The notes beneath the pieces were generated by a model. That model searched no databases. It was not told the DNA's origin and saw only the letters and a program-made list of their open reading frames with translations. From an uncultured Bacteroidales bacterium (GTDB lineage Bacteria; Bacteroidota; Bacteroidia; Bacteroidales; Paludibacteraceae): a stretch of DNA of 33,608 nucleotides. Both the position numbers and the translations under genes were made by a program. Below, piece by piece: positions 1 to 33,608 of this stretch (position 1 is the stretch's first letter; each line of letters starts with the position of its first letter). The stretch is from positions 1 through 33,608 of the forward strand of contig CAMJDT010000031.1 in NCBI GenBank assembly GCA_946404495.1. The letters run 5' to 3'.

Positions 1-892
1 TGCCGATGACCACGCCGCCTTTGGCTGTGCCGTCGAGTTTGGTGATGGCGAGCGAAGTGACCTGCGTAGCGCGGGTGAACTGTTTGGCCTGTTCGAAAGC
101 ATTCTGACCCGTACTGCCGTCTAATACCAGCATCACATCGTGCGGAGCACCGGGTACGACCTTCTGCATCACGTTTTTGATCTTGGTCAATTCGTTCATC
201 AGGTTGATCTTGTTATGCAGACGGCCTGCGGTGTCGATGAGCACGACGTCGGCGTGATTGGCAACAGCGGACTGCAGCGTGTCGAAGGCCACGGAGGCGG
301 GGTCGGAACCCTGCTGCTGCTTGATGACCGGCACGCCTACACGTTCGCCCCAGATACAGAGTTGCTCTACGGCGGCAGCGCGGAAGGTGTCGGCAGCACC
401 GAGATAGACCTTCTTGCCCGCCTGCTTGAACTGCCATGCCAGTTTGCCGATCGTGGTGGTCTTGCCTACACCGTTGACACCGACGACCATGATGACATAA
501 GGATAATGATCCGCTTCGCTCAATGATTCGGAACTGCGTTCCTTAATGATGGATTGATTTAATGATGTATCATTTTCGGCCAAGAGCGCGCAGGTCTCCT
601 CCACGAGGATGCGGTTGAGTTCGGCGGTGCCGAGGTACTTATCCTGCTTTACGCGGTTCTGGATGCGTTCGATGATGCGCAATGTGGTCTCTACGCCTAC
701 ATCGGAGGTGATGAGTGCTTCCTCTAGTTCGTCGAGCACGTCGTCGTCAACGGTGGAGCGACCGGCGATCGCGCGGCCGAGTTTGGTGAGGACCGATTCC
801 TTGGTCTTCTCGAGACCCTGATTCAGCGTCTCCTGCTGCTGCCGAACTTCCTGTTCGGTCTTATTGCGTTTAAAAAAGTCAAAAAAACTCAT
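1..892 (-). CDS. ftsY: Signal recognition particle receptor FtsY, 3' end cut by window edge
   Basis: FtsY is the membrane-associated SRP receptor GTPase that docks ribosome-SRP complexes at the translocon. The reading frame begins at the ATG at 892-890 (MSFFDFFKRNK) and stays open to position 1, giving about 297 residues. It stops at the G4/G5 area, so only the last few tens of residues are missing. Visible motifs are the P-loop GVNGVGKTTTIGK, the DTFRAAA segment, DTAGR (G3) and TKLDGTAKGG (G4). The N-terminal acidic extension is very short, so this is a compact NG-type FtsY. The start lies one base after the stop of the upstream sugar transferase, so it is probably cotranscribed with the polysaccharide operon. 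A linker near residues 109-117 is encoded by a small 8-bp repeat. Family assignment is secure. Confidence 0.95.
   Translation of the reverse strand, partial: MSFFDFFKRNKTEQEVRQQQETLNQGLEKTKESVLTKLGRAIAGRSTVDDDVLDELEEALITSDVGVETTLRIIERIQNRVKQDKYLGTAELNRILVEETCALLAENDTSLNQSIIKERSSESLSEADHYPYVIMVVGVNGVGKTTTIGKLAWQFKQAGKKVYLGAADTFRAAAVEQLCIWGERVGVPVIKQQQGSDPASVAFDTLQSAVANHADVVLIDTAGRLHNKINLMNELTKIKNVMQKVVPGAPHDVMLVLDGSTGQNAFEQAKQFTRATQVTSLAITKLDGTAKGGVVIG
543..566. repeat. Three 8-bp repeat units inside the ftsY linker
   Basis: The units ttaatgat, ggattgat and ttaatgat lie head to tail. They encode part of the linker between the N-terminal helices and the GTPase core of FtsY. The array is short and partly degenerate, so chance is possible. 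It is listed because similar short-period arrays occur elsewhere in the window. Confidence 0.4.
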
Positions 893-893
893 A

Positions 894-1481
894 TTATCGT
901 AGTATTGCTTTAATTGTCAAAAATAGTATCCGTAGGTATTCGCCGAGGGTCGGATGATTGATATAGCGCATATTGAGTGCGATCTTGGCGGGCATGATCT
1001 CGTCGATATAGGTGCTGTCGGGGTCGTCGGATGCCGCGAGCAGACGGTTCTCGTCCACGTACTCAATGGAGGCATAGTCGGTGATGCCGGGGCGAACGGA
1101 GAGCACGCGGCGCTGCTCGTCGGTATAGAGGTCCACGTAGCGGCGCACCTCGGGTCGGGGACCGACGAGCGACATATCGCCGATGAGCACGTTGAGGAGT
1201 TGGGGAAGTTCGTCGATCTTGTATTTCCTTATATAATATCCCGCGCGCGTGACGCGAGGGTCGCGGTCGCCTACGGTGATGAGTCCCGCCTTGTCGGCAT
1301 TGACGCGCATCGAGCGGAACTTAAAGATGCGGAAGTCGCGCCCGTAACGCCCTACGCGCAGCTGGCGATAGAAGACAGGACCCGGGTCGTCGATGACGAT
1401 AATGAGCGCCACGATGATCAGCACCGGACTCAGTACCACGAGGCCGAAGAACGAGATTACTATATCAAAAATCCGAGTCAT
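894..1481 (-). CDS. Bacterial sugar transferase (PglC/WcaJ-type monotopic phosphoglycosyl transferase)
   Basis: This 195-residue protein belongs to the bacterial sugar transferase family (PF02397). Members move a sugar-1-phosphate from a nucleotide sugar onto undecaprenyl phosphate at the inner membrane, the first step of making a polysaccharide repeat unit. An N-terminal hydrophobic re-entrant segment (about 8-30) is followed by DDPGPVFYRQLRVG, KFRSM, the DELPQL segment holding the Asp-Glu catalytic dyad, GDMSLVGPRPE and RPGIT. The length fits the minimal PglC-like catalytic unit without the extra N-terminal membrane region of WcaJ/WbaP. The upstream gene also encodes a phosphoglycosyl transferase of the unrelated polytopic fold, so the cluster has two candidate priming enzymes. 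The sugar substrate cannot be told from sequence. Confidence 0.93.
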   Translation of the reverse strand: MTRIFDIVISFFGLVVLSPVLIIVALIIVIDDPGPVFYRQLRVGRYGRDFRIFKFRSMRVNADKAGLITVGDRDPRVTRAGYYIRKYKIDELPQLLNVLIGDMSLVGPRPEVRRYVDLYTDEQRRVLSVRPGITDYASIEYVDENRLLAASDDPDSTYIDEIMPAKIALNMRYINHPTLGEYLRILFLTIKAILR

Positions 1482-1485
1482 TCTT

Positions 1486-1504
1486 AATTTTTAATTTTTA
1501 ATTT
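1486..1504. repeat. 7-bp tandem repeat (aattttt) at a gene junction
   Basis: Two full copies and one partial copy of aattttt span the last codons and TAA stop of the fusion gene and lead into the ATG of the sugar transferase. On the coding strand this gives an A-rich, unstructured segment just before the start codon. It is one of several 7-bp-period arrays at junctions in this window. Confidence 0.7.
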
Positions 1505-3668
1505 CCTTATACGCTTCGTGGAAGGATTGGATGATATAGTCGATGTCGCTGTCGGAGAGGAGCGTGTGGAGCGGCAGGGTGACCTCGTTCTCGAAGAGGC
1601 GGTAGGCATTGGGGTAGTCCTTGATATCGAAGCCGAGCTCACGGTAAGCCGTCATCATCGGCAAGGGTTTGTAGTGCACATTGGTTGCGATACCGCGTTC
1701 GGCCAACAGCGCGATGAGGCGGTTGCACTGCTCGCGGGTGAAGCCTACGAGGTGGGTGATATAGAGGTGTCCGGACGAGACATGACGGTCTACGAAGTGG
1801 GGCAGTACGCGCAGGTTAAGGTCGCTCAGCCCGCGGTTGTAGCGCTCGATGATCTCGCGCCGACGTGCCAACAGGGCGGGGTAGCGCTCCAACTGACCCA
1901 ATCCGATGGCCGACATGATATCCGTCATATTGCATTTATACCAGGGTCCGACGATATCGTATTCCCAAGCTCCGAGTTTGGTCTTGGCCAGAGCATCCTT
2001 GTTCTGTCCGTGGAGGGAGAAGAGTTGCAGCTGTTGGTAGATGCTATCGTTGTCGAGTCCCTCGCGGCTGCGCCAGGTGACCGCACCGCCCTCGGCGGTT
2101 GTCAGGTTCTTGACGGCGTGGAAGCTGAAGGAGGTGAAGTCGGCTATCTCGCCTGCCATCTTACCGTCGCGTGAGGCACCAAAGGCGTGTGCGCTGTCGG
2201 CGATGACGATGACGCGTCCGTAGAGCCGCTGGATATCGTTGGCGGGGGAGAAGAGTTCTTTGTGGGCTTCCACGGCACGGAAGATACTTTCGTAGTCGCA
2301 GATACATCCGGCGAGGTCGACGGCGATGACAGCTTTGGTCTTGGAGGTGATCGCAGCCGCAAGACGGTCGTAGTCCATCTCGAGCGAGTCGGGCTGCGAA
2401 TCGATCATGACAGGCGTGGCGCCTACGTGCAGAATGACCGAAGCGGAAGCCGTGTAGGTGTACGCAGGCACGATCACTTCGTCACCGGGACCTATACCGA
2501 GTAGGCGGAGCGACAACTCGAGCGCCGCCGTAGCGCTATTGAGACAGACGGCACGGTCGGTGTGGCAGGTCTCGGCGATACGTTGCTCAAACTCCTTGGT
2601 CTTGGGTCCTGTCGTGATCCAACCCGAGCGCATCGCTTCGCTTACCAACTTGATCTCACGGTTGGTGAGGTCGGGCGGCGAGAAGGGAATGACGGGGTGT
2701 GTCTGTGCGTCGGCGCGTACGCCGTACTTACGCATCAGCGGGAACTTGATCATATAGAGCGCCACAAGCGGCAGCAGCGTCAGGGCAAAGATCTCATACC
2801 AGGTCCACGGCAACCAGATGACGGCGGCGCAGACAGCAGCCTGAATGACGGCATAGATGGTTGTGACCCAAAGCTGCGGGATGCCGGCCTCGTTGGCCAG
2901 GATCTGGTAGAGGTGCAGGCGGTGCGCCTGAACGATGTTCTGATGAATACAGATTCGATGCACGATCGTGCATACGGCATCTACGCCGTAGACGGCGAGG
3001 AAGAGGATATAACGTATCTGACCCGTTGCGCGATAGAGCATTAGTAGCAGCGTGATGACCCAAACGGACATGACGATACTGCCTATATCACCCGTGAAAC
3101 AGAGCGCACGGCGGCGGAAGTTGCAGAAGAGGAAGATGCCCTCGGCAATGAGTGCGAACCAGATGAAGTCGGGGTCGACGAAGGGCGTGACGGTGAGGTT
3201 GACCACCTGCAGCGCACCTAACACCACCACGGTGTAGAGACCGTGCATACCGTTGATGCCGTCCATGAAATTATAGATATTAACCACCGCTAAACAGAGC
3301 ACGATGAGCGGCAGGATCCACCACGGCGAGAGCATCGTAAAGACACCCGTCGCGATACCAATCATGACGATCGAGAGGGTCTGCAGACTCAGACGCGACC
3401 ACCAAGGCAGCGCGTGTATGTCATCCCAGAGGCTGATGATAGCCAAGATCGAGAAGGCTCCCGTGAGCGTCCATACCTGCTCGGAGGTGGGGTGCGCCAA
3501 GGCGTAGAGCAACACGGCAAACCAGAAGATGATGCCGCCGCCGATGATCGTAGGCGTGAAGTGCGAACTGCGCTCGTTGGGCACATCGTACAGACCGCGC
3601 TGCCGCGCAATGCGGAAGTAGATGATGAGCGAGAGAATCAGAATAAGTGTTGTAAGGGCGTATACCAT
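1491..3668 (-). CDS. Fusion of WecA/MraY-like phosphoglycosyl transferase and DegT/DnrJ/EryC1-type aminotransferase
   Basis: This is a single 725-residue frame with two enzymes. Residues 1 to about 320 are a polytopic GT4-type polyprenyl-phosphate sugar-1-phosphate transferase (PF00953) with about ten membrane segments, WDDIHAL near 81, NFMDGING at 133-140 and a basic H/R-rich loop near 245-252. Residues from about 327 to 725 are a full-length PLP-dependent sugar aminotransferase: GWITTGPKT, NSATAALEL, PAYTYTAS, DSAHAFG with the PLP-contacting Asp at about 501, and SFHAVKN with the Schiff-base Lys at about 520. Both halves look intact with no sign of a frameshift. Such aminotransferases make amino sugars (4-amino-4,6-dideoxy or 3-amino types), so the fusion may couple sugar amination to lipid loading. 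The start is an ATG 17 bases after the epimerase stop. Assembly error is unlikely but not excluded. Confidence 0.9.
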   Translation of the reverse strand: MVYALTTLILILSLIIYFRIARQRGLYDVPNERSSHFTPTIIGGGIIFWFAVLLYALAHPTSEQVWTLTGAFSILAIISLWDDIHALPWWSRLSLQTLSIVMIGIATGVFTMLSPWWILPLIVLCLAVVNIYNFMDGINGMHGLYTVVVLGALQVVNLTVTPFVDPDFIWFALIAEGIFLFCNFRRRALCFTGDIGSIVMSVWVITLLLMLYRATGQIRYILFLAVYGVDAVCTIVHRICIHQNIVQAHRLHLYQILANEAGIPQLWVTTIYAVIQAAVCAAVIWLPWTWYEIFALTLLPLVALYMIKFPLMRKYGVRADAQTHPVIPFSPPDLTNREIKLVSEAMRSGWITTGPKTKEFEQRIAETCHTDRAVCLNSATAALELSLRLLGIGPGDEVIVPAYTYTASASVILHVGATPVMIDSQPDSLEMDYDRLAAAITSKTKAVIAVDLAGCICDYESIFRAVEAHKELFSPANDIQRLYGRVIVIADSAHAFGASRDGKMAGEIADFTSFSFHAVKNLTTAEGGAVTWRSREGLDNDSIYQQLQLFSLHGQNKDALAKTKLGAWEYDIVGPWYKCNMTDIMSAIGLGQLERYPALLARRREIIERYNRGLSDLNLRVLPHFVDRHVSSGHLYITHLVGFTREQCNRLIALLAERGIATNVHYKPLPMMTAYRELGFDIKDYPNAYRLFENEVTLPLHTLLSDSDIDYIIQSFHEAYKEIKN

Positions 3669-3685
3669 GTTAATTTACCATTTAG

Positions 3686-4597
3686 TCATTTTTTTAATTC
3701 CTCAATTCTGTAGTTGCTCAGCACGTCGGTCGGGGTGAAATGGAAGGTGTCACAGAGGAGACGATTGCTGAACGTAAGGGATTCGGTCATCTTGAGGAGT
3801 TTGGTGGTGCAGAACGGGCTGTTCTCGCCGAAGATATCTCCTATGCGTGCCAAGGCCTTAGCCAGCCACAGCGGGATAGACAGCGGTGGGCGTTTACCTA
3901 ATTGGCGGGCGATGAGTTCGGATAGTTCACCGAACGAGGGCTGACGGCTGTCGGCCACGTTGTAGATACCTCCCTTGTCGGCCACAAGCGGCACGAGGCG
4001 GGCGATGTCGGAAGCCATGAAGACGCTGCGGCGGCAGGCTCCGTGGTTGATGTTGACATAGTAGCCGCGCCGGATGCCATTCACCATCGAACCTAAGTTA
4101 CCCGGTGCATCGAAGCCTGCCAAGAGCGAGGGACGCAGTATCGTGAGCGTCACCTGATGGCGGCTACACCAGTCGATGAGGAAGCGTTCGGCCTGAATCT
4201 TACTCTCTGCGTACGGCGTACCGCCGAGCAGCGGTTGCGACTCGTCGAGGTTCTCGCCGCGCTCCGTGCCATAGACGGCTACGGTGCTGATGAAGATAAG
4301 CGCACGCGGCAGACCGCTCTGCTCCAATGCCCGGCAGAGCCGCTCCGTGCCGCCGAAGTTGATATCGAAGAACGACTGCTCTTCCTCCTTGGTCTTGGGC
4401 ACCACGTGCGCCTTGCCCGCGGCGTGCAGCACGATATCGTAGCGGCAGGGTAGAGTCGGCGTCTCGCACGACAGATCGCAGCGCAGCATATCGCGCTCGG
4501 TGGGTCCGAGTGTCGTGACCTCGTACAGCTCCGTGAGCTGCGGCAGCGTGTTGCGGCCTAAGAAGCCGGATGATCCTGTATATAGTAATTTAGTCAT
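3686..4597 (-). CDS. NAD-dependent nucleotide-sugar epimerase/dehydratase (extended SDR)
   Basis: This 303-residue short-chain dehydrogenase of the extended epimerase type probably changes a UDP- or dTDP-sugar for the surface polysaccharide. The NAD-binding motif TGSSGFLG is at 7-14, the active-site serine region is ISTVAVYG, and the catalytic YxxxK is Y129-K133 (YAESK). LRPSLLAG and the C-terminal substrate-binding region follow. It resembles the WbpV/WcaG-like epimerases often found beside WecA-type transferases, so a 4-epimerase or 4-reductase acting on UDP-HexNAc is plausible, but substrate specificity is inferred only from context. The ATG begins three bases after the GT2 stop codon, and its own stop lies 17 bases before the fusion gene. 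Confidence 0.88.
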   Translation of the reverse strand: MTKLLYTGSSGFLGRNTLPQLTELYEVTTLGPTERDMLRCDLSCETPTLPCRYDIVLHAAGKAHVVPKTKEEEQSFFDINFGGTERLCRALEQSGLPRALIFISTVAVYGTERGENLDESQPLLGGTPYAESKIQAERFLIDWCSRHQVTLTILRPSLLAGFDAPGNLGSMVNGIRRGYYVNINHGACRRSVFMASDIARLVPLVADKGGIYNVADSRQPSFGELSELIARQLGKRPPLSIPLWLAKALARIGDIFGENSPFCTTKLLKMTESLTFSNRLLCDTFHFTPTDVLSNYRIEELKK

Positions 4598-4600
4598 TTT

Positions 4601-5353
4601 CTAATTCAATTTCTTCATAGTTGCTTTCGCGAGGTGACTCATTAGGCAGTATATTGCCGTGAGGAGGGGGAGACCTTGCTCGCGGCGGAGGATATGCCAG
4701 GTCCAGGCGACGGTCCTCAGTTTATTATGCGAGACGGAGGTATCGCTGATGCGGTAGAGCATCTCGACGGTGTTGGTGTTGTAGGCTACATAACCGTCGC
4801 GCAGCATCGACAGCCAGCAGCAGAAGTCCTCGTGTCCGATCTGCGGGAAATAACGCTTGCCGAGGGTGTAGGTGTTGTAGATAACGGTCGAGCAGGCGAT
4901 GTAATTGCCGCGCATGAGTTGGCGGAAGGTAGCCGTCTCGGGTGCGGTGATGACGCGTCCGGCGCGTGTGCCGCGGGCATCCGTCTTCTCGTAGTTGCTA
5001 TAGACGATATCGGCGGTGGTGGTATGCATGAGGTAACACTGATGCATCAGTTTGTCGGGCAACCACCTATCATCGCTATCGAGGAAGGCGATATATTGTC
5101 CCGTGGCAGCGTCTGTTCCCTCGTTGCGCGGCACGGCGGGACTGCCGGAAGGCGTCGAGCGGGTGATGACACGCATGTGGGGTTCCCGAGCCGCCAGTTC
5201 GCGTAGTATGGCAGGACTGCCGTCCGTGGAACCGTCGTCCACGACGATGAGTTCCCAGCTCCGGAGCGTCTGGTCAAAGACCGACTGCACGGCTTCCTTG
5301 ACGTACCGCTCGGCGTTGTAACAGGGCATTATGACGGATACTAACGGACTCAT
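4601..5353 (-). CDS. Family 2 glycosyltransferase
   Basis: This 250-residue cytoplasmic GT-A fold glycosyltransferase adds a sugar from a nucleotide donor to the growing lipid-linked oligosaccharide. It shows the family 2 opening VSVIMPCYNAERYV, the nucleotide-binding VVDDGSTDGS, the metal-binding DSDD at about 93-96 and the acceptor-side GHEDFCCWL in which ED is the usual base region. Its ATG overlaps the stop of the preceding glycosyltransferase by four bases (ATGA), a sign of translational coupling. Donor and linkage cannot be predicted. Confidence 0.92.
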   Translation of the reverse strand: MSPLVSVIMPCYNAERYVKEAVQSVFDQTLRSWELIVVDDGSTDGSPAILRELAAREPHMRVITRSTPSGSPAVPRNEGTDAATGQYIAFLDSDDRWLPDKLMHQCYLMHTTTADIVYSNYEKTDARGTRAGRVITAPETATFRQLMRGNYIACSTVIYNTYTLGKRYFPQIGHEDFCCWLSMLRDGYVAYNTNTVEMLYRISDTSVSHNKLRTVAWTWHILRREQGLPLLTAIYCLMSHLAKATMKKLN

Positions 5354-6429
5354 AGCTCTTGCAGTCGGGTGATTAGTTCGTGATTATCTTCTACAGCTTC
5401 TGTGGCGGGCAACTCGCGGGCGCGAGCGCGACAGGCATCGAGGGCTTCTGTCGTGAGAGAGCGGAGGAAGGCCGTGATAGCGTCTTCGGAGGAGGCATCT
5501 ACTGCAAAACCGATGCCGTAGTCGCGTATGCGCTCGGCAAGGAAGGTGCCGGCGCTGACGACGATCGGCGTCTGCATCACGAGTGCCTCGTACAGTTTAT
5601 TGGGTTCCGCATAGCGCACATTCGGCTGCGCAGCATCGTAGGTCGCAACCGCAAGATCCGTTGCCGCATAGATACGCGGCAGGTCGTCGGGGTTGGTGTA
5701 GGCGCCGTGGAAGCGGATATTGGGGTACTGCCTGAGCGGCTCAAAGTCGGGATTCATCGGCCCGTAGAAATGGAAGGTGTGCTGCGGAAAATGCTTCCCC
5801 ACGACCTCCGCAAAGCGATAGACGGTTCGGTACCGGATGAATCCGATGAAGGAGATATCGAGGTGGTCGATGGTCGTCGGTCGTTGGTCGTTAGTCGAAG
5901 CCCCGATCAGTCGTCTGTCGGCTTTGTTGAGCGCGAGGCAGGTGTTGGCGGGACGCTTATTAGCGAAATGGTAGCGGAGGAAACCCTCCGAGGTGAAGAT
6001 CGCGAGGCTTGCGCGGCGGATGATACGACGGTCCAGGCACTCCAGGAGCTTCGGCAGCAACCTATAGCGCTGCAGTCCTGCCTCCAGGTGCATGAGGTCG
6101 GCTTCCTCGTAGATATAACGTACGCGCGGCGCCACGAGGCGGAACACGAGCGCGAGATCGAGACCGTAGAGGTAATAGAGCGCATCGCGTCCGTGCGTAC
6201 GGAGTATGTCGCGTATCTCGCGGCGGTAGATCATGAGCCGCTGGCGGTAGCGCTCGCTTGTGAGGTCGGCGAGAAAATGCAAGGGATAGTCTGCTTCGTC
6301 CTTGCCACGCTGACCGTTACGCACGTGACAATAGACCGTCACGCGGTATCCAGCCGCGATCAGATCCTGTACACGCCGCCTGCAGTGCGAGTCGTGGGAG
6401 GAGTTAAATATGCAGACTACATTTACCAT
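5350..6429 (-). CDS. GT4-like (GT-B fold) glycosyltransferase with a heptamer-encoded linker
   Basis: This 359-residue protein looks like a GT-B glycosyltransferase. It has an N-terminal Rossmann half (VVCIFNSSHDSHCRRRVQDL), an inter-domain linker near 175-190 and a C-terminal half with HFYGP, IRFHGAYTNPDDLP and the E-x7-E-like segment EPNKLYEAL. It probably extends the repeat unit at the cytoplasmic membrane face. The linker contains the peptide STNDQRPTT, encoded by five tandem 7-bp units at 5864-5898; the same peptide occurs in IspG of this window. The ATG directly follows the TAA of the upstream CotH-like gene (TAAATG), and the gene's own end overlaps the GT2 start. Confidence 0.85.
   Translation of the reverse strand: MVNVVCIFNSSHDSHCRRRVQDLIAAGYRVTVYCHVRNGQRGKDEADYPLHFLADLTSERYRQRLMIYRREIRDILRTHGRDALYYLYGLDLALVFRLVAPRVRYIYEEADLMHLEAGLQRYRLLPKLLECLDRRIIRRASLAIFTSEGFLRYHFANKRPANTCLALNKADRRLIGASTNDQRPTTIDHLDISFIGFIRYRTVYRFAEVVGKHFPQHTFHFYGPMNPDFEPLRQYPNIRFHGAYTNPDDLPRIYAATDLAVATYDAAQPNVRYAEPNKLYEALVMQTPIVVSAGTFLAERIRDYGIGFAVDASSEDAITAFLRSLTTEALDACRARARELPATEAVEDNHELITRLQEL
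5864..5898. repeat. 7-bp tandem repeat inside a glycosyltransferase gene
   Basis: Five units run head to tail: tggtcga, tggtcgt, cggtcgt, tggtcgt, tagtcga. On the coding strand the unit is ACGACCA. It is read as the peptide STNDQRPTTID in the linker between the two Rossmann domains. The array shares 15 bases exactly with the one in ispG at 16793-16820. Confidence 0.9.
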
Positions 6430-7872
6430 TTAGTCAATTATCTCTCCTGTTATAGTATATAGTTTGCCGTCTTTGACGATCAGGAGTTGACCGTTGCGGA
6501 GGATCTTGATCGCAGAGCAGTTGGTGCCGGTGCGGGTCTCATCCAGTCCGTCTTCGGGATCAACAGGCGGATCTTCGGGATCGACAGGCGGTTCGACAGG
6601 TAGCGGCATCGGACGTATCGCTGCGACGGCCTCGTCCATCCATATTTGGCGTTCGCCGAGGTAGGCGATCATCGTCGAGATCTGTTCGCTGGCGGGCGCG
6701 TACTCGGGCCACCACCGCGTGTTATCGAGCAGAACGGCCGAATCCAGGGTCGCGATGAGCGGCATCTCAAGCAGGCTGTCCAACTGCTCGATGATATTCT
6801 CGAAGGCCGTTATAGAATCGTAGAGGTCGGTGTAGTAGCGCGCAAAGAGCGAATCGGAGCGGGCAAAGAGTGACTCAAACCACCACATATCATGTATCGG
6901 CGCCCACTGCTCTTGCAGGTAGGGGGTGAAGGTGCCGCCAAAGTCCCAAGCCGGACCCATTTGAACGGGTGAGTCGAGGGTGTCGTATTTGACAAAGTAT
7001 ATGTTACTGCCCGCGGCATCGCGGTCGCCCAAGATATCGTGCACCATCAGCCAGCGTGCAAACGAAGGCAACTGCAACCAATTGGTAGCACAGCTATCTC
7101 CCTGCATCTGCACCTCTATCGAGTCGATGATACGCGTCAGGTATTCGGTCTGAACGGGCAGGATCTCATCGTCCTCGGGGTACTTGAGCGTGTAGTTAAA
7201 CAGGTAGGTATTGGAGGGGATATAGAACGCCTCGTTCCACCAGTAAGGATCGTACTCAAAGATAAAACCCGTCTTATTGACATTGATGCGGCACTTGGTG
7301 TTGCGCTTGATGTTTTCGCTCAGCACGTACTGCCCGCGGAAGTCACCGTTGAGAATGAGAAAGACCAGCTCGTTATCCGGTGTCCAGGGCATACCGACCG
7401 CGCGGTTGGCAAATTTGCCGGCCAGCGTCTCATAGCAGCGGCTATTGAGCAGCACCCAGTCCTTGTCCTTGTATCGGTCGTCATCGCCACGCAGCAGCAG
7501 ATCGGCCTTGGTCTGCAGCTTGATCTTATAGGGGAACTTAATCTGATTGGCCGCCGTGGTGTTGCCCCTCACGCGCAGTGTCAGTCCGCTCAGGTCCTCT
7601 ATATACGGACCGCTGCGGTAGACGGTGTCGTAGCCTACGGTGATGACCATTTGAGCCGGTACGCTCTCGTTGTTGGTGATGCCGATACCTACGCACCCCT
7701 CGGGCGGATAGATGGCCTCGCAGGTGGGGAAGACGCTGTCGACGGTCGTGATGTCCACGATCGGGATGGCGAGCGCTCGCGCCCGTGCGATGAGCGCCTC
7801 GTTGTCGTAGTATTGCGCCGAGAGGGTTAGCGGCAGCAGCGTGAGCAATATAGCGGATGTGATCTTATTCAT
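6430..7872 (-). CDS. Secreted CotH-like kinase family protein with T9SS-type C-terminal tail
   Basis: This 480-residue exported protein is of the CotH family (PF08757), whose spore-coat member is an atypical protein kinase. The signal peptide ([20 protein letters not shown]) is followed by RVRGNT, FPYKIKL, the KDWVLLNS segment, [24 protein letters not shown] and [10 protein letters not shown], which match the conserved CotH order. A proline/acid linker with two PPVDPED copies (about 430-443) leads to [17 protein letters not shown], a pattern typical of T9SS sorting domains in Bacteroidales, so the protein is likely surface-exposed or secreted. It overlaps the wecB stop by four bases. Whether it has kinase activity or any role in the polysaccharide is unknown; location in the operon suggests a link. 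Confidence 0.85.
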
Positions 7873-9053
7873 GATTGTGTTTTAAAGAATTCGATGATTC
7901 GCCCGCAGGCTTTTCCGTCTCCGTAGGGGTTGACGGCCTGCGACATGTGGAGGTAGAAGGCCTTGTCGGTGAGCAGGCGTGCGGTCTCGGAGACGATTTT
8001 CTCGTAGTCGGTACCTACCAGCCTTACCGTTCCGGCCTCGACGGCTTCGGGGCGTTCCGTCGTCTCACGCATCACGAGCACGGGTTTACCCAGTCCCGGT
8101 GCCTCCTCCTGAATACCGCCTGAGTCGGTGAGCACCAGCGTGCTGCGGTTCATCAGATAGACGAAGGGCAGATACTCCAGGGGTTCGATGAAGAAGAGGT
8201 TCGTCTTCTCATCCTCTTTCAGCCGGCTGACGTCGCCAAAGACCGTGCGCACAGCCTCCCGTACATTGGGGTTGAGGTGCATCGGATAGACGAAGTCCAC
8301 CTCGGGGAACCGAGCTGCGAGGTCGCGGATCGCGCGGCAGATATGGAGGAATCCCTCGCCGAAGTTCTCGCGCCGGTGCCCGGTGATGAGCACGAGTCGC
8401 TGAGTGCTGCTGAGGCGGGAGGTGTCGTAGCCGTAGGTGCGCAGCGAGTCGCTGAGCGTCGCCTCGAGCGTGGGGGTGTCTTGTATCTTCTGCACCACCT
8501 GATGCAGGGCGTCGATGACGGTATTGCCCGTGACGAGGATATGTTCGGCGGGGATATGTTCGTCGATGAGATGCTGCCGGCTGAGCGGCGTAGGCGCCAG
8601 GTGGTAGGTGGTGAGTCGTGCCGTGAGTTGGCGGTTCATCTCCTCCGGCCAGGGACTGTATATATCGTAGGTGCGCAGGCCTGCCTCCACGTGCGCGACG
8701 GGTATCTGTTGGTAGAAAGCCGCGAGGGCAGCTGCCGTCGAGGTAGAGGTGTCGCCGTGTACAAACACTACATCCGGATTGACCTCTTTCAGTATATCTC
8801 TCAACCCCAGCAGTACGCGCGAGGTGATGTCGTAGAGGTCCTGACCTTGCTGCATGATATTGAGGTCGTAGTCGGGACGAACGTCAAAGAGGCGCAGCAC
8901 CTGGTCGAGCATCTCGCGGTGCTGACCTGTCACGCACACGAGGGTGCGGAACGCATCCTTCTCGGCCTGAAAGGCCTTGACGAGCGGACACATCTTAATG
9001 GCCTCGGGCCGTGTGCCGAATATGAGTAGAACGGTCTTCATTCGCTTAGTCAT
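7869..9053 (-). CDS. wecB: UDP-N-acetylglucosamine 2-epimerase (non-hydrolysing)
   Basis: This enzyme interconverts UDP-GlcNAc and UDP-ManNAc in the cytoplasm, supplying ManNAc-type precursors for surface polysaccharide. The 394-residue sequence is full length and shows [60 protein letters not shown] and [18 protein letters not shown], all hallmarks of the non-hydrolysing family. The ATG at 9053 overlaps the upstream stop by eight bases; a second ATG at 9041 ([12 protein letters not shown]) matches the usual family start and may be the real one. No WecC-like dehydrogenase is present here, so the final sugar could be ManNAc itself or a product made by enzymes elsewhere. Confidence 0.96.
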
Positions 9054-10422
9054 TGCGCATTATTTTTTCGGTAGTACCATCGGAGAAGAGGACGATATTG
9101 ATACCTCGCATCAGGTGAGGCCGCTTCATGCCGTCAATCGAGTAGATCGCGATGATATGACGTACGTCGCCGGTGGTACGAATCGGGTCGATGCCGGTCG
9201 GTTGGTCGTGCTGCATGAGCAGCAGACGGTAGTCCTCGATCGCGGTAGCGAGCCAGGCGGAGCGCTGGGTGAAGAAACTAATCGCCCGACTGAACTGCTG
9301 CGAGGCGGTAGGCACGGAGGTGCCGTAGAGGAGGTTGTCGCGACTGACAGCCGTATCCAATGCTGCCTCAAAGGGGGAAGACTGCAAGGCCGTCAGCGAA
9401 TCGATGAGTGCCGGTATCAGCGGTGCAACCACATCATCGTACTGGCGAACGAACTCGCGGATGACCGAATACTGACGAACGGTGATGAAGAAGGAATGAA
9501 ACCACCAGTGCGCGTGAATCCAGTCATTCACCACCTTGTGCGAACCCGAGAAATCCCAAGCACAGGCCAGTTGGATAGGCGAGGTGGGGAGGGTGTCGAA
9601 CTTGGTGAAATACATGTTACTGCCCGCGTAGTCATTGTCTCCGTTGATCTCATGCACCCAAACCCAACGCACGAACGACTCGATATCCATCAACGAGTCG
9701 AGGCAACCCTCGGGATTGCGGTACTGCTGCTCCATTTGATGAATAGCATCTGTGATATACGTATCCTGCCAGGGCAGCAGGTCGTCCGTGTCCGGATATT
9801 TGAGCGTGTAGTTGTAGTAATTAGGGAAGTAACTGGGGATATAGTAATCCTCGTTCCACCAGTAGGGGTCGTACTCGAAGATATAGCCGAGATTGGATAC
9901 GTTGATGCGGCATTTGGTGTTGCGTTTGACGTTCTCGCAAAGGATATAGAGTCCCAAGTCTTGGCCGTTCATCTCGAGCCAGACGTACTGCATCGCGGGT
10001 GTCCAGGGCATACCGGTCATCTCATTGAGCATATTGCCAGTCAGCGTCTGCAGCGAGTCCGACTGCAGCAGCACCCAATCCTTGTCCTTGTATTTGTTGT
10101 CATTGCCCCGAAAGAGCAGGTCTGCCTTCGATTGGAGCTTGATGCGGTAGGGTTTCTTCGTCAGGAAATTGGAGGTATTGCCACGTCGGCGAATCGTAAT
10201 GCCGGATTCACCTTTGAGATAATCCCCGCTGTCGTATATCGTTTGATTCTGTGGTGTAGTGATATAGAGCCTGCCGGGTACCGTATCCGGGTTGGCGATA
10301 GACCAGCTCGAACCGTCCGGTGATTGCACCCAATCACACGAAGGGAAGACGCTATCCACCGTCTGAATATGCCAGACCGGTATCTGCAGGGCCGTAACAA
10401 TTGTGAGTAGAAATTTCAGCAT
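9046..10422 (-). CDS. Second CotH-like kinase family protein with a sorting-type C-terminus
   Basis: This 458-residue paralogue of the other CotH-like protein lies on the opposite side of wecB. Shared blocks include [94 protein letters not shown] and CAWDFSGS. The short N-terminal hydrophobic segment (residues 1-14) looks like a signal peptide. The C-terminus ([20 protein letters not shown], ending TTEKIM) resembles the type-A T9SS sorting domains of Bacteroidales. The DNA just upstream of the ATG is a 7-bp repeat array. The pair probably arose by duplication; divergence is substantial. Catalytic activity is not shown. Confidence 0.83.
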
Positions 10423-10427
10423 GTTAT

Positions 10428-10462
10428 AAATTTTAAATTTTAAATCTTAAATCTTAAATCTC
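10428..10462. repeat. 7-bp tandem repeat (aaatttt / aaatctt) at a gene junction
   Basis: Five consecutive units (two aaatttt, two aaatctt, one aaatctc) cover the end of the WbsX-like gene, including its stop codon, and the gap before the CotH-like ATG. The same unit family recurs at 24431-24465. Confidence 0.85.
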
Positions 10463-11595
10463 TTTATCGCCTCCAGATATCCTCGTCCGTAGCGGCTGTC
10501 GGGTTCGAGGTAGTTGCCTTCGGCCCACTCGTTCCACGATTTGATGATGACGATCTGATGTTCCTTCTGCTTATGCTTTACGCGCGCGAGGGCATCCTTG
10601 AGGTGCGCCGCCCAGCGTTCGGGGGTGCTGTTGAGGTAGATGCCCTCGGCCTTACCGACGCGCGGACTGCGGTCCCAGTCCGGCATGACGGTCGGGATGA
10701 CGTTCTCCCAGTTGTCCTCCGGCGGGAAGAACCCCTTGACCGCCTTCGCGTAGTCAAAATTGAGCGACGAGGCCAATCCCAGACGCACCAGTACGCGGTT
10801 CACAAGGCTGCGCACTTTGCCTACCGCCAGCATCTCGCCTCGGCGCTGACCGAGCGAGTTGACGCCGTCGAAACCGAGCGACAGGATATAACGATACAGC
10901 TCCGCGCTGCTGCGAAGATTCGGCAGGCATTTCTGCTCCGTGCCGTCCGCGGTGATGCGGTAGGTGAGCGTCGCCGGCGTCATGCCTACGAAATAGAATC
11001 CCGGAAGCCCTTCTTTCTTTGCCAGTTCCCGCCACACGCGCATCCAGGTGCGTACGTCCGCGAAATGGTAGCAGTCGTATACGAGGAACAGCAACCGTCC
11101 GTCCACGGTGATATAACGCTTATCGCGGAACGCATTGAGCAAGCTGTAGAAATGCTCACGGTAGTCCTCCTCGCCCTCGTAGCGTTGCTCCATCAGCATC
11201 TGCTCTTTTACATGGCGGGACGACTTCTCCCAGGTCTTGTTGCTCCAGCTGTGATTGGCCCAACAGAGGCAGAACGGGAAATCGGGTTCGCCGCTCTCGA
11301 CCACCTGTTGGAAGGGTTTCTCCAGCAGCTGCTTGCCGCGGCCGAACCAGTAATGGTAGTAGCAGAATCCCTCGATGCCCGCCTCGCGCGCCAAGGCTGC
11401 CTGCTTCTTTCGCACCTCGGGGTCGAGTAGGTTGTAGTAACCCAACTCGGTTGGCACACGAGGCTGCTCGTGACCCGCGAACAAAGGCTTCGCCTTACGA
11501 ACATTCGTCCACTCGGTGAATCCCTCGCCCCACCACGCATCGTTCTCCTTGATGCGGTGGAATTGCGGTAAATATAATGCAATCAGTCGTGCCAT
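10447..11595 (-). CDS. WbsX-type glycosyltransferase (GH99-like fold)
   Basis: This 382-residue protein matches the WbsX family (PF14307), seen in O-antigen and capsule clusters and related to GH99-like TIM-barrel proteins. Recognisable blocks are ALYLPQFHRIKENDAWWGEG, FTEWTNVRKAKPLF, GYYNLLDPEVR, GIEGFCYYHYWFGRGK, FPFCLCWANHSWS and the C-terminal hallmark IKSWNEWAEGNYLEPD followed by GRGYLEA. The family is assigned to polysaccharide synthesis, but its exact reaction is not well established. The gene has its own promoter (11612-11642), whose -7 box includes the stop codon of the upstream polymerase gene. The leader to the ATG would be about ten bases. Confidence 0.9.
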   Translation of the reverse strand: MARLIALYLPQFHRIKENDAWWGEGFTEWTNVRKAKPLFAGHEQPRVPTELGYYNLLDPEVRKKQAALAREAGIEGFCYYHYWFGRGKQLLEKPFQQVVESGEPDFPFCLCWANHSWSNKTWEKSSRHVKEQMLMEQRYEGEEDYREHFYSLLNAFRDKRYITVDGRLLFLVYDCYHFADVRTWMRVWRELAKKEGLPGFYFVGMTPATLTYRITADGTEQKCLPNLRSSAELYRYILSLGFDGVNSLGQRRGEMLAVGKVRSLVNRVLVRLGLASSLNFDYAKAVKGFFPPEDNWENVIPTVMPDWDRSPRVGKAEGIYLNSTPERWAAHLKDALARVKHKQKEHQIVIIKSWNEWAEGNYLEPDSRYGRGYLEAIKRFKI

Positions 11596-11611
11596 CTTAG
11601 TAAAAAACTTG

Positions 11612-11642
11612 CAAAGTTACGCATTTTTTTTGACTTGTGCAA
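11612..11642 (-). promoter_or_regulatory. Bacteroidota-type promoter for the WbsX-like gene and operon
   Basis: Read on the minus strand, TTG (11642-11640) and TAACTTTG (11619-11612) are separated by 20 bases, matching the Bacteroidota -33/-7 consensus. The first three bases of the -7 box are the TAA stop of the polymerase gene. The expected start of transcription is near 11605. Confidence 0.75.
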
Positions 11643-12909
11643 ATATTTTGGTGGAAAAATACAGTAGTAACAGGCATATCAGCCTCAAGCCGGCCGTGTC
11701 GGCGTAGCCGTAGAGCCAGAATCCGCCTTGCATGCATATGCACGTTACCATATAGAGCAGCAGCATCTGATGGAAGGCAATCGTGCCTCCCGTAGGCTGC
11801 TCGGGATCGGTCTTCGGGCGGGTAGCCAGTACAACCCAGCAGTTGAAGACGATGAAGATCAGCACCGCCTTCCAGGGCCCGAAGTCAAGGGTGAAGTCGC
11901 CGACGAAGGTGTAGAAGATGTTATCATCCATCTTCAGGTCGGGGTATTTGTCGCGCCGCTCCTGGTAGTTCTTGGGCGTGTTATAGGGGTCGATGACGCG
12001 CTTGAAGAGGTTCATCGTCCGATCGCCGTAGCGGATACCGCCGGCATCGAGGCCGTAGTTATTGAAGTTGAGGTTGGCCTGCCCGATATAATACACCACC
12101 GAACCTGCCGCTCCGCCCTGACGCTGGTCGAAACGGCTCAAGGTGATCGCCGCTAAGGGCAGACTGAGTCCGACGACTACGCACACGATCGCTACGTTGA
12201 CCCACCTACGGATACGCTCCGACAGGAATCGTCGCATCAGGAAGAAGGCCCCGAATAGCGTTAGCAGCGTTGTGATCGTATTGCTGCGAAGACCGCTCAT
12301 GATCGGCGTCAAGAGCACGATGACAATTGCGATTGACAGTCCCGCTATCAGCCACGGATGCCGCTCCTTGAGACTGAGGTAGTAGAAGAAGAGCAGTAAG
12401 GCGATATCCGTAAAGGCGTTGAGGATAATACTCGGGATATTGCTGATGCCCGAACCGGCTTCGGCCGACTCCTCTAACATCTCGGAGTAGAGCTCCTTGC
12501 CGGCCGAACTGTCGTGCAAGAGGTTCATGAAACTGCCGTCCTGCAGGTGCCGGATGACGAGCGGGATACATAGTAAGGCTGATAGGATGATCAGTATGCT
12601 CGTCGCATTCACGATCCACATCGCGGGGGGATTGATCTCGCTTACTTCTGTTCGGTGAAAGCGCCTTAGCGGCCAGAGTGCCAGCATCAGCATCGCATAC
12701 AGGTACACAAACGGACCGAATCGCATCGGCAGAAACGTGTAGTATTCCCCGTTGGCGGATTGCTTGAACAGAATGATCGAGAAAACGGCATAGCAGATGT
12801 AAGACACGATAATGAGCCAACCGGCGTCGCGCTCACGCCCGCGCGTGCGGTACACCACGAGGGTCAGTACCCACACCAGCAGATATCCTATCAACCACAA
12901 GTAACTCAT
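11617..12909 (-). CDS. Wzy-like O-antigen / oligosaccharide repeat-unit polymerase
   Basis: This 430-residue polytopic inner-membrane protein has about ten to twelve hydrophobic segments, starting with YLWLIGYLLVWVLTLVVY. It has a large periplasmic-type loop around residues 260-340 containing GQANLNFNNYGLD, RTMNLFKRVIDPYNTP and FYTFVGDFTLDFGPW. The latter, an aromatic- and Gly-rich patch before a membrane segment, is typical of Wzy/EpsG-like polymerases. These proteins join lipid-linked repeat units in the periplasm. Sequence conservation in this class is weak, so the call rests on topology, the loop pattern and position at the head of a glycan operon. It is preceded by its own promoter at 12981-13011. 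Confidence 0.8.
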   Translation of the reverse strand: MSYLWLIGYLLVWVLTLVVYRTRGRERDAGWLIIVSYICYAVFSIILFKQSANGEYYTFLPMRFGPFVYLYAMLMLALWPLRRFHRTEVSEINPPAMWIVNATSILIILSALLCIPLVIRHLQDGSFMNLLHDSSAGKELYSEMLEESAEAGSGISNIPSIILNAFTDIALLLFFYYLSLKERHPWLIAGLSIAIVIVLLTPIMSGLRSNTITTLLTLFGAFFLMRRFLSERIRRWVNVAIVCVVVGLSLPLAAITLSRFDQRQGGAAGSVVYYIGQANLNFNNYGLDAGGIRYGDRTMNLFKRVIDPYNTPKNYQERRDKYPDLKMDDNIFYTFVGDFTLDFGPWKAVLIFIVFNCWVVLATRPKTDPEQPTGGTIAFHQMLLLYMVTCICMQGGFWLYGYADTAGLRLICLLLLYFSTKIFAQVKKNA

Positions 12910-12980
12910 TGCCTTATTTTTCGGTTCGCTCTATCGTGCATTTTTTGCCTCGCGCGCTACGCGCCCGCACGAAAAGCCTG

Positions 12981-13011
12981 CAAAATTACAAAAAAATACG
13001 CATATGTACAA
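12981..13011 (-). promoter_or_regulatory. Bacteroidota-type promoter of the polysaccharide operon
   Basis: On the minus strand TTG (13011-13009) and TAATTTTG (12988-12981) lie 20 bases apart. Transcription would start near 12974, giving a leader of about 65 bases before the polymerase ATG. The remaining intergenic DNA toward the tRNA-Gln promoter is AT-rich and shows nothing else. Confidence 0.78.
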
Positions 13012-13038
13012 ATTTTTTTCATTTTTTTGCCAAAAAAT

Positions 13039-13069
13039 TTGCATATATTAAAAAAAAGCAGTACTTTTG
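13039..13069 (+). promoter_or_regulatory. Bacteroidota-type promoter of tRNA-Gln / tRNA-Ser
   Basis: TTG (13039-13041) and TACTTTTG (13062-13069) are spaced by 20 bases. The expected start is near 13076, about 17 bases before tRNA-Gln. The segment 13050-13071 is identical to 18000-18021 in the tRNA-Lys promoter. Confidence 0.82.
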
Positions 13070-13092
13070 CACCCGCTTTTGAAGAAAAGCCC

Positions 13093-13163
13093 TGCTCAAT
13101 GGTGTAATGGTAGCACTACAGATTCTGGTTCTGTCTGTCTGGGTTCGAGTCCTGGTTGAGCAA
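13093..13163 (+). tRNA. tRNA-Gln (anticodon CTG)
   Basis: This is a 71-base cloverleaf. The acceptor arms TGCTCAA and TTGAGCA pair, with discriminator A. The anticodon stem ACAGA/TCTGT encloses the loop TTCTGGT, giving anticodon CTG for CAG codons. The T arm is CTGGG-TTCGAGT-CCTGG (first G replaced by the paired C-G pattern seen here). CCA is not encoded. It is followed 24 bases later by tRNA-Ser, probably in one transcript. Confidence 0.95.
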
Positions 13164-13187
13164 CTGAGAAGGTTTGACAAACACCGA

Positions 13188-13273
<86 letters not shown>

Positions 13274-13274
<1 letters not shown>

Positions 13275-13343
13275 CAAAGAAAAAATGACGATTTGTCTGT
13301 CTGAGTTTACTCAAGCAAGCAAATCGTTCTTTTTTTTCTTTGC
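13274..13343. terminator. Long stem-loop terminator between convergent genes
   Basis: The stem GCAAAGAAAAAA..ACGATTTG (13274-13295) pairs with CAAATCGT..CTTTGC (13320-13343). An inner TGAG/CTCA hairpin lies in the loop. The run of T at 13328-13337 serves the plus-strand tRNA transcript and the A-run on the other arm could serve the minus strand. It separates tRNA-Ser from the convergent DUF3667-type gene. Confidence 0.8.
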
Positions 13344-13393
13344 ACAGGATGCCGTCGGCAGACTGTGGGGATTACGAAGAAATCCCCCTTTCT

Positions 13394-14173
13394 TTACATC
13401 CCACTCAGCAGTATCCCTGTAATGATGAGCAGAATGATGATGACAATACTCAGTGCTGAGCAGATCATCAGCCGCCAGAAGGTTCCCCAGTAGCTATAGC
13501 CGAAGAGCTGCTTGTAGGTTGCGTAGGTATAGCCGGCGGTCAGCACTACGGAGATCGCATGCGATTCGACAAAGATGGAGGAGAAGATGAAGGACAGGAG
13601 CGCCAGATAGACCTGTATGAAGAAACCCTCCGGGATCGTGTGATTGGGGTAGCGGGGTGCCTTGCGGAAGAGGATCCACGTCGGCAGGATAAAGAGGCAA
13701 CCGGTGAGCAGGGCATTGATATTCTCATGGTTGTCGAGCCAGTTGATCGCGAAGTCCAGATAGTAGTAGCCGGAGTTGGATATCTCGCGTTCCGGCGCGG
13801 GGAAGAAATACTGAATCAGCGCGACTACGGCCGCTACGATGAAGAGCAACTTAACGGGCGGATAACTGACCTGCCGCTTGCCGCTAATGAAATCGCGCAC
13901 GAGGTAGCCCGGTCGCCACAGCAGTTGCCACAGCGTATAGATGGCCGAGCGCGACTCGATGCCCCACAACTGACCGAAGCCTTGCCACATCGTGATCCAC
14001 GTGATACGTCCCTGTCCGACAGGTTGCGAGCAGACCGGACAGTAGTTGCCCTGAAACCTGTGTCCGCAGTTCTTGCAGACATGCTTGGTCTTGCCCGGGC
14101 GTTGGTACGTGATCGGTTGCTCTTGCCAGGCTCGGAACGACTGCCATTTATCACGGAAAAAACCTTGCTTCAT
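13394..14173 (-). CDS. DUF3667-type zinc-ribbon membrane protein
   Basis: This 259-residue protein has an N-terminal zinc ribbon (CKNCGHRFQGNYCPVC, about residues 33-48), a conserved middle (TLWQLLWRPGYLVRDFISGKR followed by VSYPPVKLLF) and four to five C-terminal membrane segments. This matches the DUF3667 family, common in Bacteroidota and of unknown function. Its ATG overlaps the stop of the upstream TPR gene by four bases, so translation is probably coupled. It is the last gene of the ispG-pfp-TPR operon and ends just before a bidirectional terminator. Confidence 0.85.
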   Translation of the reverse strand: MKQGFFRDKWQSFRAWQEQPITYQRPGKTKHVCKNCGHRFQGNYCPVCSQPVGQGRITWITMWQGFGQLWGIESRSAIYTLWQLLWRPGYLVRDFISGKRQVSYPPVKLLFIVAAVVALIQYFFPAPEREISNSGYYYLDFAINWLDNHENINALLTGCLFILPTWILFRKAPRYPNHTIPEGFFIQVYLALLSFIFSSIFVESHAISVVLTAGYTYATYKQLFGYSYWGTFWRLMICSALSIVIIILLIITGILLSGM

Positions 14174-14904
14174 TTTCTTCGCTTATTGAGTTCCGGCAGA
14201 TAGACGCGTTTGACGTAGTCGAAGTCGGGATGTTCGCGCAGAATGGCCTGACATTTTTGGTAGGCTTTCTCGGTGTTTCCGAGTTTATCGTAGCACTGCG
14301 CGATGCATAGCTGCAGGGCGGGGTAGTTCCACAGATAGTGCCAAATGCCCTGTTGCTGCATGATACGTTCGGCTTTCTCAAAGAGCAGCATCGCTTCCTC
14401 CTTGTTGCCTCCGAAGGCGCGGGGGGCGTAGAAATAGACGTTACCTTTGAGCAGCAGCGCGATCGGGTTCTCGCTGTCGAGGTCCACGGCCTGTTTGGCC
14501 AGCCTAAAGGACTGCAAGCCGGAGGAGAACAGTTTCTTCTTATCTAAAAGGTACGCGTACGCGTGCGCCGCGCACATATAAGAGGCATAGAGGGATGGCG
14601 TGAGTTGCGATTGCTCTTCCGCCAGATGCCGCATATAGCGATTCAGGTATTGTTGCGCCGAGGGGTCGTTGCGGTCGGCCAAAAACGGCACGTAGCCGTA
14701 TTCATAGTTAATGAGCCGGAGACGCTCAGCATGTGTGAGGTGCGTCCAGTTAGTGGTGTCGAGATAGGTTTTCCACAGTGTGAGTTGTCCGTCCATGTAG
14801 CTTAGGTACAACTCCTCATCGGTCTGAGCACGGAGCGCCGTACTCAAACCGAAGAGGATAGTTGCTACGCAGCAGAAACGAACGAGTAAGTGCTTATTTC
14901 TCAT
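14170..14904 (-). CDS. Secreted tetratricopeptide-type protein
   Basis: This 244-residue protein has a signal peptide (hydrophobic stretch about 8-26, cleavage likely after LRAQ) and helical repeats. The segments around [34 protein letters not shown] and [20 protein letters not shown] read as TPR units. It is likely a periplasmic scaffold protein; the partner is unknown. The start ATG lies within the last codons of pfp (overlap 11 bases) and the stop overlaps the next ATG, so the three genes are tightly coupled. Confidence 0.75.
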
Positions 14905-16558
14905 GTTCGAGTTTCAGGGTGCGAGTAGGTTGGTTACATACCTCCGAGGGACCGTAGTATTGGATCGGTCCCGGGTAGATATACGATGTCTCGGAGTTCG
15001 CCCACAGCTCGCGGTTGAGCTTGAAGAAGAGGAACGGACGTCCGTTGAGGTCCACGAGTGCCTTTTGGATCACGGGTTTGGCCTTACCGTTACGACGCTC
15101 GATATTCATCAGCATCGTGATCGGGCAACCGCCGGCTTGCCATTCGGCAGCGGGAGCGGTGAGGTTGCGTACGACGGCCATATATCCGGTCTTGCCTGCA
15201 GCGATGAGTCCGGCAGCGGTCTGACCGAGGCTGTAGGTGTAGTCGGCATCGAAATTGGACGGGATAGCGCAGCGACCTTCGTAGCCGAAGAAGTGGTTCT
15301 GCGAAGCGAACTTACCGTGGTAGGTACCCTCGGCCGTCATCTTAGCCAGGCGCTTGCGTACCATCTCGATGAGCAGTTTCTCGGTCTCGATGAGGCTGAC
15401 CTGTACGTTTCCGTGAGGATCGCGATCCATGGTGAGCTGTTTGGCGATCGGACGCGGCAGCGAGCGGTAGAGTTCGCGGGCGGTGTCCGAGAGAGCCGAC
15501 TTGACGTACTCACGCTTGATGTCGTCACCCTCGAGGGCTACGAACTCTTCGTTGTTGGCCAAGAGATCGTTTAGTTCCTGAATCAACGATTTCATCGCGG
15601 GGATGAACTCGATGAGTCCTTCGGGAATGAGTACCGTACCGAAGTTCAGTCCCTTCTCCGAACGGGCTACGATGACCTTGCAGATATCGTCCACGATGTC
15701 GTTCAGCGTCATGTTGTTGGCCTGTACTTCCTCCGAGATAATGCAGATGTTGGGTTGGCTCTGCAGGGCGCACTCCAGTGCGATGTGGCTGGCCGAACGT
15801 CCCATCAGACGGATGAAGTGCCAGTATTTCTTAGCCGAGTTGGCGTCGCGCTGGATGTTACCGATGAGCTCCGAATAGGTCTTGCAGGCGGTGTCGAAAC
15901 CGAAGGAGGTCTCAATCATCTCGTTCTTGAGGTCGCCGTCGATGGTCTTGGGGCAACCGATGACCTGGATGCCGCAGTTCTTCTGACTGTAGTACTCCGC
16001 CAGCACGCAGGCGTTGGTGTTGGAGTCGTCACCACCGATGATGACGATCGCGGTGATACCCAACTCGTGGCAGATCTCGATACCGCTGTCGAACTGTTCG
16101 GTCTTCTCCAGTTTGGTACGTCCGCTACCGATGATATCAAAACCGCCGGTGTTGCGATACTCGTCGATGACCTGGTCGGTCAGCAGTTTGTACTTGTGGT
16201 CCACGAGACCGCTCGGGCCGCCCAGAAATCCGTACAATTGGTTCTTGGGGTTGAGTTTCTTCAGCGCGTCAAAGAGTCCGCAAATGACGTTGTGACCGCC
16301 GGGAGCCTGCCCTCCGGAGAGGATGACGCCTACGCTAATCGGTTTGTCGGTGTGCACGGGGATGTCACCTTTCTTGGCGGGTTCAAAACGGAGGAAAGGC
16401 ATGCCGTAGGTGTTGGGGAAGAGACGTTTGATCTCCTCCTGATCGGCTACGGACTCGGTGTTCTTACCCTCGCGAAGGGCTACGTGACCCAATAGCGCAA
16501 CGGGCATCTTGGGCAGATACGATTGACGTGCAATTTGTAATGGTGATTTGTTAAGCAT
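14894..16558 (-). CDS. pfp: Pyrophosphate-dependent 6-phosphofructokinase (long PFP type)
   Basis: Diphosphate-fructose-6-phosphate 1-phosphotransferase reversibly makes fructose 1,6-bisphosphate from fructose 6-phosphate using PPi in the cytoplasm. The 554-residue protein has [10 protein letters not shown] at 81-90, the PPi-selecting GGDDSN at 175-180 (Asp in place of the ATP-type Gly) and the catalytic PKTIDGDL at 203-210. [11 protein letters not shown] and FFGYEGRC follow in the sugar-binding half. Length and motifs fit the long group also found in plants and spirochaetes. It lies 45 bases downstream of ispG with no promoter match between them. Confidence 0.95.
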
Positions 16559-16603
16559 AAATGTTTTGTTGTTTTTATATATTTTTTTTGTACCAATATT
16601 TTC

Positions 16604-17950
16604 TCAGGGATTATCCTCCCGAATGAGTTGCAGCAGGCGTTCTACGGCCTGTTCTTGCGGGATATTCTTGAGGATACACTCTTTCTTGCGATAGAGGCTG
16701 ATGCGGTCTCGTCCTGCCCCTACGTATCCGTAGTCGGCATCTGCCATCTCGCCGGGACCGTTGACAATGCAACCCATAATTGCTATCTTGAGCGGTCGTT
16801 GGTCGTTGGTCGTTTGTCGTTGGAACGCTTGTTTTACTTGGGCAACGGTTTGCTGTAGGTCGAACATCGTGCGTCCGCAGCCCGGGCAGGATACGAACTC
16901 GGTCTTATAGCGACGGAGTCCTGCCGCCTGCAGGATGTCTTTGCTCAGCGTCTCGGCAAGGTCTTGCATCGCCGTGCAGGTCGGACGGATGATGAGTTCC
17001 GTGCAGCCCTGATCCCAGAGCAGGTGTCCGCACTCGGCAGCGGCGTGCAGGGCGAGCAGCTGTGCGTCGTCCTCCGCGCAGGTGTAGATGAGCGTGTGGC
17101 CCTCGATCTCTGCCTGATTCTGGGTGTAGCGCAGGCTCTTAGGGTCGGTAAAGTATTCCACCAACTCGCGTGCTACGGGCAGTTCCGCCTCCGGCTCTTC
17201 GCTTAGGCTGACGCGTACCGTATCGCCGATACCGTCTGCCAGCAGCGCACCTATACCTACTGCCGATTTGATGCGTCCGTCCTCGCCTTCGCCGGCTTCC
17301 GTCACGCCCAAGTGCAGCGGGAAATGCATATCTTCTTTGTCCATCGCCTCCACGAGCATTCGTACGGTCGTGACCATAATACGCGTGTCGGAGGCCTTGA
17401 TGCTGAGGACGATATCGCGGAAGTCCTGCTCCACAGCGATACGCAGAAACTCCATGCAGGAGGCGGTCATCCCCTCGGGCGTGTCGCCGTACTGCTGCAT
17501 GATCCTTGGCGAGAGACTGCCGTGATTGACGCCGATGCGAAGAGCGGTCTTGTGCTCCTTGCACAGCGCAATCAAGCGGGTGAAGCGCACGCGTATCTCC
17601 TCCTCCGTGGGGGCATAGTTGCCCGGATTGATACGCACCTTATCCGCCACGAGGGCTGCCGCGTCGGCTACGTCGGAGCGGAAATGTACGTCCGCCACGA
17701 GAGGCAGATCTTTTACCGCCGCCTTGATCTCAGCCAATGCCTCCACCTCGCGAATACCTTGCGTCGTATAGCGGAACAGCTCCGCTCCCGCTGCCTGACA
17801 CCTCCGGGCTTGGGCTATCGAGAGCTCCACATCCGTCGTGTGCGTGTTCGCCATCGTCTGCAGACGAATCGGATAGTCGGAACCGATAAGAAGGTCACCT
17901 ACGCGCGTCGTTGAGGTCCTTCTGCGGGCATATTTGGGATAAAAATGCAT
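16604..17950 (-). CDS. ispG: 4-hydroxy-3-methylbut-2-enyl diphosphate synthase (IspG/GcpE), compact form
   Basis: IspG is the [4Fe-4S] enzyme that converts MEcPP to HMBPP in the MEP isoprenoid pathway. Starting at the ATG at 17950 (MHFYPKYARRRT) gives 448 residues; an upstream in-frame ATG at 17983 is not family-like. The TIM barrel carries RLQTMANTHTTD, VADVHF, VRINPGN, IGVNHGSLS, SIKASD and LGVTEAGEG. The cluster ligands are C355, C358 (CPGCGRT), C394 and E401 (CIVNGPGE). A segment of about 80 residues (265-345) between the two halves corresponds to the inserted domain of Bacteroidota IspG, but as I recall those are usually around 600 residues, so this one is short. A 7-bp repeat encodes TTNDQRP before the last Cys. 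It heads the pfp operon. Confidence 0.95.
   Translation of the reverse strand: MHFYPKYARRRTSTTRVGDLLIGSDYPIRLQTMANTHTTDVELSIAQARRCQAAGAELFRYTTQGIREVEALAEIKAAVKDLPLVADVHFRSDVADAAALVADKVRINPGNYAPTEEEIRVRFTRLIALCKEHKTALRIGVNHGSLSPRIMQQYGDTPEGMTASCMEFLRIAVEQDFRDIVLSIKASDTRIMVTTVRMLVEAMDKEDMHFPLHLGVTEAGEGEDGRIKSAVGIGALLADGIGDTVRVSLSEEPEAELPVARELVEYFTDPKSLRYTQNQAEIEGHTLIYTCAEDDAQLLALHAAAECGHLLWDQGCTELIIRPTCTAMQDLAETLSKDILQAAGLRRYKTEFVSCPGCGRTMFDLQQTVAQVKQAFQRQTTNDQRPLKIAIMGCIVNGPGEMADADYGYVGAGRDRISLYRKKECILKNIPQEQAVERLLQLIREDNP
16793..16820. repeat. 7-bp tandem repeat inside ispG
   Basis: Four units (cggtcgt, tggtcgt, tggtcgt, ttgtcgt) run head to tail. On the coding strand they are read as QTTNDQRP in a loop just before the strand carrying the third cluster cysteine. 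Fifteen bases match the glycosyltransferase array at 5864-5898 exactly, and the frame is the same. Confidence 0.9.
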
Positions 17951-17988
17951 TATTTTGGCTTTAAACTTTAATTTTTTTGTCAAAATAT

Positions 17989-18019
17989 TTGGTCATGTCA
18001 AAAAAAAGCAGTACTTTTG
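17989..18019 (+). promoter_or_regulatory. Bacteroidota-type promoter of tRNA-Lys
   Basis: TTG (17989-17991) and TACTTTTG (18012-18019) are 20 bases apart, with transcription expected near 18026. The region between ispG and tRNA-Lys holds this promoter; no exact promoter match was found for the divergent ispG operon. Confidence 0.8.
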
Positions 18020-18067
18020 CAGCCGCTTTCGCGAAATGGTGATGATTTGTCCCTTCGCCGAACGCGA

Positions 18068-18140
18068 GAATCAGTAGCTCAGCAGGTAGAGCACATCCCT
18101 TTTAAGGATGGGGTCCTGGGTTCGAGCCCCAGCTGGTTCA
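18068..18140 (+). tRNA. tRNA-Lys (anticodon TTT)
   Basis: This is a 73-base cloverleaf. The acceptor arms GAATCAG and CTGGTTC pair with one G-T, and the discriminator is A. The anticodon stem CATCC/GGATG encloses CTTTTAA, giving anticodon TTT. The T arm is CTGGG-TTCGAGC-CCCAG. CCA is not encoded. It is followed directly by a hairpin terminator. Confidence 0.96.
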
Positions 18141-18174
18141 CAAAAGAGAGGTTTTCGAGCCTCTCTTTTGTTTT
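18141..18174. terminator. Bidirectional terminator between tRNA-Lys and leuS
   Basis: AAAAGAGAGG (18142-18151) pairs with CCTCTCTTTT (18160-18169) around an eight-base loop, with an outer C-G pair and a GTTTT tail on the plus strand. The A-run on the other arm provides T residues for the minus-strand leuS transcript. Confidence 0.88.
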
Positions 18175-18202
18175 ACCGGCTCTTCTCATCGCGGCCATCC
18201 GC

Positions 18203-21013
18203 TTATATGACAATGTTCACTATCTTACCCGGCACGACGATGACGCGTTTGGGTGCGGCACCGTTCATGTAGCGGGCGGTCTCATCGTTGGCGAGGACGG
18301 TCTTCTCGACCTCTTCCTTCGTCATCGTCTTGGGCAGCGTCAGCGTGAAGCGTACCTTACCGTTGAACTGCACGGGGTAGTTGACGCCGTCTTCCTCCAG
18401 GTAGCTCTCGTTGAGTTCCGGCCATGCGGCATCTACCACAAACGACTCATTACCGCACCTGTGCCACATCGCTTCGGCGATATGCGGTGCGTAGGGAGCC
18501 ATCAGTACGGCAAACTGCTCCAGCACTTGGCGGCTGTTGCACTTGAGCCCTGCAAGTTCGGTCTGCGCGATCATGAAGGCGGGGATAGAGGTGTTGAACG
18601 ACAGGTTCTCCACGTCCCACGTGATCTTCTTGATGAGCTTATGCAGGCTGCGCAACTCCTCGCGCGTCGGCTCGCGGTCTTCGATCTTCTCGTACATGTT
18701 CCAAAGCTTCTTGAGGAAACGGTGTACGCCATCGATACCGTTGGTGTCCCAGGGTTTGGACATCTCTAAGGGACCGAGGAACATCTCGTACAGACGCAGC
18801 GTGTCGGCGCCGTATTGGGCGATGACATCGTCGGGATTGACCACGTTGAACATCGACTTCGACATCTTCTCCACCGCCCAGCCGCAGATATACTGCTTCG
18901 GATTCAGCGGACTGCCGAGATAGGGGTTGTCCTCAATCGAGGTGCCATCGGCAAACACGAACTGCGCGTTCTTGAACTCCGGCATCCAGTTGCGGAAGGC
19001 CGTGATATCGAGTACGTCGTTATGGACGATATTGACATTGACATGGATCGGCTGCACCTTATCCTTGTACTCCGGCAGGTCGATGAGGTTGTAACTGATA
19101 AACAGATTCCCCGTCGCGCCCTCGCCGATGTACCGATAGACGAAGTTACTGCGTCCCTGAATCATACCTTGGTTAACGAGCCGCTGGAAGGGTTCGTCCT
19201 CGCAGATGAGTCCGAGGTCGTAGAGGAACTTGTTCCAGAAGCGCGAGTAGATGAGGTGACCCGTTGCGTGCTCCGTACCGCCTATGTAGAGGTTCACCTG
19301 CCGCCAGTATTCGTTGGCCTCTTTGCCTACGAGGGCTTCGTTGTTGTGGTTGTCGGTATAACGCAGGTAGTACGCACTCGATCCCGCGAAGCCCGGCATC
19401 GTGCAGAGCTCGATCGGGAAGACGGTCTTGTGGTCGATGAGCGTGTTGCTCACCACCTTCTTGTTCTGTTCGTCCCAAGCCCAGTTCTCGGCGTGCCCAA
19501 GCGGCGGTTCGCCCGTCTCGGTTGGGAGGAAGGTGCTGATCTCCGGCAGACGAAGCGGCAGACACTCCTCGGGCAAGGTATACGGCATTCCGTCCTTATA
19601 GTAGATCGGGAAGGGTTCGCCCCAGTAACGCTGACGCGAGAAGATCGCGTCCCTCAGACGATAGTTGACCTTTACGTGGCCGATGCCGGTGTTGGTGATA
19701 TACTCCTTCATCTTCTGGATGGCGTCGGGCACTTCGAGTCCGTTCAGTATACCCGAGTTGATCATCTTGCCTTCCTTAGCATCAAACGATTGCTCGCTCA
19801 CGTCGGCTCCCTCGATGAGGGGGATGATCGGCAGGTTGAAGTGCTTGGCGAAGGCATAGTCGCGGCTGTCGTGGGCGGGCACGGCCATGATAGCTCCCGT
19901 TCCGTAGCCGGCCAGTACGTAGTCGGATACATAGATCGGTATCTCGGCATTGGTCAGCGGGTTGATGGCGTAGGAACCGGTGAACACACCCGTCACTCGG
20001 CGGTCTGCGATACGCTCACGCTCCGTACGGTGACGGCAGCGGTCGAGGTAAGCTTCCACCTCCTCTTTCTGCTCATCGGTCGTCACGCGGGCTACGTACT
20101 CGCTCTCCGGCGCCAGTACCATAAAGGTCACTCCGTACACCGTATCTGCGCGGGTAGTAAAGATCGTGAAGGGCTCTTCCTGCCCTTTGATGCGGAATTT
20201 CATTTCAGCGCCCTCGCTGCGTCCGATCCAGTTGCGTTGCGTCTCCTTGAGGCTCTCCGTCCAGTTGATGCGGTCGAGTCCTTCGAGCAGACGTCCGGCG
20301 TAGGCCGACACGCGCAGGCACCACTGCCTCATCACGCGTTGCTCCACGGGGTATCCGCCGCGTACGCTCAGACCCTCCGACACCTCGTCGTTGGCGAGCA
20401 CCGTGCCCAACTTGGGACACCAGTTCACCTTCGTATCCGCCAAGTAGGCGATGCGATACTGCATCAGCTTCTCCTGTTTCTCCTTCTCGCTCATCGATGC
20501 CCAGTTGAGGTCGTTCTTCTCGAAACGCTCGATAAGGCGGGCAATCGGCTGCGCCTTCTGCAGGTTGGTGTCGTAGTAGGAGTGGAACATCTGAATGAAC
20601 GCCCACTGCGTCCAGCGGTAGAAGTCCGGGTCGCAGGTGCGGATCATGCGGTCCCAGTCGTACGAGAATCCGATCTTCTTCAACTGCGAGATATAGCGGG
20701 CGATGTTCTCGTTGGTGGTCTTCTCGGGGTGCTGACCTGTCTGAATAGCATATTGCTCCGCAGGCAATCCGTAGGCATCAAAACCCATCGGATGCAGCAC
20801 GTTGAAGCCCTGCAGACGTTTGTAACGGCTGTAGATATCCGAGGCGATATAGCCTAACGGATGACCCACATGCAGTCCCGCACCCGAGGGGTAGGGGAAC
20901 ATATCCAGCGTGTAGAAGGGCTTCTTCTCGCTCTTATTGCTTACTTTGTATACATTGGCCTTATTCCATTCGTTCTGCCAATGTTGCTCTATTTCCTGAA
21001 AATTGTATTCCAT
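18203..21013 (-). CDS. leuS: Leucyl-tRNA synthetase
   Basis: This class I synthetase charges tRNA-Leu in the cytoplasm. The 936-residue protein is full length. The HIGH-type signature is HVGH at 48-51 ([15 protein letters not shown]) and KMSKS is at 716-720. The editing domain carries [12 protein letters not shown] and [21 protein letters not shown] lineage-type insertion between about 640 and 710 (including [17 protein letters not shown] and [14 protein letters not shown]) precedes KMSKS. It follows transketolase by 51 bases containing palindromic repeats and ends at a strong terminator, so it is the last gene of a five-gene operon. Confidence 0.98.
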
Positions 21014-21064
21014 AGTTTATTCGTTTTCGAGACCTCGAGGCTCCTCGAGATCTCGAGATCTCTA
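21014..21064. repeat. Palindrome-rich 8-bp repeats between transketolase and leuS
   Basis: Units of the type ctcgagat and tctcgaga repeat with about an 8-bp period and contain CTCGAG and AGATCT palindromes. The array fills the 51-base gap just upstream of the leuS ATG. Related sequence (gagatctcgag and tcgaaaac on the coding strand) lies upstream of the transketolase start. Confidence 0.7.
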
Positions 21065-23092
21065 TTATAGCATCGCTTTTACTTGTTCATATACATTCTG
21101 TGCCGTGAAACCGAGTTTCTCGTCCAGTACTTTGTAGGGTGCGGAATATCCGAAGGAGTTGAGTCCCCAGATGCGTCCGTTCTCGCCTACGAGACCTTCC
21201 AGCGTGCAGGGCAGCCCGGCGGTCATACCGAAGCGTTTGATGCCGCGCGGCAATACCTCGTCCTGATAAGCTTGATCCTGTTCGCGGAAGCGTCCCTCGC
21301 TCGGTACGCTCACGATCTGCAGGCGGATTCCGTCCTTTCTCAGTAACTCAGCGCCGGCGAGGAGCGTGCCTACCTCGCTGCCGGAAGCTAACATCACCAC
21401 CTGCGGGTTCTCGTCCTTACTTACGATATACGCACCGCGCTTGAAGAGCTCGGCATATTGATACATGTCTACACCCTCTTCGTGGATCATCGGTACATCC
21501 TGACGCGAGAGGATGAGAGCGGTAGGCGTCTCGGTGTTCTCCAGCGCAGCGCGCCAGCTCAGCGTCGTCTCGTCGGCATCCGCCGGACGAAGTACGAGCA
21601 TCGAGGGACGGCCGGCATGATTGTGCAGCTTCTCCATCAGACGTATCTGCGCCTCCTGTTCCACGGGTTCGTGGGTCGGACCATCCTCGCCTACGCGGAA
21701 GGCGTCGTGCGACCAGACGAAGATGACCGGCAGCTGCATCAACGCCGCCAGGCGTACGGCCGGTTTCATATAATCGCTAAACACGAAGAACGTACCGCAG
21801 GCAGGTATGATACCGCCGTGCAGGGCTATTCCGATGCAGAGACACGCCATCGTCAGTTCGCTCACGCCGGCTTGCAGGAAGCGGCCGGAGAAGTCATCGC
21901 GGGTGATGGCTTGCGTACGCTTGAGGAAACCGTCCGTCTTGTCGGAGTTACTGAGGTCGGCGGAGGATACGATCATGTTCTCCACGTTGTCCGCCAGGTA
22001 ACTGAGCACGGTCGCCGAGGCGTTGCGCGTAGCGCTGCCGCGTTTCTGCACGATCTGACTCCAGTCCACGCAAGGCGTCTCGCCCGACATGAAGGCCTCG
22101 TAGCGGCGGGCTGCTTCGGGATTGCTCTCCTTCCAGGCATAGTATTCCTGATAGGCTTTGTTGGCTTTTTCGCGCAACTCCTCGTTGCGTCTCTCGTAGA
22201 GCACACGCACCTCCTTCGACACTTGGAACGGGTTCTCCGGGTCACCGCCCAGACGACGTACGGTCTCCTCGAACGAGGCACCCGACTTCGACAGCGGTTG
22301 ACCGTGCGTGGAGCACTTACCCTCAAACGACTCGCCCTCGGCTGTCACGCAGCCCTTACCCATTATGGTATGACCGATGATCAGGCTCGGACGATTCTTC
22401 TCCGCCTTCGCACGAATGAGTGCCTCGCGAATAGCGTTGGGGTCGTTGCCGGGAATCTCCTGTACGTACCAGTTCCAGGCTTCGTATTTCTTCGCCACAT
22501 CCTCACTCGACACGGCGTTGCACAGCGTGGAGAGTTGGACGTTGTTACTGTCGTAGAACATAATGAGATTACTCAGCCCTAAGTGACCGGCGATACGGCC
22601 TGCACCTTGCGATATCTCTTCCTGAATACCTCCGTCGGAGATATAGGCGTAGATAGTAGGTTTGTGCACCTCGGGGAAGCGATGTTGCATCCATTTGGCG
22701 GCGATCGCGGCACCTACGGCAAAGGTGTGTCCCTGACCCAACGGACCGCTGGTGTTCTCGATGCCGTGCTTGAGGTCGCGCTCCGGGTGTCCGGGCGTGA
22801 CGCTGCCCCACTGACGCAGGTTCTGCAGGTCGTTCATGCTGAACTTACCCGTCAGTGCGAGGGTCGAATAGAGCATCGGAGCCATATGACCCGGGTCCAG
22901 GAAGAAACGGTCGCGCGCTTCCCACTCGGCATTGTCGGGATCGTAGTTCAGAAACTCGGTGTAGAGAACGTTCATAAAGTCCGCTCCACCTAACGCACCG
23001 CCCGGGTGCCCGCTCTTGGCTTTTTCTACCATCGCTGCTGCCAGGATGCGAATCGTGTCAGCCGCTTTGTTCATAATCTCTGTCGTGTTCAT
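21065..23092 (-). CDS. tkt: Transketolase
   Basis: This thiamine-diphosphate enzyme moves two-carbon units between sugar phosphates in the pentose phosphate pathway. From the ATG at 23092 (MNTTEIMNKAADTIR) it is 675 residues; an in-frame ATG at 23152 would add 20 residues encoded by repeat DNA and is less likely. Visible are SGHPGGALGG, the ThDP region YISDGGIQEEISQGAGRIAG with a DSNN metal-binding part, IIGHTIMGKG, and the second-domain HDAFRVGEDGPTHEPVEQ. The usual GDG of the ThDP motif is SDG here. It lies between the DUF6048-like gene and leuS in one operon. Confidence 0.96.
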   Translation of the reverse strand: MNTTEIMNKAADTIRILAAAMVEKAKSGHPGGALGGADFMNVLYTEFLNYDPDNAEWEARDRFFLDPGHMAPMLYSTLALTGKFSMNDLQNLRQWGSVTPGHPERDLKHGIENTSGPLGQGHTFAVGAAIAAKWMQHRFPEVHKPTIYAYISDGGIQEEISQGAGRIAGHLGLSNLIMFYDSNNVQLSTLCNAVSSEDVAKKYEAWNWYVQEIPGNDPNAIREALIRAKAEKNRPSLIIGHTIMGKGCVTAEGESFEGKCSTHGQPLSKSGASFEETVRRLGGDPENPFQVSKEVRVLYERRNEELREKANKAYQEYYAWKESNPEAARRYEAFMSGETPCVDWSQIVQKRGSATRNASATVLSYLADNVENMIVSSADLSNSDKTDGFLKRTQAITRDDFSGRFLQAGVSELTMACLCIGIALHGGIIPACGTFFVFSDYMKPAVRLAALMQLPVIFVWSHDAFRVGEDGPTHEPVEQEAQIRLMEKLHNHAGRPSMLVLRPADADETTLSWRAALENTETPTALILSRQDVPMIHEEGVDMYQYAELFKRGAYIVSKDENPQVVMLASGSEVGTLLAGAELLRKDGIRLQIVSVPSEGRFREQDQAYQDEVLPRGIKRFGMTAGLPCTLEGLVGENGRIWGLNSFGYSAPYKVLDEKLGFTAQNVYEQVKAML

Positions 23093-23099
23093 AATATGG

Positions 23100-23157
23100 T
23101 TGTTTTCGTTGTTTTCGTATTTTTCGTTGTTTTCGAGGTCTCGAGATCTCAAAAGTC
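23100..23157. repeat. 9-bp tandem repeat and palindromes in the transketolase leader
   Basis: Four 9-bp units (ttgttttcg twice, tatttttcg, ttgttttcg; 23100-23135) are followed by ggtctcgagatctc. On the coding strand this is an A-rich segment (GAAAACAAC units) before the transketolase start. The CTCGAG/AGATCT part is shared with the leuS leader. Confidence 0.75.
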
Positions 23158-23159
23158 TC

Positions 23160-23912
23160 TCAAAATTTCCACCCGATATAATAGTTGAATCCCCAGTTCA
23201 TGTCATCCCGGAATCCGAATCCGGGGATGTAGTAGGGTAGAGGTCCGTCTTCGGAGGCGCTGCGGGTGAAGAGCACCTTGAGTCGGATATGCCATCCCAT
23301 ATGGAATCCCTTGGCGATCTGCACGTTGCATCCTGCTACTACCTCGCCCCACACATCGGCTCTTCTCAGGTCGGTATAGTCGGCGAAATTGGTCTGCCAG
23401 TAGGAACTGTTGCGCGTCACGTTCGTCAGGTCATAGCCCTGATAGGCTGTTGCCACGCGCACACCTACGAGCAATGCGTGCGGACTCTCCGGATGCTTCT
23501 TCAGACCGTTGATATCCGTTCCTACGCGCAGGAATCCGCCTTGTCCCTTGTAGGCACCTCCGTTGGCTTCGTCCGAGGCGAGCGCGTAGCCTAATTCGAT
23601 CGTCGGGTAGAAACGCTGTCTGAGACGTACGCTTACCATCGCTTCGTAGTTCTGCACCGCACCCTTGAAGCGGATGGCCTCGAAGGCGGAGTTAAACAGA
23701 TCCAACTTGACGTACGTCCCGTTGTAGATGGCGGAGTCGGCAAAGCGTGCCCGTTCGGCTTCGTAGGTCTCGTTGAGCTGCTGCGGTGCGCGGATCGTGT
23801 CGGGTGTGCTCGCGGGTGCTTGTTTCCTCCCGCCCGCGCTCGCCTGCGCGTATAACGAAGCCATCCCTCCCCAGGCTACCAACAATACTACTATGAACCG
23901 TTTAAATGTCAA
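23160..23912 (-). CDS. DUF6048-like exported protein, TTG start
   Basis: This protein of about 250 residues has a signal peptide (hydrophobic stretch about 5-22, cleavage after LYAQ). The remainder is rich in alternating strands and aromatic residues and ends in WGFNYYIGWKF, a C-terminal pattern typical of an outer-membrane beta-barrel. Sequence and its position after a DUF6452-like lipoprotein fit the DUF6048 family of Bacteroidales; function is unknown. The frame is closed by TAA directly before TTG at 23912-23910, and no ATG follows before the signal peptide core, so TTG is the only plausible start. That TTG is part of a 7-bp ATTGACA unit. Confidence 0.72.
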   Translation of the reverse strand: MTFKRFIVVLLVAWGGMASLYAQASAGGRKQAPASTPDTIRAPQQLNETYEAERARFADSAIYNGTYVKLDLFNSAFEAIRFKGAVQNYEAMVSVRLRQRFYPTIELGYALASDEANGGAYKGQGGFLRVGTDINGLKKHPESPHALLVGVRVATAYQGYDLTNVTRNSSYWQTNFADYTDLRRADVWGEVVAGCNVQIAKGFHMGWHIRLKVLFTRSASEDGPLPYYIPGFGFRDDMNWGFNYYIGWKF

Positions 23913-23948
23913 TTATTAAATGTCAATTATCAATTATCAATTGTCAAT
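23907..23948. repeat. 7-bp tandem repeat (tgtcaat / tatcaat) at a gene junction
   Basis: Six units (tgtcaat, tattaaa, tgtcaat, tatcaat, tatcaat, tgtcaat) fill the gap between two genes. On the coding strand ATTGACA supplies the TTG start of the DUF6048-like gene and the array reaches the stop of the DUF6452-like gene. The same units occur around serS. Confidence 0.92.
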
Positions 23949-24430
23949 TATTCATGTGCGATGATCCGTATATTATCCTTCCCCTTTACCTCCAGTGTCG
24001 GGTCGAGTATTGCAACGCTGTCGATCCAGCCGCTACCGGACCACACTTCCTCAATCGTGTACAGCACCATTTGTCCGCAGGCCAGCGACACGAACCGTAT
24101 CGTGTTGTTGTGCCGTATATAGAGGGTGTCCGTCTGTCCGTGATAGATCAGGCTGTACGCTGTCAGGGTCGTGTCGGGCCGCAGTTGCAGCACGAGGGTG
24201 CCTACACTCTTGACGTTGTCGTACAAGATCGAGTCGTTGCCGACGCCCTGCACGGTGATGCTGTCGTAGCGCTGGTAATAGGCGATCGTCGTGTCGGCAG
24301 CCAGGCTGTCGCCCTGAAACAGGGCCCACATCTCGACCTTGTAACTCACCCTGCACTGCTTATCCACCGTGCATCCGCACAGCATCGCTATCAGCACTAT
24401 CAAAGCGAATATGTATTTCTTCCGCTCCAA
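23948..24430 (-). CDS. DUF6452-like lipoprotein, TTG start
   Basis: This 160-residue protein begins with a lysine-rich N-terminus and the lipobox LCGC (Cys about 19-20), so it is probably an outer-membrane or periplasmic lipoprotein. The body is beta-rich with VGTLVLQLRPDTTLTAY, SLIYHGQTDTLYIRH and YTIEEVWSGSGWIDSV, resembling the DUF6452 family that precedes DUF6048 in Bacteroidales. Function is unknown. The only start with a proper signal sequence is TTG at 24430-24428; in-frame TAA lies four codons upstream. The TTG abuts a 7-bp repeat array. Confidence 0.72.
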   Translation of the reverse strand: MERKKYIFALIVLIAMLCGCTVDKQCRVSYKVEMWALFQGDSLAADTTIAYYQRYDSITVQGVGNDSILYDNVKSVGTLVLQLRPDTTLTAYSLIYHGQTDTLYIRHNNTIRFVSLACGQMVLYTIEEVWSGSGWIDSVAILDPTLEVKGKDNIRIIAHE

Positions 24431-24465
24431 TCTTAAATCTTAAATTTTAAATCTTAACTTAAATC
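24431..24465. repeat. 7-bp tandem repeat (aaatctt / aaatttt) at a gene junction
   Basis: About five units of the same family as at 10428-10462 span the last codons of the upstream gene and reach the TTG start of the DUF6452-like gene. Confidence 0.85.
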
Positions 24466-24971
24466 AGTGTAGCGACCTCCTCTTTCAGCGCTGCCAATGC
24501 CTCCTGATGCGGGGTGACACCGTTGTTGCGGTAGGCGGTGATGAGCAGCTGCGCATAGTCCATCGGCGTACTTCCTTCCGGCAGCTTCATCGCCATCGTG
24601 CTGATGAACGACGCTACCTCGTCGCGCGCCAGGATGATCTTGTCCCACAGTTCGGGCGAGACATAGATCTGCTGACTGAGATTGTGGTCGAACTCCATCC
24701 GGATCGTGCGGAGCAGCAGTTGCTGGATCTGCAAAACGGTCATTCCGCTGATATCCACATTCAGCAGCAGGTGCTCGGGCTGCGTACGCTCCAGTACCAG
24801 CGTCAGTCGCTCGTAGGCGCGGAGCCGTATCGGCGAGATCTCCTTCTGGGAGGCCCGTTTCAGCTCAAAGTTACGCTTGTCGTTCTCGTTCTTGTAGAAC
24901 TTGTACATCACCAGCCATGTGCACAGCAGCACGATCAATGCCGGTATCGTATAACCGATTATTTCTGCCAT
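24459..24971 (-). CDS. Conserved membrane-anchored protein of unknown function
   Basis: I do not recognise a named domain in this 170-residue protein. It has one N-terminal membrane helix (about 5-23, YTIPALIVLLCTWLVMYKF), a charged linker (FYKNENDKRNFELKRASQKE) and a helical cytoplasmic-type body with RLRAYERLTLVLER and QIYVSPELWDKIILARDEV. The shape, one helix and then a compact helical domain, is common among small Bacteroidota proteins encoded near aminoacyl-tRNA synthetase genes. It has a clear promoter at 24998-25028 and starts the operon that continues to leuS. Confidence 0.75.
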   Translation of the reverse strand: MAEIIGYTIPALIVLLCTWLVMYKFYKNENDKRNFELKRASQKEISPIRLRAYERLTLVLERTQPEHLLLNVDISGMTVLQIQQLLLRTIRMEFDHNLSQQIYVSPELWDKIILARDEVASFISTMAMKLPEGSTPMDYAQLLITAYRNNGVTPHQEALAALKEEVATLI

Positions 24972-24997
24972 TTTTCCCTATTTTTGCAATTTCGCGG

Positions 24998-25028
24998 CAA
25001 AATTACAAAAAAAATCCCACATATGCAA
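24998..25028 (-). promoter_or_regulatory. Bacteroidota-type promoter nested in the serS terminator
   Basis: On the minus strand TTG (25028-25026) and TAATTTTG (25005-24998) are 20 bases apart, giving a start near 24991 and a leader of about 20 bases. The TTG is in the CTTG loop of the serS terminator hairpin and the spacer contains its T-run. Confidence 0.82.
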
Positions 25029-25040
25029 GCATATGCGGGA
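25007..25040 (-). terminator. Rho-independent terminator of serS
   Basis: On the minus strand TCCCGCATATG pairs with CATATGTGGGA (11 pairs with one G-T) around the loop CTTG, followed by eight T residues. It lies about 70 bases after the serS stop. Confidence 0.92.
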
Positions 25041-25058
25041 AAAAATTTTTTTTGACAA

Positions 25059-25114
25059 TGTCAATTATCAATTATCAATTGTCAATTATCAATTATCAAT
25101 TGTCAATTATCAAC
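25059..25114. repeat. 7-bp tandem repeat (tgtcaat / tatcaat), eight units
   Basis: The order is tgtcaat, tatcaat, tatcaat, tgtcaat, tatcaat, tatcaat, tgtcaat, tatcaac. This is a 21-bp higher-order unit (one TGTCAAT and two TATCAAT) repeated. It starts after the terminator and runs over the serS stop codon. Confidence 0.95.
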
Positions 25115-26486
25115 GGATCATATCCGCTCCAAAGTAAGGTTGCAGCGCAGCGGGGATATGGATTCCTTCCTCCGACTGGTTGTTCTCCAGCAGCGCTGCC
25201 ACGATACGCGGCAAGGCGAGTGCGGAACCGTTCAGGGTGTGCGCGATCTGCACTTTCTTATCGTCCTGACGACGGTAGCGGCAGTGCAGGCGGTTAGCCT
25301 GATAGGTGTCGAAGTTACTGGTCGAACTTACCTCCAGCCAGCGGTGTTGCGCTTCGCTGTAGACCTCAAAGTCGTAGCAGAGCGCCGCCGTGAAGCTCAT
25401 ATCGCCTCCGCTGAGACGCAAGATACGGTACGGCAACTCCAGCTTCTTCAGCAGTCCCTCCACGTGCTCCAACATCTCCTTATGCGAGATGTCGCTGTGC
25501 TCCGGAGAGTCGATGCGTACGATCTCGATCTTGGAGAACTCGTGCAGGCGGTTCAGTCCGCGTACGTCCTTACCGTAGCTGCCGGCCTCGCGGCGGAAGC
25601 ATTGGGTGTAGGCGCACATCTTGACGGGCAGCTCCTGTTCATCGACGATCACGTCGCGGTAGAGGTTCGTCACAGGTACCTCTGCTGTCGGGATCAGATA
25701 CAGGTCGTCCACCTCGCAGTGGTACATCTGACCCTCCTTGTCGGGCAGTTGTCCCGTGCCGTATCCGCTGGCAGCATTCACTACCGTAGGCGGCATGATC
25801 TCCGTATAACCGGCTTTGGCGGCTTCGGCGAGGAAGAAATTGATGAGTGCGCGCTGCAGTCTTGCTCCCTGACCGATATAGACGGGGAAACCGGCACCCG
25901 AGATCTTGACGCCTAAGTCAAAGTCAATGAGGTTGTATTTCTTCGCCAGATCCCAGTGCGGCAGTTTGGCAAACGCCGGCTCGGGGTTCTCGCTGTCGGG
26001 CCAATCCTTCAGGGCGATACCGTTACCATCCTTCGAGAAGGCCTGTGCGGCAGGCTGATCCAGCCCCTTGAGGGCTTCGCCGAAGTTCCAACCGCCCACC
26101 TTGACGGCTACGTTATCCTCCGCGCTCGCGCCCTCGGGCACGATAGCATAAGGTACGTTGGGTATCTGCAGCAAGGCTTGCGTCTGACGCTCGGCTGCGG
26201 CATCCATCTCCTGCTCGTAGGTCTTGATGTCGGCCTTGAGTTGCGCGGTCTTGGCCTTGGCAGCCTCCGCCTCGTCCTTCTTGCCCTGACCCATCAGTTT
26301 GCCGATCTCCTTAGCGATGCTGTTCATCTCCTGCGAAGCAGCGTCCTTCTTCTGCTGGGCGTTCTTGCGCTCCTGATCCAGGGCGAGGACGTTCTCGATG
26401 GCTTCGCGTGCACCGGTAAAGTGCTTCTTCTCCAATCCGGCGATAACGAGTTCCTTATCGTCGTAAATCTGCTTTAAGGTAAGCAT
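25110..26486 (-). CDS. serS: Seryl-tRNA synthetase
   Basis: This class II synthetase charges tRNA-Ser and tRNA-Sec-type substrates with serine in the cytoplasm. The N-terminal coiled-coil arm (about 30-110, alternating Lys/Glu/Ala-rich helices) binds the tRNA variable arm. The core shows TAEVPVTNLYRD, motif 2 in CFRREAGSYGKDVRGLNRLH, WLEVSSTSNFDTYQANR and motif 3 in GSALALPRIVAALLE. Its 458 residues are slightly longer than typical (about 425-430). It is flanked by 7-bp arrays at both ends and lies between the rpmA terminator and its own terminator. No promoter match is visible between the rpmA terminator and its start. Confidence 0.97.
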   Translation of the reverse strand: MLTLKQIYDDKELVIAGLEKKHFTGAREAIENVLALDQERKNAQQKKDAASQEMNSIAKEIGKLMGQGKKDEAEAAKAKTAQLKADIKTYEQEMDAAAERQTQALLQIPNVPYAIVPEGASAEDNVAVKVGGWNFGEALKGLDQPAAQAFSKDGNGIALKDWPDSENPEPAFAKLPHWDLAKKYNLIDFDLGVKISGAGFPVYIGQGARLQRALINFFLAEAAKAGYTEIMPPTVVNAASGYGTGQLPDKEGQMYHCEVDDLYLIPTAEVPVTNLYRDVIVDEQELPVKMCAYTQCFRREAGSYGKDVRGLNRLHEFSKIEIVRIDSPEHSDISHKEMLEHVEGLLKKLELPYRILRLSGGDMSFTAALCYDFEVYSEAQHRWLEVSSTSNFDTYQANRLHCRYRRQDDKKVQIAHTLNGSALALPRIVAALLENNQSEEGIHIPAALQPYFGADMIR

Positions 26487-26490
26487 AAAA

Positions 26491-26511
26491 TATCAATTAT
26501 CAATTGTCAAT
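26491..26511. repeat. 7-bp tandem repeat (tatcaat, tatcaat, tgtcaat) upstream of serS
   Basis: Three units, equal to one 21-bp higher-order unit of the array at 25059-25114, lie four bases upstream of the serS ATG and reach the T-run of the rpmA terminator. Confidence 0.9.
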
Positions 26512-26551
26512 TAAAAAAGTCTCCTACCAAGCGCCGAAGCCTCGGTAGGAG
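26512..26551 (-). terminator. Rho-independent terminator of rplU-rpmA
   Basis: On the minus strand CTCCTACC pairs with GGTAGGAG, extended by partial pairs up to a TTCG tetraloop closed by C-G, and is followed by ACTTTTTT. It lies about 28 bases after the rpmA stop. Confidence 0.93.
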
Positions 26552-26578
26552 AGAGTTCTCTTGTCTCCGCCGATTTGT

Positions 26579-26845
26579 TTAAGCTTCAGCAGCTACCGGC
26601 TGGATCGAGACGTAGGACTTATTGTTACGCTTACGAGTGAAGGTAACGATTCCGTCGATGAGTGCATACAGGGTATGATCCGAACCAATTCCCATATTTG
26701 CACCGGGATTATGCTGCGTACCACGTTGGCGAACGATGATATTGCCTGCTTTGGCAAATTGTCCACCCCAAATTTTCACGCCAAGACGTTTGCTTTCTGA
26801 TTCACGGCCGTTCTTCGAACTACCGACACCTTTCTTATGTGCCAT
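26579..26845 (-). CDS. rpmA: 50S ribosomal protein L27
   Basis: L27 is a small basic protein of the large ribosomal subunit near the peptidyl-transferase centre. The 88-residue sequence begins [16 protein letters not shown], the conserved N-terminal tail, and contains [24 protein letters not shown] and [15 protein letters not shown]. There is no N-terminal extension of the processed Firmicutes type. It lies 45 bases after rplU and ends at a strong terminator, so the two genes form a separate operon. Confidence 0.98.
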
Positions 26846-26890
26846 AATCTTCTGTCTTTTTTTTAAGAGTTAAACCGTTAATTACTTCAT

Positions 26891-27211
26891 TTAGGCCAGA
26901 CGAATCTCTTTTACGATTACGTTGGTCAGGTCCTGACGATGGCCGTTCAGCTTCTTGTAACCTTTGCGACGTTTCTTGTGGAAAACAAGAACCTTCTCGC
27001 CGCGGCACTCGTTATCGAGCACTTCGCATACGACTTTCGCACCTGCTACATAGGGAGCACCTACTGTCATCTTGCCGTCGTTGTCTACGAACAGCACTTT
27101 CTCAAATTCAACCTCCGCACCTTTCTCAAGGCCGTTCATACGGTTGATAAACAATTTCTTGCCGGCCTCTACTTTCATCTGCTGGCCGAGCATGTCAACG
27201 ATTGCGTACAT
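26891..27211 (-). CDS. rplU: 50S ribosomal protein L21
   Basis: L21 is a large-subunit protein that binds 23S rRNA domain VI. The 106-residue protein starts [19 protein letters not shown] and contains [35 protein letters not shown], the basic [20 protein letters not shown] and the C-terminal TNVIVKEI, all typical. It follows a promoter by about 115 bases of structured leader. Confidence 0.98.
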
Positions 27212-27327
27212 TTCACAATGTTTTTTATAGTTAGGCGGTGAGGCGGCCTGAGACCTGTGCGCTGCTGTCGGGTTTTACCCCGGACTCATGCGCTGCTCGG
27301 CACTTATTGGAGCCTATTCCGCAAAAA
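27212..27327 (-). promoter_or_regulatory. Structured 5' leader of rplU-rpmA
   Basis: The promoter position implies an untranslated leader of about 115 bases, GC-rich in an otherwise AT-rich gap. Plus-strand segments GTCGGGT (27267-27273) and ACCC..GAC (27277-27285) form a hairpin with a small bulge, and GTGC/GCAC and GGCC-type arms may extend it. Ribosomal protein leaders often control their own operons, but I cannot match a named family. Confidence 0.35.
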
Positions 27328-27333
27328 AGCGTG

Positions 27334-27364
27334 CAAAATTACTACATTTTTTTGATATGACCAA
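27334..27364 (-). promoter_or_regulatory. Bacteroidota-type promoter of rplU-rpmA
   Basis: On the minus strand TTG (27364-27362) and TAATTTTG (27341-27334) are separated by 20 bases. Transcription is expected near 27327. Confidence 0.82.
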
Positions 27365-27393
27365 ATATTTTCGTAACTTTTTTTGTTTTTTTG

Positions 27394-28599
27394 TTACTTG
27401 ATGCCCATTTTTTTCTTCAAATCACTCGGAATGGCATCTTTATGTACCAAAATATCGTTCGTTTTGTACATCATAAACGCACGCGAGATATACCATATAC
27501 CCTTGTACGTGCTCTTCTGGGTTCCCCACGAGTTTTTGATCATATAGTAGGCCTTGCCGTTTTGATCTACGGCGCGACCGAAGATCTGCATCCCGTGGTC
27601 ATCACTGGTCTCCCAGCTGTCGAAGGCCTTCTGACGCATCTCCTGCGTGATCTCCATCTCGGGCAAGGGACGCTTGGTCAGCTCCTCTTTCTTGCCGCTC
27701 TCGCTTAGGCCTACCCAGTGCGCCATGTCGCTGCCGGTCAAATCGGCTCCGTTGTCGGCATCCGGCACTACGCCTATTCCCTTTCTCGTAAATCCTATCT
27801 CGCTCACGTCGGCTCCCCAAGCCAGGGTGTAACCCTTCTCGATGGCGTTGTCGATGATGCGCATCATATCCTCCATCGGGATATTGTACATCTGATCCAT
27901 GCGCCAGTTGTCGGGCACCTCCAGCGCAAACGTCGTCCAGAACGGATGATGCGTGTACGAGGTGATGCTCACGTAGTCATCGGGGTTCAGCTTCAGGGCC
28001 TTCACCCACTCCTGCGGGGTGTATTGCTTGCCTTCGTACTGGAATTGCGTCGGGCACTCGCCGAGGTAGGTGTTATATACGGCCTGCAGTCCCTCTTTCC
28101 ACACGGGCGAGATCCTTTTCATGTTCTTCAGCGCCTTGATATATCCGCCGGCTACGGCGTCCAGTTCGCTGTGTACCGGCAGCGTGTCATTAGGCCAGAG
28201 TCCGTACCGGATACCCGGCATCGCCTCTTGCGGCACCAGTCCGTAGTTCTTCAGGCAGTAGATCACGTCGTACGCCGATCCGCCGGGCGCAAACGCTACG
28301 TCGCCGTACATCCTCAGGCAGTACTCCGCGCGGTCCATCATCGTCTTGTTCACTACGTACATCTCCGAGAAATCCACTTCCTTACCCTTGTTCATTCGCA
28401 TCACCTCGCTCTCCAGGAATCCCAGCGCCGAGAATGCCCAGCAGGTACTGCTCCTGTGCTGGTTCTTGACCGGCGTAATGGCTACGCTGTCCACGGTCGT
28501 GAACTGAAATCCTTCTTCTACGGAGTCCTTCTTCGCCTCCTCTTGTGCCATCATCGGCAACGTCACGGCACACAGTGCCAATACAATCAGTTTCTTCAT
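27394..28599 (-). CDS. Secreted C1-family cysteine peptidase (PepC / bleomycin hydrolase-like)
   Basis: This 401-residue protein has a signal peptide (MKKLIVLALCAVTLPMMAQ). The catalytic triad of the PepC/bleomycin hydrolase family is present: Cys53 in QHRSSTCWAFSALGF, His335 in DDHGMQIFG and Asn356 in IKNSWGT. The oxyanion Gln is Q47. Cytoplasmic PepC enzymes are aminopeptidases forming hexamers; the signal peptide here points to a periplasmic form, common in Bacteroidales. The C-terminus ends in SDLKKKMGIK. It follows a lipoprotein gene by 36 bases of repeat DNA and is probably cotranscribed with it. Confidence 0.9.
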   Translation of the reverse strand: MKKLIVLALCAVTLPMMAQEEAKKDSVEEGFQFTTVDSVAITPVKNQHRSSTCWAFSALGFLESEVMRMNKGKEVDFSEMYVVNKTMMDRAEYCLRMYGDVAFAPGGSAYDVIYCLKNYGLVPQEAMPGIRYGLWPNDTLPVHSELDAVAGGYIKALKNMKRISPVWKEGLQAVYNTYLGECPTQFQYEGKQYTPQEWVKALKLNPDDYVSITSYTHHPFWTTFALEVPDNWRMDQMYNIPMEDMMRIIDNAIEKGYTLAWGADVSEIGFTRKGIGVVPDADNGADLTGSDMAHWVGLSESGKKEELTKRPLPEMEITQEMRQKAFDSWETSDDHGMQIFGRAVDQNGKAYYMIKNSWGTQKSTYKGIWYISRAFMMYKTNDILVHKDAIPSDLKKKMGIK

Positions 28600-28609
28600 G
28601 ATATAATTT

Positions 28610-28644
28610 ACTTTTTACCTTTCACTTTTCACCTTTCACCTTTC
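28610..28644. repeat. 7-bp tandem repeat (acctttc / acttttc) at a gene junction
   Basis: Five units (acttttt, acctttc, acttttc, acctttc, acctttc) span the last codons of the lipoprotein gene and reach toward the peptidase ATG. On the coding strand this is a purine-rich GAAAGGT array. Confidence 0.9.
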
Positions 28645-29766
28645 AACTATGACCAGATAGTACGCCTCCGCGGGATTCATCATCCCTACGCTGGGGGTGT
28701 AGAGGTATACGGCGATGCGTTTCGTGGAGCCGGCATAGTAGTGCTGAAACTCCTTCTGCTGCGAGATGCTCTCCCAGATATGGCGCATCTCCTGCTCGTT
28801 GTAATCCGTTGTTGCCTCGCCCGCCTCGTTGAGTTGCACGATGCGTTCCTGACCCGGGTAGGGGAGTCCTTCGCTCTCAGGCTGTCCCGCACGGAAAGCC
28901 TCCGGGAAGGCTAACTGACCGCAGCCGTTCCAGACGATCGTGCCCTCCGCGAGCAGGTTGTTCGTTGTGCGATAGTAGAGACGGATGCTGCCGAAATCGC
29001 TCGGAGAGTCATATTGTGCTACGATCGGTATATCCGTTCCCGTCTCTTCTTTGCCCGTCACGTTCAGCGCGTAGAACCCCTTGTAGCCAAAGGTGAGATA
29101 GTCCACCTTCGAGATCAGGATATCCTTGCCGAGATCCGCCTCTTTGAGGTCGCTCTCCGTGAAATCGTCGGAGGGCAATCCGGCGCGCTGGTTGATGACC
29201 TGCATATAGATGCCGTCCAGGTAGGCAGCCAGGTCGATCGAGTACTGATTGGCGTACTTGTCGTTGCCGCCGAAGCTGGCCGACATATCCTCTGTCTCCT
29301 CCATCTCCTTCAGCGCCGCGAGCATATCCTCCGGCGTGCCGTAGGATTGATGGCCTTCGCCCAAACCCGTGCTGAGCCGGTACGACTCGCGCAGCATAGC
29401 GGTGTAGGCGGACGACTGACGATACTGCGTCATCCATTGTGTGTAGAGCATCTTCAGTACGCTCATCTCCGTGCTCTGGACGCTCATGCTTACGTTGCCC
29501 GTAGCATATACGGTGATCTCCTTCTCTATGTTATCCTCGGTCTTGGTGTAGTGCTGCGCGTCGGTTGCTGCGTAGCCTTGTTCTGCCAGGAGTGCAGCCG
29601 CTTCGTCGGAGGTCAGACCGATGCAGGCTTTTACGAGCAGGAAGTCGTTCGTCGGAGCTTCTTTCACTTCTTGGTCTTGCTCAATAGGGCATTTCACGAG
29701 CCCGTTGTCGCTGCAGGCAGCAATCAGCATCGCTACCGCCAACAGCATCACATGATAGTACTTCAT
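28636..29766 (-). CDS. Lipoprotein of unknown function
   Basis: This 376-residue protein begins with a lipoprotein signal ending in LIAAC (Cys18), so it is lipid-anchored in the envelope. I do not recognise a domain. The N-terminal third (TNDFLLVKACIGLTSDEAAAL, LLAEQGYAATDAQH) is helical; the later part (about 215-376) is beta-rich with DIPIVAQYDSPSDFGSIRLYY and STKRIAVYLYTPSVG. It has a strong promoter at 29816-29846 and lies directly upstream of a secreted cysteine peptidase. It might be a partner or inhibitor of that peptidase, an inference from order only. Confidence 0.78.
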   Translation of the reverse strand: MKYYHVMLLAVAMLIAACSDNGLVKCPIEQDQEVKEAPTNDFLLVKACIGLTSDEAAALLAEQGYAATDAQHYTKTEDNIEKEITVYATGNVSMSVQSTEMSVLKMLYTQWMTQYRQSSAYTAMLRESYRLSTGLGEGHQSYGTPEDMLAALKEMEETEDMSASFGGNDKYANQYSIDLAAYLDGIYMQVINQRAGLPSDDFTESDLKEADLGKDILISKVDYLTFGYKGFYALNVTGKEETGTDIPIVAQYDSPSDFGSIRLYYRTTNNLLAEGTIVWNGCGQLAFPEAFRAGQPESEGLPYPGQERIVQLNEAGEATTDYNEQEMRHIWESISQQKEFQHYYAGSTKRIAVYLYTPSVGMMNPAEAYYLVIVER

Positions 29767-29815
29767 AATCTTGGTTGTTTTAGTTTAACATATCGGTTTA
29801 TTTCATTTGAGCCTG

Positions 29816-29846
29816 CAAAGGTACGACTTTTTTTTGATATATGCAA
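29816..29846 (-). promoter_or_regulatory. Bacteroidota-type promoter of the lipoprotein-peptidase operon
   Basis: On the minus strand TTG (29846-29844) and TACCTTTG (29823-29816) are 20 bases apart; transcription is expected near 29809, about 43 bases before the ATG. Confidence 0.82.
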
Positions 29847-29920
29847 ATAAAAATGCAGATTTTTTATCAAACTTGCAAATTTCTATAGGCTTATAGTGTC
29901 CAAGAAATGGGGGACATAGC

Positions 29921-30190
29921 ATTGATCGTGACATAGCGCGGTTATATGGAGTAGAGACAAAACGTCTCAATCAACAAGTGCAACGTAACCTCGAACGTTT
30001 CCCTGGGGACTTTATGTTCCAATTGAACAAAGAAGAGGCAGAATCTTTGAGGTCACAATTTGCAACCTCAAACGATATTTCAAGGTCACAATTTGCAACC
30101 TTGAACGATGATCCTGATAACTTGAAGTCGCAAATTGCGGCCATAGAAAATGAGGGTGATGGGCTTTCTTTTTCGCGAAGCGAGAGATAA
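29921..30190 (+). pseudogene. Truncated ORF6N-domain gene remnant
   Basis: The plus-strand frame starting at 29921 reads IDRDIARLYGVETKRLNQQV followed by QRNLERFPGDFMFQL and NKEEAESLRSQFATS. This matches the ORF6N domain of phage-derived and Bacteroidota DNA-binding proteins. There is no start codon upstream: a TAG is met nine codons before the homology. The family's downstream part (the YAFTEQGVAML region) is absent. After the core, three related segments follow (LRSQFATS, SRSQFATL, LKSQIAAI), then a stop at 30188-30190. An ATG at 29978 could give a 70-residue peptide, but expression is doubtful. It marks the boundary between the core region and the accessory operon. Confidence 0.75.
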
Positions 30191-30238
30191 AAATGAAGAT
30201 ACAAAGATGTGTGAAAGTGTGATGGAGTGAAAGAGGGA

Positions 30239-30269
30239 TAAAAAAACGCGGCACTTGTGGTGTCGCGTT
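30239..30269 (-). terminator. Rho-independent terminator of the methyltransferase-nuclease operon
   Basis: On the minus strand AACGCGACAC pairs with GTGCCGCGTT (one wobble) around a five-base loop and ends in seven T residues. It lies about 100 bases after the last gene. The rest of 30191-30369 shows one weaker hairpin and no gene. Confidence 0.88.
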
Positions 30270-30315
30270 AGAAGTTAACCTGTTAGGGGATGTTGTTCCT
30301 TTTTTGGGTTAATAG

Positions 30316-30342
30316 AAATAAAAAGGGCGAGACTTGCGTCCC
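30316..30342 (-). terminator. Possible second, weaker terminator after the GIY-YIG gene
   Basis: GGGCG (30325-30329) can pair with CG.CCC (30337-30342) with one bulged base, and on the minus strand it is followed by a TTTTTATTT tract. The stem is short. Confidence 0.4.
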
Positions 30343-30369
30343 ACCCCCCTGAATAAGCACACGATATAT

Positions 30370-31017
30370 TTAACTCTCACTTCCCTCAATCGGATATGTC
30401 TCGTCGTATATATCCGACAGAAGTATACCAGTTTCTTTCACAATCCAATGTGGTGTAGGCTGAACATATTTTGCGCTGCCGCCAAGCAACTGGGCTGTCA
30501 ATGGAGAAAGTGATGTGGGCTCTCCATTGAATGTAACATGTCGATTGTCGCGGATGGAACATGTATATGTATCATCGTGTTTATATATAAGAATATCGCC
30601 CTCACGAAGCCCCATCTCGTAGAAATCCAGCGGTGGACGTTTGGTACGGGCTTTCTCCTGAGCCGCTTTGTCTTCGGGTGTCAAATCATTCTCAATCTCT
30701 TGTGTTACTTCTGTGGTTACATCTTCATGCTGGAAAAGTTCAAGAATGGCTATCGCCTGTTCTGGCGCAATCTTGAAGAACTCGCGCGTGGCATTTATTC
30801 GCTGTGGTGCAAATGCAGTATGTAGTGCCTTTTCAATCTTTCCACATTCTGATTTTTTTACATTGCAGGCGTACTTACATTCAAATGGAAGTGGCACACC
30901 GGTGGTATATAACTCTTTCATCCGTGCGTCTATATCCTTACGCTCGGTCATTCCAATCTTCACAATGCCCGGCATACACGGGTTGGTCAGTACATAAACG
31001 ATTCCTTGCTCTTTCAT
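30370..31017 (-). CDS. GIY-YIG (T5orf172-type) nuclease with RAMA-like C-terminal module
   Basis: This protein has 215 residues. Positions 6-90 are a GIY-YIG fold of the T5orf172 type: IVYVLTNP (7-13), GIVKIGMTERKD (17-28), an Arg in ARMKELYTTG (about 32), the Glu of KIEKALHTAF (about 62) and REFFKI. A charged linker (about 95-127) leads to a module at about 128-208 (RPPLDFYEMGLREGDILIY, HVTFNGEPTSLSPLTAQLLG, WIVKETGILLSDIYDETY) that resembles RAMA-type domains, predicted to recognise modified DNA in restriction proteins. It lies 10 bases after the DUF262-HNH gene and ends the operon. The C-terminal call is from memory of the pattern and less certain than the N-terminal one. Confidence 0.8.
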   Translation of the reverse strand: MKEQGIVYVLTNPCMPGIVKIGMTERKDIDARMKELYTTGVPLPFECKYACNVKKSECGKIEKALHTAFAPQRINATREFFKIAPEQAIAILELFQHEDVTTEVTQEIENDLTPEDKAAQEKARTKRPPLDFYEMGLREGDILIYKHDDTYTCSIRDNRHVTFNGEPTSLSPLTAQLLGGSAKYVQPTPHWIVKETGILLSDIYDETYPIEGSES

Positions 31018-31027
31018 ATAGTAACTT

Positions 31028-32212
31028 TTATCTATTTCCTTTCGCTCTATTGTGTGTTTTGCATAACATTTGACAGTTGGATATGTCAGTGCTGCCGCCT
31101 TTGCTCCATGCGGTTACATGGTCGGCATCCATCTCTTCCATTTTCCAAATTCGACGACGATTGGCATCGTGACCTATGGCGCAATAAGGGCAGTTACTAA
31201 CATCTTCTGCTTTTGCTTGCGCAGTCTGAAGGTCATATACTTGCCTCATTATTTGTTTTGGGAAAAGACGTACATTCAATAGTTTTGTATCCAAACAGCC
31301 ACCAAGCACATATTCAAATACGCCACGACGATTACCCACGCATTCATCATTCATCAATTCCAGAACTTTTGCAGATAATTTGGTGTGGTCGTACGGATGA
31401 GTGTGGAAGCGCTCGTACAATTCGCCCCAGTTAAGCCCTTGCATTTCATCATAGACATCATCGAATTTGCTATCAACCCAATCTATAACCGTGTAGAAAT
31501 AGGTCTTTATCTCGGTGATGTTCTCATCGCAGCGGTGACTACTCATATAATTTTCCACATTACCCTTGCTCACCCATTCCAGAGCCGTAGCCAAGAACTG
31601 CTGACGATTTGCCGGACCTTTGACGTAACTCTCCCATTTCTGGATATTAGCATTGCCGGAATTGCTAAACTCTGCCTTGCACAGCGTCACAAACGGGCCG
31701 CTGAAGATGGCATTGAGTTCTTCCTGATGATTAAGCGGAATACCGGCGATATTGATTGTCTTGAACCATTCCTTGATCTCTTCTTCTGCATGGTCACCCT
31801 CTCCTTCACAGATATAGACAAGCAACTTGGTATTAAGGATTTTCCGCTGCAAGCCTTCGTCTAAGCCATCGAAGATTTGCTCCAAGCCGTTGATCTTTAC
31901 GGCAAATTTATTCTTTATGAACCGCCCCAACGAGGTGATACGTTGTTGCCCGTCCAGCACTTCCAACTCTGTCTGCGGCGATTTGAAATCTTTGTTGCGG
32001 TTAAAGTAGATAAGTCCGAGCGGATAACCCTTTAGTACGGATTCTATCACAGCCACATCGCGTTTCCCATCCGCATAAATATAGTTACGTTGGTACTCCG
32101 GCTGAATGGTTAACTGACCTGCCAAACCATAGAGACCCTTGCCTTCCAATTCGTTGTATTCAAAGCCGTCGCAGATCTGCTCAACGGTATAAGTCTTAAA
32201 CTCTGTTTTCAT
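31028..32212 (-). CDS. DUF262-HNH nuclease-like protein (GmrSD-related)
   Basis: This 394-residue protein has an N-terminal DUF262 domain (related to ParB/Srx and GmrS) with IQPEYQRNY at 36-44, VIESVLKGYPLGLIYF and the signature LDGQQRITSL with DGQQR at 87-91. The middle (about 150-335) is helical. The C-terminus is an HNH domain: CPYC at 341-344, DADHVTAWSKGG with D364 and H365, an Asn at about 379, and CKTHNRAKG with H387. DUF262 proteins hydrolyse nucleotides and control nucleases in Type IV GmrSD and related defence systems. Here the nuclease is HNH rather than the usual DUF1524 type. The ATG follows the methyltransferase stop by two bases. Confidence 0.88.
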   Translation of the reverse strand: MKTEFKTYTVEQICDGFEYNELEGKGLYGLAGQLTIQPEYQRNYIYADGKRDVAVIESVLKGYPLGLIYFNRNKDFKSPQTELEVLDGQQRITSLGRFIKNKFAVKINGLEQIFDGLDEGLQRKILNTKLLVYICEGEGDHAEEEIKEWFKTINIAGIPLNHQEELNAIFSGPFVTLCKAEFSNSGNANIQKWESYVKGPANRQQFLATALEWVSKGNVENYMSSHRCDENITEIKTYFYTVIDWVDSKFDDVYDEMQGLNWGELYERFHTHPYDHTKLSAKVLELMNDECVGNRRGVFEYVLGGCLDTKLLNVRLFPKQIMRQVYDLQTAQAKAEDVSNCPYCAIGHDANRRRIWKMEEMDADHVTAWSKGGSTDISNCQMLCKTHNRAKGNR

Positions 32213-32214
32213 GA

Positions 32215-33363
32215 TTATTGCTTTTTGCGGATTAGTAGTCTTTGATATACTTTTTCAAGTTGTCCATTTACAATTATTACTCCACTGGCATTTAAATCAT
32301 AAGTGCCCGGTTTCCCAAACTTCTTGAGATACGCATCCTTACACTCCTGAGAAGTGTATATCTTGGTTTTCAATGAATATAAATCTAAGTTTTCACACAT
32401 TCCAAGAATCTCGAATTGTTCAGGGCAATATTTATCGAGAAACGATGTCGGCACGCCCATTATTTCGTTATAATCGGATGGAATTGAATCCGTATATGGA
32501 ATTTCTATAGCATTATAGTTCTCATATTTAAGAAACTCCTTACGTTCACGTATCTCCTTATGTTTGCTATGCTTAAAAATATCTGCCATCGTCATTAACT
32601 TAAGAGGTTGATGACGACGACCATGATCGATATTAGTAAGCCAGCAGCAATTACGAAACTTTACAAGACCTGTTTCTGCATCATAAACGCCATCTGCGTA
32701 TTCTCTTTCTTCTACAATTCGGAAATAGGCATTGCCATTATTAAATCCATTGCCAAGCCAAACTTTATTATCCTTAATAAGAGGGAAAATCTCTTTATAG
32801 GTAATAGCGTTCATATTTCCTATTATAATGAACTGCTTACTGGCTTCCATAATCCATGCTACAAACTCTCGGAATAGGCTGAACGGCGGATTAGTAACGA
32901 TTATATCTGCCTCGTCGCGTAATTGGCATATTTCTTTACTGCGGAAATCTCCATCGCCCTCTAAATAATGCCATTGCAAGTCTTCTATATCAATCCGACC
33001 ACTATTATTAGAATCATGGTCAAGAACGAAAATCTTGCCATGTGTGCGTGTTTTGTCTTGGTCGAATAACGGACTTTCAGTTTCAAACAAAGTAGGCATA
33101 TAACCCTCTTTGAATTTCTTTGATTCGGGCGCAAAACTGGTGGAGATTAGTTTCTTTAATCCCAATAGTTCAAAATACTGGGCGAAGAATTTGGTGAAGT
33201 TACTCCATTCGGGATCATCACAAGGCAGGAGTACCGTCTTGCCACGAAACACATTGGGGTCATAGTCCAGATAGGCGTTTATCTCCTTCTGAATATCGGG
33301 AAACTGGGTATAGAACTCATCGTTCTTTGCCGTCTTTGCATTTGCAAGATTTGTGTTTGCCAT
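32215..33363 (-). CDS. EcoRI-type adenine-specific DNA methyltransferase
   Basis: This is a DNA N6-adenine methyltransferase of the EcoRI methylase family (PF13651). From the ATG at 33363 it is 382 residues (MANTNLANAKTAKNDEFYTQ, the usual family start); an upstream ATG at 33396 would add 11 residues encoded by an inverted repeat and is less likely. The family block LLPCDDPEWSNFTKFF is at 45-60, KIFVLDHDSNNSG near 110-122 and the catalytic NPPF at 158-161. FIIIGNMNAITYKEIFPLIK follows. The usual EcoRI endonuclease partner is absent; DUF262-HNH and GIY-YIG genes take its place. Base composition is clearly more AT-rich than the core region, suggesting acquisition by transfer. Confidence 0.92.
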   Translation of the reverse strand: MANTNLANAKTAKNDEFYTQFPDIQKEINAYLDYDPNVFRGKTVLLPCDDPEWSNFTKFFAQYFELLGLKKLISTSFAPESKKFKEGYMPTLFETESPLFDQDKTRTHGKIFVLDHDSNNSGRIDIEDLQWHYLEGDGDFRSKEICQLRDEADIIVTNPPFSLFREFVAWIMEASKQFIIIGNMNAITYKEIFPLIKDNKVWLGNGFNNGNAYFRIVEEREYADGVYDAETGLVKFRNCCWLTNIDHGRRHQPLKLMTMADIFKHSKHKEIRERKEFLKYENYNAIEIPYTDSIPSDYNEIMGVPTSFLDKYCPEQFEILGMCENLDLYSLKTKIYTSQECKDAYLKKFGKPGTYDLNASGVIIVNGQLEKVYQRLLIRKKQ

Positions 33364-33364
33364 A

Positions 33365-33398
33365 GATTGATAGTTTGTTTTGTGCATAACTATCAATC
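33365..33398. promoter_or_regulatory. Perfect 10-bp inverted repeat at the methyltransferase start
   Basis: GATTGATAGT (33365-33374) and ACTATCAATC (33389-33398) are exact reverse complements separated by 14 bases. The repeat lies immediately upstream of the probable start codon (33363-33361). It could be an operator or an mRNA hairpin limiting initiation. No promoter matching the window consensus was found further upstream. Confidence 0.6.
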
Positions 33399-33430
33399 AC
33401 CAAACAGACAAAAAGTGTGAACAATTTATC

Positions 33431-33588
33431 CGTTCGCCAAGGTATGTAGGAAACCCGTTCCCGTGATAAATGCTCACACTTAATTGCATGAGCATTGCTA
33501 TTACCTATACGGGAAAGAGTATCCATACACGGACACCTTTACTTATTATTTCCGGTTCTTATGAAACTTCCTACATTTCTGGCGAACG
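33431..33588. repeat. Nested imperfect palindrome (158 bp) upstream of the methyltransferase operon
   Basis: Four nested arms pair in order: CGTTCGCCA 33431-33439 with 33580-33588; GTAGGAA 33446-33452 with 33568-33574; TTCCCGT 33458-33464 with 33509-33515; AATGCTCA 33469-33476 with 33489-33496. A 52-base unpaired stretch (33516-33567) lies on the right side. No convincing gene is seen. It could be a MITE-like element, a recombination site or a structured RNA. Confidence 0.6.
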
Positions 33589-33608
33589 ATGAAATAATAG
33601 TAATGCTA

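What the first reader, a model, noticed from the sequence alone, without database searches (positions are those of the whole stretch)
30238..33398. Candidate new restriction/defence operon: EcoRI-type methyltransferase, DUF262-HNH and GIY-YIG with RAMA-like module
Three genes are packed with gaps of 2 and 10 bases and close with one strong terminator. A modification enzyme of the EcoRI methylase family is followed not by an EcoRI-like endonuclease but by two different nuclease-type proteins. One carries a DUF262 regulatory domain fused to HNH (a GmrSD-like arrangement, normally Type IV and methyltransferase-independent). The other is GIY-YIG with a module resembling RAMA, predicted to sense modified bases. 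A natural reading is a restriction-modification-like system in which the methyl mark protects the host and two nucleases read its absence or presence. The block is AT-rich and sits beside an ORF6N remnant, as expected for an acquired defence island.
Basis: partly seen in the sequence, partly recalled or inferred. Interest (0 to 1): 0.78.

Follow-up and report, generated by a model that had tools for sequence, protein, structure and literature searches.

The report
Restriction operon with swappable target reader
Three packed bacterial genes form a predicted restriction-modification operon from a widespread family in which the DNA-marking enzyme exchanges two segments between near-relatives while its partner nuclease stays almost unchanged, so the marking enzyme likely picks the target for both; a conserved folded RNA precedes the operon and an optional third gene, predicted to be an extra nuclease, closes it.

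Summary
The three genes are real, adjacent and intact. The EcoRI-type methylase (PF13651) and the DUF262-HNH protein are a widespread pair: adjacent, same strand, methylase first, at 31 of 39 PF13651 places in 295 genomes. PADLOC already models them as type II R-M. The GIY-YIG gene (PADLOC candidate PDC-S57) is optional, but recurs as the last gene of this and other adenine-type R-M operons (type I, MmeI-like, type ISP). Its C-terminus has the RAMA fold.

New points. (1) Over 97 pairs, nuclease identity tracks the methylase core (rho 0.77, 0.82) but not two methylase blocks (0.05, 0.19). Nucleases at least 95% identical sit beside methylases whose blocks are median 26% and 15% identical; single-block swaps occur. 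The methylase therefore likely specifies both marking and cutting, unlike a classical type II system. (2) A pseudoknotted, covarying leader RNA, matching no Rfam family, directly precedes the methylase. In related genomes it also abuts start codons of other R-M genes and of envelope-modifying genes (39 of 40 loci checked; five are this methylase family again).

Specificity transfer, cleavage and RNA function are inferred, not shown. Verdict: a new variant of a known kind, headed by a candidate new RNA family.

The parts
33364..33608 (-). Structured leader RNA, almost complete; ends at the methylase start codon and includes the GATTGATAG/CTATCAATC terminal hairpin
   Evidence: DNA fold z -4.8; RNA fold z -6.7; relatives 98%, 88%, 88% identical upstream of other methylases; covariation in relatives; R1 hit 33364-33498, E 1.2e-18 (this row was in the model)
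32215..33363 (-). EcoRI-family adenine methyltransferase, PF13651, from the likely ATG start
   Evidence: MTase_II; NPPF motif at 32881-32892, N, P and F invariant in 97 of 97 and the second P in 96 of 97
32653..32757 (-). Hypervariable block HV1 of the methylase (likely target recognition)
32254..32397 (-). Hypervariable block HV2 of the methylase (likely target recognition)
31028..32212 (-). DUF262-HNH protein, likely restriction effector (DUF262 31703-32107; HNH 31031-31192)
   Evidence: REase_II PDLC03418, 2.2e-78; DGQQR, D364, H365, N379, N388 each 97 of 97
30370..31017 (-). GIY-YIG plus RAMA-fold protein, PDC-S57, optional 3'-terminal gene (GIY-YIG 30736-31017; RAMA fold 30385-30639)
   Evidence: (5.9e-77); Y8, E62, H66, N75 each 35 of 35 and R32 34 of 35
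30321..30350 (-). Terminator-like hairpin after the operon
   Evidence: pattern match only; 5 found in the region, 2.9 expected from shuffles
29897..30190 (+). ORF6N-like remnant without a start codon, beside the operon
   Evidence: reading frame; family name recalled, not tested

Best explanation
This is a predicted adenine-type restriction-modification operon whose methylase carries two exchangeable segments beside an almost unchanging DUF262-HNH protein, so the methylase likely supplies the target specificity for both marking and cutting, the nuclease would act at sites left unmethylated, and the GIY-YIG/RAMA gene is likely an optional accessory nuclease. Shown here: gene families and order, recurrence of the pair, block swapping with a constant nuclease, conserved active-site residues, the RAMA-type fold, and a covarying leader RNA. 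Inferred: that the two blocks are the target-recognition parts; that methylase and nuclease meet on DNA; that DUF262 couples nucleotide hydrolysis to HNH cleavage, as reported for GmrSD, BrxU and SspE; that the RAMA domain contacts adenine-methylated or adenine-target DNA; and that the leader RNA tunes expression by attenuation.
For: Pairing: 31 of 39 PF13651 places have the HNH gene within 6 kb, all 31 downstream on the same strand; 29 of 32 HNH hits at E<1e-30 have the methylase. The pair is annotated on Enterococcus and Arthrobacter plasmids; on a Moraxella plasmid the next gene is a hypothetical protein of matching size, not tested. Specificity: over 97 pairs, Spearman with nuclease identity is 0.77 (methylase N part) and 0.82 (middle part), but 0.05 (HV1) and 0.19 (HV2). 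Of 36 locus pairs with nucleases at least 95% identical, only 6 share both block types. L208/L209: nuclease 99.7%, HV1 18%, HV2 13%. L260/L261: nuclease 99.2%, N part 100%, HV1 100%, HV2 19%. There are 81 block combinations in 97 loci, and five HV1 types recur with both nuclease subfamilies; at a stricter 80% identity 13 of 2242 cross-subfamily pairs share HV1 and none HV2. Independent hint: in Prevotella intermedia an M.EcoRI-like methylase (51% identity) with a downstream REase gene left no GAATTC methylation (PMC5608340, passages). Nuclease residues invariant. Accessory gene: N6/N4-type methylase motif in 32 of 59 upstream operons and 2 of 51 downstream, m5C motif in none.
Against: No methylome or cleavage data were found for these proteins. 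That the blocks read the target is inferred; they could vary for another reason, such as escape from phage inhibitors. The structure model of the methylase is only moderate (mean pLDDT 74.5) and its C-terminal part was barely tested by the fold comparison. Eight of 39 PF13651 places have no HNH partner (two of them likely pieces of one gene in G035), so the methylase may also work alone. The authors of the P. intermedia study read missing GAATTC methylation as an inactive system, not as another target. PADLOC and REBASE-based annotation treat such pairs as type II. No control R-M family with independent recognition was run through the same analysis.
Confidence: 0.6

Rival explanations
1. A classical type II R-M system: methylase and DUF262-HNH each recognise the same sequence on their own.
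For: Two adjacent genes; PADLOC models MTase_II and REase_II; the P. intermedia relative was filed as type II.
Against: The nuclease does not change when one or both methylase blocks are replaced; a nuclease with its own fixed specificity would then cut its host. Blocks that vary without changing the motif would rescue this view.
Confidence: 0.2
2. The DUF262-HNH protein senses the methyl mark itself (SspE-like or GmrSD-like) and needs no sequence information; the mark switches the nuclease on or off generically.
For: DUF262 proteins GmrSD, BrxU and SspE sense DNA modification (PMC10952713, passages). A mark sensor would also stay constant while targets change.
Against: A generic adenine-methyl sensor would conflict with other adenine methylases. 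The HNH part is PF01844 rather than the DUF1524 named for GmrSD, and PF07510 was not among the matches. SspE-type phosphorothioate genes were not looked for.
Confidence: 0.15
3. One reading: an obligate three-gene system in which both nucleases read the presence or absence of this methylase's mark.
For: The triplet recurs in 16 of 80 named GIY loci, with the GIY gene last and on the same strand (spacing for 15 of them).
Against: Most pairs lack the GIY gene: none of the 81 pairs fetched from genome searches had it in the fetched flank, and the GIY gene follows unrelated R-M systems.
Confidence: 0.05

Closest known systems
Type II R-M with EcoRI-family methylase (PF13651); PADLOC MTase_II/REase_II; M.Pin25611FORF1345P of Prevotella intermedia
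   Same: Same methylase family, same gene order, similar gene sizes; already annotated as R-M
   Different: Methylase blocks are exchanged while the nuclease stays constant; no GAATTC methylation found in the P. intermedia case, whose REase I did not check for DUF262-HNH
Type I (HsdS) and type ISP/MmeI R-M with exchangeable target recognition domains
   Same: Independently exchanged recognition blocks; one protein would define the target for marking and cutting (features of these types recalled)
   Different: Blocks lie inside a small (about 380 aa) EcoRI-type methylase; the effector is a separate DUF262-HNH protein with no helicase
GmrSD, BrxU, SspE (DUF262 nucleases)
   Same: DUF262 with DGQQR motif fused to a His-Me finger nuclease
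   Different: Those are modification-dependent; here the partner is a methylase and the nuclease part is PF01844 HNH
GIY-YIG-RAMA fusions noted in PMC11037411; PADLOC PDC-S57
   Same: Same two-domain layout; already flagged as a candidate
   Different: Suggested there as possible 6mA readers in type IV restriction; here found as the last gene of adenine-type R-M operons

Membership tests
Classical type II R-M | Adjacent methylase and endonuclease genes | tested here: met
Classical type II R-M | Endonuclease carries its own target recognition, matched to the methylase | tested here: not met
   Indirect test: nuclease identity does not follow HV1/HV2. No cleavage assay.
Type I/ISP-like shared specificity | Two recognition blocks exchanged independently while the effector is constant | tested here: met
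   (that the blocks are recognition parts is inferred)
Type I/ISP-like shared specificity | Effector is an ATP-dependent helicase/translocase nuclease | tested here: not met
   Pfam finds DUF262 and HNH only
Type IV GmrSD | DUF262 fused to DUF1524 | tested here: not met
   DUF262 met; nuclease part hits PF01844, DUF1524 not listed at E<=1
Type IV GmrSD | Cleaves modified DNA without a cognate methylase | not testable with these tools
   Methylase partner is nearly constant; activity not measurable
SspE | Phosphorothioate sensing with SspABCD partners | not tested
   -
EcoRI methylase family PF13651 | Pfam match over cut-off, full length | tested here: met
   412 bits against cut-off 26.4
GIY-YIG (T5orf172) | Domain match and conserved Tyr, Arg, Glu | tested here: met
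RAMA | Pfam PF18755 match | tested here: inconclusive
   0 of 35 members at E<=10
RAMA | RAMA fold | tested here: met
PDC-S57 | PADLOC model match | tested here: met
   PDLC05041 5.9e-77, nearly full length
Known Rfam RNA family (leader) | Reaches a family's gathering score | tested here: not met
   Window: only tRNAs; 5 relatives: one sub-threshold hit at E 0.44 and nothing else up to E 1

The most novel reading that the evidence does not exclude
A new pseudoknotted leader RNA acts as one mobile switch for the phage-facing genes of these bacteria, heading both R-M systems and envelope-modifying enzymes, and here it controls an R-M system of a new layout in which a sequence-blind DUF262-HNH nuclease takes its target from a methylase with two exchangeable recognition cassettes.
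Probability: 0.35. Interest if true: 0.9.

Novelty: new variant of a known kind. Interest (0 to 1): 0.78.

Why it matters
If the methylase sets the target for both activities, many annotated 'type II' EcoRI-methylase/DUF262 pairs are misfiled, and their targets could be re-programmed by exchanging two short blocks, which is easy to test. It would give DUF262 nucleases a methylase-guided mode besides modification sensing. The leader RNA, if regulatory, would link intracellular restriction and surface change, two main barriers to phage, under one shared element in a gut and rumen lineage.

Tried and rejected
Rfam for the leader: only tRNAs in the window at gathering score; in five relatives one sub-threshold hit at E 0.44 away from the leader, taken as chance. 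The leader as a DNA repeat within this genome: no second full DNA copy, though the covariance model found a second, diverged copy on another contig. Leader as an integron attC site: considered from memory of the attC core motifs and dropped, not tested. Leader found only at this R-M family: rejected, 44 of 107 strong hits do not lie upstream of an HNH hit, and of 40 of these examined five are this methylase family without a detected nuclease. IMG/VR viral contigs: one scan with the nuclease alone, which finds close relatives only, found none. Sequence search of PDB: nothing for the methylase or the GIY protein, one weak DUF262 match (E 0.037) for the nuclease. First consensus fold of 33 leaders gave only two helices, probably because variable helices misalign; a subset of 14 gave four helices, one of them a pseudoknot. 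NCBIfam gave only sub-cut-off matches. GIY gene as an obligate third part: rejected. m5C-type R-M beside the GIY gene: motif not seen in any of 80 loci (a simple pattern, no profile). Print searches for the pair, the GIY-RAMA operon gene or the RNA; I saw listings, and passages of five papers; none of what I saw describes the block swapping or the RNA. The library is open-access only.

Full report
WHAT IS THERE. The three minus-strand genes lie at 32215-33396, 31028-32212 and 30370-31017, 2 and 10 bases apart, in DNA of lower GC than the rest of the window. Pfam: EcoRI_methylase; GmrSD_N (DUF262) plus HNH; T5orf172 GIY-YIG. PADLOC: MTase_II, REase_II (PDLC03418, near full length), and PDC-S57, a phage-defence candidate without a description in the library. 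The window equals one contig of a 65-contig genome; another contig shares its last 55 bases. Its first genes are a large ORF that I would call VirE_N/DUF3987 from memory and others; by eye none is an EcoRI-like endonuclease (no family search). That contig junction is likely but not proven.

THE PAIR IS COMMON. In 295 genomes of the order, PF13651 was found in 36, the HNH protein in 40 (several are weak DUF262-only hits) and the GIY protein in 17. Of 39 PF13651 places, 31 have the HNH gene within 6 kb, always downstream on the same strand; the other eight do not (two of the eight are likely pieces of one gene). Of 32 HNH hits at E<1e-30, 29 have the methylase, and the three exceptions include two at contig starts. 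In 200 genomes of the family the HNH protein is in 75 at E<=1e-30. The methylase has relatives on 91 plasmid records; of the three I opened, the Enterococcus and Arthrobacter ones show an annotated DUF262 gene next, the Moraxella one a hypothetical protein of matching size.

ACTIVE SITES. In 97 HNH proteins DGQQR, D364, H365, N379, N388, C341, C380 and C384 are invariant. This agrees with the DH-N-N pattern reported for GmrD (PMC4619093, passages). H387 is not conserved (38 of 97). In 35 GIY proteins Y8, K20, G22, E62, H66, N75 and R78 are invariant and R32 is in 34.

THE LEADER RNA. Upstream of the methylase lies a 245-base element that folds far better than shuffles (z -4.8 as DNA; -6.7 as RNA). 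Of 94 leaders measured (97 pairs, three too short; start codons called automatically), 71 have z below -3 and 64 below -5, with 30 shuffles each. Operons with the GIY gene mostly lack it: z below -5 in 5 of 15, against 59 of 79 without the GIY gene. The window's leader is 98% identical to one upstream of a methylase with the other nuclease subfamily (L236). In 14 aligned leaders four helices (38 pairs) form in 96.8% of cells, against 88% in column shuffles and 32-41% when slid. 20 pairs change on both sides (0 of 500 shuffles reach this; the weaker measure of extra pair types is reached by 5 of 500); helix 2 in 8 of 9 pairs, and the pseudoknot helix in 7 of 10. The structure was derived from these sequences. 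The pseudoknot's 5' arm can instead pair with the segment before it, and its 3' arm runs into a T-rich stretch: an arrangement like an attenuator (inference). A covariance model of the 3' part (R1) hits 92 of 200 family genomes at E<=0.001 and 13 of 247 order genomes at E<=1e-6, four of them of the own family. Of the 107 hits listed at E<=1e-10, 63 lie within 5 kb upstream of an HNH hit in the same orientation and 44 do not. I fetched 40 of the 44: in 39 a start codon of an ORF of at least 60 aa lies within -4 to +5 bases of the RNA's end; five of these are again this methylase family, truncated or at contig ends. Of 38 such proteins scanned (L306 without an ORF and the 77-aa one of L326 left out; for L309 the second gene, the methylase, was used), each of the 17 Pfam families matched is either DNA methylase/R-M (Eco57I, PF13651, MmeI, N6_Mtase, D12 and others) or envelope enzyme (sulfatase-type 9, acyltransferase 3, MBOAT 2, glycosyltransferase 2). 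Some had no match, such as L300 and L301. R1 was trained on leaders of this R-M family, so its hit counts favour that family.

VERDICT. The finding is real. The operon is not a one-off: it is a common pair plus an optional third gene. The surprising parts are the decoupling of methylase blocks from the nuclease and the leader RNA.

Noticed in passing
L105, L127, L134 (between methylase and HNH genes; L127:3294-5020): An ATPase gene plus a small partner is nested inside the R-M operon between methylase and nuclease. The L127 pair matches PADLOC PDC-M31A/B, the ATPase also AriA at 1.2e-24; the other two share the ATPase cluster.
   Followed up: partly
L148:1445-2302: A single-unit HsdS-like protein (PDC-S13; Specificity_I 2e-48) sits between the methylase and the HNH gene.
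   Followed up: no
G000:C24:248-394 (own genome, L316): Second, diverged copy of the leader RNA (E 1.7e-9), abutting the start of an ORF cut by the contig end that looks MBOAT-like by eye.
   Followed up: partly
L297-L316, L320-L339: The leader RNA heads R-M genes and envelope-modifying genes (sulfatase-type, acyltransferases, glycosyltransferases) with start codons flush to the RNA end.
   Followed up: partly
L106, L107, L119, L120, L132 and others, gene before GIY-YIG: Variable cargo between nuclease and GIY gene: TIR-like PDC-S35 (L119), PDC-S31 (L132), proteins without a PADLOC match elsewhere (L107, L120).
   Followed up: partly
H41/H42, Flavobacterium phage vB_FspS_laban6-1, 11445-12578: A phage encodes a DUF262-HNH protein 63% identical to the window's.
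   Followed up: no
window 29897-30190, + strand: ORF6N-like remnant (name recalled) containing repeated RSQFAT-type segments; no start codon.
   Followed up: partly
L186 (G460:C5): DNA about 75% identical to a gene 6.6-7.3 kb into contig C22 (L003; KilA-N-like by recall) lies just upstream of another methylase-HNH pair.
   Followed up: no
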